From: Blastocatellia bacterium | GTDB taxonomy: Bacteria; Acidobacteriota; Blastocatellia; Chloracidobacteriales; Chloracidobacteriaceae | Reading direction: 5' to 3' | DNA: 64,000 bases | Assembly (NCBI GenBank): GCA_019695185.1 | Contig: JAIBAN010000008.1 | Span: 62,001 to 126,000 of the forward strand | Shown here: piece after piece, positions 1 through 64,000 of the stretch | Numbering within the stretch: the stretch's first letter is position 1 | Layout: each line of letters starts with the position of its first letter | Translations under genes and position numbers: made by a program | Notes under the pieces: model-generated | Database searches by the model: none | What the model was told of the DNA's origin: nothing | Seen by the model: only the letters and a program-made list of their open reading frames with translations

Positions 1-1
1 C

Positions 2-3000
2 AACAAACCGGATTATGTAAAGGCGCTGGAACTGTTCAACCGGTTGAACAACGAATTCCAGAAAGGCGAAACCCGCTATTACGACCAAGCCAAAAGTGCC
101 GCCGAGAACATTACCAAGCCAACCTTGAGTGTTTCGGTTTCAAACATTTTCCTGCCCAATTCGGAAATCCAGATTGCCAGCAACTGGCGCAATCTTTCAC
201 AGATTGAATATGCCCTCTACAAAGTTGAACTCAACCGGGATGTAAAGTTTGCTGAGAACAATGGGAGTTTGGGCAACTGGCTGGAAACAATTGCGGTGAC
301 AGGACGCGAGGTCACCAAAAAATGGTCCAAAACCGTCCCTGACAAACATGACTACCAACCGGGCGGGGAAACCATGCGGCTGGAGGAAAAACTTCCCGTC
401 GGGGCCTACCTTTTGGAAGCCAAGAGCGGTGCAGTTCATGCGCGGGAAATCATTCTGGTGACGGATACGACCCTGGTGGTCAAACCAACGGACAAAAAGC
501 TGGTGGCGTTTGTCTGCGATGCCTTGACGGGCGCGCCGGTGCTCGACAGTCAGGTCAAACTCTGGGTTTCCTGGTATGACGGAAACACCTATCACCTGGA
601 GGAAAAAACGGCGGCAGTCGGAGCCGACGGAGTGGCTTTGTTTGATTTAGCCGGGAAAAGTTACCAACGAAACTTCTTCGTAGCCGCTGCGGTGGGGGAC
701 CGGCAGGCATTTTCCCAAGGATATGACAACAATTACTCCGCACGAGGGCAGCAGGAACAGTGGAAAGTTTATGCCTACACAGACAAGCCTGCCTATCGTC
801 CGGGCGAAACCGTGCAGTGGAAGTGTACTGTGCGGAGCTATACCGATGGATTGTATGCTGTTCCGGCCAAGCGCGGCATTGAATATGAGATCAATGACGC
901 CAGAGGGGCAAGCGTCAAAAAAGGGACGCTCAAGTTAAATCAGTTTGGCAGCGCCTGGGACAATTTCATGCTTCCGGCAGACGCCACTCTGGGTGAGTAC
1001 CGGATTTATTTCTATGACGAGGGCCGTCATACTTCCATCGGACAGGCCCAGATGTTTCGGTTGGAGGAATACAAACTGCCGGAATTCAAGGTCACGGTGC
1101 AGACCCCGGAAGAAAACGGGCGCAAGAAAGCTTTCAAGCTGGGTGAAAAAGTCGAGTTCAAGATTGCTGCGGATTACTATTTTGGCGGTCCGGTGGTGAA
1201 TGCCAGCGTTGAGGCGGTGGTGTATCAAAAAGTCTTTTACCATTCCTACCAGCAGCCGCGTGAGTATCCCTGGCTCTATGAGAATGAGAATCAACGGTAT
1301 TACTACAACAACTACAACCGTTCTGAAATTCAACGGAGAAGCCTGAAAACCGATGCGCAGGGAAAAGCCTCGCTCACGTTTGAGACCCCGCGCAATAGTG
1401 GCAATGATTTTGAATACGAAGTCGAGGCCCGCGTGATTGACGCTTCGCGCCGGGAAGTCACCGGCAGCGACAGCGTCCGCGTCACCCGGCAACGGTTTTA
1501 TGTCTATCCGCGCACGGAACGGTATGTGTATCGTCCGGGAGAAAAAATCTCCGTTGACGTAAAAGCATTGGACGCCAACAACCAGCCGGTTCAGACCGAA
1601 GGCACGCTCAAAATCTTCCGCGACACCTGGAAGGAAATCTGGCTTGACCCAACTGGCCGCGAAGTTGCCGGCGATGAACTGAAAGACCTGAAACGCAAAA
1701 ACCGACATTTTCCGCCGCCCGTCAAACCCGGCGAAAAGCCCTGGCAGCCGAAATCCTATGGGTACGAGCATGTTGAGGTACTGACCAAAACGCTCCGCAC
1801 CGACAAGGAAGGAATCGCTCATATTGAATTTCCGTCTGATAACGAAGGCTATTATCGCATTTCCATGACGTGTGTGGAAAAAGGGAATAACCCGATTGTC
1901 GGTGAAACCACTGTTTGGGTCGCTTCCCAGAATTCAAATGACTTTGGGTATCAATCCGGCAATCTGGATTTGATTCTGGACAAAGACACCTTTCGGGTTG
2001 GTCAGACGGCTCCGCTCCTGGTGACAACACCAATTTCTGACAGCTATGTACTGCTTTGTGTGGAAGGCGCAGACCTTGACAGTTATCAGGTGGTGCATGT
2101 GACCGGCAACGTCAAACTGGTCGAAGTTCCCGTCACGAAAAAAGACATTCCGGTGATGTTTTTTACTGCGTTGATGGTGGATGAAGCCAACGTCAATCTG
2201 ACGGTCAAACAAGCGATTGTGCCTCCGGCTGAACAGTTTTTGACGGTGGACGTGCAACCTGACAAAGCCGAATACCTTGCCCGCGAGGAAGGTACATTTA
2301 CCATCACCGCCCGCAATTTCGAAGGAAAACCAGTCTCCGCCGAAGTTGGTTTGGGCGTTTTTGATGAATCGGTGACCTACATCCAGCAGGATTATGCCCA
2401 AGACCCGCGCAAGTTTTTCTATGGTGCCATTCAGCGCGGAATTTCCCAGCCGTTCAGCATGTTTCAGCAAAAACGGATTGCCCGGCTGATTGAAGGAAAA
2501 GACAAAGAGCTACAGGAAGATGATTTGAACCTGGGTAAACGTTCAGAAAGCGAACGGAGAGACGGGCCAGCCGCTCCGGCAGCCGCGACACTTTCCCGGC
2601 AAATGTCTTTGGAAGCCGATTCTAAAGCCAAGACCATAGGTGGAATCGGTTATAGCACAGCGGGAGGGGAAAAGGCCGACTTTGGTTTTATTGCCAAAGA
2701 TGAACGAGGTAGCAGTGTATTCCGTGGCAATGTTTTCAAAGAAAGAAAATTACAAGATAAAAAGACTGATAGCTTGCAAGAACAAACAGTAGCCAATGTC
2801 CTTGTCCGCAATGATTTCCGTTCCTCGATTTTCTGGAAACCCGATTTGGTCACGGATGCCAATGGCAAAGCCGTGGTGAAAGTAAAATTCCCCGATACAT
2901 TGACAACCTGGAAAGCCACAGCCCGGGCAGTCACGGAAAATACGTTGGTCGGCTCCGGAACAGGAACCACCCGAACCAAACAACCGCTGATTGTCAGGCT

Positions 3001-5158
3001 GCAAACGCCTCGGTTTTTTGTGGAAAACGACTTGGCGGTGGTTTCCGCCGTCATCAACAACAACACGGACAAACCAATCACCGTGACACCCGTCATCCAA
3101 ACCGAGGGCATTTCCATCACCGGCATTGTCTCTGATGGCAAAATTGTCAAAGGGGAACAGGGGCCGGTCAAAGTCGAACCAAACAGCGATGGCCGGGCCG
3201 ATTGGGTGGTGTTGGCCGCCAAGCTGGGAAATGCAAATTTCAAAGTAACAGCGCGGGGCGGCCAGTTTTCCGACGGCATGGAACTGACCATCCCGATTTA
3301 TGAGCACGGCATTGAAAAATATGTGGCGAAATCGGGCAAGCTACGCGGGGATGAAGCTGTCATCAAGCTCGCGGTTCCGGCTGCCCGCAAGACTGACACC
3401 ACCCAGATGTCGGTGCAGGTCACGCCGAGTATGGCGGTGACGATGCTTGATGCGTTGCCCTACCTGATTGACTATCCCTATGGCTGCACCGAACAAACAA
3501 TGAGCCGTTTTCTGCCGGCGGCGGTGACGGCCTACACGTTGAAAAACTTTGGCATCAAGCCCGAAGACATCGCCGGTAAAATGTTTGGCGGTGTCGAGGC
3601 TGCCACGGCTGACAAAACCCATACCCGTCCCAAACAGGATTTGAAAAAACTGGACGACATGGCGGCCAAAGGACTCAAACGGCTCTATGATTTCCAACAT
3701 TCCGACGGTGGTTGGGGCTGGTGGAAGGAAGGCGAGAGCGACCATTTCATGACGGCCTATGTGGTCTGGGGCATGTCACTGGCAGCCGGTGCAGGCATGG
3801 ATGTCCGTTCGGATGTGCGTTCACGCGGAGCCGAATTCCTCGACAAAGAACTGGTGGAAGAGGAAACCAACTATGATATGCAAGCCTGGATGCTCCATGC
3901 CGTTGCCTCCCATCGGTTTCAATCGGGACAAGCATCCATCAACCAATTTCAGGAAAAGGCATTCAAAAACCTGTGGGAGAACCGCGAACGGTTGAATGCC
4001 TATACCAGGGCTCTGTTGGCTTTGGCGGCATACGATTTCGGGAAAAAGGCGGAAGCCAAAATCCTGGTCCAAAATCTGGAAAACGGCGTCAAAATTGATT
4101 CCAAGCCTGATGAATCCATCCTGATTTCCAATAAACCCGGCACCACTGACACTCAGTCCTCAGTCATAGGGACGGCTCACTGGGGCGAAGACGGCGTGGC
4201 CTGGCGTTGGAGCGACGGCGGGGTGGAAGCCACCGCCTTTGCCCTCAAAGCTCTGGTGAAAATTGACCCCACCAACAAACTGGTCGAACCCGTCACCAAC
4301 TGGCTTATTAAAAACCGGCGCGGCGCACAATGGAGCAACACCCGCGACACGGCCATTGTCGTGCTGGCACTCAATGATTTTGTCCGCGAAACCAGGGAAT
4401 TGACGACGGTTCAGGAATATGAGGTGTTGCTGAATGGAACGGTGATTGGCACCCAAAGCGTTGACGGCGGCAATATGCTTTCCGCGCCCAGTGAGTTTGC
4501 GGTCAAACCGATTCAAATCAAAAACGGTGACAACGAAATCAAGATTCGGCGCAAGTCGGGTACGGGACCACTCTATTTTGCGGCACGGGCCAATTACTTC
4601 ACCTACGAAGAACCGATTGGGCCGGAAGGGAACGAAATCTTTGTACGGCGGGATTACTACCGGCTGAAGTCGGTTCCAACCTTGCTCAAAGGCAATGTCT
4701 TTGAAAAGGAACTCCTGGCCGATGGCGAACAAGTCCGAAGCGGCGAGCGAATTGAAGTCGTCCTCACAATTGAAGGCAAAAACAATTATGAGTATCTGCT
4801 GTTTGAAGACCTCAAACCTGCCGGCCTCGAAGCCGTCGAAGTGAAAAGCGGAACACCCTTGTATGCCAAGGAAATCAAAGGCGGTTGGAAGGGTTCCAAA
4901 CCAACGCCAAACACAACAATCAACCCAAACACCTACACAGGGCGGACACGCTGGGTGTATCAGGAACTGCGCGACCGGAAAGTGGCCATGTTCATAGACA
5001 AGCTGCCCGAAGGAGTTTGGGAACTCCGCTATGAATTTCGGGCTGAGGCACCGGGGGTCTATCACGCCCTTCCGGTTCTGGGGCATGCCATGTACGTTCC
5101 GGAAATCCGCTGCAACAGCGCCGAAATGCGGGTCAAGGTTGAGGAAAAACTGAGGTAA
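2..5158 (+). CDS. Alpha-2-macroglobulin family protein, 5' truncated by window edge
   Basis: A bacterial alpha-2-macroglobulin homologue, an envelope protease trap thought to protect the cell from host or competitor proteases. The frame is open to the first bases of the window, so the signal peptide and true start lie outside; the TTG at 44 is only an internal codon. The visible N-terminal residues look helical, as in family members with a TPR-like leader. Macroglobulin (MG) beta-domains follow. A low-complexity charged stretch at about nt 2500-2800 is placed like a bait region. The thioester motif YGCTEQ is intact, with its Cys codon at nt 3485-3487, followed by the alpha-helical thioester domain and a C-terminal receptor-binding-like domain. 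No penicillin-binding protein 1C gene, a frequent partner, is visible downstream. Confidence 0.93.
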   Translation, partial: NKPDYVKALELFNRLNNEFQKGETRYYDQAKSAAENITKPTLSVSVSNIFLPNSEIQIASNWRNLSQIEYALYKVELNRDVKFAENNGSLGNWLETIAVTGREVTKKWSKTVPDKHDYQPGGETMRLEEKLPVGAYLLEAKSGAVHAREIILVTDTTLVVKPTDKKLVAFVCDALTGAPVLDSQVKLWVSWYDGNTYHLEEKTAAVGADGVALFDLAGKSYQRNFFVAAAVGDRQAFSQGYDNNYSARGQQEQWKVYAYTDKPAYRPGETVQWKCTVRSYTDGLYAVPAKRGIEYEINDARGASVKKGTLKLNQFGSAWDNFMLPADATLGEYRIYFYDEGRHTSIGQAQMFRLEEYKLPEFKVTVQTPEENGRKKAFKLGEKVEFKIAADYYFGGPVVNASVEAVVYQKVFYHSYQQPREYPWLYENENQRYYYNNYNRSEIQRRSLKTDAQGKASLTFETPRNSGNDFEYEVEARVIDASRREVTGSDSVRVTRQRFYVYPRTERYVYRPGEKISVDVKALDANNQPVQTEGTLKIFRDTWKEIWLDPTGREVAGDELKDLKRKNRHFPPPVKPGEKPWQPKSYGYEHVEVLTKTLRTDKEGIAHIEFPSDNEGYYRISMTCVEKGNNPIVGETTVWVASQNSNDFGYQSGNLDLILDKDTFRVGQTAPLLVTTPISDSYVLLCVEGADLDSYQVVHVTGNVKLVEVPVTKKDIPVMFFTALMVDEANVNLTVKQAIVPPAEQFLTVDVQPDKAEYLAREEGTFTITARNFEGKPVSAEVGLGVFDESVTYIQQDYAQDPRKFFYGAIQRGISQPFSMFQQKRIARLIEGKDKELQEDDLNLGKRSESERRDGPAAPAAATLSRQMSLEADSKAKTIGGIGYSTAGGEKADFGFIAKDERGSSVFRGNVFKERKLQDKKTDSLQEQTVANVLVRNDFRSSIFWKPDLVTDANGKAVVKVKFPDTLTTWKATARAVTENTLVGSGTGTTRTKQPLIVRLQTPRFFVENDLAVVSAVINNNTDKPITVTPVIQTEGISITGIVSDGKIVKGEQGPVKVEPNSDGRADWVVLAAKLGNANFKVTARGGQFSDGMELTIPIYEHGIEKYVAKSGKLRGDEAVIKLAVPAARKTDTTQMSVQVTPSMAVTMLDALPYLIDYPYGCTEQTMSRFLPAAVTAYTLKNFGIKPEDIAGKMFGGVEAATADKTHTRPKQDLKKLDDMAAKGLKRLYDFQHSDGGWGWWKEGESDHFMTAYVVWGMSLAAGAGMDVRSDVRSRGAEFLDKELVEEETNYDMQAWMLHAVASHRFQSGQASINQFQEKAFKNLWENRERLNAYTRALLALAAYDFGKKAEAKILVQNLENGVKIDSKPDESILISNKPGTTDTQSSVIGTAHWGEDGVAWRWSDGGVEATAFALKALVKIDPTNKLVEPVTNWLIKNRRGAQWSNTRDTAIVVLALNDFVRETRELTTVQEYEVLLNGTVIGTQSVDGGNMLSAPSEFAVKPIQIKNGDNEIKIRRKSGTGPLYFAARANYFTYEEPIGPEGNEIFVRRDYYRLKSVPTLLKGNVFEKELLADGEQVRSGERIEVVLTIEGKNNYEYLLFEDLKPAGLEAVEVKSGTPLYAKEIKGGWKGSKPTPNTTINPNTYTGRTRWVYQELRDRKVAMFIDKLPEGVWELRYEFRAEAPGVYHALPVLGHAMYVPEIRCNSAEMRVKVEEKLR

Positions 5159-5169
5159 AAATTTCCTTC

Positions 5170-5255
5170 TCACCGCAGAGCCGCAGAGGATTCGCAGAGA
5201 TAAATCAGGAAAGAACTCTGCGTAAACTCTGCGGTTCTCTGCGCCTCTGCGGTGA
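5170..5255. repeat. Dispersed CTCTGCGG-type inverted repeat, copy 1
   Basis: A spacer element with near-palindromic ends (TCACCGCAGAG at the left, CTCTGCGGTGA at the right) able to fold into a long imperfect hairpin. A related copy in the opposite orientation lies at 38779-38870. It follows the alpha-2-macroglobulin stop codon and may act as a transcript end. Elements with this core are, to my recollection, common in many bacterial genomes; this was not checked. Confidence 0.7.
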
Positions 5256-5452
5256 AGGTTTTTCCAAAATTTTGAATAAATCATCCAAAAAAATAGATTT
5301 CAAAAAATCTGCAAAAAGCCTATCCCCTTCTTTTTCAGCACCTTCCAGGTTTTATCCACTCCTGGCACAAAGATTGCCTTTTCTCAAATCCTCCAAGTTC
5401 CCTCAGTTTTTTCGCTTCAATCTGAAAATCAAAAACAGGAAGGTGGCCTCTC

Positions 5453-8400
5453 ATGCGAATGGACGAGCTGTGGAAGAGATTCGTGTATGTGTTGTGCCTG
5501 ATTATGGCCAGTTCAACCTTTGCCTTGGCACAGGATGCCTCGGGAAAGATTCTGGGTCAGGTGACCGACCCGCAAGGCGCATCCTTGGCCGGTGCGCGGG
5601 TGGTGGTGACCAACACCGGCACCCAGGTCAGTCGGGAAACCGTGACCGACAAAGATGGAAACTTTCAAATTCTATCGCTGCCGATTGGGGTTTATACGGT
5701 CTCAGCGGAAAAAGACGGGTTCAAGAAAGTCGTCAGTTCCGAAGAAAACCTGAAAATCAATCAAGCGTTACGAATTGACCTCAAACTCGAAGTGGGGGCT
5801 AATACTGAAATCATCGAGGTGTCCTCCCAAGGCGTGCTGGTTGAAACCGTGAATCCGACGCTGGGGCAATCGGTGACTGCCCGCCCGCTGGTCAATTTGC
5901 CGCTCAACGGACGCAATATGCTCTCGCTGGCCTTGTTGCAGCCGGGTGTGGTGGACACCAACTCCAGCAATGGAACCGTGGGCGTTCAGGGAGTCAGTAT
6001 CGCTGGCGGACGGGTTGACTCGGTGTCCTATCTGCTGGACGGCGGCAACAACAACAGCCTGCTTTCCAACGGAGTGGTGTTTAATCCGAACCCTGACACA
6101 GTGGCCGAATTCCGGATTTTGACGAGCAATTACACGGCGGAATATGGCCGCAACGGCGGTGGCGTCATCAGCATTGTGACCAAATCGGGGACCAACGAAT
6201 ACCACGGCAGTGCCTTTGATTTTGTCCGCAACGATGCGTTTAATGCCAACTCGTTCTTTAACAAGCGAAACGGGTTGCCGCGCGAAATTCTCAAGCGCCA
6301 TCAGTTCGGTTTTACGGTGGGCGGACCGATTTCAATTCCAGGACTCTTTTCCGGAAAAGACCGATTCTTTTTCTTCGCCGGGTACCAGGGCCAACGCCAA
6401 ACCCAGGCCCAAACCACCGAAGTGGTCCAAACCTTCACCCCGGCAGAACTGAACGGAGACTTTTCGCTTTCGGGTGGTGGCCGCCCCGACCCTGGCGTGG
6501 TTGATTTCCTGAAACAGTTTCCGTATTTCCAGCCCAATGCCTCCCTGGCCGCGCGCGGCATCATTGACCCGTCGCGGATTAACTCAGTAGCGCGGAATTA
6601 CATTTCAAACAAACTCGTTCCGACTTCGCCCACAGGCGAACTGGTTTCGCAATCAACGGCCAAAAACGACTCGGACGAGCTGACCTTCCGGCTTGATTTC
6701 AACTTCACCTCAAATGACAAACTGGCGGTGACCTTGGGTTCAGGGCGCAACCCGCAGAACCGGCCTTTTTCCTATTCGAACGTCACCGGATTTCCGGTGA
6801 GTGATACAGGAAACCGGTATTTTTCCAATTTCACCTACACGAAAATCATTTCGGCGGCGTTGCTCAACGAAGCCCGCATGACCGTGCAACGGTTAAATAC
6901 AACCCGTTTCAAACCAGCCGTGAAATTACCCACTCCGGCGGAACTGGGCATCGGTGTTACGCCGGACCGGCCCGGCGGGCCGTCGCAAATCGAGTTTGAC
7001 AAAGGTTTGATTCTGGGCTTCAGCCCCAACGGACCACAGACCATCATCAACAATACTTTCACCTACACGGATACGGTTTCGTGGCAGAAAGGCAACCATA
7101 ACTTCAAGTTTGGGGGCGCTTTCTCTCCCTACCAGAACAACACGCTCTATGATTTCTATGTCAACGGAGCGTTCTTCCTCTACGGTGCAAGTGACGGAGG
7201 CTTCACCGGCAACGATTTTGCCGATTTCCTGTTGGGATTGCCCAATGAGTATCTTCAATTCGGCTCGGCTCCTTCAAACATTCGGACCAAATCAGCCTAT
7301 GCGTTTGCGCAGGATGAATGGCGGGTCCGCCCGAACCTTACCCTTTCCTTGGGGGTTCGGTATGAATATGCCCAGCCCAAGTTTGATACCCAGGGCCGTT
7401 CGTTTTCACTGCGGTTCGGAGCCAAGTCTCAGGTCTTTACCGATGCCCCGCTCGGTCTGCTTTTCCCTGGCGACCCAAATGCGCCGAAAGGCTCCAACTT
7501 TTCTGACAAAAACGACTGGGCTCCGCGTTTCGGTTTTGCCTGGGACCCCTTCAAAGACGGGAAAACCAGTGTACGCGGCGGTTTCGGGGTGTTCTATGAC
7601 ATTTTGAAAGGCGAGGACAACCTTCAATTTAACGGACAGGCACCGTTTTTTGGGTTTGCTGATTTGTTCTTTGACCCGATTTCCAAAAACCCCACCAAAG
7701 AGGTGAATTACTTTTCCCAGCCGTTTGTGGCAACGGGAGTGCCCAATTCCTTCCCGTCCCGGCCTCCGGCACCGAACGTCAACTTTGCCGATTCCGGATT
7801 TTTACCAGTGGGCGGCGGCGGTGTTTTCTATGTTGACCAGAATTTGCGGACGCCCTATGTGTTTCAGTACAACCTGAGCATTCAACGGCAACTGGTGCGC
7901 AACCTGATGTTTGAAGCCAACTACACGGGCAGTTCCTCGCGGAAACTGACCGGGCTGGTGGATGCCAATCCGTTTGTGGGCAGCAAACGGCTGTTTAACA
8001 CTCTGCCGGGAAATTCGGATATCAGTTTCAGCTATCTGGATGAGTTCCGCAACGTGGCGACAGGTCATTACGACAGCTTGCAACTGAGCTTGCAAAAACA
8101 GCTTTCGGAAACCAAATACATTGGGAACACCTACTTCACCTTTGCCTACACTTACGCTCACAACATTGACAACGCCTCCGGTTACCGTGAACGCAACAGC
8201 ACTGTGCCGGCCTTCAATCCGGGAATTTTCCGGTCTTCGGCAGATACGGATGTGCGTCATCGGGTGACACTCAGCGGCGGCTGGGATATTCCGCTTGACC
8301 GCTGGTTTCCGAAGGTCTGGGACCGGGTGACCAAGGGCTGGAGCGTCTATCCAATCTTCAGCTATCGGACCGGCTTCCCGCTGGATGTGTTTGCCAGCCT

Positions 8401-8824
8401 GCGGCGCTCACGGACCACGCGGGGACCATCCGGTGCCGGTGACGCCCAACTGGTGCGAGCCAATTTGGTCGGAAACAATGTGGGAACGTTTGATGCCAAA
8501 CAAAACCAGATTTTCCGGGGTCGGAACGGAAATTTCTATTTCAACCCGGATAACTTTAACCGGGACGGTCTGGTCGGCTATGGCACGTTGCCCCGGAATT
8601 TCTTTACCGGCCCTGGTCGGACCAACTTTGATCTGGCTTTTGCCAAAACCACTGCGATTATCAAAGAAAAGGTCAACCTGGAGTTCCGGGCTGAATTTTT
8701 CAATGTGTTCAACACGGTGCAATTCCAGAATCCGAGCACGAATATTTCCAGCTCGCAATTTGGCCAAATCACCACCACCTATGACCCGCGCATCGTCCAA
8801 CTGGCCGCGCGATTGACCTTCTAA
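5453..8824 (+). CDS. Oar-like TonB-dependent outer-membrane receptor
   Basis: Outer-membrane beta-barrel of the Oar/TonB-dependent family typical of Acidobacteriota, expected to import an unidentified substrate using TonB energy. There is a signal peptide ending near residue 27 (ASSTFALAQ), a carboxypeptidase-regulatory-like Ig fold at about 28-110 (GKILGQVTDPQGASLAGARV), a plug region at about 120-220 (LPLNGRNMLSLALLQPG, AEFRILTSNYTAEYGRNGGG) and a long barrel ending in phenylalanine, as outer-membrane proteins usually do. The ATG at 5453 is preceded by AGGAAGG at 5437-5443. It stands alone, followed by its own terminator. No TonB/ExbB/ExbD genes are in the window. Confidence 0.93.
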   Translation: MRMDELWKRFVYVLCLIMASSTFALAQDASGKILGQVTDPQGASLAGARVVVTNTGTQVSRETVTDKDGNFQILSLPIGVYTVSAEKDGFKKVVSSEENLKINQALRIDLKLEVGANTEIIEVSSQGVLVETVNPTLGQSVTARPLVNLPLNGRNMLSLALLQPGVVDTNSSNGTVGVQGVSIAGGRVDSVSYLLDGGNNNSLLSNGVVFNPNPDTVAEFRILTSNYTAEYGRNGGGVISIVTKSGTNEYHGSAFDFVRNDAFNANSFFNKRNGLPREILKRHQFGFTVGGPISIPGLFSGKDRFFFFAGYQGQRQTQAQTTEVVQTFTPAELNGDFSLSGGGRPDPGVVDFLKQFPYFQPNASLAARGIIDPSRINSVARNYISNKLVPTSPTGELVSQSTAKNDSDELTFRLDFNFTSNDKLAVTLGSGRNPQNRPFSYSNVTGFPVSDTGNRYFSNFTYTKIISAALLNEARMTVQRLNTTRFKPAVKLPTPAELGIGVTPDRPGGPSQIEFDKGLILGFSPNGPQTIINNTFTYTDTVSWQKGNHNFKFGGAFSPYQNNTLYDFYVNGAFFLYGASDGGFTGNDFADFLLGLPNEYLQFGSAPSNIRTKSAYAFAQDEWRVRPNLTLSLGVRYEYAQPKFDTQGRSFSLRFGAKSQVFTDAPLGLLFPGDPNAPKGSNFSDKNDWAPRFGFAWDPFKDGKTSVRGGFGVFYDILKGEDNLQFNGQAPFFGFADLFFDPISKNPTKEVNYFSQPFVATGVPNSFPSRPPAPNVNFADSGFLPVGGGGVFYVDQNLRTPYVFQYNLSIQRQLVRNLMFEANYTGSSSRKLTGLVDANPFVGSKRLFNTLPGNSDISFSYLDEFRNVATGHYDSLQLSLQKQLSETKYIGNTYFTFAYTYAHNIDNASGYRERNSTVPAFNPGIFRSSADTDVRHRVTLSGGWDIPLDRWFPKVWDRVTKGWSVYPIFSYRTGFPLDVFASLRRSRTTRGPSGAGDAQLVRANLVGNNVGTFDAKQNQIFRGRNGNFYFNPDNFNRDGLVGYGTLPRNFFTGPGRTNFDLAFAKTTAIIKEKVNLEFRAEFFNVFNTVQFQNPSTNISSSQFGQITTTYDPRIVQLAARLTF

Positions 8825-8858
8825 ACAAGGTCAGAGGTCATAAAAGACCAAGGACTGG

Positions 8859-8896
8859 GGACTGAGAAAAATATTCTCAATCCTCAGTCCTTTTTT
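8859..8896 (+). terminator. Intrinsic terminator after the Oar-like gene
   Basis: GGACTGAG (8859-8866) pairs with CTCAGTCC (8883-8890), followed directly by six T residues, 35 bp after the stop codon. The arms use the same CTCAGTC word that forms tandem heptamer arrays elsewhere in the window. Confidence 0.8.
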
Positions 8897-9068
8897 CATT
8901 TCCCAGGCAACCAAATCCCCCTTTGCTCATTCAAAGCCCGCAGTTTCCAGAGCAGCCTGCTTTCGGTTTGCAAACGTCCGGTACATTCTCTCAAGAACCA
9001 CGCCGAAGGTTGGGCTGCTCGACGTTTCTCGCCTCACAAATCAAAATCAAAATCACATCGGGAATCTT

Positions 9069-9785
9069 ATGAAAAGCACGTTTTTTTCCGCCGTGGTTGC
9101 CGCTCTTTTTCTTCTCTTCCTGAATCATCCGCTTTGGGCCCAGGACCAAATCGCCCTGGACAATGCAATCGAACGCAAACTGGAACGTATCAAAAACCGC
9201 CTGGCCGAGTTGGAAAGGGAAGTTTCAACCCTGCGGCAGGAACAGTCCGCAACGCGACAGGCACTGGCCAACGAACAACGCGAACTGGATGAAACCCGCA
9301 CCGCGTTGCGCTATCTCAAGACCTGCGTAGACCAACTGGTTCCCCGTGTGGACCAAATCCAGAACGAAATCAACCACCTCACAAACAATTCCGCTGCCCT
9401 GACGCGGCAGTCGCCAGTACAAGCCGTCAGCCAGCAGGACTTGTATGATGTTCAGCGGGATGTTTCCTTGCTGCGTGATGAAATGCGCTTGCTGTCAACC
9501 GCACTGGAGCGAAGCAACCGTAATTCCGGCGATTTGAATGCGCAGCAACAGCGCGCCCTCTATGACCAGATGGCTGACCTGCGGGCACAGCTCGCTGAAT
9601 TGAAAAAAGCCCTGGCTGCCCGGCCTGCACCGGCCACCGCCGTGCCCCCACCTGTTGCCACCAATTCCGGGGCACCCGCTCCAACAGTTAACCCAGGTTC
9701 GGCGGAACCCACTCTGCCTCGGTCAAAACCCCGCAAACCCGCAAAGTCGTCAGGCAAAGCAACCAAAGAAACCGGCAAAGGCTGA
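9069..9785 (+). CDS. Secreted coiled-coil protein of unknown function
   Basis: A 238-residue protein with a clear signal peptide (FFSAVVAALFLLFLNHPLWAQ region, cleavage near residue 25). A long heptad-rich helix follows at about 30-175 (segments such as LERIKNRLAELEREVSTLRQ), broken by a short Ser/Asn-rich linker, then a Pro/Ala-rich tail ending in a Lys-rich segment. The architecture recalls periplasmic coiled-coil proteins such as CpoB/YbgF N-termini, but there is no TPR domain and I cannot assign a role. It lies between the Oar-like receptor and a convergent BNR-type gene. The ATG at 9069 lacks a strong Shine-Dalgarno sequence. Confidence 0.8.
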   Translation: MKSTFFSAVVAALFLLFLNHPLWAQDQIALDNAIERKLERIKNRLAELEREVSTLRQEQSATRQALANEQRELDETRTALRYLKTCVDQLVPRVDQIQNEINHLTNNSAALTRQSPVQAVSQQDLYDVQRDVSLLRDEMRLLSTALERSNRNSGDLNAQQQRALYDQMADLRAQLAELKKALAARPAPATAVPPPVATNSGAPAPTVNPGSAEPTLPRSKPRKPAKSSGKATKETGKG

Positions 9786-9800
9786 ACGGCAAATGATTTT

Positions 9801-9840
9801 TGACAGGCACCCAAACCGGAAAGGGCTTGTCACTTGCTTT
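9801..9840 (+). terminator. Possible terminator between convergent genes
   Basis: TGACAGGC (9801-9808) can pair with GCTTGTCA (9825-9832; one G-T pair), followed by CTTGCTTTT. The right arm overlaps the stop codon of the convergent gene. A weak T-tract keeps confidence low. Confidence 0.4.
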
Positions 9841-11440
9841 TCTTCACCCGAAACACCGCATCGCTGTCATCCTGCCCCTGGTTTCCGGCTTTATCAGTTG
9901 CGATGACTCTGATTTTACCGGCTTTGGTTTTGGGCTGGTTGGCAGGCACAACAAATACAAATTCTTTGGTGTCGGCTAACAACCCCGTGGCGACCAAAGT
10001 GGTAAACGTTGCACCGCCATCCGCTGAAAGCCGGATTTCCTGACTTCCCAACGCCGTTTCATCAGTTGATTGCCAGACAATTCGAAAGCTTCCACCGGCT
10101 TTGAGGGTTTCCCCGCCATTCGGAGCCAAAACCCGCACGACCGGGGCAGTGGTATCCGTGGCAGGCGACTGAATTGAAAAATCCTGGTCGGAACTGTCAA
10201 ACCCGGTGAGGCCGCTGGCGTCCTGGACTGTGACCTTAACCCTGGCCCGCGTCGTCACCAGCCCGGTTGGCAGAATGGCCTGAAAGTCGGTTACCGCTCC
10301 TGCCAATCCACTCGCCAGCGGCAGGGAAAAACTGTTTCCCCCATCGGTCGAAAGGTCCAATTGCTGGCTGGCAATCCCGACATCATCACGAGCCGCCCAC
10401 TTGATGGACAAAGGTGCCGTGTTGACCAGTTTCTCCCCCCCATTTGGTGAAATGAGGGTTGCCTGGGGAGCGGCGTTGGTATCGGTTGGCGGCGTTATGA
10501 CAAACCGCACCACCTTTTCATTTCCTGGGGCACGAAAATCCCCCAGGGTGGCATACATTAAAATGCGTCCGTCAGCGGTTTGCACTAAAGTCGGGTCAAA
10601 AAACCCCAGATTGGTGCTGCCGAAAAGTGACCCTTCAAGCGGGGTCAGATTGACCGGGGTAAAATCCCTGCCGTCCTGACTGGTGAACAAATAAAGCCGG
10701 GTGGCGCGCATGGTAACTGCCAGAAACCCGCCTTGCGCCAATTTGAGAATCGTCGGGTCAACATTATTGGTTTCGGCTGTGAGGGGAATCCCTTTGTCTT
10801 TGAAGGGGTTGTCATATTCAAACTGAAACGTTGCCCCCTGGTCGGTCGAAACGGCCAGATTGGCATTGTGGGCCCCTCCCAATGCCACATACACCATTCC
10901 CAGATTGCCATCGGTTCGCTGAAACACATCCGGGACTCCAATAAAACTTTTGTCTGCCGGGCCACCTTGGAAAACACTCTCTTTCGGGCTTCTGACAAAT
11001 TTTCCCTGGCCGGTGTCCCGCATACGGAACACCACTCCCGAATTGGTACCGGGCTTTCCCAATCCCAAAACATATATTTCGTTGGTACCGTCTTTGGCTT
11101 CCCGAGGGACCATTTCAGTCGGAACAAAGTTCGTGCCTTCAAATTCCGCACCTAATCCGGTGAATGTCTCTCCCTGAGTCTGATTGGTTCCATCCGCCGA
11201 GCGGAAAAGGCGCGGCCCCTGGTTGGTTCCAACAATCAGCCAGACCTGATTATCAACCCAGCCTGCATTGGGGGTCTGGCCAGATACGGCAAAATTCGTA
11301 TCCGGCGTGACCTTCCAGCCTGCCGCAGTCTGAAATTGCGCTTTGGCCTGTACCGGAGGCACAGTCGTTGAATGAGCAGCGAAAAACACAAACCAGGAAA
11401 GCACCAGCAGCAGCCCGCCACACAAACTTGCTCGTACCAT
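9830..11440 (-). CDS. Secreted BNR/sialidase-like protein with two Ig-like PNGGE repeats
   Basis: A 536-residue secreted protein. The signal peptide occupies about residues 1-32 (GGLLLVLSWFVFFAAHS). Residues of about 50-320 resemble the sialidase/BNR-repeat superfamily (GAHNANLAVSTDQGATFQFE, DPTLVQTADGRILMYATLGD), but I see no full set of sialidase catalytic residues, so it may only bind. Two copies of a roughly 95-residue beta module follow (ATLISPNGGEKL and RVLAPNGGETL starts), a module common in secreted proteins of this phylum. A 16-bp palindrome lies about 100 bp upstream. It is convergent with the coiled-coil gene. Confidence 0.8.
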   Translation of the reverse strand: MVRASLCGGLLLVLSWFVFFAAHSTTVPPVQAKAQFQTAAGWKVTPDTNFAVSGQTPNAGWVDNQVWLIVGTNQGPRLFRSADGTNQTQGETFTGLGAEFEGTNFVPTEMVPREAKDGTNEIYVLGLGKPGTNSGVVFRMRDTGQGKFVRSPKESVFQGGPADKSFIGVPDVFQRTDGNLGMVYVALGGAHNANLAVSTDQGATFQFEYDNPFKDKGIPLTAETNNVDPTILKLAQGGFLAVTMRATRLYLFTSQDGRDFTPVNLTPLEGSLFGSTNLGFFDPTLVQTADGRILMYATLGDFRAPGNEKVVRFVITPPTDTNAAPQATLISPNGGEKLVNTAPLSIKWAARDDVGIASQQLDLSTDGGNSFSLPLASGLAGAVTDFQAILPTGLVTTRARVKVTVQDASGLTGFDSSDQDFSIQSPATDTTAPVVRVLAPNGGETLKAGGSFRIVWQSTDETALGSQEIRLSADGGATFTTLVATGLLADTKEFVFVVPANQPKTKAGKIRVIATDKAGNQGQDDSDAVFRVKKSK

Positions 11441-11540
11441 AAGGGACCTCGTTCCACCTTGGTTGGGAATAAAAAAGGACTTGTGCGAGGTACAACGAAG
11501 ATCAGCCGGGATTTTGGTCAGTTTGGGGTGACGACCAACA

Positions 11541-11556
11541 TGTAAACGCGTTTACA
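11541..11556. promoter_or_regulatory. Perfect 16-bp palindrome, LacI-family-like operator
   Basis: TGTAAACGCGTTTACA is fully self-complementary with a central CG, the format bound by LacI/GalR-family repressors. It lies about 100 bp upstream of the BNR-protein start at 11440 and just beyond the stop of the convergently transcribed exporter gene at 11630, so the BNR gene is the likely target. No LacI-family gene is in the window, so the assignment is inference. Confidence 0.5.
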
Positions 11557-11629
11557 CTGCTGTAAGCCTATGTTTTGATTGGATTTGATTGCAATTAGGC
11601 GAAAAGTACCCCTCTGGCTGCAACAAGAG

Positions 11630-12550
11630 TCAGGTCACCAGGGAAAGGACACTCCACAAGGTAATTACAGAAATGGCAATCCACAAAATCACCCCGTGCA
11701 GCAGGGGACGCAAGCCAACTTCGGCCACCATTTTGCGGCTGAATCCAACTCCGATAAGATAGAGTGTAACGGTCAGCCCAACCCGCGAAATGTGGACAAT
11801 CTGCGGAGATATACCCGCAATCAGAGGGACATACGACCGCACCACCGTTGCCAGGAAAAAAAAGCCGATAAAATAGGGAATCGGGGTTTTTGTGCCGGAT
11901 TGCTTGAAAAGCCAGGCGGTCACCAGCACCAAAGGGCCAATCCACAAGGCCCGCGCCAATTTCACAGTGGTGGCAATGGTCGCCGCCTCCGCTCCGTAGC
12001 GAACCGCCGCCCCAACCACCGAACTGGTGTCATGAATGGCTATGGCTGCCCAGATGCCAAACTGGTTTTGGGTGAGATGCAGTTTATGTCCAATGAAGGG
12101 AAAGAGAAACAGGGCGATTGAATTCAAAATAAAAACCGTGCCGAGCGAAACCGACATTTCTTTGTCATCGGCATGAAGGACAGGCCCAACGGCGGCAATC
12201 GCGCTTCCACCGCAGATAGCCGTCCCCGAAGCAATCAGGTGGGAGGTCCGGGTGCTGAGTTTCAGCCATTTTCCGGCCAGGAACCCCAAAACCAGGGTTC
12301 CCACAATGGTGGCCACGGTAAAGAGAAACCCATCCTGCCCCGCCTGTACCACCTGATGCAGGTTGATGCCGAATCCCAGGCCAACCACACAGACTTGCAG
12401 CAGCAACTTGGTGAATTTCTTGGTTTGGGCAGGGTAGGGGTTGCCGCAAGAAAGCCCCAAGGCCAGCCCCAATCCCAAGGCAATCGGAGTGGACACAAAG
12501 GGCAGCAGGCAGGCCGCAAGGCCAATGAAGAAAAGAATGCGGGTGGGCAT
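11630..12550 (-). CDS. YeiH-family putative sulfate/anion exporter
   Basis: A 306-residue integral membrane protein of the YeiH/UPF0324 family with about ten hydrophobic helices. Family-typical segments are GTAICGGSAIAAVGPVL and WAAIAIHDTSSVVGAA. Homologues are described as putative sulfate exporters, which fits its position downstream of a persulfide dioxygenase/rhodanese protein and a peroxiredoxin: all three are on the minus strand, probably as one operon. I chose the ATG at 12550 because the in-frame codons upstream translate only a heptamer repeat (NSQFSILNSQFSI), which is unlikely to be real protein. About 100 bp separate it from the peroxiredoxin stop. Confidence 0.87.
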   Translation of the reverse strand: MPTRILFFIGLAACLLPFVSTPIALGLGLALGLSCGNPYPAQTKKFTKLLLQVCVVGLGFGINLHQVVQAGQDGFLFTVATIVGTLVLGFLAGKWLKLSTRTSHLIASGTAICGGSAIAAVGPVLHADDKEMSVSLGTVFILNSIALFLFPFIGHKLHLTQNQFGIWAAIAIHDTSSVVGAAVRYGAEAATIATTVKLARALWIGPLVLVTAWLFKQSGTKTPIPYFIGFFFLATVVRSYVPLIAGISPQIVHISRVGLTVTLYLIGVGFSRKMVAEVGLRPLLHGVILWIAISVITLWSVLSLVT

Positions 12551-12553
12551 GAA

Positions 12554-12690
12554 TTCAGGGTTCAGGGGCTGGGGTTCAGGGTTATAAATTGAGAATTGAG
12601 AATTGAGAATTGAGAATTGAGAATTGAAAGCCGGTTCCAGTTTCACACTCTCTCGCTATTCAACAACCCTGAACCCTGAACCCTGAACCC
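12554..12690. repeat. Nested heptamer arrays with inverted arms
   Basis: Outer arms are heptamers of TTCAGGG (12554-12567 and 12575-12581) on the left and of AACCCTG (12665-12690), its reverse complement in rotation, on the right. Between them lie six tandem copies of AATTGAG (12587-12628, the last AATTGAA). The arms could pair in RNA to give a stem with the A/T-rich array in its loop. The block fills nearly all of the spacer between the peroxiredoxin and exporter genes. Confidence 0.9.
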
Positions 12691-12696
12691 GGATTC

Positions 12697-13341
12697 TTAC
12701 AGTTTCCGTTTGGCGAAATACCAGTCTTTCACATCGTATTCGGATTGCATCCGTTTTTCCGCGTCAGCCTGGGTTTGTGGCGGCGGCACAATCACTTCCT
12801 GTCCCGGCGTCCAGTTGGCCGGAGTGGCACAGGCATTGGCATCAGCGGTCTGGAGCGCATCCACAATGCGGACAATTTCATCCATGTTCCGCCCACAGGA
12901 CATCGGATAATAGACCACCGCGCGGACTTTTCCTTTGTCATCAATCACAAACACCGCGCGAACCGTGGCCGTTTCGCTGGCATTTGGGTGAAGCAGGCCG
13001 AACTTCATGGCCACTTTCATATCCAGGTCGGCAATCACCGGAAACTTCACTTTGACATCAAAGTTTGACTCGATATTGCGCACCCAGGCCAGGTGGGCAA
13101 ACACGCTGTCAATTGAAAGCCCAATCAACTGAACGTTGCGTTTTTCAAAATCATCCGACCGACGGGCGAATTCAATGAATTCAGTGGTGCAAACCGGGGT
13201 GAAATCCGCCGGATGGGAAAACAACACCACCCATTTGCCGCGATAATCGGAAAGTTTCACCATTCCGTGCGTTGTTTTCGCTTCAAATTCAGGGGCGTCG
13301 TCATTAATGCGGGGCATTGGTTGTACATCAACTGTACTCAT
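12697..13341 (-). CDS. Peroxiredoxin, 1-Cys Prx6 type
   Basis: A thiol-dependent peroxidase of 214 residues reducing peroxides in the cytoplasm. The peroxidatic cysteine is Cys51 in DFTPVCTTEF. The C-terminal extension (WTPGQEVIVPPPQT through DVKDWYF) is the dimerisation extension typical of the Prx6/archaeal group, and no clear resolving Cys-Pro motif is seen. The ATG at 13341 is supported by AGGAG about 12 bases upstream; a longer in-frame extension would translate the upstream heptamer repeat and is rejected. It is the middle gene of the sulfur operon and could remove peroxide or persulfide by-products there. Confidence 0.93.
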   Translation of the reverse strand: MSTVDVQPMPRINDDAPEFEAKTTHGMVKLSDYRGKWVVLFSHPADFTPVCTTEFIEFARRSDDFEKRNVQLIGLSIDSVFAHLAWVRNIESNFDVKVKFPVIADLDMKVAMKFGLLHPNASETATVRAVFVIDDKGKVRAVVYYPMSCGRNMDEIVRIVDALQTADANACATPANWTPGQEVIVPPPQTQADAEKRMQSEYDVKDWYFAKRKL

Positions 13342-13371
13342 ACAATTGGAGGTTCTCCTTTGGGAATTGGA

Positions 13372-13496
13372 AATTGAGAATTGAGAATTGAGAATGTCAG
13401 AATTGATGTGAGTGAGGGGAACCGAGTCTGAGAGGTTGTTGGTACCGAAAAACAAGGTTTCCCAATTCTCAATTCTCAATTCTCAATTCTCAATTC
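13372..13496. repeat. Inverted pair of heptamer arrays in an operon spacer
   Basis: Three copies of AATTGAG (13372-13392) face four copies of AATTCTC plus a partial (13464-13496), which is the same word inverted. Roughly 70 bp of non-repeated sequence separates them, so a transcript could form a stem of about 21 bp. The block fills the spacer between the MBL/rhodanese gene stop (13499) and the peroxiredoxin start (13341). Confidence 0.9.
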
Positions 13497-13498
13497 GA

Positions 13499-14878
13499 TT
13501 ACTCGACCGGCAGTTCTGCTTTGACCCAGGCAGCAGTACCGCCAATCACATTGGAAAGCTTTTGAAATCCCTGGCGTTCAAGAAAACCGGCGGCTATCGA
13601 AGACCGGTACCCACCGGCACAAATAACCGCCGTTGGCAAACTGGGGTTAAACTCAGAAGCCGTTTTTTCAATTTGGGCCAGGGTGGCAAACTGGGCTCCC
13701 GGAACATGGCCGCTGTTGTATTCCATCAATCGCCGGACATCGAGGATTTGCAAAGGGTCCGACTGATTGCGGCGACGGTCCAGTTCCTGGACTGAAATTT
13801 GCTCCAGACCTGTTACGGGTAGATTTTCCGCCTGCCAGGCAGCCAAACCGCCTTCGAGGTAGCCAACCACTCGTTCCATGCCAACCCGTGCCAACCGCGT
13901 CACGGCTTCCTGGATTTGTTCTTCAGTATCGGCAATCAGGACAAAACCGGTTTCCAGCGGAAACAGCGTGCCGGCCCAGGAGGCAAATTGACCACCGAGT
14001 CCGACGTTGATGGAGCCGGGTATATGACCTGCTCCATAGCTTTCCGCTGAACGCACGTCCAACAGCAGCACCTTGCCTTCAGGCTGCATTTCAGCCACTT
14101 GTTGGGCGGTTAGTTTGGGCGGAGTCAACAGTGCCGCCAAACTGCCTGCGCCGGTCCGGTTGATTTCCGCATCACGGGGAAAATATTGCGGCAGGTCCGG
14201 CAATTCTGCCGTCAGGAGTCGGACAAACTCCTCTCTGGGCATGGGTTTCAGTGCATAGTTGAAGCGGCGTTGCTCACCCAAAGTCGAACAGGTTTCTTTG
14301 GAAAGATTTTTGCCACAGAGCGAGCCAGCTCCGTGTGCCGGATAAATTTCCACTTCATCGGCCAACGGCAGGATTTTTTCATGCAGACTGTCATACAGCA
14401 TGCCCGCCATTTCCTGGGCGGAAAACCCTTTGGAACTGACCAAATCAGGTCGTCCGACATCACCAATAAACAAGGTATCACCCGTCAGCAACTTGGGGGC
14501 GGTTTCGGTTCCAAGTTCGGTGACCAGCAGGCAAATTCCTTCCGGGGTATGGCCGGGGGTTTCAAGAACCGAAACCGTAACCGCTCCCACGTGAAAAGTG
14601 TCCCCGGTCCGGGCTGCCACATGAGGAAATTCCACGTCAGCCCGTGAACCGTAGACAATTTGGGCTCCGGTTCGTTCCGCCAGTTCACAATGGCCGCTGA
14701 CAAAATCAGCGTGAATGTGGGTTTCGAAAATAAACTTGAGGGTGGCGTGCTGGGCCGCAATTTCAGCCAGATATTGTTCGACATCGCGTTGCGGGTCAAC
14801 AATCAGGGCTTCACCGTCAGAGCACATGACATACGAAGCATGGGCAAGGCAATTAAGATAAAACTGTTTGAAAAACAT
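13499..14878 (-). CDS. Persulfide-dioxygenase-like MBL hydrolase fused to two rhodanese domains
   Basis: A 459-residue protein. Residues about 1-240 form a metallo-beta-lactamase fold of the ETHE1/persulfide dioxygenase-like group, with the metal motif THIHADFVSGH (His54, His56, Asp58). Two rhodanese domains follow, at about 255-350 and 360-458. The first lacks a cysteine in its active loop (FVLIADTEEQ); the second keeps it (AVICAGGYRSS) and is probably the only active sulfurtransferase site. The likely role is oxidation of glutathione or CoA persulfide and sulfur transfer. It heads the operon with the peroxiredoxin and the YeiH-type exporter, consistent with sulfide detoxification and sulfur-oxyanion export. 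Confidence 0.9.
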   Translation of the reverse strand: MFFKQFYLNCLAHASYVMCSDGEALIVDPQRDVEQYLAEIAAQHATLKFIFETHIHADFVSGHCELAERTGAQIVYGSRADVEFPHVAARTGDTFHVGAVTVSVLETPGHTPEGICLLVTELGTETAPKLLTGDTLFIGDVGRPDLVSSKGFSAQEMAGMLYDSLHEKILPLADEVEIYPAHGAGSLCGKNLSKETCSTLGEQRRFNYALKPMPREEFVRLLTAELPDLPQYFPRDAEINRTGAGSLAALLTPPKLTAQQVAEMQPEGKVLLLDVRSAESYGAGHIPGSINVGLGGQFASWAGTLFPLETGFVLIADTEEQIQEAVTRLARVGMERVVGYLEGGLAAWQAENLPVTGLEQISVQELDRRRNQSDPLQILDVRRLMEYNSGHVPGAQFATLAQIEKTASEFNPSLPTAVICAGGYRSSIAAGFLERQGFQKLSNVIGGTAAWVKAELPVE

Positions 14879-15374
14879 AAGCGATTAACCGGATGTTGGC
14901 AGCGTTGAGGGTTTATGGCAGCGGCACAATATCCAAAAAAGCGGGAGTCGTCCAGGTGGACTGGGAAATGAACTTTGAATCCATAAGATACGTTATCAGA
15001 CTTAAAAAATCATCTTTCATTCGTAATTCTCCAAGATTTTGAATTCTCTCCATAATTTCGGAAGCGCAGGTCCGGTTGAAACCCCATAAACAGTTGATTT
15101 TTCAAGGTATGGCTTTTGGTATGCCAATTGTTAAAGAGTTTTCGCTTCAGCAGGCTGGTGAGCCAGAAGGAACAGCCTTGTGAGACCGGGCTTGACCTGC
15201 TGAAGCGGGAACTCCCGTCAGATTCCCTTCCTTTGCCCCGGCTCTCCCTTTCGAAAACTGGATGGTTGCGAAAGTACGGTAACTGTTGCACACTCGCCCG
15301 GAAAGAATCCTGCGCGGAACTCCCATTCCTTCTCATTGTTTCGTCGCTCCACCTCTTGAAAGGGCCGAACCATC
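14879..15374. other. 496-bp divergent intergenic region
   Basis: This region lies between the divergent MBL/rhodanese and AIM24-like genes and must hold promoters for both. I see no convincing gene. Short frames on both strands lack recognisable content. The only clear structure is the inverted repeat at 15143-15207. Confidence 0.6.
15143..15207 (+). ncRNA. Candidate structured leader RNA with a three-way junction
   Basis: A perfect 12-bp closing stem (CGCTTCAGCAGG with CCTGCTGAAGCG) encloses two smaller hairpins, CTGG-TGAG-CCAG and AGCC...GGCT, both with GTGAG in the loop. It lies 168 bp upstream of the AIM24-like start, on the same strand if it acts as a leader. It matches no riboswitch class I recognise. 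Evidence is base pairing only. Confidence 0.35.
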
Positions 15375-16547
15375 ATGGCGATTTGTTCGAAATGTAATGC
15401 CACCGTCCCTGACGGATATAAATTCTGCGTTCAATGCGGCAATCCGGTCACCGGTCAGGTGCCCCAACAACCAATGCCTCAACCGCCGCAATTGCCCCAA
15501 GCACCGCCATATCCGCCCCCTCCCGGCGGGGGTTACCCACCGCAGCCACCGCCCCAATTTCAGGGTGGTCCGCCGCCCGGTGGGGGTTATCCGCCTCCGC
15601 CTCCGCCGCAATTCCAGGGCGGGCCGCCGCCCGGTGGGGGCTACCCGCCACCGCCACCACCGCAATTCCAGGGCGGGCCGCCGCCCGGTGGGGGCTACCC
15701 GTCACCGCCACCACCGCAATTCCAGGGCGGGCCGCCGCCCGGTGGGGGCTACCCGCCACCGCCACCGCCGCAATTCCAGGGTGGTCCACCACCTCAACAA
15801 CAGTTTGGCGGCAGTGGGTTTGGGAGCGGCCCCAATTCCATCAGGTGTTCCATTGAACCACCAGGTTCGTTTTCCTTGGCAATTATCCAACTGGCTCCGG
15901 AACAATCCATCAAAGCCGAAGCCGGGGCCATGGTTTCCATGTCGCCCAATGTGGAAATGCTTTCCCAGGCTCAGGGCGGGTTGATGGGTGTGTTGAAACG
16001 TGCGGTGGTCGGTGAATCAGCCATTGTCAACACCTTCACCGCACGTGGTGGCCCAGGCGAAATCACCCTGGCACCGTCCTCCCCTGGTGATGTCATTCCG
16101 CTCGAACTGAATAACCAGACCTTTTTTGTCCAATCCGGGTCGTTTCTGGCCTCTTCGCCAACCATTGAGTTGGATTTGAAATTTGGCGGGGCCAAATCCT
16201 TTTTCTCTGGTGAAGGTTTGTTTTTGATTAAGCTGTTTGGCAGCGGAACCCTGCTGCTGACCAGTTTTGGTGCCATTCGGCGGAAAAAGCTGGCTCCCGG
16301 AGAGCGTTATGTCGTGGATACCGGTCACATTGTGGCATTTGAATCCACCATCCAATACACCGTGCGCAAGGCTTCGCAACAGGGCTTTTTCCGCAACATG
16401 GTGAGCGGCGAAGGCTTTGTCTGTGAATATGTCGGGCCGGGCGAAATCTTTCTGCAAACCCGGAATCTGGCAGCTTTTGCCGGTATTTTGCGCCCCTTCT
16501 TCCCGTCCCAGGGCAGCGGTGGCGGCGGATTCAAGGTTGAATTTTAA
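15375..16547 (+). CDS. Zinc-ribbon, proline/glycine-repeat, AIM24-domain protein
   Basis: A 390-residue protein of three parts. Residues 1-25 are a zinc ribbon (CSKCNATVPDGYKFCVQCG, two CxxC pairs). Residues about 30-145 are a Pro/Gly-rich linker containing an 18-residue repeat starting QFQGGPPPGGGY, present four times plus a partial copy. Residues about 155-385 are an AIM24/TIGR00266-type domain of beta structure (FSLAIIQLAPEQSIKAEAGA). The function of this family in bacteria is unclear; the low-complexity linker suggests a surface or scaffold role. No signal peptide is present. A terminator follows. The gene's 3' end has a decayed duplicate at 27092-27178. Confidence 0.88.
   Translation: MAICSKCNATVPDGYKFCVQCGNPVTGQVPQQPMPQPPQLPQAPPYPPPPGGGYPPQPPPQFQGGPPPGGGYPPPPPPQFQGGPPPGGGYPPPPPPQFQGGPPPGGGYPSPPPPQFQGGPPPGGGYPPPPPPQFQGGPPPQQQFGGSGFGSGPNSIRCSIEPPGSFSLAIIQLAPEQSIKAEAGAMVSMSPNVEMLSQAQGGLMGVLKRAVVGESAIVNTFTARGGPGEITLAPSSPGDVIPLELNNQTFFVQSGSFLASSPTIELDLKFGGAKSFFSGEGLFLIKLFGSGTLLLTSFGAIRRKKLAPGERYVVDTGHIVAFESTIQYTVRKASQQGFFRNMVSGEGFVCEYVGPGEIFLQTRNLAAFAGILRPFFPSQGSGGGGFKVEF
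15555..15770 (+). repeat. Four in-frame 54-bp tandem coding repeats
   Basis: Four 54-bp units encoding an 18-residue block (QFQGGPPPGGGY plus six mostly Pro residues) run 15555-15770, with a partial fifth to about 15794. Units 2-4 are nearly identical at the nucleotide level, so copy number is likely to vary between strains. Confidence 0.9.
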
Positions 16548-16564
16548 CTTCTTCCCAAGGAAAC

Positions 16565-16614
16565 CCGAGGGTGTGTGGCCAGACCACTGGAACCCGCCCT
16601 CGGTTCCTCTTTTT
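16565..16614 (+). terminator. Intrinsic terminator of the AIM24-like gene
   Basis: CCGAGGG (16565-16571) pairs with CCCTCGG (16597-16603), with an inner GTGG/CCAC hairpin, followed by TTCCTCTTTTT. A diverged copy of this terminator follows the decayed gene tail at 27092-27178. Confidence 0.8.
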
Positions 16615-16682
16615 CAGCCGGTTTCCTGCTTGTGAAACTTCCTCCCACATTGGAATCACATTGTTTTCTTAACGGAACAGAA

Positions 16683-16878
16683 TTGGGAAATTTGGAGTGC
16701 GGGGACTTGTCACCGCTTTGTTTTTCGGCGACTTGTCGCCGAATTCGGCTTCTGATGTTTCCAGACTGATAGTTGCAATTTGTGGCCCAACTCGGTGTTT
16801 CCTGTTTTTGGTCAGGAGGTGGCGACAAGTCGCCACCAATGAAAGCGGTGACAAGTCCCCGCACTCCAAATTTCCCAA
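16683..16878. repeat. MITE-like element, full copy
   Basis: A 196-bp element with perfect 37-bp terminal inverted repeats (left 16683-16719 starting TTGGGAAATTTGGAGTGCGG, right 16842-16878). Two inner near-palindromes of GGCGACTTGTCGCC type sit inside each end. It encodes nothing and lies between the convergent AIM24-like and kinase genes. Shortened relatives occur at 42567-42679 and 46028-46080, so this is a mobile or amplified family. No transposase for it is in the window. Confidence 0.88.
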
Positions 16879-16886
16879 CCTCATGC

Positions 16887-19800
16887 TCAAAGCGTTCCGG
16901 CCAATGCCGACAGAAGCTCTTTATGTAAGACGGCCACGGTTTGCCAGCGGTCTGCCGGGTTTTTGCAAAGGCACTTTTCAATCACGGCTCCCAACCGACG
17001 GGAGACGGCATCTTCCGTCGGAAAATGATATTCACCGTAGAGTGTTTCCTGGAGCAATCCAGTGTAGGTTTGGCTGGTAAAAGGTCGTTTCCCGGTGAAC
17101 ATTTCAGCCATCAGCACACCCAAAGCAAAAATATCGCTCCGGGCATCCACCGGGTCCCCGACCATTTGTTCGGGTGCCATATAGCCAAAGGTGCCCATTA
17201 TCATCCCCGGTGCAGTCAAACTCTCCAATTTGTCCACCTCCAGAGGTTGCAGCCGGGCCAGCCCAAAATCGAGGATTTTGACGGTGGCACCTGATTTTCC
17301 ACTTGGCACCACCAGAATATTTTCCGGCTTCAAATCCCGATGCACCACCCCGGCTTCATGGGCTTGCTGGATTGCTTCCAGCAGGGGCCGAAGGTACCCG
17401 GTGGCTTCGTTGCAGGCCAATTTTCCCTGCTGTTTGAGCACCTCCCGGAGTGTGCTCCCGGCAACATATTCCATCACCAGAAAGGCAATTTCCGGGCTGA
17501 TGTGGCCAAAATCAAAGACGGTTACAATTCCCGGATGACTAAGCCGCGCGGCTGCTCGTGCCTCACGTTCAAAGCGCCGCAAAATGCCAGGGTCGTTCCC
17601 TATCCGGTTGATGAGGATTTTGAGCGCCACCCGCCGCCCCAGCCGCAGGTCGGTGGCTTCATAGACCGCCCCCATGCCACCTTTCCCCAGTAATCGTTCA
17701 AGCCGGTACTTCCCTTCCACCACCCGTTCCACCGGAAGCGTTATTTTGAGTTCGGCCCGGTCGGTGGGACAGTGGGTGAGAACCGCATCAAAACAAGTTC
17801 CGCACAGTGGGCATTCCCGAAAAACCGCGATGTTCTGTTCCGCCAGCCGGGTCACCATGTCGCGTTTGGCCTGTTCCTCGGCATTGACCTGCCCTCGAAG
17901 TCGAATGATTTCATGCACGACTCCCATCTGTTGAATGGCTGCTGCCAGCAAACGCCGGTCGGTGGAGGAATAGGGTTCCTCCGATTTTTTTTCCCCCAGC
18001 AGGACCAGCCCCGTCAGATGATTGTCAGGATTCATCATGGGAAACAGCAGGCGGGCTTCCAGTTCCCCCAGCCAGTTCCGTTCAGCTTGGGGAACATGTT
18101 CGAGCATCACGGTTGAAACTTCGACCGGGGCCGCCATCCGTTCAACCAGACGCAGCAACGGCGAATGCTCCTCCAGCGTCAGGGGTCTGCCGGAACCGTC
18201 GCTGGAAAACCCCAACGTCAAATCTCTGGTTTGGAATCCTCGGAAAAAAATCAGCAGCCGTTTGGGGTGGAGCGTGGTTTCAATCGTGCGATTGACCAGC
18301 CGGGCAATGTCAGCCATTGAATCCAGCCGTTGAATGTCTTCGACCAATTCCACCAGCTTCTGCTCCCGGTCATAGGAAGCCCGAAAGAAACGTCGGTCAA
18401 TCCATTGCAATAACGTAGTCTGAAAAAACAAACTGAAGCCCGTCACCGCCAGCAGCACCGGGTACACCGGATTTTGCGTCAGAATCTCCGCCACTGTCCG
18501 GTGTGGATTGGTCATGACACTGGCCGCCAGGCCCAGAACCGGCAAAAACAGCAGCATCCGCAATGAATTCCGGGCCAGCAGATACTTGACTCCCTGTCGG
18601 ATGACCACCGTCAGGTCAAACAGCCGGCGGGTTCGAATCAGATACACCAGCGTCAACGGAACCACCAGCACAAACATGCCTCCGGCATGCAACAGCCTGA
18701 AACCCCATCGCTCGGCCCCGACATAAAAGAAAGTTTGTGCCAACAGAAACGGAATTGCGGCAATGGCCACACTGAACATCAGCCATTTAATCCGCCGATG
18801 TTCGTCCGGGTTGCGAACCAACCGGAAATTCCGCAGGATGACCGCCAGTATGGAAAGAATCCCGACCGGTTGATACAACCCCAGGTAACGGCTGACCATT
18901 TCCCGTAACGGCAGCGTGTCAAGATAGAAACCGACTTTTTCAGCAGCACTGATTCCCGTCACCCCAAAATCCAGCCACCCCCCAAAGGCTGCCAGGGCCA
19001 ATGCCCAGAAATACAGCAGCAACCCCAACCCTGACCAAAACCGCCGGGGCGGGACACTCGTGGCAAAACGATAACAAATGTGAAAGTTGAGCGCGGTTTC
19101 AAACCATGTGACGGCATTTAACAGGCGGCACGCTGCCAAATCCATTCCTTGTAAGAAAACCGCAACGTTGGCAAAACAATTTTGAGCCTGCGTCAAAGCA
19201 ATCAGGAATAAAGCCAGCGTGACCAGTTGCGGCAAGGGTTCGGCAGGTTTGAAAAGTCCGACCAACAACGCGCACGCGGTACAGATGGCACCCACTGCGA
19301 GCAAAATCCACAGGGGCCAAATCGGACGGTTTGCCGGGCCTAACGTCGCATTCAAAGTATATTCAACAATCCGCTCACTCCGTTCCACCCGCACCCTGTA
19401 GGAACCGCCCCCCGGATGGAGAAGCTGATGAACCCCTCGCCCCAGCCTTCCATAGCGGGTATCGTCCTCCAGGGCCAAGAGCCTGTCTCCCGGCTGGAGC
19501 TTCCCGGCTGCCGGTCCTTGCGGATTGACTTCCGCAACGTACCAGCCTTCGGCCCGACTGGTTTGGGTCCAACCATAATCCAGGCTGCGGCCACCGAATT
19601 TGTTGAGCACCAATCCAGCCCACCCAAGCACCACCAGAGTTCCCACCGCAAGTGTGACTGTCACCCAGACAAAAGGCTGGATAGGACGCGGCCGGGGCTC
19701 CAACACCGACTCCTGCAAAGCTGGAGATGGTCCCCCCCAGGTTTGCGTGGGAACTTCAGTTCTGGCTGGCGCATTTTGATTGGGACCGGTGGAAACCGGT

Positions 19801-20030
19801 ACGGGAGGCCGGGACCGGTTCCGGGCCAGCCAACCGGCGGCCAAGTCTCCCGGTGGTGTGTCAAGAAACGAATCGGCAGCCGCATCGCTTTCCAACAAAG
19901 CCAACACTTCGGCTTTCAGTTCAGCATCTGAACCGCATTCACGCTCCACCCAAGGCAATCGTTCACCCGAGGGCAATTCCAATGCAGCATGATAAAGCTG
20001 TTCAATCCGGTTCCAGCGTTCAGGAGTCAT
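16887..20030 (-). CDS. Large membrane Ser/Thr protein kinase with PDZ-like, GAF-like and zinc-finger parts
   Basis: A 1047-residue protein. The N-terminus (MTPERWNRIEQLYHAALELP) is the leader typical of kinases paired with ECF sigma factors. A PDZ-like segment lies at about 160-215 (GWYVAEVNPQGPAAGKLQPG), flanked by many transmembrane helices to about 520. A GAF-like region follows at about 550-720, then a four-Cys zinc motif (CPLCGTCFDAVLTHC). A complete Pkn2/PknB-type kinase domain takes the last 275 residues, with LLGKGGMGAVYE, VVHRDLKPENIL and DFGLA motifs all intact. Its start overlaps the sigma-factor stop by 4 bp (ATGA), implying coupled translation. It probably relays an envelope signal. 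Confidence 0.92.
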   Translation of the reverse strand: MTPERWNRIEQLYHAALELPSGERLPWVERECGSDAELKAEVLALLESDAAADSFLDTPPGDLAAGWLARNRSRPPVPVSTGPNQNAPARTEVPTQTWGGPSPALQESVLEPRPRPIQPFVWVTVTLAVGTLVVLGWAGLVLNKFGGRSLDYGWTQTSRAEGWYVAEVNPQGPAAGKLQPGDRLLALEDDTRYGRLGRGVHQLLHPGGGSYRVRVERSERIVEYTLNATLGPANRPIWPLWILLAVGAICTACALLVGLFKPAEPLPQLVTLALFLIALTQAQNCFANVAVFLQGMDLAACRLLNAVTWFETALNFHICYRFATSVPPRRFWSGLGLLLYFWALALAAFGGWLDFGVTGISAAEKVGFYLDTLPLREMVSRYLGLYQPVGILSILAVILRNFRLVRNPDEHRRIKWLMFSVAIAAIPFLLAQTFFYVGAERWGFRLLHAGGMFVLVVPLTLVYLIRTRRLFDLTVVIRQGVKYLLARNSLRMLLFLPVLGLAASVMTNPHRTVAEILTQNPVYPVLLAVTGFSLFFQTTLLQWIDRRFFRASYDREQKLVELVEDIQRLDSMADIARLVNRTIETTLHPKRLLIFFRGFQTRDLTLGFSSDGSGRPLTLEEHSPLLRLVERMAAPVEVSTVMLEHVPQAERNWLGELEARLLFPMMNPDNHLTGLVLLGEKKSEEPYSSTDRRLLAAAIQQMGVVHEIIRLRGQVNAEEQAKRDMVTRLAEQNIAVFRECPLCGTCFDAVLTHCPTDRAELKITLPVERVVEGKYRLERLLGKGGMGAVYEATDLRLGRRVALKILINRIGNDPGILRRFEREARAAARLSHPGIVTVFDFGHISPEIAFLVMEYVAGSTLREVLKQQGKLACNEATGYLRPLLEAIQQAHEAGVVHRDLKPENILVVPSGKSGATVKILDFGLARLQPLEVDKLESLTAPGMIMGTFGYMAPEQMVGDPVDARSDIFALGVLMAEMFTGKRPFTSQTYTGLLQETLYGEYHFPTEDAVSRRLGAVIEKCLCKNPADRWQTVAVLHKELLSALAGTL

Positions 20031-20593
20031 GGTCGGGAAAGTTCCTTGTGCAACCAGGCTTTCGCCAACCGAAAATCCCGCTTGACGGTTTCCGCCGAGA
20101 CACCCAGAACCTCAGCCGCTTCCTCCAGACTGAGGCCGCCAAAATAGCGCAACTCCACCACCTGAGCCTTGCGTGGGTCAAACTCGGCCAGGGCTTGCAA
20201 GGCATCATCAAGGGCGACGATTTCCTCTGCGCGCTCACACGACACAATCGCGGCGTCTTCCAATGCCACCAGATGGGCACCACCACCACGTTTTTCAACG
20301 TTGCGGGAACGGGCGTAATCCACCAGCACATGGCGCATGGCCTGTGCTGCCACCGCAAAAAAATGGGACCGGTTAGCCCATTGTTTGTCAGGATTCCCAA
20401 GCAGTTTCAAATAGGCTTCATGAATCAACGCGGTGGTTTGAAGCGTGTTTCCCTGCCCCTGACGGTCCATATAGCGTTTGGCCATGGAATGCAACTCGCC
20501 GTAAATCAAAGGCAGCAAGCGGTCCAGCGCCGAACGGTCGCCGGCGCTCCAGGCCATCAATAAAGCTGTTACGTTGAGCGGGTCAGCGGGCAT
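20027..20593 (-). CDS. ECF sigma factor, kinase-linked type
   Basis: An RNA polymerase sigma-70 factor of the ECF family (188 residues), close to the TIGR02999 group by its leader and region 2 (LQTTALIHEAYLKLL, HFFAVAAQAMRHVLVDYARS). Region 4 carries a helix-turn-helix (GGLSLEEAAEVLGVSAETVK). In this group the partner is commonly a Ser/Thr kinase rather than a membrane anti-sigma factor, and here the next gene, overlapping by 4 bp, is such a kinase. It is inferred that phosphorylation or direct interaction controls its activity. The target promoters are unknown. Confidence 0.93.
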   Translation of the reverse strand: MPADPLNVTALLMAWSAGDRSALDRLLPLIYGELHSMAKRYMDRQGQGNTLQTTALIHEAYLKLLGNPDKQWANRSHFFAVAAQAMRHVLVDYARSRNVEKRGGGAHLVALEDAAIVSCERAEEIVALDDALQALAEFDPRKAQVVELRYFGGLSLEEAAEVLGVSAETVKRDFRLAKAWLHKELSRP

Positions 20594-20838
20594 GAGAAAT
20601 CACCAGGCAAAGCCGGTCTGGCCTGCATTTGAACCGATGTGATTGTTGCGGTGGGGCAAATTATACCCGCCGGCTCCGGTTCTGCCCAACGTCAAATAAA
20701 AATTTTTCCACCCCCTTACCTCCTTTGCCCGCAAACCTCGTTTTCCCAGGCAGGGGAAGTTTTTTCAGATCGACTTTCCCACCCAATACCGGATTTCACC
20801 AATTCAAAACCTGGTTTTTACTATTGAGGAGCCCCCCT

Positions 20839-23800
20839 ATGCTTTGGTCCCGCTTTCAATCCGTTTTCCTGTTGTTCGTCGTGCTGGCCGGCGGTTTGAC
20901 CCTGACGAGGGTCACGTCACTGGTTTCCTCCGATACCGCCCAGGTCCCGGCGCGGCGCGAAGCCCTGCGACTCGCGCCAAACTCCACCCCGCCGGAAATC
21001 AGGGACATTTCCAAAGCCAAACTTCAGGATGAGTTTGGCAAACTGCCGCTCCGGTTTGAGCAAAACCACGGCCAAACCGACCCACGGGTAAAATTCATTG
21101 CCAAGGGCGCGGGCTACGGAATGTTTTTGACCGACCGGGGAGCGGTGCTTTCCTTCAATCAGGGTTCAGGGGCCGGAATGCACGCAACTGAAGCAAGAAA
21201 CGCAACCATCAAGGTGGAATTTGTGGACGGAAACCAGTCCGCGCCCATTGAAGGTTTGGAACGGCTCGAAACCCGCTCCAATTACTTTACCGGGAATGAC
21301 CCGGCCAAGTGGCGGACGGATGTCCCCAACTTTGGCCGGGTCCGGTACCGCGCGGTTTATCCGGGGGTGGATGCGGTGTTTTACGGCAATCAAGGCAAGC
21401 TGGAATATGATTTTGTGGTCCAGCCGGGAGCGGATGCCGGTTGCATCAAACTCCGTTTTGACGGTGCGGAAGCCGTCCGGACGGATGAAACCGGCAACCT
21501 GGTCCTGAGCCTGCCCAACGGCGGCACGCTCCGCCAGCACAAACCCGTGATTTACCAGGAACGCAACGGTACCCGAACGGCGGTTTCCGGGGTTTATCAA
21601 CTCTTGGAACCCAAATCGCAAATCGCAAATCGCAAATCGCAAATGGTTGGCTTTGCCCTGGGTTCCCATGACCCCACGCTGCCACTGGTGATTGACCCGG
21701 TGCTGGAATTCGGCACCTTTCTGGGCGGGGCGGGCCTTGATGTGGCAATTGATCTGGCCGTGGATGGAACGGGGGCGGCCTATGTCACCGGGTTCACGAC
21801 CTCCAATGATTTTCCGCTGGCGGCCCCGTTGCAAAACACCAACGGCGGCAGAGCCGCTTTTGTGACCAAGCTCAACCCGGCGGGCACCGCCTTGATCTAT
21901 AGCACCTATCTGGGCGGCCCGGCTGCTACCCAAGGGGTGGAAATTGCCGTGGACCCAAGCGGCGCGGCCTATCTGACGGGTGAAACGAATAGTGACAGTT
22001 TCCCCTTGGTGAACCCAATCCAGGGAACCTTCGGCGGAGCTTCGGACGCGTTTGTCAGCAAGTTGGCCCCGGCCGGCAATACGCTGGTCTACAGCACCTA
22101 TCTGGGTGGGGAAGATGCGGATGCGCCCGGTGGAATCGTCCTGGACGCCGCCGGAGCGGTCTATGTCGCGGGTCGGACTTTTTCCACCGCCTTTCCCACC
22201 GTGGGAGCCATCCAGGGAAGCAATGCCGGAGGCACCGATGGGTTTTTGACCAAAATCAATCCGGGTGGGACGGCCATCGGCTACTCGACCTATCTGGGCG
22301 GAGAGAACGAAGACTACCTCTCTGGGGTGGCGGTGGACCCAAGCGGCGCGGCCTATGTTTGTGGCGAGACCGCTTCAGGAAACTACCCGACCACCGGCGG
22401 GGCCTTCCAAATCACCTTTGGGGGCTCCTTTGACGGAGTGGTAACCAAGGTCAACCCCGCCGGAACCGCGCTCCAGTTTTCGACCTTTTTGGGAGGCGGC
22501 AATGATGAGCGAGCCTTTGGTCTGGCGGTGGACGGCGGCGGAGCGGTGGTGGTGACCGGCACGACCTTGAGCAACGATTTTCCGCTCCAAAACCCCTTGC
22601 AGGGAACCTTCGGCGGAAATCAGGACGCCTTTGTCGCCAAGCTGACCGCCGGCGGAACCGGTTTGGTTTTTTCCACCTTCCTGGGCGGGGCCAGCGAAGA
22701 CGTGGGCAACCGGGTGGTGCTGGATGCAGGTGGTGACATCTTTTTCTGCGGTTATTCAGATTCTCCGAATTTTCCCCTCGTCAACCCGCTGCAACCCTTT
22801 GAACCAGGGAGCGGCACCAACGGAGTGGCGGTTCGGATGAACGCCGCCGGCAGCGCCCTGCAATTTTCAACCTTTCTCAGCGGAGCGAACTTGGATTCCT
22901 GCATCGCCCTGGCCCTGGCCAACAACCGGTTGTATCTGGCCGGTTATACCTACTCGACCGATTTTCCCGTCCAGGCCGGTTTATTTCCGCCCAACGGGGT
23001 TTCCTTTAGCTCCTTTGATGCTTTTTTGGCCCGCCTCTCGCTCTGCGAAGTGAATGCAACCGCCGGCGGGCCGGTGGCCATGTGTCCGAACAGTACCACG
23101 CTGCCGCTGGGAGGAAACACGCCCGGACCCAATGAGACCGGCCAGTGGAGCATTTTCACTCCCGGCGTGACGGGGAATTTCCTGCCGAGCCCAAATACCC
23201 CGAACGCGGTGTTTCAACATACCGGTGGAACCGGTCCATTCCGGTTGCGCTGGCGCGTCACCAGCACCACGGCCGGATGCGGCAGCGAAACCCTGGTTCC
23301 GGTGACACTCACGGCCCCGCCCACCGCTTTTGCCATGACCGGCGGAGGAACCCTCTGTTTTGGCGACCCTGGTTTGGCCGTGGGTCTGGCCGGTTCGCAA
23401 ACCGGCGTCAATTATCAACTCTTGCTCAACGGCACGCCCGTTGGAGCGCCGGTGCCCGGCACGGGGAACGCCATCAGTTTTGGGTTGCAAACCGGGGAGG
23501 GCACCTACACGGCCAGCGGAACCTCGGCCAGCGGCACGGGTTGCGCCACCGCCATGACCGGCAGCGCCGCGATTGAGCTTTACCCCATGTTGTTCACGGT
23601 GGGCGGCGGGGGAACCCGGTGCGCCAACGAGACCACCGCCTTTCCCATCACTCTTTCCGGCTCGCAAACCTCGCGCCCAACGGCTTACTTTTTGTTACGG
23701 GATGGAACCCCCACCGGGCTGACGCTTTTTGGAACCGGAGGACCGCTCACTTTTGCCCCTCAAGTCCAGCCGGGCGTGTACACGATTCGGGCGGTGGACA

Positions 23801-26664
23801 ACTTCACGGCGGCCTGTCCGCGCCTGATGACCGGCAGTGCCACGATTGCGGAAGTTCCGCTGCCGGCCGCTTTTGCCATGACCGGGGGCGGCCCGCTGCC
23901 GCTCGGCGGAGGCAGCCTGATGGTTGGGCTGGGTGGGTCGGAAACCGGTGTCAGTTACCAGTTGCTGCGCAACGGCACCCCGACTGGAACGCCGGTGAAC
24001 GGAACCGGGGCAGCCATTTCCTTTGGGGCGCAAAGCCTGCCGGGAACCTACACCGCCGTCGGAACCACCCTCACGGGAGGCTGCCAAACGGTCATGACGG
24101 GGGCCGCCTTGGTGAGCAGCTCGCTCCAGGTGACCAACGGCAACGACGCCGGGGCGGGGTCGCTCCGGGATACGATGGCCGCCGCCGGTGGTGGGGATGT
24201 GATTGTTTTTGCACCGGGCGTGACGACTGTTACCCTGACTTCGGGTGAACTGGTGGTGGACAAAAACCTGACCATTGACGGCGGCAGCACCGGGGTCATG
24301 GTGACACGCGCCGGCGGCGCGCCGAATTTTCGCATTTTCCGGATCACGAATGCCTCGGTCAGCCTTCGGTACCTGACCATCAGCAATGGAACATTGGGTG
24401 AAGGAGCAGTCGGCGCGGCAATCTTTGCTTCCGGTCCCTTGACCTCATTGTCCCTGAAGGGGTGTCGTGTCACCGCTAATACCGCCTATCGAAACGGAGG
24501 TATTGTCTTTAGCGGAGTTGGACTGACGGTCCAGGATTGCACGTTTTCCAACAACAGCACGCTGAATCCGGATGGCGACGGGGCAGGCGCGCTGGACCTG
24601 TTCGCTTCGGGAACCCTCACCATCAGCAACAGCACCTTCTTTCAAAATGTCGGGGGCAATACCGCCATCATCATAAACCGGGGGGTGGGGGCTCTGACAA
24701 ATTGCACGATTGACAACAATCAAGGCACCAACGGCGGGGCGCTGTTTGTGGCCCAGGGAAACGTCACCCTGCTTCACTGCACGGTGACCGACAATCGGGC
24801 CACGGACGCGCCGAACGGCGGTATTGGGGTGGGCTTTGCCGTGACCGTCAACCTCAAAAACAGCCTTGTTTTTAACAATTCAGGCAATAATGGAGCAACT
24901 CCGGGCGACCTGGGGGGTTCCATCACCTCGCAGGGGTACAATTTCATCGGCACCACCAGCGGCGCGACCATTACCCCCTTGCCCAGCGACCGCATCGGGG
25001 TGGACCCGCTGCTGGGCCCCCTGGTCAACAACGGCGGGCCAACCTTGACCCGTGCGTTACTGCCAGGGAGCCCGGCCATCAACCCGACCCAGGGTGGAGT
25101 TCCCGCCGGCGGCGCGCCGGCCACCGACCAACGCGGTGTGTTGCGCGACGCGCAACCCGACAGCGGGGCGTATGAAGCCATCCCGCCCACCACCATCACC
25201 CGGCTGGGAGCCGCCACCGTCTGCGCCGGCGCGGTGCAGTGGCGCGTGACATTCCCCCAACCCACCAGCGGGTTGAGCAGCGCCAATCTGAGTCTGCTGC
25301 CGGTTGGCGTGACGGGTGCCACCCTCACGAGCGTGACGCCCAACGGCCCGCCGCCCACGGTCAACTGGACGGTCACCGCCGGCACGGGAACGGGTGGTGG
25401 CGGCACCCTGGGATTACAACTGACCAACCTGACCGGGCTGTTTCCGGCCCCGGCGGACACCTTACCCGTGACCGGTGAAACGTACACTATCAACGCCTTG
25501 CCGGGTTTGTTTGCCGTCACCGGCGGCGGCAGTTATTGCAGCGGCGGCGCGGGTGTGGCCCTGGGTCTGGCTGGTTCGCAAACCGGGGTCACCTACCAAT
25601 TGCTGTTGAACGGCGTCACGCTCATCGGGACTCCGCTGGCCGGAACCGGCGCGGCGCTCACCTTTGGAAATCAGACGCTGGCGGGAACCTATACCGTCCG
25701 GGCCGCCAACGTGGTCACCGGATGTCAGACAACCATGACCGGCAGTGCAACGGTTTCCCTGCAAGCCTGCGGCTTGCTCAATTTCATCCTGGTGGCTGAT
25801 ACCTTCAATAACCGGATTCAGAAGTATGAAAACGGTTCCTGGAGCGTGATTCCGACACCGGCACTCAACCTGCCCGAAGCGGTGGCCTGCGATTCCACAG
25901 GACAAACCGTCTATGTGGCCGACACCGGCAACAACAAGGTGATTTACACCCAAAACGGCGGCACGACCTGGAATGATTTGACGTCACCCGGTCAGGTTTC
26001 CGGCCCGCAAGGACTGGCGCTGGATGGCAGCGGCAATCTGTATCTGGCTGATACGAATGGCAACCGGGTGCTGCGGTTCACGGGCGGGATGCCTTCTGCG
26101 ACGCCGCTGGTGCTGGCGGGTCCCGGTTCGGGCCTGGGTCAGGTGACCGGGCCACGGGGGCTGGCGTTCGGCGGGAACAACCGGCTTTACATTGCCGACC
26201 GGGGCAACAACCGGATTCTCATGATTCCCAATGCCAACGGCACGCCTGGAGCCTCGGTCCAAATTGCCGGAAAAGGGTCAGGGTCACTTCCCTTTGGGCA
26301 GGTGCTGGCACCGGAGAGCGTGGCCCTGGATAGCGCCGGCAACCTCTATGTGGCGGATACCGGCAATAATCGCGTCATCCGCTTTGCCAACGGCAATGGC
26401 GGCGGCGCAACCGTTCTTTGCACCATCAGTGGAAATCTCATCGCCCCGCCACTCGGCCAGGTACGCGGCGCGGAGGGTGTCACCGTTGCCACCGGAACCT
26501 TGCTGGGCGGAGTCGCCAACAGTTCCGCCCTGATTGTGGCCGATACCCAAAACCAGCGCATCCAGGGAACAATTCTGGGTTCGGGAACCTGGACCCTGGT
26601 GGGAACTCCCAACGGCAACGGCTCTGCCCCAGGACAGTTCCGTAGCCCCGGCAAACTGCGGTAA
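20839..26664 (+). CDS. Giant secreted mosaic protein: SBBP repeats, Ig-like modules, beta-helix, NHL propeller
   Basis: A 1941-residue secreted protein. The ATG at 20839 is chosen because GAGGAG lies just upstream and it starts a signal peptide (FQSVFLLFVVLAGGLTL). In order: a DUF7948-like domain (LPLRFEQNHGQTDPRVKFIA); about nine SBBP beta-propeller repeats at nt 21700-23035 (pattern STYLGGxxxD...AAYVTGFT); three Ig-like modules at 23310-24100 with the ending TMTGSA/AMTGSA; a right-handed beta-helix of the choice-of-anchor Q type at 24125-25170; a fourth copy of the Ig-like module at 25500-25760; and an NHL-repeat propeller at 25780-26660 (VADTGNNRVIRF). Function is unknown; surface adhesion or binding is plausible. 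A heptamer array is embedded in the coding sequence. Confidence 0.88.
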   Translation: MLWSRFQSVFLLFVVLAGGLTLTRVTSLVSSDTAQVPARREALRLAPNSTPPEIRDISKAKLQDEFGKLPLRFEQNHGQTDPRVKFIAKGAGYGMFLTDRGAVLSFNQGSGAGMHATEARNATIKVEFVDGNQSAPIEGLERLETRSNYFTGNDPAKWRTDVPNFGRVRYRAVYPGVDAVFYGNQGKLEYDFVVQPGADAGCIKLRFDGAEAVRTDETGNLVLSLPNGGTLRQHKPVIYQERNGTRTAVSGVYQLLEPKSQIANRKSQMVGFALGSHDPTLPLVIDPVLEFGTFLGGAGLDVAIDLAVDGTGAAYVTGFTTSNDFPLAAPLQNTNGGRAAFVTKLNPAGTALIYSTYLGGPAATQGVEIAVDPSGAAYLTGETNSDSFPLVNPIQGTFGGASDAFVSKLAPAGNTLVYSTYLGGEDADAPGGIVLDAAGAVYVAGRTFSTAFPTVGAIQGSNAGGTDGFLTKINPGGTAIGYSTYLGGENEDYLSGVAVDPSGAAYVCGETASGNYPTTGGAFQITFGGSFDGVVTKVNPAGTALQFSTFLGGGNDERAFGLAVDGGGAVVVTGTTLSNDFPLQNPLQGTFGGNQDAFVAKLTAGGTGLVFSTFLGGASEDVGNRVVLDAGGDIFFCGYSDSPNFPLVNPLQPFEPGSGTNGVAVRMNAAGSALQFSTFLSGANLDSCIALALANNRLYLAGYTYSTDFPVQAGLFPPNGVSFSSFDAFLARLSLCEVNATAGGPVAMCPNSTTLPLGGNTPGPNETGQWSIFTPGVTGNFLPSPNTPNAVFQHTGGTGPFRLRWRVTSTTAGCGSETLVPVTLTAPPTAFAMTGGGTLCFGDPGLAVGLAGSQTGVNYQLLLNGTPVGAPVPGTGNAISFGLQTGEGTYTASGTSASGTGCATAMTGSAAIELYPMLFTVGGGGTRCANETTAFPITLSGSQTSRPTAYFLLRDGTPTGLTLFGTGGPLTFAPQVQPGVYTIRAVDNFTAACPRLMTGSATIAEVPLPAAFAMTGGGPLPLGGGSLMVGLGGSETGVSYQLLRNGTPTGTPVNGTGAAISFGAQSLPGTYTAVGTTLTGGCQTVMTGAALVSSSLQVTNGNDAGAGSLRDTMAAAGGGDVIVFAPGVTTVTLTSGELVVDKNLTIDGGSTGVMVTRAGGAPNFRIFRITNASVSLRYLTISNGTLGEGAVGAAIFASGPLTSLSLKGCRVTANTAYRNGGIVFSGVGLTVQDCTFSNNSTLNPDGDGAGALDLFASGTLTISNSTFFQNVGGNTAIIINRGVGALTNCTIDNNQGTNGGALFVAQGNVTLLHCTVTDNRATDAPNGGIGVGFAVTVNLKNSLVFNNSGNNGATPGDLGGSITSQGYNFIGTTSGATITPLPSDRIGVDPLLGPLVNNGGPTLTRALLPGSPAINPTQGGVPAGGAPATDQRGVLRDAQPDSGAYEAIPPTTITRLGAATVCAGAVQWRVTFPQPTSGLSSANLSLLPVGVTGATLTSVTPNGPPPTVNWTVTAGTGTGGGGTLGLQLTNLTGLFPAPADTLPVTGETYTINALPGLFAVTGGGSYCSGGAGVALGLAGSQTGVTYQLLLNGVTLIGTPLAGTGAALTFGNQTLAGTYTVRAANVVTGCQTTMTGSATVSLQACGLLNFILVADTFNNRIQKYENGSWSVIPTPALNLPEAVACDSTGQTVYVADTGNNKVIYTQNGGTTWNDLTSPGQVSGPQGLALDGSGNLYLADTNGNRVLRFTGGMPSATPLVLAGPGSGLGQVTGPRGLAFGGNNRLYIADRGNNRILMIPNANGTPGASVQIAGKGSGSLPFGQVLAPESVALDSAGNLYVADTGNNRVIRFANGNGGGATVLCTISGNLIAPPLGQVRGAEGVTVATGTLLGGVANSSALIVADTQNQRIQGTILGSGTWTLVGTPNGNGSAPGQFRSPGKLR
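21613..21646 (+). repeat. Heptamer array inside a coding sequence
   Basis: Four tandem copies of AAATCGC plus a partial one, read in frame as PKSQIANRKSQM, interrupt the DUF7948-like domain of the giant secreted protein. Three units make 21 bp, so loss or gain in threes keeps frame. Confidence 0.9.
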
Positions 26665-26780
26665 ACGGGAATTTCCACCACAAAGAAACAAGGCGAAGCG
26701 GCTGCACTTTTTTCCGTGTGCTTGCACACAGTTCCAATCATTGATTGCTGACGCGGCCTGTTTACCAGCTTGGTGGCTGT

Positions 26781-26938
26781 GTTTTGAGCCTGCAACGCAG
26801 GCGGCAGACAGTAGGCCCCGGTGAAGCGTAGCGCAACCAGGGGGAGGCGGGGTTACCAGCATTGGACCGTTTCCCCGCAATGTGCCCCACAATTGCACTG
26901 TGGGCTACAGTCTGTCGCCCGCGTTGCAGGCTCAAAAC
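26781..26938. repeat. MITE-like element of a second type
   Basis: About 158 bp bounded by imperfect inverted repeats of about 34 bp (left begins GTTTTGAGCCTGCAACGC, right ends GCGTTGCAGGCTCAAAAC). The interior has a second G/C-rich segment (GCCCCGGTGAAGCGTAGCGC). It is non-coding and present once here. Confidence 0.8.
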
Positions 26939-27035
26939 ATACCAAACTTCATGACTTGGCAACCCAGGACCAGCCCTCAACCCTTCGTCCTATTCTCGCC
27001 TGAAACTTCATGCGTGGTCGGCGCACCGCCAACAA

Positions 27036-27075
27036 TGAAAAGAGGCTCAGTCCTCAGTCCTCAGTCCTCTTTTCA
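27036..27075. repeat. CTCAGTC heptamer array in a hairpin loop
   Basis: A perfect 10-bp inverted repeat (TGAAAAGAGG with CCTCTTTTCA) encloses three tandem copies of CTCAGTC. The same heptamer occurs four times at 42706-42733 and in the terminator at 8859-8896. Confidence 0.88.
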
Positions 27076-27091
27076 CGTCAGACCTCATGCG

Positions 27092-27178
27092 ACGGCGGCT
27101 TCAAGGTTGAATTTAACTTCCGGTAAGGGGAAACCGAGGGTCAGGGAAGCAATCATTGGTACCCGCCCTTGGTTCCCG
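27092..27178 (+). pseudogene. Decayed 3' end of an AIM24-like gene with its terminator
   Basis: The sequence GGCTTCAAGGTTGAATTTAA matches the last codons of the AIM24-like gene at 15375-16547 (GGATTCAAGGTTGAATTTTAA), but one T is missing, so the stop codon is lost. The similarity continues into the terminator: ACCGAGGGT ... ACCCGCCCTTGGTTCC here versus CCGAGGGT ... ACCCGCCCTCGGTTCC there. No upstream part of the gene remains, so this is the relic of a deleted paralogue or a duplicated tail. Confidence 0.7.
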
Positions 27179-27323
27179 CTCCTTCCTTTCCTGATTTCTC
27201 CTCTTTCAGGTTTTCCCTTCATCGGAAACACATTTCTTTCTCAGAAAAATCCATTGTTCCCATTGCTCCCGATGCCTATCATGGGCTTTTCCGCACCCCA
27301 TCCAAACGAAGGTTGTTCATGGT

Positions 27324-28544
27324 GTGAAAAAGAACCCCATCAAACCTGATTTTATCGAGTGGGTGACAATTCCCAAATCCATTCTGACCCGGCTGGGCTG
27401 GGCTGTCTGCGGGCTGGTTCTGGTTGGGGTCTGGATTTTCATACTGTTCAATCGGGGAGTCCATCCTCCCACCACCGAATTCCGAAAATATTCACCCACT
27501 CTGTTTCAATGTCAGGGAGTGGTTGTGGTCCGCCGGGGAGCCGAAATCATTCCTGTCACGGGCAGCTTTGAATTGCAGGAAGGCGACACGGTTCAAACCG
27601 GTTCTGAGTCCACGGCCTCGCTCAAATATGCCGATGAAAGCATTTCCTGCCTCAAGCCCAATTCCACGGTGATCGTCAATGTCAGCGCCAAATCCTCCAC
27701 CGGGGAAACCGCCATCAGCCGGAGTCAACTGGTGAACGGGACTCTTTCAGTTGCAACCGTCGGTGCCTCCCCCGGAACCATCAATGAAATTGATGCCGGT
27801 CAGTTTCGCATTTCCTTTTCCGAGCCTTCCACCGCGACTGTGGAAAAGAACCAGGGTGAACATCAATCCAGCGTGCGAGTCGGCACTGGCGTTGTCCAGG
27901 TGGTCACTAAAGACGGAAACCCCAGAACGATTCGGGAGAACAAAGAATTCATTGCCCATGACGATGGAACGACGCAGGAAACCAGGCTTTCCGGAAGGCC
28001 GGTCCTGCGGGCTCCGGACAACCTGGCGACACTGCCTCTGGCCAAAGGAAAAAATGCCGAAGTCAGTTTTTCCTGGACCCCGCTCCCTGCCATTCAAAGC
28101 TATGTTGTGCAAATCGCCAACCGGAGCTTCAGGCAAAATCCCAGCCCAATGCTGGAACGAATCGCCAGGATTCCGGTGCTTGACCTGCAACTTCCCCCGG
28201 CGACTGCGGTTTACTATTGGAGAGTGGCAGGCATTGAAGCCGATGGCCGCACCGGTTTATGGAGTGAGGAGCATCAATTGCAGACCATTCAGCGAATTGA
28301 GGAACCCAACCGACCCATCCGGATTGACCGCCCGGCCATTACCGCAATTCAACCCGGTTTGATTGAGGTGGCTGGAACGACTGAACCCGGCGTCACCCTG
28401 CTCATCAACCAGGTTCCCACTCTGGTGGATAACCACGGCAAGTACAACCGTGCTATCGAGTTGAAAAACGGGAAAGGCAGGATTCGCCTTGAAGCGTCTG
28501 ACCCAACCGGACGAAGGGGAACCCGAACTGAATCCTTTCCTTAA
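27324..28544 (+). CDS. Membrane-anchored FecR-domain protein
   Basis: A 406-residue protein starting at a GTG (27324), with a weak upstream site, so the start is the least certain part. A single membrane helix lies at about 24-44 (GWAVCGLVLVGVWIFILF), followed by a FecR-like domain at about 60-215 (VVVVRRGAEIIPVTGSFELQ, LQEGDTVQTGSESTASLKYA). The middle and C-terminal parts are Ig/fibronectin-like beta modules (TPLPAIQSYVVQIANRS and AGTTEPGVTLLINQVPTLV). FecR domains often sense or bind envelope polymers; without an adjacent sigma factor a regulatory role is not supported. The small gene downstream is 54 bp away on the same strand. Confidence 0.82.
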   Translation: MKKNPIKPDFIEWVTIPKSILTRLGWAVCGLVLVGVWIFILFNRGVHPPTTEFRKYSPTLFQCQGVVVVRRGAEIIPVTGSFELQEGDTVQTGSESTASLKYADESISCLKPNSTVIVNVSAKSSTGETAISRSQLVNGTLSVATVGASPGTINEIDAGQFRISFSEPSTATVEKNQGEHQSSVRVGTGVVQVVTKDGNPRTIRENKEFIAHDDGTTQETRLSGRPVLRAPDNLATLPLAKGKNAEVSFSWTPLPAIQSYVVQIANRSFRQNPSPMLERIARIPVLDLQLPPATAVYYWRVAGIEADGRTGLWSEEHQLQTIQRIEEPNRPIRIDRPAITAIQPGLIEVAGTTEPGVTLLINQVPTLVDNHGKYNRAIELKNGKGRIRLEASDPTGRRGTRTESFP

Positions 28545-28598
28545 CCAGTGGTTCTGTCGCACGCTCATTTTACCGGATTGACCTTGAGGGTTAAGACA

Positions 28599-29216
28599 AT
28601 GGGAGTGGATTTCCAGGCCCTTGTGGGTCACAACTTTGATTTTGAAGACCTGTTGACCTTACCCGACCATCTCAATCGAACTTGGTCTCAGGTCCAGGAG
28701 TTTCTGCCCATTATTGAAGGATACCCGGCTCCAAATGCCAAAGCACCACGTCAGTGGCAATGGAAATCGCTGGACGGCAAACTTTCTTTTGAGAAAGAAC
28801 TGGAAACCACGGGCTCAATTTGGTTGGATGGCCCGGATGGCTTTTTTTTTAGCGTGGGCGTGCAAGCGATTGTCATCAATCATGGCTGTCGATGGTGGCA
28901 CTATCTGACTGACAGTCAAGTCCGGCATAAACTGGGGCAGGTTTGTCACCATATCGGGCGGGTCGCAGTCAGTGACCTTGTGATTTATATTCCTGACAGC
29001 TTTTACGAATGCTCCAGCGCATCTGACTTGGTGGATGAAGGGAAAAGCATTGCGGAAATCCTGGCGTGGCTGCACGGAAAAGTTGGCAATCCAGCCCGTG
29101 ACTGTTCGGATATTACTCCGGAAGAAAGATTTTCAGGCTGGGGCGGAAACCGGTATTTCGTTGAGGAGGTGGAATTGAAAAAGAAAAAACCCGCCAGCTC
29201 ACGCAGGCGGGAGTAA
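28599..29216 (+). CDS. Conserved-looking hypothetical protein
   Basis: A 205-residue soluble protein that I do not recognise. The ATG at 28599 is chosen because TTGAGGG lies upstream; a longer in-frame start at 28548 is possible. It is rich in Trp, His and acidic residues (NRTWSQVQEFLPIIEGYP, CRWWHYLTDSQVRHKLGQ), with no signal peptide or membrane segment. The basic tail KKKKPASSRRRE is encoded by DNA that, on the other strand, forms the terminator of the convergent gene, so the tail may be a by-product of that overlap. It probably shares a transcript with the FecR-like gene. Confidence 0.65.
   Translation: MGVDFQALVGHNFDFEDLLTLPDHLNRTWSQVQEFLPIIEGYPAPNAKAPRQWQWKSLDGKLSFEKELETTGSIWLDGPDGFFFSVGVQAIVINHGCRWWHYLTDSQVRHKLGQVCHHIGRVAVSDLVIYIPDSFYECSSASDLVDEGKSIAEILAWLHGKVGNPARDCSDITPEERFSGWGGNRYFVEEVELKKKKPASSRRRE
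29184..29211 (-). terminator. Intrinsic terminator inside the 3' end of the convergent gene
   Basis: On the minus strand CCCGCC (29211-29206) pairs with GGCGGG (29195-29190), followed by TTTTTTC. It terminates the kinase/DUF4384 transcript and overlaps the last codons of the plus-strand gene. Confidence 0.8.
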
Positions 29217-29238
29217 CTTGTTTCAATAAACACCCACC

Positions 29239-29991
29239 CTATGGTTTCCGGGCTGAAAGGGCTGGCATTTCAGCACAGCGGAGCGTAATGGAATCAATCA
29301 GTTCATCCCGGTTTTTGGCCTCGGCATTGGTCAAAACAATCGTGTACGGATTGTTTGATTTACGTTTCAGGGCGGAATGAATAACGGTTCCTCCCCGTCG
29401 TTCGACCCGTTCCAGCAACGTTCCCTGGTCAATCCGTTCCTTGCCGCTCAATAGGTCTGGAATCAAATCCTTGGTGAATATCACGGTAAAAATTTCCTCG
29501 GCGTTTGGTTCCTCAAAGGCAAACCAGCCGTCGCGGGGGTCGGAATATGCCTGGACGAATCCCGGCAGGAAATACTCCTGGTTGGCGGTGACAAAATTCC
29601 GCCCGTAATCAACCCGTGAATCCGGAAACGTCACCGACAGCGGGGCAAGTTGGCGGCCATCCGGGCTGCGGGTCTGGTTCAGCAGGTACAAATATCCGTC
29701 CTGATTGGAGGTAATGCCAAAGCGGATTTGGTCTCCGGAAAAGTAAGTGGAAAACGGATTGGTTTCGATGGATTCGCCCCTGGCTCCCTGTTTGAAAACC
29801 CGGATTTCCAATTCCAGCGGCTTGCCCCGCACCACTTTCCGGCGTTTGACTGGCGGCGCTGCTTTTTTCTCATTTTTCCGGGACCAGACCAGAGTCGGAG
29901 AATCCGATTGGGCGTTGGCCGAAATCGGAATCAGAATTAAACCAAAGCTCAAGAGAACCGGCATCAGCCTCTCAAATAATTTCTGTTTCAT
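29239..29991 (-). CDS. Secreted DUF4384-type protein
   Basis: A 250-residue protein with signal peptide (RLMPVLLSFGLILIPISANA). Residues of about 75-180 fit the DUF4384 pattern (GDQIRFGITSNQDGYLYLLN ... FPDSRVDYGRNFV). The chosen start is the ATG at 29991; the longer frame upstream runs into the kinase gene. It follows the kinase/FGE gene by 50 bp on the same strand and probably belongs to its operon. DUF4384 domains often occur next to, or fused with, Ser/Thr kinases, so it may be an envelope partner or output of that kinase. The biochemical function is unknown. Confidence 0.8.
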   Translation of the reverse strand: MKQKLFERLMPVLLSFGLILIPISANAQSDSPTLVWSRKNEKKAAPPVKRRKVVRGKPLELEIRVFKQGARGESIETNPFSTYFSGDQIRFGITSNQDGYLYLLNQTRSPDGRQLAPLSVTFPDSRVDYGRNFVTANQEYFLPGFVQAYSDPRDGWFAFEEPNAEEIFTVIFTKDLIPDLLSGKERIDQGTLLERVERRGGTVIHSALKRKSNNPYTIVLTNAEAKNRDELIDSITLRCAEMPALSARKP

Positions 29992-30041
29992 ACAAATACC
30001 TCGATTGATTTCAATGATTCTCAATTCGAACCGCTCCAGGC

Positions 30042-32168
30042 TCAGTTCAGCACTCGTTTGTCTTGCTGGAAAAATGCCGTCAGGCGTGGGTCTTTGGCCG
30101 CAATAGCGCAACGGAATCCAATCAGCCAGCTTCGTTCCTCCAGGTCGCTTTTGGTGAACATCGGAGCATGGAACATGCGGCGGGTCGTCCGGGCATCTTC
30201 CGCGTTGCCGTGGAAACTGCCCCCTCTGACGACAAACAGTCCTTCACTGTAATCCCCTGCCGGTTGCGGGTTGTTGGGATACGCCAGATAGGGTGAATCG
30301 GTCCATTCAGCCACGTTGCCCGCCAAATCCTGTACCCCATAGGCGCTGGCGCTGGCTGGCCGGATTCCCACAGTTTGTGGAAGTTGGGCATCCAGTACGG
30401 CATTTCCCGGCGTGTAGAGGGTCGCCCAGGGCCACATGCGCTTGGTTTTGCTGTTTGGATCCCAACTGGCCGCCTTTTCCCATTCGACTTCACTGGGCAG
30501 GCGTTTTCCAGCCCAGGTGGCATAGGCGCGGGCGTCCTCCAGCGTCACCCCGACCACGGGAGCGGCGGGTGAACCCAAAAAGTAATTCTTCCCCCACCAG
30601 GGGTCGGTCGGCGGTGCATGTTTCGTGGCATCGCAAAAGGCTTTGTACTGCGCATTGGTGACTTCCAGTTTATCAATGTAATAGTCATCCAGTTTGACCC
30701 GGTGGGCGGGTTTTTCGTTCGGCTGGTGCGTATCATCACCCAGAATGAATTCTCCTGCCGGTATCAAAATCATCGGCCCGGAATATTCAATCTCAGACGG
30801 CAACCCATCGTTTTCCGCCCGCAGTTGCGCCACCACCGTCTGCACCTCACCATCGCGTCCGGTGACCGAGGTTCGAAAATCGCCAAAGCCTTCACAACGA
30901 ACCTTGACCACCCGGTTTCCGGCTTTCATCCCGTACAGGCGAATGGTGCCGTCCGGGGCAGGGATGCCATGCACTTCGTTATCCACCAGCACTTCGCTCC
31001 CAAACGGTGCCCCCTGCACCACCACTGTAAAACCCGGCACTTTGATAAAAAAGAAGAGTGCCAGACAGACTGCGGTCAGGGTCAGCCAAATGGCCAAGGC
31101 CGAGCCTGTCAACCAGGAGGTTCGGGTATTAAACCGGCGAACCAGCAATTTGAGTTGGGAAAGACGCAATGAATTAAATTTTGATTTAACTTTCATTGAA
31201 GGTCTTCCCTCCACCTTGTTTCGTTTTGGCAATTGATGCGTGAGGGTGGCCACCTCATGGACGTGAACCGGGGACTTTTTTTCAATCCGCTGGGTGTCGG
31301 AATGCGGATTCACCGGCGCAGATGGGACGGATTTCAAATCACGGCGGGCGGTTTCGGCAGTTGAATATCGGTCTTTCATATTTTTTGACATCAGTCTGGC
31401 AATGACACGGGATAATTGAATTGGAATGTTTGGCTGGAGCTCGTGCAAAAGCGGTGCCACAGTTTCCGGATTGCAATGCCAATCCAGCCAGGCACCGGTC
31501 GGATTGTCTTTGGCTTCCCGATACACCTTGCGAAACACCTCCTGAAAGCGGGCGGCTCCCAGCGCCAACTCGAATCCAACAATTCCCAAGGCATATAAAT
31601 CGGCTTGGCCGGGATTTCCTCCGGTTTCTCCACGTTCCGGTTCAATCAATTCGGGGGCGAGATATTTGGCGGTTCCAAGCGACGTTTTGCTGCTTGAAAC
31701 CGAGGCGTTTTCGGAAATGCCAAAATCAGAGAGACAAGGGAGTCCGCCCTGGTCAAGAAGGATGTTTTCCGGTTTCAGGTCACGATGGATAATCCCTGCC
31801 TGATGAATCACCTCCAGCGCCGAAAGAAGCTGGTCGAGAATGCGCAGAACCTGGCTTGATTCAACCGGTCCCCGTTGAATCAGGGACCGCAGGGTTTGCC
31901 CCTCGACATAATTCATGACCAGAAACAACCGGTCGTCCACTTCAAACGAATCCCGGAAGGCAACAATATGGGGATGGGCCGGAAGTTCGGAGAGAATGCG
32001 AATTTCCTGCTCGAACCGCTGCCGGTGGTCGGCATCTCCGGCCAGTTCAGGATGGATTTCCTTGAGGGCAACGTATTTCCGCTGGAGGGGGTGATAGGCT
32101 TTATACACCGTTCCCATCCCGCCTTTGCCAATGGTTTCGAGGATTTCGTATTGCTTGATGCGTGCCAT
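30042..32168 (-). CDS. Ser/Thr kinase fused to a formylglycine-generating-enzyme-like domain
   Basis: A 708-residue fusion. Residues about 7-270 are a complete kinase (IGKGGMGTVYKA, HRDLKPENILLD, SDFGIS). A disordered linker and one transmembrane helix follow at about 350-372 (AIWLTLTAVCLALFFFIKV), then a PEGA-like beta domain (VVVQGAPFGSEVLVDNEVHG). The last 240 residues are an FGE-sulfatase/SUMF1 fold (IPAGEFILGDDTHQPNEKPA, NVAEWTDSPY, VVRGGSFHGNAEDARTTRRM, IGFRCA). The copper-binding cysteine pair of true FGEs is not evident, so the domain may bind ligand outside the membrane while the kinase signals inside. The DUF4384 gene lies 50 bp downstream. Confidence 0.9.
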   Translation of the reverse strand: MARIKQYEILETIGKGGMGTVYKAYHPLQRKYVALKEIHPELAGDADHRQRFEQEIRILSELPAHPHIVAFRDSFEVDDRLFLVMNYVEGQTLRSLIQRGPVESSQVLRILDQLLSALEVIHQAGIIHRDLKPENILLDQGGLPCLSDFGISENASVSSSKTSLGTAKYLAPELIEPERGETGGNPGQADLYALGIVGFELALGAARFQEVFRKVYREAKDNPTGAWLDWHCNPETVAPLLHELQPNIPIQLSRVIARLMSKNMKDRYSTAETARRDLKSVPSAPVNPHSDTQRIEKKSPVHVHEVATLTHQLPKRNKVEGRPSMKVKSKFNSLRLSQLKLLVRRFNTRTSWLTGSALAIWLTLTAVCLALFFFIKVPGFTVVVQGAPFGSEVLVDNEVHGIPAPDGTIRLYGMKAGNRVVKVRCEGFGDFRTSVTGRDGEVQTVVAQLRAENDGLPSEIEYSGPMILIPAGEFILGDDTHQPNEKPAHRVKLDDYYIDKLEVTNAQYKAFCDATKHAPPTDPWWGKNYFLGSPAAPVVGVTLEDARAYATWAGKRLPSEVEWEKAASWDPNSKTKRMWPWATLYTPGNAVLDAQLPQTVGIRPASASAYGVQDLAGNVAEWTDSPYLAYPNNPQPAGDYSEGLFVVRGGSFHGNAEDARTTRRMFHAPMFTKSDLEERSWLIGFRCAIAAKDPRLTAFFQQDKRVLN

Positions 32169-32292
32169 GACACTCCACTTGGTCGAAACGAGAATTTAAT
32201 TTCGTTTCTTTCACTGCAAGTAAAGTGCCAAAAAGCCGAGCCAGGGCCAAACCGTCCTTCGACAGCCACCTTTTCACCAACCAGCCCTTGTT

Positions 32293-32988
32293 TTACTCAA
32301 TCGGGATTTTCTCGCCCAGAATTACCCGTGGAGCCCAAAGGTTGAGGTCCACCCAGGCACCGGTGATGGCGGCGATTTCGCGGATTTCCCAGGATAGTTT
32401 CATGGAACGGCTGTAGGATTGCCGGTCGGCAGTCACCCCGATGGCCGGCAATCCCATTGAATCAGACAGATACAAGGCGCGGCCCAGATGAAATTCCTGC
32501 GACACCAACACCACCTGTTTGACCCCGAATATATGTTTGGCCCGGTAGCAACTGTCGTAGGTGCGGCGTCCGGCAAAGTCAAGCACGATATCCGTTTCCG
32601 GAACCCCCAGGCGAACGGCTGTGTTTTTCATGACTTCGGGTTCGTTGTAGGAATGAAACCGGTTGTCTCCGGTCATGAGCAGCTTGCGGACTTTTCCTGC
32701 TTTGTACAAATCAACTGCCGTGGCAACGCGGTCATACAACACCGGGCTGGGTTGCCCGTTGGGCCAGATACCGGCTCCGAAAACCAGCGCAATCCGGAAT
32801 TGGGTGCTGTCAGGAACCGCCGCAACCTGATGAAATACTCTGCCGGCGGCATTGCGCCGCGTCCACCAGTTCAGGCCCACCACAAACAACCCGCAGGTGC
32901 AGACCAACAATACACCCACCGTTATCATCCGTTTCCGCCGGGTGGCATCCTGCCACTGTCGCACCAACTGCCGGACCAGCTTTTTCAT
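32293..32988 (-). CDS. SanA/YdcF-type DUF218 envelope protein
   Basis: A 231-residue protein with a basic N-terminus and one membrane helix (MITVGVLLVCTCGLFVVGLN), then a DUF218 domain (IALVFGAGIWPNGQPSPVLY, LLMTGDNRFHSYNEPEVM, VVLVSQEFHLGRALYL). In Enterobacteria SanA and YdcF affect envelope integrity; their biochemical activity is not settled. The ATG at 32988 is preferred over the GTG two codons upstream because GGGGTGG stands 5 bp before it. It is likely independent of the kinase gene downstream (125-bp gap). Confidence 0.87.
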   Translation of the reverse strand: MKKLVRQLVRQWQDATRRKRMITVGVLLVCTCGLFVVGLNWWTRRNAAGRVFHQVAAVPDSTQFRIALVFGAGIWPNGQPSPVLYDRVATAVDLYKAGKVRKLLMTGDNRFHSYNEPEVMKNTAVRLGVPETDIVLDFAGRRTYDSCYRAKHIFGVKQVVLVSQEFHLGRALYLSDSMGLPAIGVTADRQSYSRSMKLSWEIREIAAITGAWVDLNLWAPRVILGEKIPIE

Positions 32989-33032
32989 AACCACCCCGCT
33001 TTCAACTTCATTAAGGGATGGGGAATTGTATT

Positions 33033-33854
33033 TTATTTGATAAGGTCTTCCAAGGCTGAAATATCAATATTGTCGCCGGTGGATTTGTTGTGATTTTTCA
33101 GGTGGCGCATTACCGAATTGAGCGCCGAAGAGAACTCGGCAAAGCTGACGCTTGACTTATTCATAAACAAAACGCTGAAAATACCCAGGATGGTCGTGGT
33201 CAGGGTTTTGTAGGAACTGAGCATTTTTTCCTTCTTCGCTGCATCAGCAGAAGAACCACCTGAGTTGGCCGCCTCGGCTGCCTCACACCGTTTGAGCAGT
33301 TCCCCGTTTTCTTTTTCAGTGTATTGACAGCGCTTGAGCAACTCGGTGTTTTCACCTCGCAGGTGCGAAATCATTTCATAGAGCTTTTGGGATTCCAGGT
33401 TCAGTGTGGCAATCTCCCGTTTCAGTTCCTCATTTTCATATTTGAGAATCACTTCCGGTGGCGGCGGCGCAGGCGGGCGCGTGTTGGAAGGATTGGGGAA
33501 CGGACGGCTGGGCACATTGACCGGAGCCGGTTTGGGAGGCTCCGGCGCAATTCCCTGAAACGTGTTGATGATACCCATCAGCCCTGTGTCATTGGGAAAC
33601 CATTTATGAATCCGCTCGCACAGATAATGGCTGACATGCGAATTCCCACCTACGGTCGGGTGCCGTAAAACCTGTTCCAGAAGCACCGGGGAACTTGAAA
33701 AACGACTTTTGAGGTACTTAATGGATTCCAGGTATTGGTCCATTTCGGTTTTGTATTTTCCACGAATATCAAGCCCGCCCTGCCCCCCCTGATACAACTT
33801 GTCAAAGCCGTAGATTTTCTCAAGCCGGGCAATGATGTTCTGAATTTCGTCCAT
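33033..33854 (-). CDS. Hypothetical protein with coiled coil and proline-rich linker
   Basis: A 273-residue cytoplasmic-looking protein of unknown function. Residues 1-110 are mixed helical (MDEIQNIIARLEKIYGFDKL), 115-145 are Pro-rich (PSRPFPNPSNTRPPAPPPPE), and 146-205 form a coiled coil (NEELKREIATLNLESQKLYE). The C-terminus is a short hydrophobic/helical region. The ATG at 33854 follows a gapped purine-rich site. It starts 41 bp after the end of the channel gene on the same strand, so it probably shares its transcript and could be an accessory or scaffold subunit. Confidence 0.75.
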   Translation of the reverse strand: MDEIQNIIARLEKIYGFDKLYQGGQGGLDIRGKYKTEMDQYLESIKYLKSRFSSSPVLLEQVLRHPTVGGNSHVSHYLCERIHKWFPNDTGLMGIINTFQGIAPEPPKPAPVNVPSRPFPNPSNTRPPAPPPPEVILKYENEELKREIATLNLESQKLYEMISHLRGENTELLKRCQYTEKENGELLKRCEAAEAANSGGSSADAAKKEKMLSSYKTLTTTILGIFSVLFMNKSSVSFAEFSSALNSVMRHLKNHNKSTGDNIDISALEDLIK

Positions 33855-33894
33855 AGTTTCGTTTCCCTGTCCTCTCCCCAAAAAACTCCGGCCT

Positions 33895-35802
33895 TTATGA
33901 TTCGGCAATAACAATCAGTTTGTCACCGGCAGCCAAGGTGAAGGTTTCTGATTTAGTTGGATTGATAACCACCCCGTATGCTTTTTCGGCATTTGACGCT
34001 TCGGCAGCAATGCGGAATCCGATGGCGATTTCCCCGCGCCTCCGCGCTGCCTCCAGGGCCGTGTAGAATGTGATCGGCTGGTTTGGTTCAATATAGTTGG
34101 TTGCCGGTTTGAGGTAAATCTCTGAGCCATCGGCATCAAACAAATCTGCAAAAACTGCGCTCAGTTCCTTGTTTTCGGAAAGCTGCGAAAGCATGAGGCT
34201 GATGAGTTTGTCACTCACGATAAAATCATCGGCCTTGGTTACTTCGGCCAACTCACGGTTCCGCACATCCAGCATTTCGCTGACAATGGTAAACTGGTCG
34301 CCGGTTTTCTCTTCGATATTGCGCAAATGCAGGAGCGTGATGAGGGTATTGGCGTCGGCCTCCTGTGGGGGCAGCTTATCGGTATAGCCGAGCACGATAA
34401 TATGCTCATAGGTTGGAATGGCCAACGAATCGAGGGTCCGGCGGTCAGTCGTGTCAGCCATTTCAAATCCCACCGTGGAATTGACCAACAGAGTCCGTAA
34501 TTGTTTGACGGCTTCGGCAGCATCACTGGCATCAGCCACAATCATGGTTTCGGAACCGGGGGCCACATAGTTGTCCAGTTCCGTGACAATCGTCCGACCT
34601 TTCTGGTTCCAGCCTAAAATCAGGGTCCGTTCCGGCCTGGATGAGGACTGGCCCTCCTCCCGAATGACTTTTTCATTGATTGGCGGGCGGCTTGATTGCG
34701 TCAACTGAACCTTGTCGTCATCTTCGGCAATGGCAATCACCTTGTCCCCGGCGGCAATGACGGTTTCCATCGGCGGGTTGACCTGAATCCGCCCGTCACG
34801 GAACCGCAGCCCCATGACACAGGCATCCTCATACAGAAACAACGATTCGCCAAAGGTTTTTCCCGTCAGTTTGGGTTCTTCCTGAAAGTAAATTTCGTCA
34901 CCGTCAAAATCAAGCAGTTCTGTATACACCACACTCAACCCTGACTGGCGGCAGGTCTGCACGGTAATCCGGGCAATCAAATCTTCCGACAAAACCAACT
35001 CGACCTCATCACGCCCCACCATTTTGGCGACCTCCAGATTTTTGGGGTCACGGACTTCCGCCACAATATGATAAGGCTCAGCGCGCCGTTTTGGGTTGTT
35101 GGTGATGGCAAGCAAGGTCTTGAGCGTTTCGGTATCAGGGTTTTGCTCATTGGAAGCCAGGATGATAATGGATTTGGAGGCTTGCGGATTGACGATTTCC
35201 AAATCATCCAGGTCAATCGGGCTGCCGCTGCGGCAAATCACCTTGGTGTTTCTGGTTTGGGGAATCTTGGCCCGGATGTCATCCTCCATCTCCACTTTGT
35301 CACTGTCAGCCAAAATCACTATTCGGGGTTTTTTCTGGTTTTCGTTGGCGATGACCAGTTCCGAAATGATGGAATAAATTTTGGGCGACCACCCTAAAAT
35401 CAGGGTATGGTTTGACTCCAGCACGACACTGCGCCCTTTGCGCAGCTCGTCAATCGTGCTTTCAATCCCCGTGGTTAAAATACCAATCAACGTGGCTACA
35501 ATGAAAATCCCGCCCATGGTGACAGCCAGCATGACCAGTCGAAATCCCCAGCCGGCATCTCCGCCCATGGTGCCTGGGTCCAAAGTCCGCAGCAGACTCA
35601 TCCAAAAGGCTTCGATAAACCCGAAATTATCATTCCCTTCAGGTTTGATTCCCACCAATATCACAAACCCTGAAGCAATCAGAATCAGGCCCAGGGAAAG
35701 CAGCCCCAGCCAACCAATCAAAGCAATGGTTCCCGCCGCCATGGTGTTGTCAAATTCATACCGCAGTCGTTGCCCCAAACCGGGCTTTGCAGAATTCGCC
35801 AT
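33895..35802 (-). CDS. CASTOR/POLLUX-type ion channel with RCK domains
   Basis: A 635-residue membrane protein. Two to three hydrophobic helices occupy the first 120 residues (TIALIGWLGLLSLGLILIAS, LVMLAVTMGGIFIVATLIG) with a pore-like loop between them (EAFWMSLLRTLDPGTMGGDA). Two large cytoplasmic RCK/TrkA-N-like halves follow, each with a nucleotide-fold start (NHTLILGWSPKIYSII and ERTLILGWNQKGRTIVTEL). This matches the bacterial relatives of plant CASTOR/POLLUX and SdpA channels, with ligand-gated cation transport the probable role; ion selectivity cannot be read. The ATG at 35802 has GGGGA upstream. The coiled-coil gene follows. Confidence 0.9.
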   Translation of the reverse strand: MANSAKPGLGQRLRYEFDNTMAAGTIALIGWLGLLSLGLILIASGFVILVGIKPEGNDNFGFIEAFWMSLLRTLDPGTMGGDAGWGFRLVMLAVTMGGIFIVATLIGILTTGIESTIDELRKGRSVVLESNHTLILGWSPKIYSIISELVIANENQKKPRIVILADSDKVEMEDDIRAKIPQTRNTKVICRSGSPIDLDDLEIVNPQASKSIIILASNEQNPDTETLKTLLAITNNPKRRAEPYHIVAEVRDPKNLEVAKMVGRDEVELVLSEDLIARITVQTCRQSGLSVVYTELLDFDGDEIYFQEEPKLTGKTFGESLFLYEDACVMGLRFRDGRIQVNPPMETVIAAGDKVIAIAEDDDKVQLTQSSRPPINEKVIREEGQSSSRPERTLILGWNQKGRTIVTELDNYVAPGSETMIVADASDAAEAVKQLRTLLVNSTVGFEMADTTDRRTLDSLAIPTYEHIIVLGYTDKLPPQEADANTLITLLHLRNIEEKTGDQFTIVSEMLDVRNRELAEVTKADDFIVSDKLISLMLSQLSENKELSAVFADLFDADGSEIYLKPATNYIEPNQPITFYTALEAARRRGEIAIGFRIAAEASNAEKAYGVVINPTKSETFTLAAGDKLIVIAES

Positions 35803-36118
35803 AGAAATTCCCCGAAATAATGAAAATGAAGATTTGAAATGGAGTGCGTGGGACTGAAGGATAACCATTCCTTCATACTATATTCGGAAAGTTTCGACAA
35901 CCAATTGCTTACAGGTTTCAATGGTCAGGGGTCAGAGGTGTCAAATACCGAAACCCCAAGGTTTGGAATTGGCTTTCAAATCTCAATTCTCAATTTTTGC
36001 TTCTCAATGCAAAAGGCCATTTCTGTCGTAATTTTTTTCAATCCAAGTTGCCCTTCAGCCGCTCTTATCCTTCCAAGGAATCATGTATCCCAAACAATCT
36101 TCACAAGGAGTTTTCGTT
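35803..36118. other. 316-bp divergent intergenic region
   Basis: Promoter region of the channel and VWA genes. It contains imperfect heptamer copies (TCTCAAT three times at about 35976-36009) and a possible minus-strand -10 (TATAGT near 35880), but no clear gene. AAGGAG at about 36104-36110 is the ribosome-binding site of the VWA gene. Confidence 0.5.
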
Positions 36119-37147
36119 ATGGTCGCTGCAACCGGACTCCGCCGCCTTTTGACGTTGTTGTGCTGCTTTCTGCTTTCCTGGAATGCGCCTGCTTCATTGG
36201 CCCAGGACCAACAACCTCAGGACCAACCTCTCCAGATTGAAGCCACCGTGGTCAACGTTCCTGTGATTGTCAGTGATTTTCAGGGGCGGCACCTCGCCGG
36301 ACTCACCAAAGCGGTCTTTACTCTCTATGACAATGACATCAGGCAGGAAATCAGCTTCTTTGAAACTGCCGAAGCCCCGCTGAATGTGGCCATTCTGATA
36401 GACACCAGCAAAAGTACCCGTGATGTATTGGGTAACATCAAAAAGGCCGCCAAAAAATTTCTGAAACAGCTTCGCCCGCAGGACCAAGCCATGGTTATGA
36501 GTTTTGACGCCGATTTGCACCTGCTGACCCACTTTACTTCCAATCGGAAACAGCTTGAGGAGGCCGTCAACCATGCCCGCGAAGGCGAATTTGTCGGGAC
36601 CGTGCTCAAAGATGCGGTTCAGCAAACAATCCGCCAGTATTTGAAATCCATGACCGGGCGCAAGGCAGTGATTCTGTTGACGGATGGAAAAGACCACGGG
36701 AGCGGGCTCTCGGACCGGGAATTTTTTGACCTGGTGGTGGAATCCGACGCCATGATGTTTCCGATTTTCTACCGGACAGAGCCAATCCGGCGGATGCAGC
36801 CCATGCAACCTCCCTGGGGCCGCATCGGACGGCGGCGCGGCGGCATCTGGATTCCCCGGATTCCACCGCCGGAGCGCCCTCAGCGGCGTGAACGGGTCGA
36901 ACGGCAAAACCAGACCGCCCTTGAATTTCTGGAAAAGCTGGCTGACAACACTGCCGGAAGACTGTTTGAAGGTGAGGTGAAAGACGTTGAAAAAGCCTTT
37001 GAGCACATCACCGAAGAACTGCGGTCACAATATGTGCTGGGGTTTTACCCCGAACACCGCGCAACCGGCGGCTCCAAACACCGCTTGCGGGTCCAGGTTT
37101 CACAAACTGAGGTCGCGGTCCGGGCCCGGAAATATTACCAACCCTGA
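36119..37147 (+). CDS. Secreted VWFA-related protein of acidobacterial type
   Basis: A 342-residue secreted protein. The ATG at 36119 has a near-perfect AAGGAG 8 bp upstream. A signal peptide (LLTLLCCFLLSWNAPASLAQ) is followed by the short N-terminal beta module typical of the VWFA-related acidobacterial domain (VNVPVIVSDFQGRHLAGLTK). The von Willebrand A domain follows, with the MIDAS motif DTSKST and a second acidic site in LLTDGKD. A Pro/Arg-rich insertion (RRMQPMQPPWGRIGRRRGG) interrupts the fold before its last strands. It is expected to bind protein ligands at the surface through a metal ion. It is convergent with the di-iron oxidase gene. Confidence 0.9.
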   Translation: MVAATGLRRLLTLLCCFLLSWNAPASLAQDQQPQDQPLQIEATVVNVPVIVSDFQGRHLAGLTKAVFTLYDNDIRQEISFFETAEAPLNVAILIDTSKSTRDVLGNIKKAAKKFLKQLRPQDQAMVMSFDADLHLLTHFTSNRKQLEEAVNHAREGEFVGTVLKDAVQQTIRQYLKSMTGRKAVILLTDGKDHGSGLSDREFFDLVVESDAMMFPIFYRTEPIRRMQPMQPPWGRIGRRRGGIWIPRIPPPERPQRRERVERQNQTALEFLEKLADNTAGRLFEGEVKDVEKAFEHITEELRSQYVLGFYPEHRATGGSKHRLRVQVSQTEVAVRARKYYQP

Positions 37148-37152
37148 GAAAC

Positions 37153-37312
37153 AGTCTTGGGAGTCTTGGGAGTCCTGAGAGTCCTGAGAGTCTTGGGAGT
37201 CTTGGGAGTCGAAGGAAAAAGACAAAAATAGGATTGACCTTGTCACCTGTCACCTGTCACTTGTTACCTGTTACTCGGTTTTGACTCCCAAGACTCCCAG
37301 GACTCCCAAGAC
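37153..37312. repeat. Nonamer inverted arms around a heptamer core
   Basis: The left arm is six 9-bp units (AGTCTTGGG or AGTCCTGAG, 37153-37206). The core is five 7-bp units of TGTCACC type (37241-37275). The right arm is three 9-bp units (GACTCCCAA type, 37283-37312), the reverse complement of the left. It fills the space between the convergent VWA and di-iron oxidase genes, so it could act as a bidirectional terminator. Confidence 0.9.
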
Positions 37313-37316
37313 TTCT

Positions 37317-37988
37317 TTAGATTTGCCTTTGCAGTCCCATCCAAAAACCTTCCAGAACTTCCAGGGCAGCCTGTGCTCCAGCGTGTAAGGCGGAATGAGT
37401 TTCCGGCGGGAAATGCTCCAGCGCCTTGAGCATGGCTTCCTCGTGCTGGGCTTCAAGGGCCCGGTGAAACGTCCAGTACACGGTGTTCATTCCGGCAAAA
37501 TCAGCAACGGTGTGTTTGAGTTTCATGATTCCGGGAATCAGTTGGTCCCACATGGAAATGGCCATGTGTTCCAGGCCAAAACTGGCTCCCAGAGCAATCA
37601 GGTAATTTTGGTGACCGTAGAGTGTTGCCAATCCTTCGATGTAATTGCGGGTTGAATCAAGCCAGCGGACCTGGGCTGCCTGGGCCGGGTCAATCTCAAT
37701 TGAACGTAAAAAATTATGGTAGAGGTATTCATGCCGCCGCTTGGGGTTTCCGTCACCAAGCTCTGAGGTCAAAATCACCGCCAGTTCATCGGCTGCCGTG
37801 TCATCAGGCGTGTTGGCCAGCAAGGTGGCCAGAATGCGCGGAAAATGTTTGACAAAGGCAAAGAACTGAACGGCAAACTCGTGAAATTCCTCACGAGTGA
37901 TGTTGCCCTGTTCAAACCGGGTCAAGTACGGGTTGTTGATGGCTCCGTGGCGGAGGACGAATTCGCGGAGTTCGAGTGTAAACGACAT
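37317..37988 (-). CDS. Haem-oxygenase-like di-iron oxidase (TenA/PqqC/CADD superfamily)
   Basis: A 223-residue helical protein of the iron-containing branch of the TenA/PqqC superfamily. A plausible six-residue di-iron site is present: Glu76 and His86 (SELGDGNPKRRHEYLY), Glu140 (FGLEHMA), then His175, Glu179 and His182 (FHRALEAQHEEA), the spacing known from Chlamydia CADD. By a from-memory comparison, the self-sacrificed Tyr of CADD is replaced here by Leu next to Tyr21, so para-aminobenzoate synthesis is not the obvious role. AAAGGAG sits 8 bp before the ATG at 37988. Upstream in the same transcript lie a terminator and a 33-codon gene; the substrate is unknown and may be that peptide. Confidence 0.85.
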   Translation of the reverse strand: MSFTLELREFVLRHGAINNPYLTRFEQGNITREEFHEFAVQFFAFVKHFPRILATLLANTPDDTAADELAVILTSELGDGNPKRRHEYLYHNFLRSIEIDPAQAAQVRWLDSTRNYIEGLATLYGHQNYLIALGASFGLEHMAISMWDQLIPGIMKLKHTVADFAGMNTVYWTFHRALEAQHEEAMLKALEHFPPETHSALHAGAQAALEVLEGFWMGLQRQI

Positions 37989-38008
37989 AAGCTGCTCCTT
38001 TTGGACAC

Positions 38009-38056
38009 AAAAAAAGAACCGGCCACGCCCCTCTTTGGAAGGAACGTGGCCGGTTC
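38009..38056 (-). terminator. Strong intrinsic terminator between peptide gene and oxidase
   Basis: On the minus strand GAACCGGCCACG (38056-38045) pairs perfectly with CGTGGCCGGTTC (38027-38016) around a 17-nt loop, followed by seven T residues (38015-38009). It lies 31 bp after the stop of the small peptide gene and 20 bp before the oxidase ATG, so partial read-through or attenuation must feed the oxidase. Confidence 0.9.
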
Positions 38057-38087
38057 GTAATGAAAACGGCTCTTGTGAATTTGTGTG

Positions 38088-38189
38088 TTATGTCATACAC
38101 ACCCGCAAGCAACCGTGGGCCGGCGCGCCCTTCCCGATGGAGGACACGTAATAATAAAAGCCACGGTAGCTGTTGCGGTTCATTTTCAT
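38088..38189 (-). CDS. Putative small peptide (33 residues), possible precursor or leader peptide
   Basis: A short gene not covered by standard length cut-offs. The peptide begins MKMNRNSYRGFYYYVSSIGK and ends in a Gly/Ala/Pro-rich segment with two cysteines (HGCLRVCMT). A second in-frame ATG is two codons later. About three quarters of its third codon positions are G or C, as in real genes here. A consensus-like promoter ends about 42 bp upstream; the ribosome-binding site is weak. It is followed by an intrinsic terminator and then the di-iron oxidase gene. Either a RiPP-like precursor made in excess of its enzyme, or an attenuator leader peptide with a Phe-Tyr-Tyr-Tyr run, would explain this layout. 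No homologue is recognised. Confidence 0.55.
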   Translation of the reverse strand: MKMNRNSYRGFYYYVSSIGKGAPAHGCLRVCMT

Positions 38190-38230
38190 AAACTCAGATT
38201 CACAGATTGAAAGCTATGGAAGACTCATCC

Positions 38231-38259
38231 AAAATAGTGAGACATGGTTTTTCTGTCAA
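38231..38259 (-). promoter_or_regulatory. Sigma-70-type promoter for the small peptide gene
   Basis: On the minus strand a perfect -35 TTGACA (38259-38254) and a -10 TATTTT (38236-38231) are separated by exactly 17 bp. Transcription would start near 38224, about 35 bases upstream of the peptide ATG. This is the best-matching promoter I found in the window. Confidence 0.7.
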
Positions 38260-38316
38260 GCACCATTTTTTCCACCTTTCAACCTGTTTGCTCAACTTTT
38301 CAGCGAGAACCTTGCC

Positions 38317-38757
38317 ATGTTCAACAAAATTCTTCTTGCCTCGGATGGTTCCGACGGCGCATTGCGGGCCACGGAAGTGGCCGCCGAAATCGCCCAGAAA
38401 TTCAACTCCGAACTGACCGTTTTGCATGTGTTTGTGACACCGATTCCGGTTCCCATCGGGTTTGACACACCCGGCGTTGAATTCGACCAGGATTTGCTCA
38501 CCCGCTATGCCGAAGAAGTCCGCACGGCGGTCGAACGGCGCACCAATCACATTCTGGATGACAAGCAAGTCAACTACACCCAGCGGCAGGAACTGGGCCA
38601 CCCGGCGGCCACCATCGTCAAAATTGCCGAACACGAACATTATGACCTGATTGTGGTCGGACGGCGCGGCCTGGGACAATTCAAATCCCTGCTCCTGGGA
38701 AGCGTTTCAGACCATGTCAGCCGCCATGCCCATTGTCCGGTGCTGATTGTGAAATAG
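38317..38757 (+). CDS. Universal stress protein A-type
   Basis: A 146-residue cytoplasmic protein of the UspA family. The ATP-binding signature is intact near the C-terminus (GRRGLGQFKSLLLGSVSDHV, matching the Gly-x2-Gly-x9-Gly-Ser pattern), and the start is typical (MFNKILLASDGSDGA). I chose the ATG at 38317 because this start matches the family; upstream codons in frame belong to the divergent promoter region. It probably helps stress survival and is monocistronic. A dispersed repeat follows. Confidence 0.93.
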   Translation: MFNKILLASDGSDGALRATEVAAEIAQKFNSELTVLHVFVTPIPVPIGFDTPGVEFDQDLLTRYAEEVRTAVERRTNHILDDKQVNYTQRQELGHPAATIVKIAEHEHYDLIVVGRRGLGQFKSLLLGSVSDHVSRHAHCPVLIVK

Positions 38758-38778
38758 CCTGTTTTCACGATTTTCCTT

Positions 38779-38870
38779 ACCGTAGAGGCGCAGAGAACCG
38801 CAAAGTTGAGGCAGAGTTTTTTCTGATTTTCCACTGCGGGTTCTCTGCCTAACCTCGTCCCTCTACCAAA
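38779..38870. repeat. Dispersed CTCTGCGG-type inverted repeat, copy 2
   Basis: A relative, in opposite orientation, of the element at 5170-5255: AGAGGCGCAGAGAACCGCA is shared with the complement of that copy, followed by a similar TTTTCTGATTT centre. It lies between the stress-protein and HyuA genes. Confidence 0.7.
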
Positions 38871-38893
38871 GTAGAAAGTGTGAACCACTGACC

Positions 38894-40936
38894 ATGCTCC
38901 GAATTGGCGTAGACACCGGCGGAACCTTTACCGACCTGGTCCTCTTGGATGGCGAACGGCTGGTCGTCCATAAAGTCCGCTCCACGCCCGACGACCCTTC
39001 ACGGGCGATTGTCCAGGGCATTCGGGAAATTCTTTCTCTGGCGGAAATTCCTCTGCCGGTGCGTGCATCCAGACCTGACATTGTTCACGGCACCACGGTA
39101 GCCACCAATGCCCTGCTTGAAAGAAAAGGCGCACGGGTCGCCCTGCTCACCACCAGCGGCTTTGAGGACGTGCTGGCAATTGGCCGCCAGACCCGCAAAG
39201 AGCTGTACAATTTCAATGTTCAACCGCGCCTTCCCCTGGTGGAACGGGCTGCGGTGGTGGGAATCCCGGAACGGCTGGAGATGACCGGCAATGTGCTGGA
39301 ACCATTGGATGAAACCCGCTTTCCGGAATTGCTGGAACGCCTGACTGCCTTGCAGGTGGAGGCCGTGGCAGTGTGCCTGCTCCATTCCTACGTGAACCCG
39401 ACGCACGAGCAAACCCTGGCCCGGATGTTGACCCAGGCCGGTTTGCAGGTTTCGGCCTCGTCGGACATCCTGCCCGAATATCGTGAGTTCGAACGCTGGT
39501 CCACCACGGTGGTCAACGCCTATGTGCAGCCGGTGATGGCCCGCTACGTGGGAGCCCTGACGCACCAACTGGCGACGGATGAGACGCTGGCCGCTTCAGG
39601 TCCGCCCAAACTGGGCATCATGCAGTCAAACGGAGGCACCATTTCAGCCGACATGGCCAGGGCCAAGCCCGTCCATACGATTTTATCAGGACCGGCAGGC
39701 GGAGTCGTTGGAGCCGAAGCCGTGGCCAAGGCAGGCGGTTTTTCCCGTATCATCACCTTTGATATGGGCGGCACCTCCACCGATGTCGCCACAATTGACG
39801 GACGCCCCGGCCTGACCGTGGAATCCACCGTCGGTGGTTTCCCAGTTCGGATTCCGGTGATTGATATTCACACGGTGGGAGCCGGGGGCGGCTCGATTGC
39901 CTTCATTGACAGCGGCGGAGCCCTCCGCGTGGGACCGCGCAGCGCGGGAGCCGACCCCGGACCGGTTTGCTACGGCAAAGGCCAGGAACTGACCGTCACG
40001 GATGCCAACCTCCTGCTGGGACGGCTGGACCCGGATTTGTTTTTTGGCGGGCGGCTCCGCCTGGACCTGGAACGGACTCGTGCCGTTGCCTGTGACTTTG
40101 CCGCCCGGCTGCATCTTTCCGTGGAGGAACTGGCAGAAGGTATCATCCGGATTGCCAATGCCAATATGGAACGGGCCATCAGGCTGGTTTCGGTCCAGCG
40201 GGGCTATGACACCCGTGATTTTGCCCTGGTCGCATTTGGAGGGGCAGGCGGGCTGCACGCCTGCGCCCTGGCCGAAGCGCTGGAGATTCCCACAGTCCTC
40301 ATTCCCCGCTGTGCCGGGGTGCTTTCCGCTTTGGGAATGCTGCTGGCGGATGTCACCAAGGATTTTTCCCAAACCGTTTTGCAACGGGTGGACGGGACTG
40401 TGTTTTCGGTCCTCGAAGACCAGTTTGAACCGCTGCTGGCCAAAGCCCATCAGACGATTGTGAGCGAAGGGTTTTCCGAGGAAACCAGTCGGCTGGAACG
40501 CTCGCTGGATGTGCGCTATGTCGGGCAGTCGTTTGAAATCAACGTTCCCTTGAGCGTGGATTTTGCCGCTGTTTTTCACCGGGAACATGAACGGCTGTAC
40601 GGCTATGCCAATCCCCATCGGGCGGTGGAGGTTGTCAATATTCGGGTCAAGGCCATCGGATTCACCACGAAACCAGCTTTGCCCTGGCAGGAACCGGGAA
40701 AAGCCGTGGTGCCCGTCCCTGCCCGTACCCGGCAGGTTTATTTCCAACAGCAGCAATGGGAAACCGCAATTTGGCGGCAGGCCGAGCTTATCCCCGGCGC
40801 TTCGGGAAATGGCCCGGCGGTCATCACCGGAGGTGAGGCCACCATTGTGATTCCTCCCGGATTTCAATTCCGGGTTGACGGCTTTGAAAACGTGATTGCC
40901 ACACGATTGGAACTTTCGGTGTCAGCCCGCACATGA
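38894..40936 (+). CDS. Hydantoinase/oxoprolinase A-subunit family protein
   Basis: A 680-residue HyuA-type protein, related to ATP-dependent N-methylhydantoinase and 5-oxoprolinase subunits and acetone carboxylase subunits. The N-terminal ATP-binding signature is clear (RIGVDTGGTFTDLVLLDGE), with further actin-fold motifs in the middle (TFDMGGTSTDVATIDG, DIHTVGAGGGSIAFIDSGG). The C-terminal domain is complete. The usual partner HyuB is not adjacent, so the substrate is unknown and the partner must be elsewhere if it exists. Its stop codon overlaps the next gene's start by 4 bp. Confidence 0.9.
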   Translation: MLRIGVDTGGTFTDLVLLDGERLVVHKVRSTPDDPSRAIVQGIREILSLAEIPLPVRASRPDIVHGTTVATNALLERKGARVALLTTSGFEDVLAIGRQTRKELYNFNVQPRLPLVERAAVVGIPERLEMTGNVLEPLDETRFPELLERLTALQVEAVAVCLLHSYVNPTHEQTLARMLTQAGLQVSASSDILPEYREFERWSTTVVNAYVQPVMARYVGALTHQLATDETLAASGPPKLGIMQSNGGTISADMARAKPVHTILSGPAGGVVGAEAVAKAGGFSRIITFDMGGTSTDVATIDGRPGLTVESTVGGFPVRIPVIDIHTVGAGGGSIAFIDSGGALRVGPRSAGADPGPVCYGKGQELTVTDANLLLGRLDPDLFFGGRLRLDLERTRAVACDFAARLHLSVEELAEGIIRIANANMERAIRLVSVQRGYDTRDFALVAFGGAGGLHACALAEALEIPTVLIPRCAGVLSALGMLLADVTKDFSQTVLQRVDGTVFSVLEDQFEPLLAKAHQTIVSEGFSEETSRLERSLDVRYVGQSFEINVPLSVDFAAVFHREHERLYGYANPHRAVEVVNIRVKAIGFTTKPALPWQEPGKAVVPVPARTRQVYFQQQQWETAIWRQAELIPGASGNGPAVITGGEATIVIPPGFQFRVDGFENVIATRLELSVSART

Positions 40937-42051
40937 GCACACGCAATTGGAAAAAATGGGGAACGATTGGCCTGTTTTGGTTCCTGCTGACGGCAACCGC
41001 AAGCGGCATCTGGTGGCTGACGCAACCAAACGGTTCCAAATCCGGTTGGTTCAAAGGAAAAGGGGCCGGACTGTGGGTTTCGACTGAAGACGCTTTTCCC
41101 TCAGTTCCGCTTCCGCCGGGTTCGTTTCAGCATGAAAAAGGTACCCGGTACGACCCGCAACGGTATTTTGCAAGCTACCAGCCGGTCTTCAAATGGTGCC
41201 GGTTGCATGCGGAGGAACCGGCGGCAACCTGCATTGTGTTGCGGGAATTTCGACTGGTGGGCAAAGCCGATACCTTTCTGTTAATCCTCAACCCGGAAAC
41301 GTTGCGCACCAGAATCTGTCGCAAACCAAGCCAAGCCGAGTTTCAGGATTCCACCCCGCAGGCTTTGTCTGAAACCCTCTACGGAAAGCTGCTCAACCTG
41401 CCTCCGGCAGCGGAAACCGGCATGGAAAATGCGGGTTTGGTGCATGCCCGTGCTGCTGAGGCAGTGCCTCCGGTGCTATCGGTGGACCTCTGCCCGTCGC
41501 TGCATCCCTTCAGCCGGGATATGTTCCACAGGCTGGTTGCCTTGGGTTCGCGCAACCACAAACCGACTCCGGTGGTTATTTGTGTTTCAGGACTCTGGAT
41601 TCGCCAACACAAAGCCGACCTGCTGTGGCTGAAGGAAGCGGAAAAAAAGCGTGAACTGGAAATTACCTGGGTCAATCATTCCTATTCGCACCCTTATGAA
41701 GAGCATGTGCCCTGGAACCACAATTTTCTCTTGTCAACCAACGTGGATTTCAAACGGGAAGTCTTTGAAAGCGAGCAAATCATGATTGAGGAAGGGTTGG
41801 TGCCTTCCGTTTTTTTCCGGTTTCCGGGTTTGATTTCCAGCCAATCGTTGGTCAATTCACTTAACCGCTGGGGTCTGATACCGCTCGGCAGCGACGCCTG
41901 GCTGGGCAAGGGGCAAAATCCGCAGCCGGGCAGTATCATTCTGGTTCACGGCAACGGGAACGAGCCGCTGGGAGTCCGTCGCCTGGAAAGACTGTTGGGT
42001 GAAAACCTGACCGAATTTTCCGACCTGTATGCCGCCCTGGGAGCCGCCTGA
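40933..42051 (+). CDS. Membrane-anchored polysaccharide-deacetylase-like protein
   Basis: A 372-residue protein with an N-terminal membrane helix (GTIGLFWFLLTATASGIWWL). The second half resembles the NodB/polysaccharide deacetylase fold: an acidic motif in LSVDLCPSLHPF and the metal motif NHSYSHPYEEHVPWN (His-Ser-x2-His-Pro). The classical Asp-Asp pair is reduced to a single Asp, so the catalytic details may differ. The first 150 residues are a unique extension. It overlaps HyuA by 4 bp (ATGA), suggesting coupled translation, although the two activities have no obvious link. Confidence 0.75.
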   Translation: MSTRNWKKWGTIGLFWFLLTATASGIWWLTQPNGSKSGWFKGKGAGLWVSTEDAFPSVPLPPGSFQHEKGTRYDPQRYFASYQPVFKWCRLHAEEPAATCIVLREFRLVGKADTFLLILNPETLRTRICRKPSQAEFQDSTPQALSETLYGKLLNLPPAAETGMENAGLVHARAAEAVPPVLSVDLCPSLHPFSRDMFHRLVALGSRNHKPTPVVICVSGLWIRQHKADLLWLKEAEKKRELEITWVNHSYSHPYEEHVPWNHNFLLSTNVDFKREVFESEQIMIEEGLVPSVFFRFPGLISSQSLVNSLNRWGLIPLGSDAWLGKGQNPQPGSIILVHGNGNEPLGVRRLERLLGENLTEFSDLYAALGAA

Positions 42052-42097
42052 GTCAAACATTGTCCAATCATTTCATGCACGAATGGGGAGGAAATCT

Positions 42098-42544
42098 ATG
42101 TCCGAATTCCAAATTGACATCCAGGAAGCGGAAAACACCCCGCTGGCGCTTGAAATCCACCGGTTGCTGGTTGAAAACAACATTGAACAATTTGGACCAG
42201 CCAACCGGCAGCCACTGGTGATTGGCATCCGGCAGGAAGGTCAACTGGTCGGCGGGTTGCGCGGCTGCACCCATTGGGGGTGGCTCTACATTACCCATCT
42301 CTGGGTGGCACCTGATTTTCGGCGGCTAAAATTGGGAAAACTCCTGTTGGAAAAAGCTGAACAGGAAGCCATCAAACGAGGCTGCCCCGGATTTTACGTG
42401 GATACCTTCAGTCCGGCGGCGGTTCATTTTTACCAGTCGGCAGGTTATGAACTTTTTGGTACCATTCCCGACTTTCCATCCGGCCACCAACGTTTTTTTC
42501 TGATGAAAAAGCCGGTGCCGTCCGTAGAGATGAGAAGTTTTTGA
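42098..42544 (+). CDS. GNAT-family N-acetyltransferase
   Basis: A 148-residue acetyltransferase. The acetyl-CoA-binding motif is visible (LWVAPDFRRLKLGKLLLEKA, the R/Q-x2-G-x-G/A region being slightly degenerate), as is the C-terminal motif (GFYVDTFSPAAVHFYQSAGY). The ATG at 42098 has GGGGAGGAA just upstream, so the shorter frame is chosen. The substrate is unknown. It lies 46 bp downstream of the deacetylase gene and may share its transcript. Confidence 0.88.
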   Translation: MSEFQIDIQEAENTPLALEIHRLLVENNIEQFGPANRQPLVIGIRQEGQLVGGLRGCTHWGWLYITHLWVAPDFRRLKLGKLLLEKAEQEAIKRGCPGFYVDTFSPAAVHFYQSAGYELFGTIPDFPSGHQRFFLMKKPVPSVEMRSF

Positions 42545-42566
42545 AACCGTTCGTTCTCGGAGCATG

Positions 42567-42679
42567 TTTGGAAATTTGGAGTGCGACGACTTGTCGCCAC
42601 CAATTGCCGAAACCTTCAAAAAACCAGGTTCGGCGACAAGTCGCCGAAAAACAAAGCGGTGACAAGTCCCCGCACTCCA
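42567..42679. repeat. MITE-like element, internally shortened copy
   Basis: This is a relative of the 16683-16878 element. The left end (TTTGGAAATTTGGAGTGCG) is present but the inner left part is deleted; the right end keeps AAAGCGGTGACAAGTCCCCG and CACTCCA. An inner CGGCGACAAGTCGCCG palindrome is intact. Confidence 0.85.
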
Positions 42680-42705
42680 TAAAAAGCCCAATTCCCAAAC
42701 ACCTG

Positions 42706-42733
42706 CTCAGTCCTCAGTCCTCAGTCCTCAGTC
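42706..42733. repeat. Four tandem CTCAGTC heptamers
   Basis: Four exact copies of CTCAGTC end 12 bp before the start of the Clp-type ATPase gene and are followed by CTTTTTT. They occupy the place where a ribosome-binding site would be expected, and none is visible. Confidence 0.92.
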
Positions 42734-42745
42734 CTTTTTTCTTTT

Positions 42746-45700
42746 ATGACTTCTGATTCCCGAAAACTGATTGCCCTGCATCGTCCGCTGGAAAATGGTA
42801 CCTATCTGGCGGAGGCCCTGTTTTTTCCTGAGTTTTCCCGACTGGAAAAGAACCTCACCTATTTGAACAATGCGTTGCGCACCAATGCCGCCCAGATTGC
42901 CGGAGAAATCCCACCCTTTTTGTTTTCGCAGCGCCACGTCACCGAGGAACCGGAAGTGGCAGCCTGTGAAGTTGAAATCGTGCCGCCCAAAAAATCAGTC
43001 ACCTGGCGGACTCCGCTTTCGGTTCGCTTTGAATATATCTGGTGGACTCACGGCGAGTTTGCCCGGATTGCGTATGTGCCGGCGTTTCAGATTGAAGTCA
43101 TTGCACCCTTGAACGCGGATTTAGGGGCGCAGGTGCAACAGGAAATTCTGGCTGAAGTCAAACGGCAGAAACTCAACACAACGCTGGACGGCATGATGTG
43201 GCTGGCCCGGTTTGACACGGTTCAAGTTCGGGTGTTGAGCTACAGCCCCGACCTGGAGACGCCCAAAAAAACCGCCACCCGCAAAGAGGAACCGGAAGAA
43301 AAAGAAACTTCGATTCTGGGCGAAGTCGGCGTCAACCTGACTTGGCAAAGAATGTATCCGGCCTACGAGGTCGAGGACGTGGTGCAGAAACTGGCCGACG
43401 CGCTGACCGGAAAACAACCGAAAAGCGTGCTGCTGGTCGGGCCTTCCGGTGTGGGAAAAACCGCCGTCCTGCATGAACTGGTGCGGCGGCGGTCTGAATT
43501 TCACCTTTCGCACACGCCCTTCTGGGCCACCAGCGGAGCGCGACTGGTGGCGGGCATGACCGGGTACGGCATGTGGCAGGAACGCTGCCAAAAACTGTGG
43601 CGGGAGGCCGCCAAAGACAAGGCCATCATCCATTTTGGGAATCTGTTTGAATTGCTCCATGTGGGCAAAAGCGAAGGCAACGACCAGGGCATTGCCGGTT
43701 TTTTCAAACCCTACCTGATGCGGCGCGAGTTTCTGGCGGTGGCCGAATGTACCCCGGAGCAAATCCCGCTCATCGAGCGCGAGGACCCCCGCCTGCTGGA
43801 AGCTTTTTTCCAAATCCGGCTGGAAGAATTTTCGCCTGAAAAGGGTAAAGCCATTTTGCTCATGTACCTGGCCGACCGGTTTCGCGTTGCGCCGATTGAT
43901 TCGGAGGGCATTGATACACTGGACCGGCTGCACCGCCGTTACGCGACCTATTCCTCCTATCCCGGACGGCCCTTGCGGTTTCTGAAACATTTGACCGAGG
44001 CGCGCCGCAGCAGTGACCTTATCGCGCGGCAGGATGTCACCAGAGCCTTTTCCGATGAAACGGGGCTACCCCTCTTCCTGCTTGAAGACAGCATTCCGCT
44101 GGACCTGGAAAAAACCCACCAATGGTTTTCCGAAAAAGTCGTCGGTCAACCCGAAGCGGTCAATCTCGTGGTGGAACTACTGGCCACTGTCAAAGCCGGG
44201 TTGGCCCGTCCGCGCAAGCCGATTGCCTCGTTGCTCTTCATTGGCCCGACCGGCGTGGGAAAAACCGAAATGGCCAAAACCCTGGCGGAATTTCTCTTTC
44301 AGGACCGGAACCGGATGGTCCGCTTTGACATGAGCGAATTTTCCGACCCCTATTCGGTCAAACGGCTGATTGGCGGCATCTTTGAAAGCGAAGGGCTGTT
44401 GACGGCCAAAGTCCGCGAACAGCCGTTTTCCGTGATTCTGTTTGACGAATTCGAAAAGGCCGACCCGGCTTTTTACGACCTGCTTTTGCAGGTGCTGGGC
44501 GAAGGCCGCCTGACCGATGCCGCCGGTCGCGTGGCCGATTTCTGCAACAGCGTGGTGATTATGACTTCAAACCTGGGAGCCGAGTCGTTTCAACGCGGAA
44601 ACCCTGGTTTTCTGAGTGACCGGGAAGAACAAAAGGCAGCCCAACGGCATTTTGTCCGGGAAGTTCAGAAAGCTGTGCGTCCGGAACTGTTTAACCGGAT
44701 TGACCGGATTGTTTCATTTTCTCCGCTTGACCGCCCGACCGTGCTCAAAATTGCCGACCGCGAACTGGCAGCCATCCGCCAGCGGGACGGGTTGAAATAC
44801 CGTTCGGTCAATCTGGCCGTTCCCTCGCAGGCCGCCGATTATCTGGTGGAAAAATGCTATGACGCCAAATTTGGGGCCCGACCTCTCAAACGTGCTTTGG
44901 AACGCGAACTCCTGCGGGCGCTTTCCGTCCAACTGAACCAATATTCGGCTGACTTGTTGCTGGAGTGTGGGGTTCGGCTTGATGGGGCAAAATTGACAGT
45001 TGAGGCCAAGGCTTCCGGGACCAAATCCCGCCAGCATCTTTCGGCCCTGGCCAGCGATGCCCTGTTTCTGCGGCTGGCCGAGGGCTGTACCGGCTTACGC
45101 CGCAAGGCCCAGACGCTGGACCGCTGCCCTGCGGTGCTGGAATACCGGAACGAAGTGTACCGGCTGGAACGACTGGCCCGTACCAAAGAGAAAAAATCCT
45201 GGATGAGCGAAGAAGTTCGCCGCCAACTGGCCAAACTGCCTCACATCAAAACTCTGCTCAACCGGGTCAAAGACTTTCTGGACTCCATCATGGAACTGGA
45301 AAACCGGATTTTTCTGGCTTTCTATGGCAAAGAAACCGTGGTGGTCCCTGAAATTGACAGCCAATTGAACCAGGTTCAGGCCCAGTGGAAACGATTGATG
45401 ATTGATGTTCACTGTCTGAAGTTCTATCCCGGCAACCGGATTCTGCTGGCTTTTTATGCAGAAAATCACAAAAAGCTATTCGAGATGGCACAGATGTATT
45501 TCAAGGTGGCGGAAAACCGGGGATTTACAGTGAACCTGCACCGCTATGTTTCCGGTTTTAATGCCGTGGAAGTGCCCAACCAGCAAATTGTTTCCCTGTT
45601 TGACCGGCGGACCAAGCTCGAACCGGTGGACGACCCAAGCGCCTTTTTCAAACATCCGGTGGATTTTGTGCATGGAATTCTGCTGGCGGTCCAGGGCGAA

Positions 45701-46006
45701 GGTGCGGTTCCCACCTTTGCCCCGGAACAGGGGATTCATCTGTTTCCCGAAGGTCAGCACGGGCAAAAATGCCTGCTTGCAATCAGCGAAAAACCGGTTG
45801 AAAAGTACAAACCGGGCGCGGAACTGGCAGCGCGGGGCTCCATTGCCAACCAGTTCAAGCGAAGAACCTATGACGCAAAGGAAAAATACATCGAGGACCA
45901 CATCCTCAAAATCCGCTACGATTCAAACGGGCGGGCTGCTGCTGCAATCGTCGAACAGGCAATTGAAACCCGACTTTTCAATGAAGCTGAAAGCCTGCTT
46001 TCCTAA
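42746..46006 (+). CDS. Clp-type double AAA+ ATPase with release-factor-like C-terminus
   Basis: A 1086-residue protein. Residues 1-200 form an unrecognised N-domain. D1 (about 205-440) has Walker A GPSGVGKT (232-239), but its Walker B reads IIHFGNLFEL instead of ending in Asp-Glu, so it probably does not hydrolyse ATP. D2 (about 465-760) is intact: GPTGVGKT (500-507), VILFDE with Asp567-Glu568, sensor 1 TSNLG, RPELFNRID and sensor 2 GARPLKRALE. The last 200 residues align by eye with RF1/RF2: MYFKVAENRGF resembles the PCRF segment, VQGEGAV...EQGIH resembles the SG-x-AY...E-GVHR segment, and IANQFKRRTYDAKEKYIEDH resembles the RF tail, with no GGQ domain between. No ClpP gene is nearby. Confidence 0.85.
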   Translation: MTSDSRKLIALHRPLENGTYLAEALFFPEFSRLEKNLTYLNNALRTNAAQIAGEIPPFLFSQRHVTEEPEVAACEVEIVPPKKSVTWRTPLSVRFEYIWWTHGEFARIAYVPAFQIEVIAPLNADLGAQVQQEILAEVKRQKLNTTLDGMMWLARFDTVQVRVLSYSPDLETPKKTATRKEEPEEKETSILGEVGVNLTWQRMYPAYEVEDVVQKLADALTGKQPKSVLLVGPSGVGKTAVLHELVRRRSEFHLSHTPFWATSGARLVAGMTGYGMWQERCQKLWREAAKDKAIIHFGNLFELLHVGKSEGNDQGIAGFFKPYLMRREFLAVAECTPEQIPLIEREDPRLLEAFFQIRLEEFSPEKGKAILLMYLADRFRVAPIDSEGIDTLDRLHRRYATYSSYPGRPLRFLKHLTEARRSSDLIARQDVTRAFSDETGLPLFLLEDSIPLDLEKTHQWFSEKVVGQPEAVNLVVELLATVKAGLARPRKPIASLLFIGPTGVGKTEMAKTLAEFLFQDRNRMVRFDMSEFSDPYSVKRLIGGIFESEGLLTAKVREQPFSVILFDEFEKADPAFYDLLLQVLGEGRLTDAAGRVADFCNSVVIMTSNLGAESFQRGNPGFLSDREEQKAAQRHFVREVQKAVRPELFNRIDRIVSFSPLDRPTVLKIADRELAAIRQRDGLKYRSVNLAVPSQAADYLVEKCYDAKFGARPLKRALERELLRALSVQLNQYSADLLLECGVRLDGAKLTVEAKASGTKSRQHLSALASDALFLRLAEGCTGLRRKAQTLDRCPAVLEYRNEVYRLERLARTKEKKSWMSEEVRRQLAKLPHIKTLLNRVKDFLDSIMELENRIFLAFYGKETVVVPEIDSQLNQVQAQWKRLMIDVHCLKFYPGNRILLAFYAENHKKLFEMAQMYFKVAENRGFTVNLHRYVSGFNAVEVPNQQIVSLFDRRTKLEPVDDPSAFFKHPVDFVHGILLAVQGEGAVPTFAPEQGIHLFPEGQHGQKCLLAISEKPVEKYKPGAELAARGSIANQFKRRTYDAKEKYIEDHILKIRYDSNGRAAAAIVEQAIETRLFNEAESLLS

Positions 46007-46027
46007 CTTGAAAACAGGACTGAGGAC

Positions 46028-46080
46028 TTTGGAGTGCGGGGACTTGTCACCGCTTTGTTTCTCGGCGACTTGTCGCCGAG
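46028..46080. repeat. Half copy of the MITE-like element
   Basis: Only the left half of the 16683-16878 element is present (TTTGGAGTGCGGGGACTTGT through the CTCGGCGACTTGTCGCCGAG palindrome). Located just after the Clp-type gene, its hairpin may act as a transcript end. Confidence 0.82.
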
Positions 46081-46199
46081 TGCAGTTTTTGATGTTGTTA
46101 ACCTGAAAAGAGGACTGAGAACTGAGGCTGTTTTCATTGCAGGTGATGCGTTGCCAACACATGAGGTCTGACGGAGGGAAATTCCTGAGCCGCACATCC

Positions 46200-47081
46200 T
46201 CACTTCGGCAGGATGAAACGGGGTTGATACAGCCCATCCGTCAATGCAACCGTCTCCCGGAACAGTTGGACGATACGCTCCACCGCCAGGTTGAATTCCT
46301 CCGGAGTATCGCCCAGGTGCCCCAGCGTGTGCTGGACCCGCTGTCCGAAATCGGGTGGCACGCGCTCAAACGCGGCAACTTCCGCCAAGGCGGTTTTGTC
46401 GTCCATCAGATACTGCCCGTTCAAGGCAAACAAAGCCAGCAGCAGTTGATTCACAGCCCGCGTCAAACAAGCAGCGGTTCCGTAAGCGCCGGAACGACCG
46501 GCAAACTTTGGGGCAAAGGCAACCAAACCCAGTTCCACCTGCCAGAGATAGTCTTGCACCACAGCCCGGCGGAGCGCGGCAGGATAATCCGCCACCCGCC
46601 GTTTTAACGCCTCAAGCCGGCCTTCCGGGTCAAAGAGCGGAACACAGACTTTGACTTCACCCAGATAGGCCACGCTGAAGAACCCGAACGGCGGCTGTTG
46701 GGCATAATGTTGCTCATACCGCCCGGCTTCGGCCTCGGAAATCACCCGTTCCACATGTTCAAGGCTGCGATAGACAAAATCAACCCGCTGCCCCTGGATG
46801 GTCAGCCACGCTCCGCCGTTGACCCACGGTCCCCAGCCGTAAAAGTCCGTGACCACCGGTCCAGGGAAGTCGTTGACCGACTCGGCCAACTGCTGAATGC
46901 TGCTGATGGCGCAGGGAGCGGCTTCCGCATAGTAAAGATACAGGTCAATGTCCGAACCTGACCGCGCCCGGCCACGGGCATGGGACCCGCCCAGCACGAC
47001 CGCCTTGATTCCAGGAATCTCACCCAGTCGTTGGGTGAGTTTCGTTATCAATTCGTTTTGTGGTGGCGTGAGCTGTTTCAT
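46200..47081 (-). CDS. Nucleotidyltransferase-domain protein
   Basis: A 293-residue protein with a minimal nucleotidyltransferase (MNT) fold at its N-terminus: GGSHARGRARSGSDIDLYL gives the Gly-Ser and Asp-x-Asp catalytic motif. A helical C-terminal region (about 150-290; AACLTRAVNQLLLALFALNG) resembles DUF4037-type partners that bind substrate. It may nucleotidylate a small molecule such as an antibiotic, or a protein; the substrate cannot be told. It is not adjacent to a HEPN toxin gene, so a toxin-antitoxin role is not supported. Its start is 16 bp upstream of a convergent neighbour's transcript end. Confidence 0.85.
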   Translation of the reverse strand: MKQLTPPQNELITKLTQRLGEIPGIKAVVLGGSHARGRARSGSDIDLYLYYAEAAPCAISSIQQLAESVNDFPGPVVTDFYGWGPWVNGGAWLTIQGQRVDFVYRSLEHVERVISEAEAGRYEQHYAQQPPFGFFSVAYLGEVKVCVPLFDPEGRLEALKRRVADYPAALRRAVVQDYLWQVELGLVAFAPKFAGRSGAYGTAACLTRAVNQLLLALFALNGQYLMDDKTALAEVAAFERVPPDFGQRVQHTLGHLGDTPEEFNLAVERIVQLFRETVALTDGLYQPRFILPK

Positions 47082-47097
47082 AATAAATTAAAAAATG

Positions 47098-47574
47098 TCA
47101 GATGGCAGATTCCAACAGATTTTTCTCAAAAAACCGGCTCAAGGGGTCCGGCTGATAGGGACCAAAGGGACCGATTTCCCGGTATCCGGCCTTTTGATAC
47201 ATCCGAATGGCCTCGTGCTGGAGGTGACCGGTTTCCAGCCGCATAATGTGGTATCCATCCTGAAGGGCTTCCTCTTCAATCCAGGTCAGCAGTTTCATAC
47301 CCAGCCCCAACCCCCGGCAGGTCGGGCGGATGTACATCCGTTTCAATTCGCCGTAGCCTTCCGGATACCGCATATAACCGCCGCAGCCAACCGCTTCCCC
47401 GTCCACGCGGACGACAAAAAAAGTGATGGAGTCATTCAGGAGGGCATCCACCGGTAAACCATGATGGCTCTCAATCGGATATAAAGGAATCAAATGGGCA
47501 TCGAGTTCTTCGACCAGGCGGCTGGCGTCGGGTGAATCAGGCCGTTCGGGGTTGATGGTGATTTCTTTCGTCAT
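47098..47574 (-). CDS. GNAT-family N-acetyltransferase
   Basis: A 158-residue acetyltransferase. The CoA motif is clear (MYIRPTCRGLGLGMKLLTWI, with Arg-Gly-Leu-Gly-Leu-Gly) and the C-terminal strand is typical (IRMYQKAGYREIGPFGPYQ). The ATG at 47574 overlaps the upstream hydroxylase stop (ATGA), which fixes the start and implies coupled translation. Its substrate is unknown. Confidence 0.9.
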   Translation of the reverse strand: MTKEITINPERPDSPDASRLVEELDAHLIPLYPIESHHGLPVDALLNDSITFFVVRVDGEAVGCGGYMRYPEGYGELKRMYIRPTCRGLGLGMKLLTWIEEEALQDGYHIMRLETGHLQHEAIRMYQKAGYREIGPFGPYQPDPLSRFFEKNLLESAI

Positions 47575-48407
47575 ATTGATTTTCCGGCTCTCCGAAAACG
47601 GGAAAAAAGGGTGGTGACAGGTATCAGCATCTGTTTCCACAAGCTGCGGGGAAATTGTTCCATGGCGGCAAAACCAAGGCGCTCCGCTTTCCGGTGGGGC
47701 AGGTATGCCGTCTGAAACATCCAATCCCAGAGACTGAGCACAATGCCGAAATTGCGGTTGATGGGACCGTGGTCCGGATGAATATGGTGCCAGATATGCA
47801 TTTCCGGACTGTTGAAAACATACTTGAGGGGTCCGAGACGAAAACGCACGTTGGCGTGGGCAAAATGCCCGACGAAGGTGCCGACAATGCCATACCAAAA
47901 GAGCGCGTATGGATTGAAGCCGAACAATATCACCGGAAGCACCAGCAGTGAATTATAGAAAATCGCTTCAAACCAGTGAAACCGCCAGTTTCCAATCCAA
48001 TCCAGGTCCACAATGCTATGGTGGACCTTGTGAAATTCCCACAACCAGGGCACCCGGTGGAGCGTGTTGTGAATCAGGTACTTGCACAAATCCAACACCA
48101 GCACAGCCAGCCCAAACTGGGGCCAAAAGGAAAGCCCGCTCACCCAGTTGCGGTACAAAACCTCATGCAGGTCATGGTCGAGCACCCATTCGTCAAACTG
48201 ACGGCCCAGATTGAGGGCCGGAACCAACACAAACAGCAGGGCCAGCAATTCGCCAAAGAGGCGGCTGTGAAAGACGATGTAAAAGACATCCACATACCAT
48301 TCGCGCCGCCAGAAAGGTCGTTTTTCCAGCGGGAACAGCCGTTCCCAAATCACAAAAAAGATTGAGAACCCAATCAGCCAGTAATAATAATTGTAAATAT
48401 TTTCCAC
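47571..48407 (-). CDS. Fatty-acid hydroxylase/sterol-desaturase superfamily membrane protein
   Basis: A 278-residue membrane di-iron enzyme with four or more hydrophobic helices and the full set of histidine boxes: HNTLH, HKVHHS and HIWHHIHPDHG. It should hydroxylate or desaturate a lipid such as a hopanoid, fatty acid or carotenoid in the inner membrane; the substrate is not readable. It shares a 4-bp overlap with the downstream GNAT gene and is divergent from the GntR gene with only 17 bp between start codons, so the two genes likely share overlapping control sequences. Confidence 0.92.
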   Translation of the reverse strand: MENIYNYYYWLIGFSIFFVIWERLFPLEKRPFWRREWYVDVFYIVFHSRLFGELLALLFVLVPALNLGRQFDEWVLDHDLHEVLYRNWVSGLSFWPQFGLAVLVLDLCKYLIHNTLHRVPWLWEFHKVHHSIVDLDWIGNWRFHWFEAIFYNSLLVLPVILFGFNPYALFWYGIVGTFVGHFAHANVRFRLGPLKYVFNSPEMHIWHHIHPDHGPINRNFGIVLSLWDWMFQTAYLPHRKAERLGFAAMEQFPRSLWKQMLIPVTTLFSRFRRAGKSI

Positions 48408-48424
48408 ACATCCTCGGCAAAACT

Positions 48425-49399
48425 ATGCGAATTTGGCTGTCGAAAAAAAGTGATGTTTCCGTCCGCGAACAACTCGTGGCCCAAATCATTTTGGGCATCA
48501 TCAGCCAGGAATTGAAGCCCGGCCAGAAACTGCCCAGCACCCGCGAACTGGCCCGGCGGTATCAGATTCATCCGAATACGGTGAATGCCGCTTACCGCGA
48601 GCTGCTCCAGCGCCATTGGGTTGAATTCCGCAAAGGCAGCGGGGTGTTTGTCCGGCTGGTGGTCGAAGCCTCCGCCCTGGAACCGGCCAATGAATTGGAC
48701 CAGTTGATTTCGGAATTTTTGGGACGGGTGCGGCAATCCGGCTTTGCCTTGCGCGAAGTGCAAAACCGGCTGGAGCACTGGTTCGACATCCATCCGCCCG
48801 ACCACCTGGTCGTGGTGGAAAACGATCAGTCGTTGCGCACGATTTTGCTTACGGAAATTCAGGATGCAACCGATTTCACCTGCAATGGCTGTTCTTTTGG
48901 CGAATTCAGCCGGTTTGCGGCCCAGGCGGGATGTGCGCCGGTCACACTCTACAGCCGGGTTGAACAGGTGGGGAGGCTCACCTTCACCCATCCGGAATTT
49001 TTATTCCTGCATACCCGCTCCATGGCCGAAGCCCTGGCCGGAGAAAGACCGCCCTCTCCGGAAACCCTGGTCGGAGTGATTTCCATCTGGCCCGAATTTC
49101 TCAAATGGGCGCATACCCTGCTCACAGCGGCGGGCGTGGACGAGCAGGCACTGAGCCTGATTCCCCATGCGGATTGGGTCCGGCAGGGAAATTTCCGGCC
49201 CTACGGATTTGTCGTGACGGAATCATACACGGCCAAAATGCTGCCGCCTGAAGTGCCCATCAAGGTTTTCCGGATGCTTTCCGACGAATCCCTGGAACGG
49301 TTGCGCCGCCTGCACGAAGGGGGGGAAGCTCCGCATCATGATACTCAGGAAGGACCCTCCAGGTCGGTACCGACTGCGGAAAGAATCCGGCCAAAGTAA
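48425..49399 (+). CDS. GntR-family regulator with an unusual C-terminal domain
   Basis: A 324-residue transcription factor. Residues 1-75 form the GntR winged helix (LKPGQKLPSTRELARRYQIH, NTVNAAYRELLQRHWVE, KGSGVFVRL). The remaining 240 residues are not the aminotransferase domain of MocR and are longer than in YtrA-type proteins; they resemble a ligand-binding alpha/beta domain (VVVENDQSLRTILLTEIQDA). The ATG at 48425 is chosen since it begins the family-typical IWLSKKSDVSVREQL. Its 17-bp distance to the divergent hydroxylase gene makes that gene its most likely target. A terminator follows. Confidence 0.88.
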   Translation: MRIWLSKKSDVSVREQLVAQIILGIISQELKPGQKLPSTRELARRYQIHPNTVNAAYRELLQRHWVEFRKGSGVFVRLVVEASALEPANELDQLISEFLGRVRQSGFALREVQNRLEHWFDIHPPDHLVVVENDQSLRTILLTEIQDATDFTCNGCSFGEFSRFAAQAGCAPVTLYSRVEQVGRLTFTHPEFLFLHTRSMAEALAGERPPSPETLVGVISIWPEFLKWAHTLLTAAGVDEQALSLIPHADWVRQGNFRPYGFVVTESYTAKMLPPEVPIKVFRMLSDESLERLRRLHEGGEAPHHDTQEGPSRSVPTAERIRPK

Positions 49400-49424
49400 A
49401 GTTCCCCTGGTTTCAGTTGAACAA

Positions 49425-49460
49425 GAAACCCCCGGCGAAAAAATTTCCGCCGGGGGTTTC
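49425..49460. terminator. Bidirectional intrinsic terminator
   Basis: GAAACCCCCGGCG (49425-49437) pairs perfectly with CGCCGGGGGTTTC (49448-49460) across a short A/T loop. It lies between the convergent GntR and giant BNR genes and can end both. Confidence 0.9.
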
Positions 49461-49483
49461 CTGTTACAGCCACAAAGCAAAGG

Positions 49484-52400
49484 TCAGAATGTTGCCTGGC
49501 CCGCCAAAACCGCCCGCAGGAACGAAAAGTCCGTTGAGCTTAACGAACCACCGTTGCCCCGGCTGCCGTTGGCGTTGAGCGGCACCACGTCCGCCGCCAG
49601 CAATTGCCGGGCGGTGGGCGTCGCCTGGAAGAGGATAAACGCACGTGTCAGGGCGGAATCACTGGTGGCAAACAGACCGTCTCCCGTGGTGTCGCCCCAG
49701 AGGACGAATTCAGGGAAAGTGGCAGCCGGATTGCTGGGGTCAGCCGCATTTTGCGGCAGACTGCTGGTGTTTACGTCCGCGCCATTCACCCGGACCGTAA
49801 TCACCCCGTTAATGTTCCCGGCTCCGGCGGAGGATGCCGGCACCACCACCTGCAAGGTCGTGGAGTTGACAAACGTCACCGTTGTGGCTGGAACCAGATT
49901 GGCCCCGCCGAAGAAGACCTGGGTTGAACCGTTGACAAAGCCCGTCCCGGTGATGGTGATGGTTTTGCCTGTGGTGGAAGCCACCGGATAGAACTGCGTC
50001 ACCGTGTGGTTGGCCGGTCCGCTGATGGTCACGGAGTAGGCTTGGCTTCCCGTGCAATTGCCGGCACCTGTGGCCGTCACGGTGAAGTTTGCCGTTCCCG
50101 TGCCAGTCGGAGTACCCGTCAAGGCCCCGCCGTTTGAAAGCGACAACCCGGCAGGCAGCGTTCCCGTCGTGACTGCATAAGTGTACGGCCCGGTGCCGCC
50201 ACTGGCCGTAATGGTCTGGCTGTAAGCCGTTCCCTGGGTTCCATTCACCAGATTGCCAGGAGAGAGGGTAATCGTCGGGCAGTTGACCGTAATTGAGTAT
50301 GCCTGACTTCCTGTACAACCACCCGTCGCGGTCGCGGTTACAGTAAAGTTTGAGGTTCCGCTGCCGGTGGGAGTACCGGTCAAGGCCCCTCCGGAAGCAA
50401 GTGTCAGCCCGGCAGGCAGGGTTCCTGTCGTCACCGCAAACGTGTATGGAGCGGTGCCGCCACTGGCTGTGATGGTTTGGTTGTAGGCCGTGCCTTGAGT
50501 CACATTGGGCAAAGTACCCGGCGACAGGGTAATCGTTGGACAGGCAACACAACTCGGGCAGGACGGGGCGGAAATGGTGATGGAGTCAATCCGCCAGTTC
50601 GGGTTGGCGTTGGCAGTTGAGCTGTCCCAACCGGCCCGCCACCGCAATCTGATGTTCTGTCCGTTCAGTGCAACCGGCAGTTGCAGCGTGGAGGTGGTAA
50701 ACGAAGTCTGCGCCAGACTCCAGGCCATTTGCCCCCCAATCGGGTTTGAGAACCCAGTGGAAATGGTGCCGGTGTATCCGCCAGCCGTGAAGGTGGCGTT
50801 AATCGGGGCGCTGACCACGTTGGTAAAGTTGGTTCCGCCGTCAGTGCTCAGTTCCAGAATGCCGCCGTCAAAGAATGAAGAAGAACCTTCGAAATTCCAG
50901 GCATGACGGAAACTGACCGTTGCGCCTGAACCACCCGCCGGCAAGGCAATGGTGGGGGAAATCAGGCTGTTGGACGCCACCGTCGTGACACCATTGGTAA
51001 AGGTTGTGTTCGGAGCCGTGTCCGGATTGGTCGTGGTGGTGGCAAAGAGTGGTGGCGGAGTAGTACCGGTTTGAGCGGTGGTCCAGCCCGCCGGCAACGC
51101 CGGGGCAGTCACTCCGTCAAAGTTTTCGCTGAAAATCATGGCCGTGGTGCCCAACGTGTAGGTGTAAGTCACCACCGTCGTATAGGTTCCATCCGTCACA
51201 TCAAAGGTGGCCGTCAGCGTGCTGCCGCAGCTTCCGTTCGCCGTAAAGGTAAACGAACGATTGACGGCTGCTCCGCTCTGGGTCAAAACGCCATAGCTTT
51301 GCGCGGCACTTGGCGCAGTGACTCCGCCCGTGGCCCGCAACGTGGCTGTAATCGTGCCGGTGTCTGCCGTGCCCAGATTTTGCAGTCCGAAACTGACCGT
51401 CACGGTTTCACCTGGGTCAATGTTGGCGGTGGCCGGGGTGCCGCAATTCCCTGCCGTGATGGAAGAACCGGCGGCCACCACGGATGGCGTCGGCACGTTG
51501 GTATCCGTGATTTTCCGGGTCCAGATTTCCTCGTTGCCGTTGTTGCGCCGGTCGGTCCAGGAGGGGAAAAACTGCCCGGCATGTCCGGTCAACCCGTTGT
51601 AGTCTCCAAATTGGTTCCCGGAATCAGCACCGGCAATGGTTTCATCGGTTTGGGCGCTGGTGATTTTCACGGCTGCGCCAAAGGTCACGCCATCGTCAAA
51701 CGATGACTGATACCAGATGTCCACCTTTTTGCGACCTGCATCGGCTACGGTGTCATAGTAAATAATCGAAACCGAGCCGGTTGTTTCGTCCACCGCCAGC
51801 CATTGGTTGTACTGGTCGTTCAATCCGGCCTGATTGTTAATCATGACCGGGGTGGACCAACTGGTGCCGCCATTGGTCGAACGGGAAAACCAAATTCGGG
51901 TTTTGCGGGTGGCGCTCACGTTGGAACCGGGTTCGGAACCGGCTGCATCCAGGTCGGTCCAGGTCGCATAGACGTTATTTTTGACGGCTGTGCGATAGGT
52001 TCCCAGCGTCACATAAATCAGTGCGCGGCGGCTGTTGAAGGAAGGCACACCGATGTCAAAACTGTCAAATGTTGTGGCAATTTGAACCGGACTGCTCCAA
52101 CTGGTGCCGCCATTGGTGGATTTGACCACGTAAATCTTTTTGCTGCCTGTATCGGGCCAAGCACCGTACACATCGCCGGAACTGTTCGATTTGACATCCG
52201 ACCCGATGCCGGTTCCGGTGGTTTCCGCCCCGCTCACCTGAATCGGGGTGCCCCAGGTGCCGCCGCCGCCAGCCGTCCGACGGTTCATAAACACCGGTGC
52301 TCCGTTGTGCCAGATGGCATATTGCTGGTCTTTGAATGCCGAGGTGGCGCTGTGGTCCACCCACACCATCTGTTTGTCCACGTTGGTCTGACTGCCGGAG

Positions 52401-53488
52401 GCGGTGGCTTCAAAGGTCCAGGTGGCTCCGTTGTCGGATGAACGGAAATTCCGCAGGCTCAATGACGAGCCGCCGGAATTGATGCCCAGGGTGGATGACC
52501 AGGCCGTGCCATCCGAGGTCCAGTCCACCGTCGGGTCGGAGTCAAACGAGTCGGGCGAAGGGCCGACTGGGAGAGTCGTCTGACCCCACGTGACGCCATT
52601 GTCGGTCGAAAAATACTGGCCTTGCAGACCTGAACCACCAATGTTGTTTGAGGCGGAAATGATTTTGTTCGTGTCCCAGTAGTTAATCCGAATGTCGGAT
52701 TCACTCCGGCGGGCGGTTTGCGTGCCTGAAACCCGTAATTCCAGGCCTGGCGTCACCGTCTTGTTGGGAGCGACAAACGGTTCTGGTTTCCCGGTCTGCA
52801 AATCCTGATGCTCCATCATCCATTCATGCGCTTCCTTTAAGACAAAGGGATAGCCGCCGGAGGCATCCTGGGCCGAATGTTTCACTTCCGGGTGGGCTTT
52901 ACGGTGAATGACCCGCAGCCAGTAGGGAATCCGCAACGTGTCACCGGCTTCTTCGGGCCGGAGCAGGGAGAAATCCTGGTTGGCTTTAATCAATGCTTCC
53001 AGTTTGCTGCCCGGTTTCACTTCGCTTTCAGCCAGTTGTTGTTCCAGGGTCGGCCAGGGTGGATATTTTTCATTGGTCATGGCCTGCGCACTGAGCAGGT
53101 TGACCGAATTCTGATTGCCCACCATCCAGTCATAGAGTCGTTTCATGTGACGGGGATAACCGCCCGTGGTGTCGGTTGGCTGGTAGCGCATTTCGGGATG
53201 GGCCTTGCGCCAGTACACCCGTAACCAGAGCGGATAGGGCAGGCTGTCGGTGAACTCCTCCGCGTCCAGCATGTAAAACTGTTGATTTTCTTTGATAACC
53301 CGTTCCAGCACACTGCCGGTTTTGACGTGTTCATGAGCAATTTGCTGCTCAAGTGAAGGGGCTTGCCGATCAAAATTTTGTGGTTTCCTGCTGCCGGACC
53401 CACTGGCCGCAGGCAAGTGGTAAAGGGACAGGAGCACCAGGCATAGGAAACAAATTCCAATGCTGAGGGCAGTTCGTTTTCGATTCAT
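49484..53488 (-). CDS. Large secreted protein with BNR-like, CARDB-like, Ig, TIG and dockerin-like parts
   Basis: A 1334-residue secreted protein. The ATG at 53488 starts a signal peptide (IGICFLCLVLLSLYHLPAAS). Two related N-terminal blocks (YPLWLRVYWRKAHPEM and IPYWLRVIHRKAHPEVK) precede a BNR/sialidase-like propeller (about 240-660). Then come a CARDB-like module, a choice-of-anchor J-like beta domain, two putative Ig modules that begin CPTITLSPG, an IPT/TIG domain (ITITGTGFVNGSTQVFFGG), and a C-terminal dockerin-like pair (GDTTGDGLFATSDSAL and a weaker ADVVPLNANG loop). The dockerin-like end suggests calcium-dependent surface attachment. No cohesin is in the window. Long spacers upstream suggest its own regulation. 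Confidence 0.86.
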   Translation of the reverse strand: MNRKRTALSIGICFLCLVLLSLYHLPAASGSGSRKPQNFDRQAPSLEQQIAHEHVKTGSVLERVIKENQQFYMLDAEEFTDSLPYPLWLRVYWRKAHPEMRYQPTDTTGGYPRHMKRLYDWMVGNQNSVNLLSAQAMTNEKYPPWPTLEQQLAESEVKPGSKLEALIKANQDFSLLRPEEAGDTLRIPYWLRVIHRKAHPEVKHSAQDASGGYPFVLKEAHEWMMEHQDLQTGKPEPFVAPNKTVTPGLELRVSGTQTARRSESDIRINYWDTNKIISASNNIGGSGLQGQYFSTDNGVTWGQTTLPVGPSPDSFDSDPTVDWTSDGTAWSSTLGINSGGSSLSLRNFRSSDNGATWTFEATASGSQTNVDKQMVWVDHSATSAFKDQQYAIWHNGAPVFMNRRTAGGGGTWGTPIQVSGAETTGTGIGSDVKSNSSGDVYGAWPDTGSKKIYVVKSTNGGTSWSSPVQIATTFDSFDIGVPSFNSRRALIYVTLGTYRTAVKNNVYATWTDLDAAGSEPGSNVSATRKTRIWFSRSTNGGTSWSTPVMINNQAGLNDQYNQWLAVDETTGSVSIIYYDTVADAGRKKVDIWYQSSFDDGVTFGAAVKITSAQTDETIAGADSGNQFGDYNGLTGHAGQFFPSWTDRRNNGNEEIWTRKITDTNVPTPSVVAAGSSITAGNCGTPATANIDPGETVTVSFGLQNLGTADTGTITATLRATGGVTAPSAAQSYGVLTQSGAAVNRSFTFTANGSCGSTLTATFDVTDGTYTTVVTYTYTLGTTAMIFSENFDGVTAPALPAGWTTAQTGTTPPPLFATTTTNPDTAPNTTFTNGVTTVASNSLISPTIALPAGGSGATVSFRHAWNFEGSSSFFDGGILELSTDGGTNFTNVVSAPINATFTAGGYTGTISTGFSNPIGGQMAWSLAQTSFTTSTLQLPVALNGQNIRLRWRAGWDSSTANANPNWRIDSITISAPSCPSCVACPTITLSPGTLPNVTQGTAYNQTITASGGTAPYTFAVTTGTLPAGLTLASGGALTGTPTGSGTSNFTVTATATGGCTGSQAYSITVNCPTITLSPGNLVNGTQGTAYSQTITASGGTGPYTYAVTTGTLPAGLSLSNGGALTGTPTGTGTANFTVTATGAGNCTGSQAYSVTISGPANHTVTQFYPVASTTGKTITITGTGFVNGSTQVFFGGANLVPATTVTFVNSTTLQVVVPASSAGAGNINGVITVRVNGADVNTSSLPQNAADPSNPAATFPEFVLWGDTTGDGLFATSDSALTRAFILFQATPTARQLLAADVVPLNANGSRGNGGSLSSTDFSFLRAVLAGQATF

Positions 53489-53805
53489 AGATGAAAGTAA
53501 CTCCGAGGCCGTGAAGTTAATTGGGGTTGATTGGCAGCCTGTCACTGGAACAGACCCCAACCCAATGAGTCCAAACGGGGGCACTGCCCCGTGCTGGCGG
53601 ACGTGAGACGCGGTTTTCAGTATGGTGAAGACAAAACGTCGCAGCCGAACGGCTTCATGTGATTGCAGGCAGGTGCACATGGCACCTCCCAGACCTTTTG
53701 AAACTCTGTACAGAGCGGGTGATGAAAGGTGGGACAGGAATGCAAATCAGGAAGCTTCACAGTTTGTAGCGGCTACCTGCGAAAAAGTCAAGAATGCAGT
53801 ATTTT
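53489..53805. other. 317-bp intergenic region
   Basis: This region is upstream of the large secreted protein and downstream of the response regulator gene, both on the minus strand. It contains short imperfect inverted repeats (ATTGGGGTTG near 53519 facing CCCCAACCCAAT near 53556), but I see no gene or convincing terminator. Confidence 0.5.
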
Positions 53806-54222
53806 TCAGCAATTTTCAGGTACTTGGACGGATGGAAATTCGCCTGAAGCATGTCCCTGCAACTCACCCAGAACCTGTTGCTGGCCCAGCATAGCCCACA
53901 GTTTTCCCAAATTTTCCTTGTCAATAAAATCCCTGGCACCGGCAGCCTGGGCGGCTTGGCGGACCCGCTCATCGGCAAAATTGGTGACAATCACCACCCA
54001 GGCAGTGGGGTCATGCGAACAAATCCGGCGGGTCGCCGCCAGTCCGTCCAGCCGGGGCAGTTCCAGGTCCATTAAAACCATGTCGGGATGAATCCGTTCA
54101 TAGGATTCGACGGCTTCCATTCCGTCACAACATTCGTATCCGACCAAACCAAATTCAGGCAATAAACTCAAAAGAAAACTACGCATTTCAGGATTGTCTT
54201 CGACCACCAGGATTCTTCTCAT
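53806..54222 (-). CDS. Single-domain response regulator
   Basis: A 138-residue CheY-like receiver without output domain. Key residues are visible: an acidic pair in ILVVEDNPE, the phospho-acceptor Asp in MVLMDLELPRLDG, and Thr/Lys in IVTNFADE and FIDKENL. The ATG at 54222 has GGAAAGGG just upstream and begins the family-typical MRRILVVED. It is divergent from the propeller histidine kinase across 232 bp and may act as a phosphate sink or protein-interaction output for it. Confidence 0.9.
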   Translation of the reverse strand: MRRILVVEDNPEMRSFLLSLLPEFGLVGYECCDGMEAVESYERIHPDMVLMDLELPRLDGLAATRRICSHDPTAWVVIVTNFADERVRQAAQAAGARDFIDKENLGKLWAMLGQQQVLGELQGHASGEFPSVQVPENC

Positions 54223-54336
54223 TTTTTTCCCTTTCCGTCCGAGAGGAAACAGCGTGCCAGACTTCCGGGGCCGGGTTTGGTCACCTGGAAGTGAATGAAG
54301 CAAGTGTAGCTGAAAAGAAACCGCCGCGCGTCCGTA

Positions 54337-54375
54337 GAACTACTCATTTTTTATGAGTAGTTCTACTCATTTTTT
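54337..54375. promoter_or_regulatory. Palindromic site in the response regulator/kinase promoter region
   Basis: A perfect 11-bp inverted repeat, GAACTACTCAT (54337-54347) with ATGAGTAGTTC (54353-54363), is followed by a third, direct copy of CTACTCATTTTTT. It lies about 90 bp upstream of the kinase start and 115 bp upstream of the divergent response regulator. It could be an operator or, on the plus strand, a terminator (hairpin and T-tract). Confidence 0.6.
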
Positions 54376-54454
54376 GCGATTTCGGCAGTTTTTGGTACAT
54401 TTTCAGACCTCATTTTGTTGCGGCGGCCTTTTTCAAACAGGAACCGACACCCTC

Positions 54455-57400
54455 ATGCGCTTCAATCAATTGCGCGACACGAGACAAAAAGGATTTCAGG
54501 CCATTTTCCATTGGTTGCAGCCGCAGCCGGGATGGGCAGCCACCTGCCTGCTGACAGTCTGTCTGTGGAGTCTGAGCCAGTCGTCGGTTCGAGGTCAGGC
54601 ACCATTGACTGGCGGCACCTCGCCAGCACCGAAACCAGTTTTGGCCCTCAGTCTGCAGCCCTCCGTCCGGTTTTCAAACAAGACCTACCGATTTGACAAC
54701 TGGAATACCGACACCGGATTGCCGCAAAACCATATTTCCTCCATTTTGCAAACCAGGGATGGGTTCATCTGGTTGGCCACGCTGGACGGACTGGTCCGGT
54801 TTGATGGAGTCCGCTTTCAGGTTTTTGACCGCAACAACCAGAAAAATTTTATCAGCAACCGCTTTTCAGCCCTGTTTGAAGATGACCGGGGAACCCTCTG
54901 GGCAGGAACCGAAGAGGGTGGGCTGGTCCGCTATCAGGATGGGGTGTTTACTGTTTTGACGGTCCGTGAAGGGGCTCCCAACAGCATCATTTACAGCATG
55001 CGCATTGATGCCAGTGGGAAACCGCTCCTGCTTTCCCCAACTGCCAAGCTCTATCTGGAGGGCGACAGACTGGTCCCGGCCCAATCCCCGCCTCAGCCGT
55101 TTGCTTCAATTTTGGGGGCGAATGGAACCGCCTGGAGCGTTGACCAAGCCGGAATTCACTGGCAAGGACGCAACGGCAGCGGTCATTTTCCTGTGCCTGA
55201 ATACCAAGACCCGGAAATCTGGAACAACAGCCGCAAATATCTGTTTGAGGATTCCCACGGTGCATTTTGGAATTGCGCGCTCCGTTGGAAAATTCAACGA
55301 TTCGCCAATGGACAACTCACCACCTTTGACGCCAGCCAGGGATTTGAAGCCGAAACCAAGCCCGGCCAGGAGCCGCGCCGGATGGTGGTGGTGCAGATGT
55401 GCGAAGACACCACCGGGACTCTGTGGCTGGCAACCACCGCCGGCCTGTTCCGGTTTGAACAGGACCATTTTTTTCGCCTCACCAAGGCGGACGGATTTCC
55501 CAGCAACAATACCTCGGCCGTGTTCTGTGACCGTGAAGGAAGCCTCTGGGTAGGCACAAACGATGCCGGTCTGTTCCGCCTGACGCCGAAATTCATTACT
55601 GCCACCGGGGAAATGCAAGGTTTGACCGACCGGGAAATTTATCCTCTGCTGGAAGACCGGCAGGGTTGTATCTGGATTGGTTCAACCAATCTTACACGGT
55701 ACTCCGGGGGCCAGTTGACCACCTACGAAACCGGGTTTGCCAAATATTTTACCCAGGTTCAGGCCTTGTGCGAGGACAGTCGGGGCCGCTTATGGGTGGG
55801 GCATTACGGTGGTCTTGCCTATTTTGAAGACGGGAAACTGAGGCCGTTTGACCATCCTGCTTTTACAGCCTTACCCAGAGAGCTTCAAGCGGCGGTTTAT
55901 GTGGCGATTACCGAAGACCGGCAGCGCAACCTCTGGTTTGCCACCAACAAGGGGGTGCTCAAATATGACGGGAACCGGTTTGAGGTGCTGACCCGTGCCG
56001 ACGGGCTGCCGGACAATGATATCAAAGTCCTGCACCATGACCGTTTGGGTCGGTTGTGGGTGGGCACCTATGGCGGGCTGGCCTGCCAAACCGAAACAGG
56101 CTGGCAAATCTGGACGGAACAAAACGGGCTTTCGAGCAACAAGGTCCGGGCATTGTATGAAGACAAGGCAGGAACCTTGTGGATTGGAACCTATGACGGC
56201 GGTCTCAACCGGCTCAAAAATGGTGCGCTGACCTCTTTTTCAGTGGAACAGGGGTTATTTAACAACGGCGTGTTTTGCATTCTCCCGGATGACCAGGGAA
56301 ATCTCTGGATGTCTTGCAACAAAGGAATTTTCCGGGTTCCCCTGGCTGACCTTGAGGCAGTGGCGGAAAAACGCATGGCCAAAGTCAGGTGTGTGGCGTT
56401 TGGAAAACAGGACGGCATGCTCAATTCCGAATGCAACGGTGGCCGCCAGCCTGCGGGAATCAAGGCACGGGATGGGAAATTGTGGTTCCCCACCATGGCC
56501 GGAGTGGTCACGATTGACCCCCGGCGACTTCCTTCAAATCCGATTGCGCCGCCCGTTGTGGTCGAAGCCGTATTGGTGGATGGAAAACCACGCTCCACCC
56601 AGACTGAAATCAGGCTCCTGCCGGCGGAGAAAAATCTGGAAATCCAGTATGCCGGATTGAGTTTTATCAAGTCGGACCAGATTCGGTACAAATACCGGTT
56701 GGAAAGTCTGGAAACCGAGTGGAGCGAGGTCGGAACCCGGCGGGCAGCCTATTATTCCTATCTTCCGCCGGGAACTTACCGGTTCCAGGTTTTGGCTGCC
56801 AACAGCGATGGGGTCTGGAATGAAACCGGCGCAGCGATTTCAGTCGTGGTGATTCCACCGGTTTATAACCGGTGGTGGTTTCGGTTGCTGGCCGTGGCGG
56901 TCATGGTAGGCGGTGGCATCGGGCTCTATCATTTCCGGATTGCCCAATTACGGAAACAACATGCCCTCAAAGAGTCCTTTTCCCAGCAATTGCTGGCTTC
57001 CCGCGAAGCCTTCGCCCGTGATTTGATTACCTCGCAGGAACAAGAACGACAGCGGATTGCGGCGGAACTCCACGACAGCGTGGGGCAAAGCCTGCTGATT
57101 ATCAAAAACCGGGCCATGCTGGGACTGTGGGCTGGTGAGGACCAGGCCAAATCCAAAACCCAGCTTGATGAAATCAGCAAGTCGGTCACAGCGACCATCC
57201 AGGAAGTACGCGGCATTGCCTACAACCTGCGCCCGGTCCATTTGAAACGGCTGGGGTTGACCACCGCCATCGAAGACATGGTCGAGACTGTCGGGACGAC
57301 CTCCGGCCTGACCATTGACGCCGATATTGCCCCCCTGGACGAGGTTTTTTCCAAAGACGAGGAAATCCACTTTTTCCGTATCATCCAGGAATGCCTCAAC

Positions 57401-57682
57401 AACGTGGTCAAACATGCCCAGGCAACCACCCTTGAACTCACCATACACCGGGACCGGGAAGGGATTTCCATACAGGTCAAAGACAACGGAATCGGATTTA
57501 CCAAACCGATACCGGCGTTGGGCAATGGTCAAGGGGTTGCCCCGCTTTCCAGCCTGGGTTTGACAGGAATTTCCGAACGGGTCAGGATGCTGGGCGGAAC
57601 CCTTGACCTGCAATCCACTCCCAAAGTGGGAACGACCGTTTCCATTCGCATTCAATTCAAAAAAGACCAATCTCAGAACTGA
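54455..57682 (+). CDS. Beta-propeller (Reg_prop/Y_Y_Y) sensor histidine kinase
   Basis: A 1075-residue one-piece sensor. A signal/anchor is near residue 45; about 12 two-component regulator propeller blades follow (repeats like LWVGTxxGGLxxxxNG), then a Y_Y_Y domain (IRYKYRLESLETEWSEVGTR), one transmembrane helix (WWFRLLAVAVMVGGGIGLYH), a HisKA_3 dimer domain (RIAAELHDSVGQSLLIIKNR, with the phospho-His in HDSVGQ) and a HATPase (ECLNNVVKHAQA, VKDNGIGF). The ATG at 54455 is preferred over one at 54353, which lies inside the palindromic site. HisKA_3 kinases usually pair with LuxR-type regulators, yet the next gene is LytTR-type. Confidence 0.9.
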   Translation: MRFNQLRDTRQKGFQAIFHWLQPQPGWAATCLLTVCLWSLSQSSVRGQAPLTGGTSPAPKPVLALSLQPSVRFSNKTYRFDNWNTDTGLPQNHISSILQTRDGFIWLATLDGLVRFDGVRFQVFDRNNQKNFISNRFSALFEDDRGTLWAGTEEGGLVRYQDGVFTVLTVREGAPNSIIYSMRIDASGKPLLLSPTAKLYLEGDRLVPAQSPPQPFASILGANGTAWSVDQAGIHWQGRNGSGHFPVPEYQDPEIWNNSRKYLFEDSHGAFWNCALRWKIQRFANGQLTTFDASQGFEAETKPGQEPRRMVVVQMCEDTTGTLWLATTAGLFRFEQDHFFRLTKADGFPSNNTSAVFCDREGSLWVGTNDAGLFRLTPKFITATGEMQGLTDREIYPLLEDRQGCIWIGSTNLTRYSGGQLTTYETGFAKYFTQVQALCEDSRGRLWVGHYGGLAYFEDGKLRPFDHPAFTALPRELQAAVYVAITEDRQRNLWFATNKGVLKYDGNRFEVLTRADGLPDNDIKVLHHDRLGRLWVGTYGGLACQTETGWQIWTEQNGLSSNKVRALYEDKAGTLWIGTYDGGLNRLKNGALTSFSVEQGLFNNGVFCILPDDQGNLWMSCNKGIFRVPLADLEAVAEKRMAKVRCVAFGKQDGMLNSECNGGRQPAGIKARDGKLWFPTMAGVVTIDPRRLPSNPIAPPVVVEAVLVDGKPRSTQTEIRLLPAEKNLEIQYAGLSFIKSDQIRYKYRLESLETEWSEVGTRRAAYYSYLPPGTYRFQVLAANSDGVWNETGAAISVVVIPPVYNRWWFRLLAVAVMVGGGIGLYHFRIAQLRKQHALKESFSQQLLASREAFARDLITSQEQERQRIAAELHDSVGQSLLIIKNRAMLGLWAGEDQAKSKTQLDEISKSVTATIQEVRGIAYNLRPVHLKRLGLTTAIEDMVETVGTTSGLTIDADIAPLDEVFSKDEEIHFFRIIQECLNNVVKHAQATTLELTIHRDREGISIQVKDNGIGFTKPIPALGNGQGVAPLSSLGLTGISERVRMLGGTLDLQSTPKVGTTVSIRIQFKKDQSQN

Positions 57683-57745
57683 AAATGGCAGCCAGGAACA
57701 ACCGTAGCAAACCTTATAAATCCGTTCATAAACCATGTGAACAAA

Positions 57746-57849
57746 GCCGCCTGAAGGCGGAACTCTATACAGCCGCCTGAAGGCGGAACTCTATACAGCC
57801 GCCTGAAGGCGGAACTCAATACAGCTGCCTGAAGGCGGAACTCAATACA
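57746..57849 (+). repeat. Four tandem 26-bp hairpin repeats
   Basis: Four units (GCCGCCTGAAGGCGGAACTC plus TATACA or AATACA) lie between the kinase stop and the LytTR regulator start. Each unit has its own perfect CCGCC-TGAA-GGCGG hairpin, so the spacer RNA would form a row of four small stems. Units 1-3 are nearly identical; unit 4 has one change in the first stem (GCTGCC). Confidence 0.95.
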
Positions 57850-57868
57850 GCATTGTCAGAATTGCTCT

Positions 57869-58633
57869 ATGGTGCGCATAGTAATCGTGGACGACGAGCC
57901 GTTGGCGCGGAAAAAAATCCGCCGCCTATTGAAAAACGACCCGGAACTGGAAATTGTGGGAGAGTACGGCAACGGACAGGCCGCCCTGACCGCCATTCAG
58001 GAAAATCCGCCCGACGTGCTGCTCCTGGATATTCAAATGCCTGAAATGGACGGGTTGCAAATGGCTCGGCGGCTGCCGGTGGAGCGAACACCCTACATCA
58101 TTTTTGTGACGGCCTATGACCGGTTTGCCGTCCAGGCGTTCGAGGTCCATGCCCTGGATTATGTGCTCAAACCCTATGACGGAGAACGCTTGCAGGCAGC
58201 CGTCAACCGCGCCAAGACGGCCCTGGCGGCCATTCATGAACGGGATTGGGCGCAACGCATCCTTTCCTGTCTGGAGGATTTGAAGCGGCCCGTGCAATAC
58301 CTGGAGCGGATTCCGGTCAAACGCAACGAAGGGGTGTATTTCATCAAAGTCCCAGAAATTGACTGGATTGAATCGGAAGGAAACTATCTGCGGCTCCATA
58401 CGGGAAACACCTCGCACCTCATGCGCGAGACGCTTTCAAATTTGGAAGCGCAACTGAATCCCCAGAGCTTTATCCGGATTCAGCGGTCGGTGATTGTGAA
58501 TTTTGACCGGATTCGGGAAATCTCGCCGCTTTTTCACGGGGATTGCCGCATTCTGTTGTTTGATGGGACGGAACTGACCCTGAGCCGCCTGTACCGTCAC
58601 AAAATTCCCCACCTGCCGGGACGGATTTCTTAA
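57869..58633 (+). CDS. LytTR-family response regulator
   Basis: A 254-residue regulator. The receiver (1-120) has the acidic pocket in IVIVDDEP, the phospho-Asp in LLLDIQMPEMDG, Thr in FVTAYD and Lys in LKPYDG. A LytTR DNA-binding domain (about 150-250) follows (VYFIKVPEIDWIESEGNYLR, FIRIQRSVIVNFDRI). The ATG at 57869 has no visible ribosome-binding site and follows the tandem hairpins, so its translation may be set by the array. It most likely receives phosphate from the upstream kinase. Confidence 0.92.
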   Translation: MVRIVIVDDEPLARKKIRRLLKNDPELEIVGEYGNGQAALTAIQENPPDVLLLDIQMPEMDGLQMARRLPVERTPYIIFVTAYDRFAVQAFEVHALDYVLKPYDGERLQAAVNRAKTALAAIHERDWAQRILSCLEDLKRPVQYLERIPVKRNEGVYFIKVPEIDWIESEGNYLRLHTGNTSHLMRETLSNLEAQLNPQSFIRIQRSVIVNFDRIREISPLFHGDCRILLFDGTELTLSRLYRHKIPHLPGRIS

Positions 58634-58782
58634 AAACAGGACTGAGGGAAAACCTTCGTTTGAAGTTGAATGAAGACGGATAGACAGGTATCTCAAACCA
58701 CAATCAGGCAAATTGGTAACTTGACCGGTCTGGTGTTATAACCAGTTTTCAGGTGCATTTTCCCTCAACCATTGGAACCCGT

Positions 58783-59547
58783 ATGCGAATCATTGCGCTC
58801 GCCAATCAAAAAGGTGGTTCGGCCAAAACCACCACCACCATCAACCTGGGAGCAGCCCTCGCGTTGCAGAAACGCAAAGTGCTGCTGATTGACATGGACC
58901 CCCAAGGCCACGTGGCCGAAGGACTCGGATTCGAGGCCGAGTCCATTGAGAAGGATATTTCCCAGGTGCTGGAGCAAAAACTGACCCTGGATGAAATTAT
59001 CTTTCCGGCCCGCCCCCATTTGGACCTGGCTCCGGCCAACATTCTGCTTTCCCAGGCGGAAGCCATGCTCTTTACCAAAAACCGGCGCGAAGACCGTCTG
59101 AAAAACGCCATCCGGAGGCTTTCCAATCATTACGACTATATTTTGATTGATTGTCCGCCGTCGCTGGGCATTTTGACCATTAACGCCCTTTCAGCCGCCC
59201 ATGAAGTCCTGATTACCATGGCCGCCGAATACTATGCCCTGCTGGGCGTGGGGTTGCTGCTCAACACCATTGAGGATTTCCGCGAAGACCTCAATCCCGA
59301 CTTGAAAATCCTGGGGGTTTTGGCGTCGCGGGTTACCCGCACCAATCATGCCCGTGATGTGCTGGCCCATGTCGCGGAAAATCTGGGTGACCGGGCGCAT
59401 CTGTTTGCCACGCAAATCAAGGAACAGGTCATCCTGCGCGATGCCGGTGCCCACGGGAAACACATCTTTGAATATGCCCCGGACTCCGATGCGGCGGCCA
59501 GTTTTGCCGCCCTGGCGAAGGAATTGGGAAAAACCAGAGGGCGATAG
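58783..59547 (+). CDS. ParA-family ATPase, orphan
   Basis: A 254-residue deviant-Walker ATPase. The motif reads KGGSAKTTTT rather than the usual KGGVGKTT, but the two key lysines and Thr remain; the Walker A' region (LLIDMDPQGHVAEGL) and the switch (LIDCPPSLGILTINAL) are also typical. The ATG at 58783 begins MRIIALANQKGG. No ParB or parS-like repeats are nearby and the neighbours are not segregation genes, so it may position another cargo, such as a chemosensory or carbon complex, rather than DNA. Confidence 0.88.
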   Translation: MRIIALANQKGGSAKTTTTINLGAALALQKRKVLLIDMDPQGHVAEGLGFEAESIEKDISQVLEQKLTLDEIIFPARPHLDLAPANILLSQAEAMLFTKNRREDRLKNAIRRLSNHYDYILIDCPPSLGILTINALSAAHEVLITMAAEYYALLGVGLLLNTIEDFREDLNPDLKILGVLASRVTRTNHARDVLAHVAENLGDRAHLFATQIKEQVILRDAGAHGKHIFEYAPDSDAAASFAALAKELGKTRGR

Positions 59548-59596
59548 CCTCACCATATTCTTCAGGTGTCTGGAAGAGTCCGCAGTCCTCTTTGAT

Positions 59597-60556
59597 TTAG
59601 CTGAAGGTAAACGCATCGGCATAAATGTTTTTGAGGGCGGCTCCGGCCAGGAAAAACTTTTTCTTCATGCCATTGACCAAAACCGGGTCGCCGCAGAGGA
59701 AAATCCGGGCATCCCGCCAGGCATTGAATTTTCGTTTGACCACCTCATCCAGCAGGCCGACTTCCCAGGCCGGGTCTGCGTTGTCCGGATGCAACACCGT
59801 CGGGACATACGTCACCTGGGGATACTGTTGGCTCAGTTCCTGGAGTTCCGGCACCAGATACAACCCTCTGCCATCAAGGGCTCCGTGAAAAATCATAATC
59901 GGCCCCTGGTGCCCGTTTTCGAGGGCATCGCGCAGAATTCCGTAGAGCGGGGCCAGCCCGGTTCCGGTTCCGGCCAGTAACAGAGGCTGTTCCGGGTTTC
60001 CGTTTGTGTAAAAGCAAAAACCAAATGGTCCTTGCACCCAGACGGGTTCGTTTTCCCCGGCTTGATTGGCCAACCAGCCGCTCATTTTTCCGCCCGGAAT
60101 CAGCCGGACGTGCAATTCCAGCCAGTTATCTCCCGGCAGGTTGGCTGCCGAATAGCTGCGCGCCAACCCATCCTGGCGAAACAGGGTGAAATACTGTCCG
60201 GCCCGGAAAGGAATTTCCGTTTCCATTCGTAACCTGACCCGCAACACGGTTTGACTGAGCATGTCCCGCTCCACCACCCGTGCCGGAACCTTGAGTTCGG
60301 TGGCATCCGTCAGGACCAAATCAGTATCCGGAAAACAGACACAAGGCAGAAAATACCCTTGTTCTTTCAAGGAATCACGCAACCCGACCTGGGCTTTTGA
60401 TGGAATCGTGCCCTGGTTGGCTTTCATCATGCACGAGTTGCAGGCACCGGCCTTACAGGCGTGGGAAATGTCAATTCCGTTGCGTAAAATACAATCAAGG
60501 ACCGATTCGCCCGGACCGACTGAAAATGAAAAATCATTATATCGAATTTGCGTCAT
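59597..60556 (-). CDS. 2Fe-2S ferredoxin/flavin reductase (FNR-type electron-transfer protein)
   Basis: A 319-residue reductase. The N-terminal plant-type ferredoxin domain has the cluster motif CKAGACNSC and a fourth Cys in LPCVCFP. An FAD-binding domain follows (GLARSYSAANLPGD with Arg-Ser-Tyr-Ser), then an NAD(P)H domain (LLAGTGTGLAPLYGIL and CGDPVLVNGMKK). This is the layout of oxygenase reductase components, but no oxygenase is adjacent. It lies downstream of a truncated haemoglobin, so it may reduce that protein for NO dioxygenation. The ATG at 60556 is chosen; upstream codons in frame translate only heptamer repeats. Confidence 0.9.
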   Translation of the reverse strand: MTQIRYNDFSFSVGPGESVLDCILRNGIDISHACKAGACNSCMMKANQGTIPSKAQVGLRDSLKEQGYFLPCVCFPDTDLVLTDATELKVPARVVERDMLSQTVLRVRLRMETEIPFRAGQYFTLFRQDGLARSYSAANLPGDNWLELHVRLIPGGKMSGWLANQAGENEPVWVQGPFGFCFYTNGNPEQPLLLAGTGTGLAPLYGILRDALENGHQGPIMIFHGALDGRGLYLVPELQELSQQYPQVTYVPTVLHPDNADPAWEVGLLDEVVKRKFNAWRDARIFLCGDPVLVNGMKKKFFLAGAALKNIYADAFTFS

Positions 60557-60591
60557 CACGCCTGTCTTCCTGGTTGGGTTTGGATTTCGGG

Positions 60592-60673
60592 TTTTGCATT
60601 TTGAGTTTTGAGTTTTGAATGGGAAATCCAATTGGATTCAGGCCAAAAACTCAAAACTCAAAACTCAAAATTC
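60592..60673. repeat. Inverted pair of heptamer arrays in an operon spacer
   Basis: Three copies of TTTTGAG (60599-60619, the last TTTTGAA), preceded by TTTTGCA, face three copies of AAAACTC plus AAAATTC (60646-60673). A 26-bp loop separates them, so the RNA can form a stem of about 21 bp. The block is between the truncated haemoglobin and reductase genes. Confidence 0.9.
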
Positions 60674-60738
60674 TTTTCCCCCAAACCTGATTTCGGCAGA
60701 AGGTTATGTTGCAGGGTGTCTGAGACCAGCGTCCCAGG

Positions 60739-61104
60739 TTACCGGCTCAACACATCATTGCGGGTGGAATTTGCCAGCGCGGCGACCTGTGCAATCAGGT
60801 CATCACTTACGCCCAGTTCTTTCAGGCTTTGGCCCAGCAGTTCAATCACCGCATCAACATGCGAATCGTTCAGCCCTTTTTCCAGCAGATGGGCGTGGCC
60901 TTTGCGCATATCCAGCCCGGAGTAATTGTTGGGACCACCGAAAACCATGGTCAAAAAAGCTTTTTGCTTGGCCATCTGGCGGTCCATATCCACATCGTCA
61001 AAAAAGTGGCTGATCCGGTCATCCGACAGCACTTTGCGATAGAAAACCTCCACAGCGGCTTCGACAGCGGCCTGTCCGCCCAGTTGTTCGTATAATGTAG
61101 ACAT
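60739..61104 (-). CDS. Truncated haemoglobin, group I type
   Basis: A 121-residue 2/2 globin. The family start (YEQLGGQAAVEAAVEVFYRK), the distal-side segment (FFDDVDMDRQMAKQKAFL) and the proximal His in GHAHL are all visible. The ATG at 61104 has GGAG 12 bases before it. It probably detoxifies nitric oxide or handles oxygen, and the flanking NarK nitrate/nitrite transporters and the downstream reductase support an NO role. An inverted repeat (GGTTGA-N5-TCAACC) lies 62 bp upstream. Confidence 0.92.
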   Translation of the reverse strand: MSTLYEQLGGQAAVEAAVEVFYRKVLSDDRISHFFDDVDMDRQMAKQKAFLTMVFGGPNNYSGLDMRKGHAHLLEKGLNDSHVDAVIELLGQSLKELGVSDDLIAQVAALANSTRNDVLSR

Positions 61105-61165
61105 AATTTTTGGGATCTCCTTGATTGTGAGGTGGAATGACACAACAGAACGGTTTTCCGGCTCA

Positions 61166-61182
61166 GGTTGAAGCGGTCAACC
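61166..61182. promoter_or_regulatory. Inverted repeat upstream of the truncated haemoglobin
   Basis: GGTTGA-AGCGG-TCAACC is a perfect 6-5-6 inverted repeat 62 bp before the globin start. It recalls FNR/NNR-type sites (TTGA-N6-TCAA) but with a 5-bp centre, so the regulator is uncertain. Confidence 0.4.
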
Positions 61183-61220
61183 CCCTGTTTTGTCGAAACA
61201 TTAGCGAATCGGAAACAAGG

Positions 61221-62792
61221 TCAGCACCGGATACCGGAATTTTTCCGGTCATAGTACCACCAATTCAGCCCCAGGCAGACGACATAATATACCGCAAAGC
61301 CATAGAGGGCGTATTCCGGAGTTTTACGGGCAATCTGTTCGCCAAACACCTTGGGAACGATAAACCCGCCGTAAGCGGCAATGGCTGAGGTCCAGCCAAG
61401 CACCGGACCAGCCAGGTTTTTCTCAAAAATATAGGGAATACTGCGAAACGTTGAACCATTGCCAATTCCGGAAGCCACAAACAGCACCAGGAACAGCAGG
61501 AAGAACGGAATCCAATATTCCTCCGGGGTGGCACTGTGGCGGGCCTGGGTAATGTAATAGGCCACTCCCACGGCTCCGATGATTTGGGCCACGGTGCTCC
61601 AGGTCGTGACCTTTGAGCCACTGTTGAGTTTGTCGGAAAGCCAGCCGCCGAAAGGCCGGATGATGGCTCCCACAAACGGCCCCAGCCAGGCCCAGGCCAG
61701 CGGGTTCGGCGCGTGCGGGTTGGGCGCACCGTTAGGCAGATAGCCAAACACATCCTGAATGAATTTCGGAAAAGCACTCGAAAAACCAATGAAGGAACCA
61801 AATGTCATCGTGTAGATGATGGTCATAATCCAGTTGTGTTTGTTGTTGAAAATCGAAAACTGGCGATTCAGGTTTTCGCGCAATTGGGGCGGCGAGAGGA
61901 ATTTCATCAGCAACACGGTCAACACAATCGTGATGGGCAGCACCAGCCACATGTTCAGTTTCAGAATAACCAGCAGATAGACCCCGGCTCCGGCTCCCAG
62001 CAGGCCAATGACCAGCAAAAAGAGCGTTTTCCCGATTCCTTCCAGCGTCCCGCCCAGTTTTGGTGTGGCCAGCCGCAGGTTGTTCATGCCAAACCAGACT
62101 GCCACAGCCGAGATGGCCACCAAAGGCACCCATACCAGACCGCCGTTTTGAATGAAAATCAGCGTCCCGGCAGCTTTCCCCTGCACGTCTTTGGGCAGGG
62201 GGAGCCCGGCCCCGCCCAGGGTTCCGAACAGGGCAATTCCCATGACCACAGGCAGCAAAAACTGCATGGTGCTGACGCCCAGGTTGCCCAAGCCGGCATT
62301 TAACCCCAACGCCAGCCCCTGCATTTTCTTGGGGAAGAAAAAGCTGATATTTGACATCGAAGAGGCAAAATTACCTCCGCCAAACCCTGACAGCATGGCC
62401 AGCAGGGCAAAGACCGTAAAGGGCGTGCTTTTGTTTTGCAGCGCGATGCCGGCCCCCAAGGTGGGAAGCAGCAAGAGCGTCGTGGTGGTAAAAATCACAT
62501 TGCGCCCGCCACCGATGGCAATCAAAAACGAATTGGGAATCCGGAGGGTCGCCCCGGCCAGCCCGGCAATGGCCGGCAATGAGTACAACAGAGCTTTGTT
62601 GACCGCCGGGTTGGGGTCAAACTGGAACCCCAGGTTTTCCATCTGGACAATAATAATGCTCCACATAATCCAGATGGCAAAAGCCAGCAGCAACGCCGGG
62701 ATTGAAACCCACAGATTGCGGAAAGCTGTACCTTTACTGGTGGCTTCCCAGGCTGCCAAATCGTCCGTATTCCACTGTTCAATAGTTCGCAT
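61221..62792 (-). CDS. Nitrate/nitrite transporter, NarK family (second of pair)
   Basis: A 523-residue major-facilitator protein with about 12 helices. The nitrate-signature region is present (GFGGGNFASSMSNISFFFPK), as are a later glycine-rich segment (GSFIGFSSAFPKFIQDVFGY) and the second half signature (GPFVGAIIRPFGGWLSDKLN). GAGGA lies upstream of the ATG at 62792. It follows another NarK-type gene by 41 bp on the same strand, giving the common NarK1-NarK2 pair, expected to run nitrate/proton symport and nitrate/nitrite exchange. No nitrate reductase gene is in the window; it may lie beyond the right edge. Confidence 0.9.
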   Translation of the reverse strand: MRTIEQWNTDDLAAWEATSKGTAFRNLWVSIPALLLAFAIWIMWSIIIVQMENLGFQFDPNPAVNKALLYSLPAIAGLAGATLRIPNSFLIAIGGGRNVIFTTTTLLLLPTLGAGIALQNKSTPFTVFALLAMLSGFGGGNFASSMSNISFFFPKKMQGLALGLNAGLGNLGVSTMQFLLPVVMGIALFGTLGGAGLPLPKDVQGKAAGTLIFIQNGGLVWVPLVAISAVAVWFGMNNLRLATPKLGGTLEGIGKTLFLLVIGLLGAGAGVYLLVILKLNMWLVLPITIVLTVLLMKFLSPPQLRENLNRQFSIFNNKHNWIMTIIYTMTFGSFIGFSSAFPKFIQDVFGYLPNGAPNPHAPNPLAWAWLGPFVGAIIRPFGGWLSDKLNSGSKVTTWSTVAQIIGAVGVAYYITQARHSATPEEYWIPFFLLFLVLFVASGIGNGSTFRSIPYIFEKNLAGPVLGWTSAIAAYGGFIVPKVFGEQIARKTPEYALYGFAVYYVVCLGLNWWYYDRKNSGIRC

Positions 62793-62833
62793 ACATTCCT
62801 CTGTTTTTCCTTGCCTGACGCACGTAGGTTGAG

Positions 62834-64000
62834 TTAGGTCAAACTTGGCTCATGTTCAAAATGGTGCTGCATGTGGGGCGCAGCCTTGTGCTGGATTTTG
62901 CTCACGGTTCGGTGCATCCACATCAAACATCCTAAAGACAGCAGGAACATCAGCATCCAGCAACTGGTCCACAGCCCCGTGGATTGCAGCAGATAGCCAA
63001 ACAGGATGGGGCAGCAGAAACCGCCCAGGCCGCCCAGCACCCCCACCATGCCGCCCACTACGCCCACCTCGTTGGGAAAATATTCCGGGATGTATTTGTA
63101 AACGGCGGCTTTTCCGATGCCCCACACAATCCCCACCACCGTTACCAGAAACAGGTAAATCCACATATTGGCCTGGAAATAAATGCAGGTGCTGCCCTTG
63201 GCCAGCAGTTGTTTTTTCACAACCGCATCACCAACCTTGACGACGGGTGCTTGCCAGGATTCTTTTGTCGGCAGAATCAGCAGGTTGTCATCGGCCACCC
63301 GCACATCAAACTGGCTGGGCTTCAGCGGATATTCCTTATCGTCAACTTTGATCAGGTTTTCCGTGACCAGGGTTACCTTGCCGGGTTTGAGCGCCTGCAC
63401 CCCCTGGCCGGGCGAGACAATCTCCATTTTGGGAATCACCAGCAGGAAACAAAAAATTGTCGAGGTTCCCAAAACCCAATACATGACCCGCCGCGCCCCC
63501 CAATGGTCCGACATCCAGCCGCCCAGGGCGCGAATAACCCCCGAAGGCAGGCTGAACGAAGAGGCGAACAACCCGGCCATGACCAGCGAAGTGGAATAGA
63601 CATTGACAAAATAGGGCACCAGCCATTGGGCAAACGCCACAAAACAGCCAAAGACCAGAAAGTAGTACAGTCCAAACCGCCAGACTCTGACACTCCGCAG
63701 CGGCTGCATCATTTCCCGTAGGGATTTCGCTTTGACACTGGGTTTTTTGTTCTCGGTAAAGAGTAAAAACAGGACGCCGGTCACCAGCAGGGCCGCAGCA
63801 TAGACATAGGGCAGCATGCGCCACCCGTCCGGGTTTTGGCCTCCGTTGGTAAAGGTTTTCAGCAGGGTCGGTGCCAGCAGGGTGGTCAAGGCGGCTCCCG
63901 CGTTGCCAGCCCCGAAAATTCCCAGGGCCGTGCCCTGCCATTGTTTGGGATACCAGACCGAGGTGTAAGCAATCCCCACGGCGAACCCGGTGCCGGTCAT
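62834..64000 (-). CDS. NarK-type major-facilitator transporter with inserted domain, N-terminus beyond the window
   Basis: The gene is cut by the right edge: the Met codon at the last bases lies in a NarK signature (GFAVGIAYTSVWYPKQWQG), so an estimated 80-130 residues with the first helices are missing. An insertion of about 80 residues (from GQGVQALKPGKVTLV to VKKQLLAKGS) splits the helices in the second half; it is beta-rich and probably forms an extramembrane domain. The remaining helices are normal. It probably works with the downstream NarK-type gene. The last codons overlap a TTGA-N6-TCAA sequence. Confidence 0.87.
   Translation of the reverse strand: MTGTGFAVGIAYTSVWYPKQWQGTALGIFGAGNAGAALTTLLAPTLLKTFTNGGQNPDGWRMLPYVYAAALLVTGVLFLLFTENKKPSVKAKSLREMMQPLRSVRVWRFGLYYFLVFGCFVAFAQWLVPYFVNVYSTSLVMAGLFASSFSLPSGVIRALGGWMSDHWGARRVMYWVLGTSTIFCFLLVIPKMEIVSPGQGVQALKPGKVTLVTENLIKVDDKEYPLKPSQFDVRVADDNLLILPTKESWQAPVVKVGDAVVKKQLLAKGSTCIYFQANMWIYLFLVTVVGIVWGIGKAAVYKYIPEYFPNEVGVVGGMVGVLGGLGGFCCPILFGYLLQSTGLWTSCWMLMFLLSLGCLMWMHRTVSKIQHKAAPHMQHHFEHEPSLT

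Follow-up and report, generated by a model that had tools for sequence, protein, structure and literature searches.

The window analysed here is a stretch of 64,000 nucleotides (G000:C33:62001-126000) from an 8.3-Mb genome, G000. On its minus strand lie, in order, a promoter-like TTGACA-17-TATTTT site, a 33-codon open reading frame (ORF), a strong terminator and the gene for a haem-oxygenase-like di-iron oxidase (HDO) (Table 1). A VWA-domain gene is convergent with the oxidase gene and a universal stress protein gene is divergent from it; the oxidase is therefore alone on its transcript. The gap between the VWA and oxidase genes (37150-37315) holds a run of short near-identical repeats of the TCTTGGGAGTC type that ends with an inverted counterpart.

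Table 1. Features of the oxidase locus and the related leader ORF in genome G012
Feature	Position	Strand	Remarks
Promoter-like site TTGACA-17-TATTTT	38231..38259	-	9-mer CTTGACAGA identical in G012
Leader ORF, 33 codons	38088..38189	-	MKMNRNSYRGFYYYVSSIGKGAPAHGCLRVCMT-stop; counterpart in G012
Control codons TTT TAT TAT TAC (Phe-Tyr-Tyr-Tyr)	38148..38159	-	Predicted antiterminator strongest with ribosome here
Segment 1	38139..38147	-	Would lie under a ribosome stalled at the Tyr codons; 1:2 hairpin prediction
Segment 2, GGGAAGGGCGCGCCGG	38120..38135	-	Putative antiterminator 5' strand; starts about 12-13 nt past last Tyr codon
Segment 3, terminator 5' arm GAACCGGCCACGTTCCTTCC	38037..38056	-	Two alternative predicted partners, segments 2 and 4
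Segment 4 (terminator 3' arm) and seven-T tract	38009..38033	-	From sequence
Oxidase Shine-Dalgarno AAAGGAG	37995..38001	-	From sequence
HDO, 223 aa, PF14518	37317..37988	-	ATG at 37988; last gene of its transcript
G012 leader ORF, 27 codons	L004:789-872		MLKNYAPNRFYYYYRLKTGRDGTVRVC-stop; counterpart of the 33-codon ORF

The elements named in the initial annotation are all present. TTGACA lies at 38259-38254 and TATTTT at 38236-38231, with a 17-nt spacer and 10 of 12 consensus matches; three promoter-like sites are found in the region against 1.0 +/- 1.0 in shuffles, and the match taken alone is weak evidence. The ORF has the GC-rich third positions that were described (GC3 0.76). Its start is uncertain because a second in-frame ATG occurs at 38183, and the Shine-Dalgarno sites of this leader and of its G012 counterpart are weak. 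The terminator spans 38056-38009; its stem, GAACCGGCCACG/CGTGGCCGGTTC, is the perfect 12-bp stem reported earlier; in full it comprises 18 pairs around a 5-nt loop, and the seven T residues come next. AAAGGAG and an oxidase with six metal ligands follow, also as described.

The 261-nt leader has a fold z of -5.25. No Rfam family reaches threshold in the leader region, and the covariance-model matches with E values as high as 5 do not include a T-box. Sub-threshold Rfam matches to MIR2118 and atoC were taken as chance; those to MIR2118, which fall on both strands at 37150-37315, are presumably due to the short repeats there.

The oxidase matches PF14518 with 78.5 bits (cut-off 28.9), and its predicted structure has a pLDDT of 95.5. 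All six ligands (E76, H86, E140, H175, E179 and H182) are present; these positions are common to 15 homologues from the phylum, with E or D at the position of E179. Both the fold and the six-ligand set are thus those of an HDO. The closest solved fold is that of the CADD-type p-aminobenzoate synthase CtCADD (PDB 8va9/1rcw; TM 0.83, 16% identity), which has the same six ligand positions. In the alignment, the sacrificial Tyr27 and Lys152 of CtCADD are replaced by Leu22 and Leu150; a CADD-type self-sacrificial reaction is therefore not expected. The oxidase scores 55 bits against the CADD profile TIGR04305 (cut-off 200). It also resembles BesC, an HDO acting on an amino acid (PDB 7twa; TM 0.81 for the model, 18-19% identity), and reaches 54.7 bits against the BesC equivalog in NCBIfam, for which the cut-off is 500.

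A CADD-type function was rejected on the missing sacrificial residues together with gene content. Chorismate-binding enzymes number three in G000, two in G012 and three in G123, the last two being genomes with close oxidase orthologs; the usual p-aminobenzoate route is therefore plausible there. These counts are consistent with a role of the oxidase other than that of CADD, without proving it. Two other genomes, with a single chorismate-binding enzyme each, encode CADD-like proteins in which the Tyr27 and Lys152 positions are retained (L009 in G015, L010 in G055); these proteins are likely to be natural replacements of the usual p-aminobenzoate route.

Conversion of Phe to Tyr was also considered as a role for the oxidase. 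A biopterin hydroxylase was not found in G000 or G012. A prephenate dehydrogenase match exists in G000, so this role is not forced. In three genomes of the same order (G010, G011 and G013), the prephenate dehydrogenase domain PF02153 was not found; it was found in 14/14 control genomes.

Ortholog searches of the order, the class, about 400 genomes of the phylum and the class of G123 give three close oxidases in all. G012 is a Blastocatellia MAG from another family of the order to which G000 belongs; its oxidase is 70-71% identical and is the sole close ortholog in the order. A scan of GTDB r220 contigs returned only the G012 record. The third oxidase, from G123, belongs to another class and is 56% identical.

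The initial annotation proposed that a homologous peptide should be sought upstream of related oxidases by tblastn. Such a search with the 33 residues against 58 relatives matched only the window's own genome, because the leader diverges too fast; the G012 counterpart was located by reading upstream of the orthologous oxidase. The layout in G012 matches that in G000: TTGACA, a 27-codon ORF, a similar terminator (stem AACCGGC...GCCGGTT and a T tract) and the oxidase. The terminator arms are alike in the two genomes, and the G012 peptide has FYYYY and RVC-stop in the same location. The expected association thus holds in G012 and fails in G123, where an ORF of this kind and a terminator are both missing from the region 5' of the oxidase; the enzyme is therefore not dependent on the peptide.

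Across 162 genomes of the class there are 11 occurrences of the motif FYYY...VC-stop. Three of these are the leaders of G000 (two overlapping matches) and G012, upstream of orthologous oxidases; the other matches in the class, among those read, are not small leader ORFs. The layout is thus beyond chance.

The pattern of substitution differs between the oxidase and the ORF. Between G000 and G012, the oxidase genes differ 58, 40 and 145 times at codon positions 1, 2 and 3 (96 synonymous and 65 non-synonymous codons), whereas the leader ORFs differ 13, 14 and 14 times (4 synonymous and 17 non-synonymous codons). Unlike the oxidase, the ORF has no third-position excess (Fisher p = 0.0035). Only the Tyr run (YYY in G000, YYYY in G012) and the C-terminal RVC are kept in both peptides, R and V through synonymous changes. 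Outside YYY and RVC, the aligned codons indicate that the leader ORF is without the protein-level constraint that was anticipated for it.

These data bear on the proposal that the peptide is the substrate of the oxidase, that is, a ribosomal precursor modified at Tyr or Cys, with a leaky terminator that does no more than hold the precursor in excess of the enzyme. In its favour, a review connects HDOs with ribosomal peptides (PMC13108848); peptide, terminator and oxidase are kept together in two families, and YYY and RVC are retained, with synonymous changes in the R and V codons. Against this, the ORF has no third-position excess, the presumed precursor accompanies the enzyme in G012 but is absent beside the G123 oxidase, and no peptidase, transporter or second maturation enzyme is found among the neighbours examined. 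The native codons also pair with the terminator better than synonymous ones do. The substrate proposal is consequently unsupported, and such a precursor is very improbable.

A different explanation is offered by RNA pairing, which, unlike the peptide outside YYY and RVC, is kept in both leaders. The strands GGGAAGGGCG.GCCGG and GGAAGAGACGG, 12-13 nt past the last Tyr codon, can each pair with their own terminator 5' arm. This 2:3 duplex has a predicted energy of -23.2 kcal/mol in G000 (p = 0.001) and -14.1 in G012 (p = 0.03) relative to dinucleotide shuffles; the 1:2 protector hairpin is clear in G000 (p = 0.002) and not significant in G012 (p = 0.16). Since the nulls were picked after the pairing was seen, these p-values and those of the position test below are guides and not strict tests.

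The effect of ribosome position was modelled by stepping a ribosome codon by codon, with the RNA masked to 11 nt past the A-site codon; the gain in antiterminator pairing was calculated for a transcript that stops after the terminator 5' arm. This gain peaks on the F/Y run in both genomes, at -10.0 against at most -7.9 elsewhere in G000 and at -12.9 against -5.2 in G012. Shuffling of the spacer reaches such a peak in 0.5% (G000) and none (G012) of 400 cases, and synonymous recoding of the following codons in 0.3% and none of 300. Since the peak is rarely reached under synonymous recoding, it is the RNA, not the peptide it encodes, that carries the signal. In G000, only the positional peak is extreme; the ddG at the Tyr run alone gives p = 0.17 against dinucleotide shuffles. 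The peak stands with masks of 11-15 nt and becomes indistinct with 7-9 nt, where a codon outside the run does equally well or slightly better in G000; in G012 the same is seen with 7 nt. Because the full-length transcript always folds more stably with the terminator, the switch must be kinetic. The switch in classic attenuators is understood to be kinetic.

From these predictions, the ORF most likely encodes the leader peptide of an attenuator in which ribosomes mediate the control of transcription. This attenuator would read codons for tyrosine (possibly Phe/Tyr) and would control a single HDO gene. A short leader ORF lies between promoter and terminator, it carries a conserved run of codons for one amino acid, and in silico a ribosome placed on the Tyr run frees the 2:3 antiterminator in each of the two genomes. 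With ample Tyr-tRNA, the ribosome would cross FYYY and segment 2, the 3:4 terminator would form and transcription would not reach the oxidase. Under a shortage of Tyr-tRNA, the ribosome would stall on the Tyr run and cover segment 1; segment 2, now free, would pair with segment 3, the terminator would not form and the oxidase would be transcribed. We infer that translation, stalling and switching occur in this way in the cell. The position-specific antiterminator pairing in two genomes favours the competing reading of the initial annotation, in which translation of a leader peptide controls the terminator. The two Cys codons lie downstream of segment 2 and cannot be the derepressing signal, because a ribosome that has reached either of them is already beyond that segment. 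The attenuator model is based on two leaders, those of G000 and G012, and gives no role to the conserved RVC.

Position-specific pairing at the Tyr run in both genomes also argues against an incidental ORF in front of an ordinary early terminator, or within a small RNA. The frequency of short ORFs in general, the weak promoter match and the lack of any Rfam family at threshold would all fit; the G012 counterpart, with FYYYY and RVC-stop in the same place, would not, and this explanation is very unlikely.

The two conserved features of the peptide, the C-terminal RVC and the aromatic cluster upstream of it, would also suit a nascent-chain arrest leader like TnaC or SpeFL, in which the ribosome halts at RVC near the stop owing to the peptide sequence. 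The spacing from YYY to the C-terminal Cys differs between the two leaders (17 and 13 residues), and placing a ribosome close to the stop gives the antiterminator no advantage: the probability that the arm is paired upstream is then 0.41 and 0.37, about the free value. Arrest of this kind is very unlikely. There is an equally slight chance that the attenuator senses iron or oxygen shortage through a slowed ribosome, not Tyr supply, and so switches on a di-iron oxidase; UUU, UAU, UAC and the later UGU are codons whose tRNAs may all carry iron-dependent modifications near the anticodon.

A tyrosine attenuator would resemble the E. coli pheL/pheA and trpL attenuators (named in PMC11802643). Common to all are a leader ORF in which codons for a single amino acid are clustered, alternative 1:2, 2:3 and 3:4 pairings and an intrinsic terminator in front of the gene. 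Those systems read Phe or Trp and control a biosynthetic operon; here a Tyr run precedes a lone di-iron oxidase gene in Acidobacteriota. According to the account of Neshat 2014 given in PMC11802643, the AroR leader of Corynebacterium glutamicum aroF contains Phe-Tyr-Phe and responds to Phe, not Tyr. As described there, AroR is like the G000 leader in its aromatic codons and ribosome-mediated attenuation, and its target is an aromatic-metabolism gene. The G000 and G012 leaders differ in having three or four Tyr codons after a single Phe, and an HDO as the target. A 2010 survey noted that, until its own Firmicutes case, descriptions of leader peptides had been confined to Proteobacteria and Actinobacteria, and it found almost no functions to predicted attenuators in Acidobacteria (PMC2965389). 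A literature search found no tyrosine-reading attenuator and none controlling an HDO.

Regulation of this type suggests that the oxidase reaction is wanted when tyrosine is short; the reaction may bear on tyrosine or another aromatic metabolite. A gene switched on at tyrosine shortage should point to the substrate of its enzyme, which provides a testable handle on an uncharacterised HDO clade. The locus is also a caution that the combination of small ORF, leaky terminator and oxidase can pass for a RiPP locus.

In G012, a transposase-like ORF (L041:75-668), which by eye resembles IS200/IS605 OrfB, flanks the oxidase locus, and a reverse transcriptase (PF00078) lies farther away (L041:3615-4577). 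These genes may explain the patchy spread of the oxidase.
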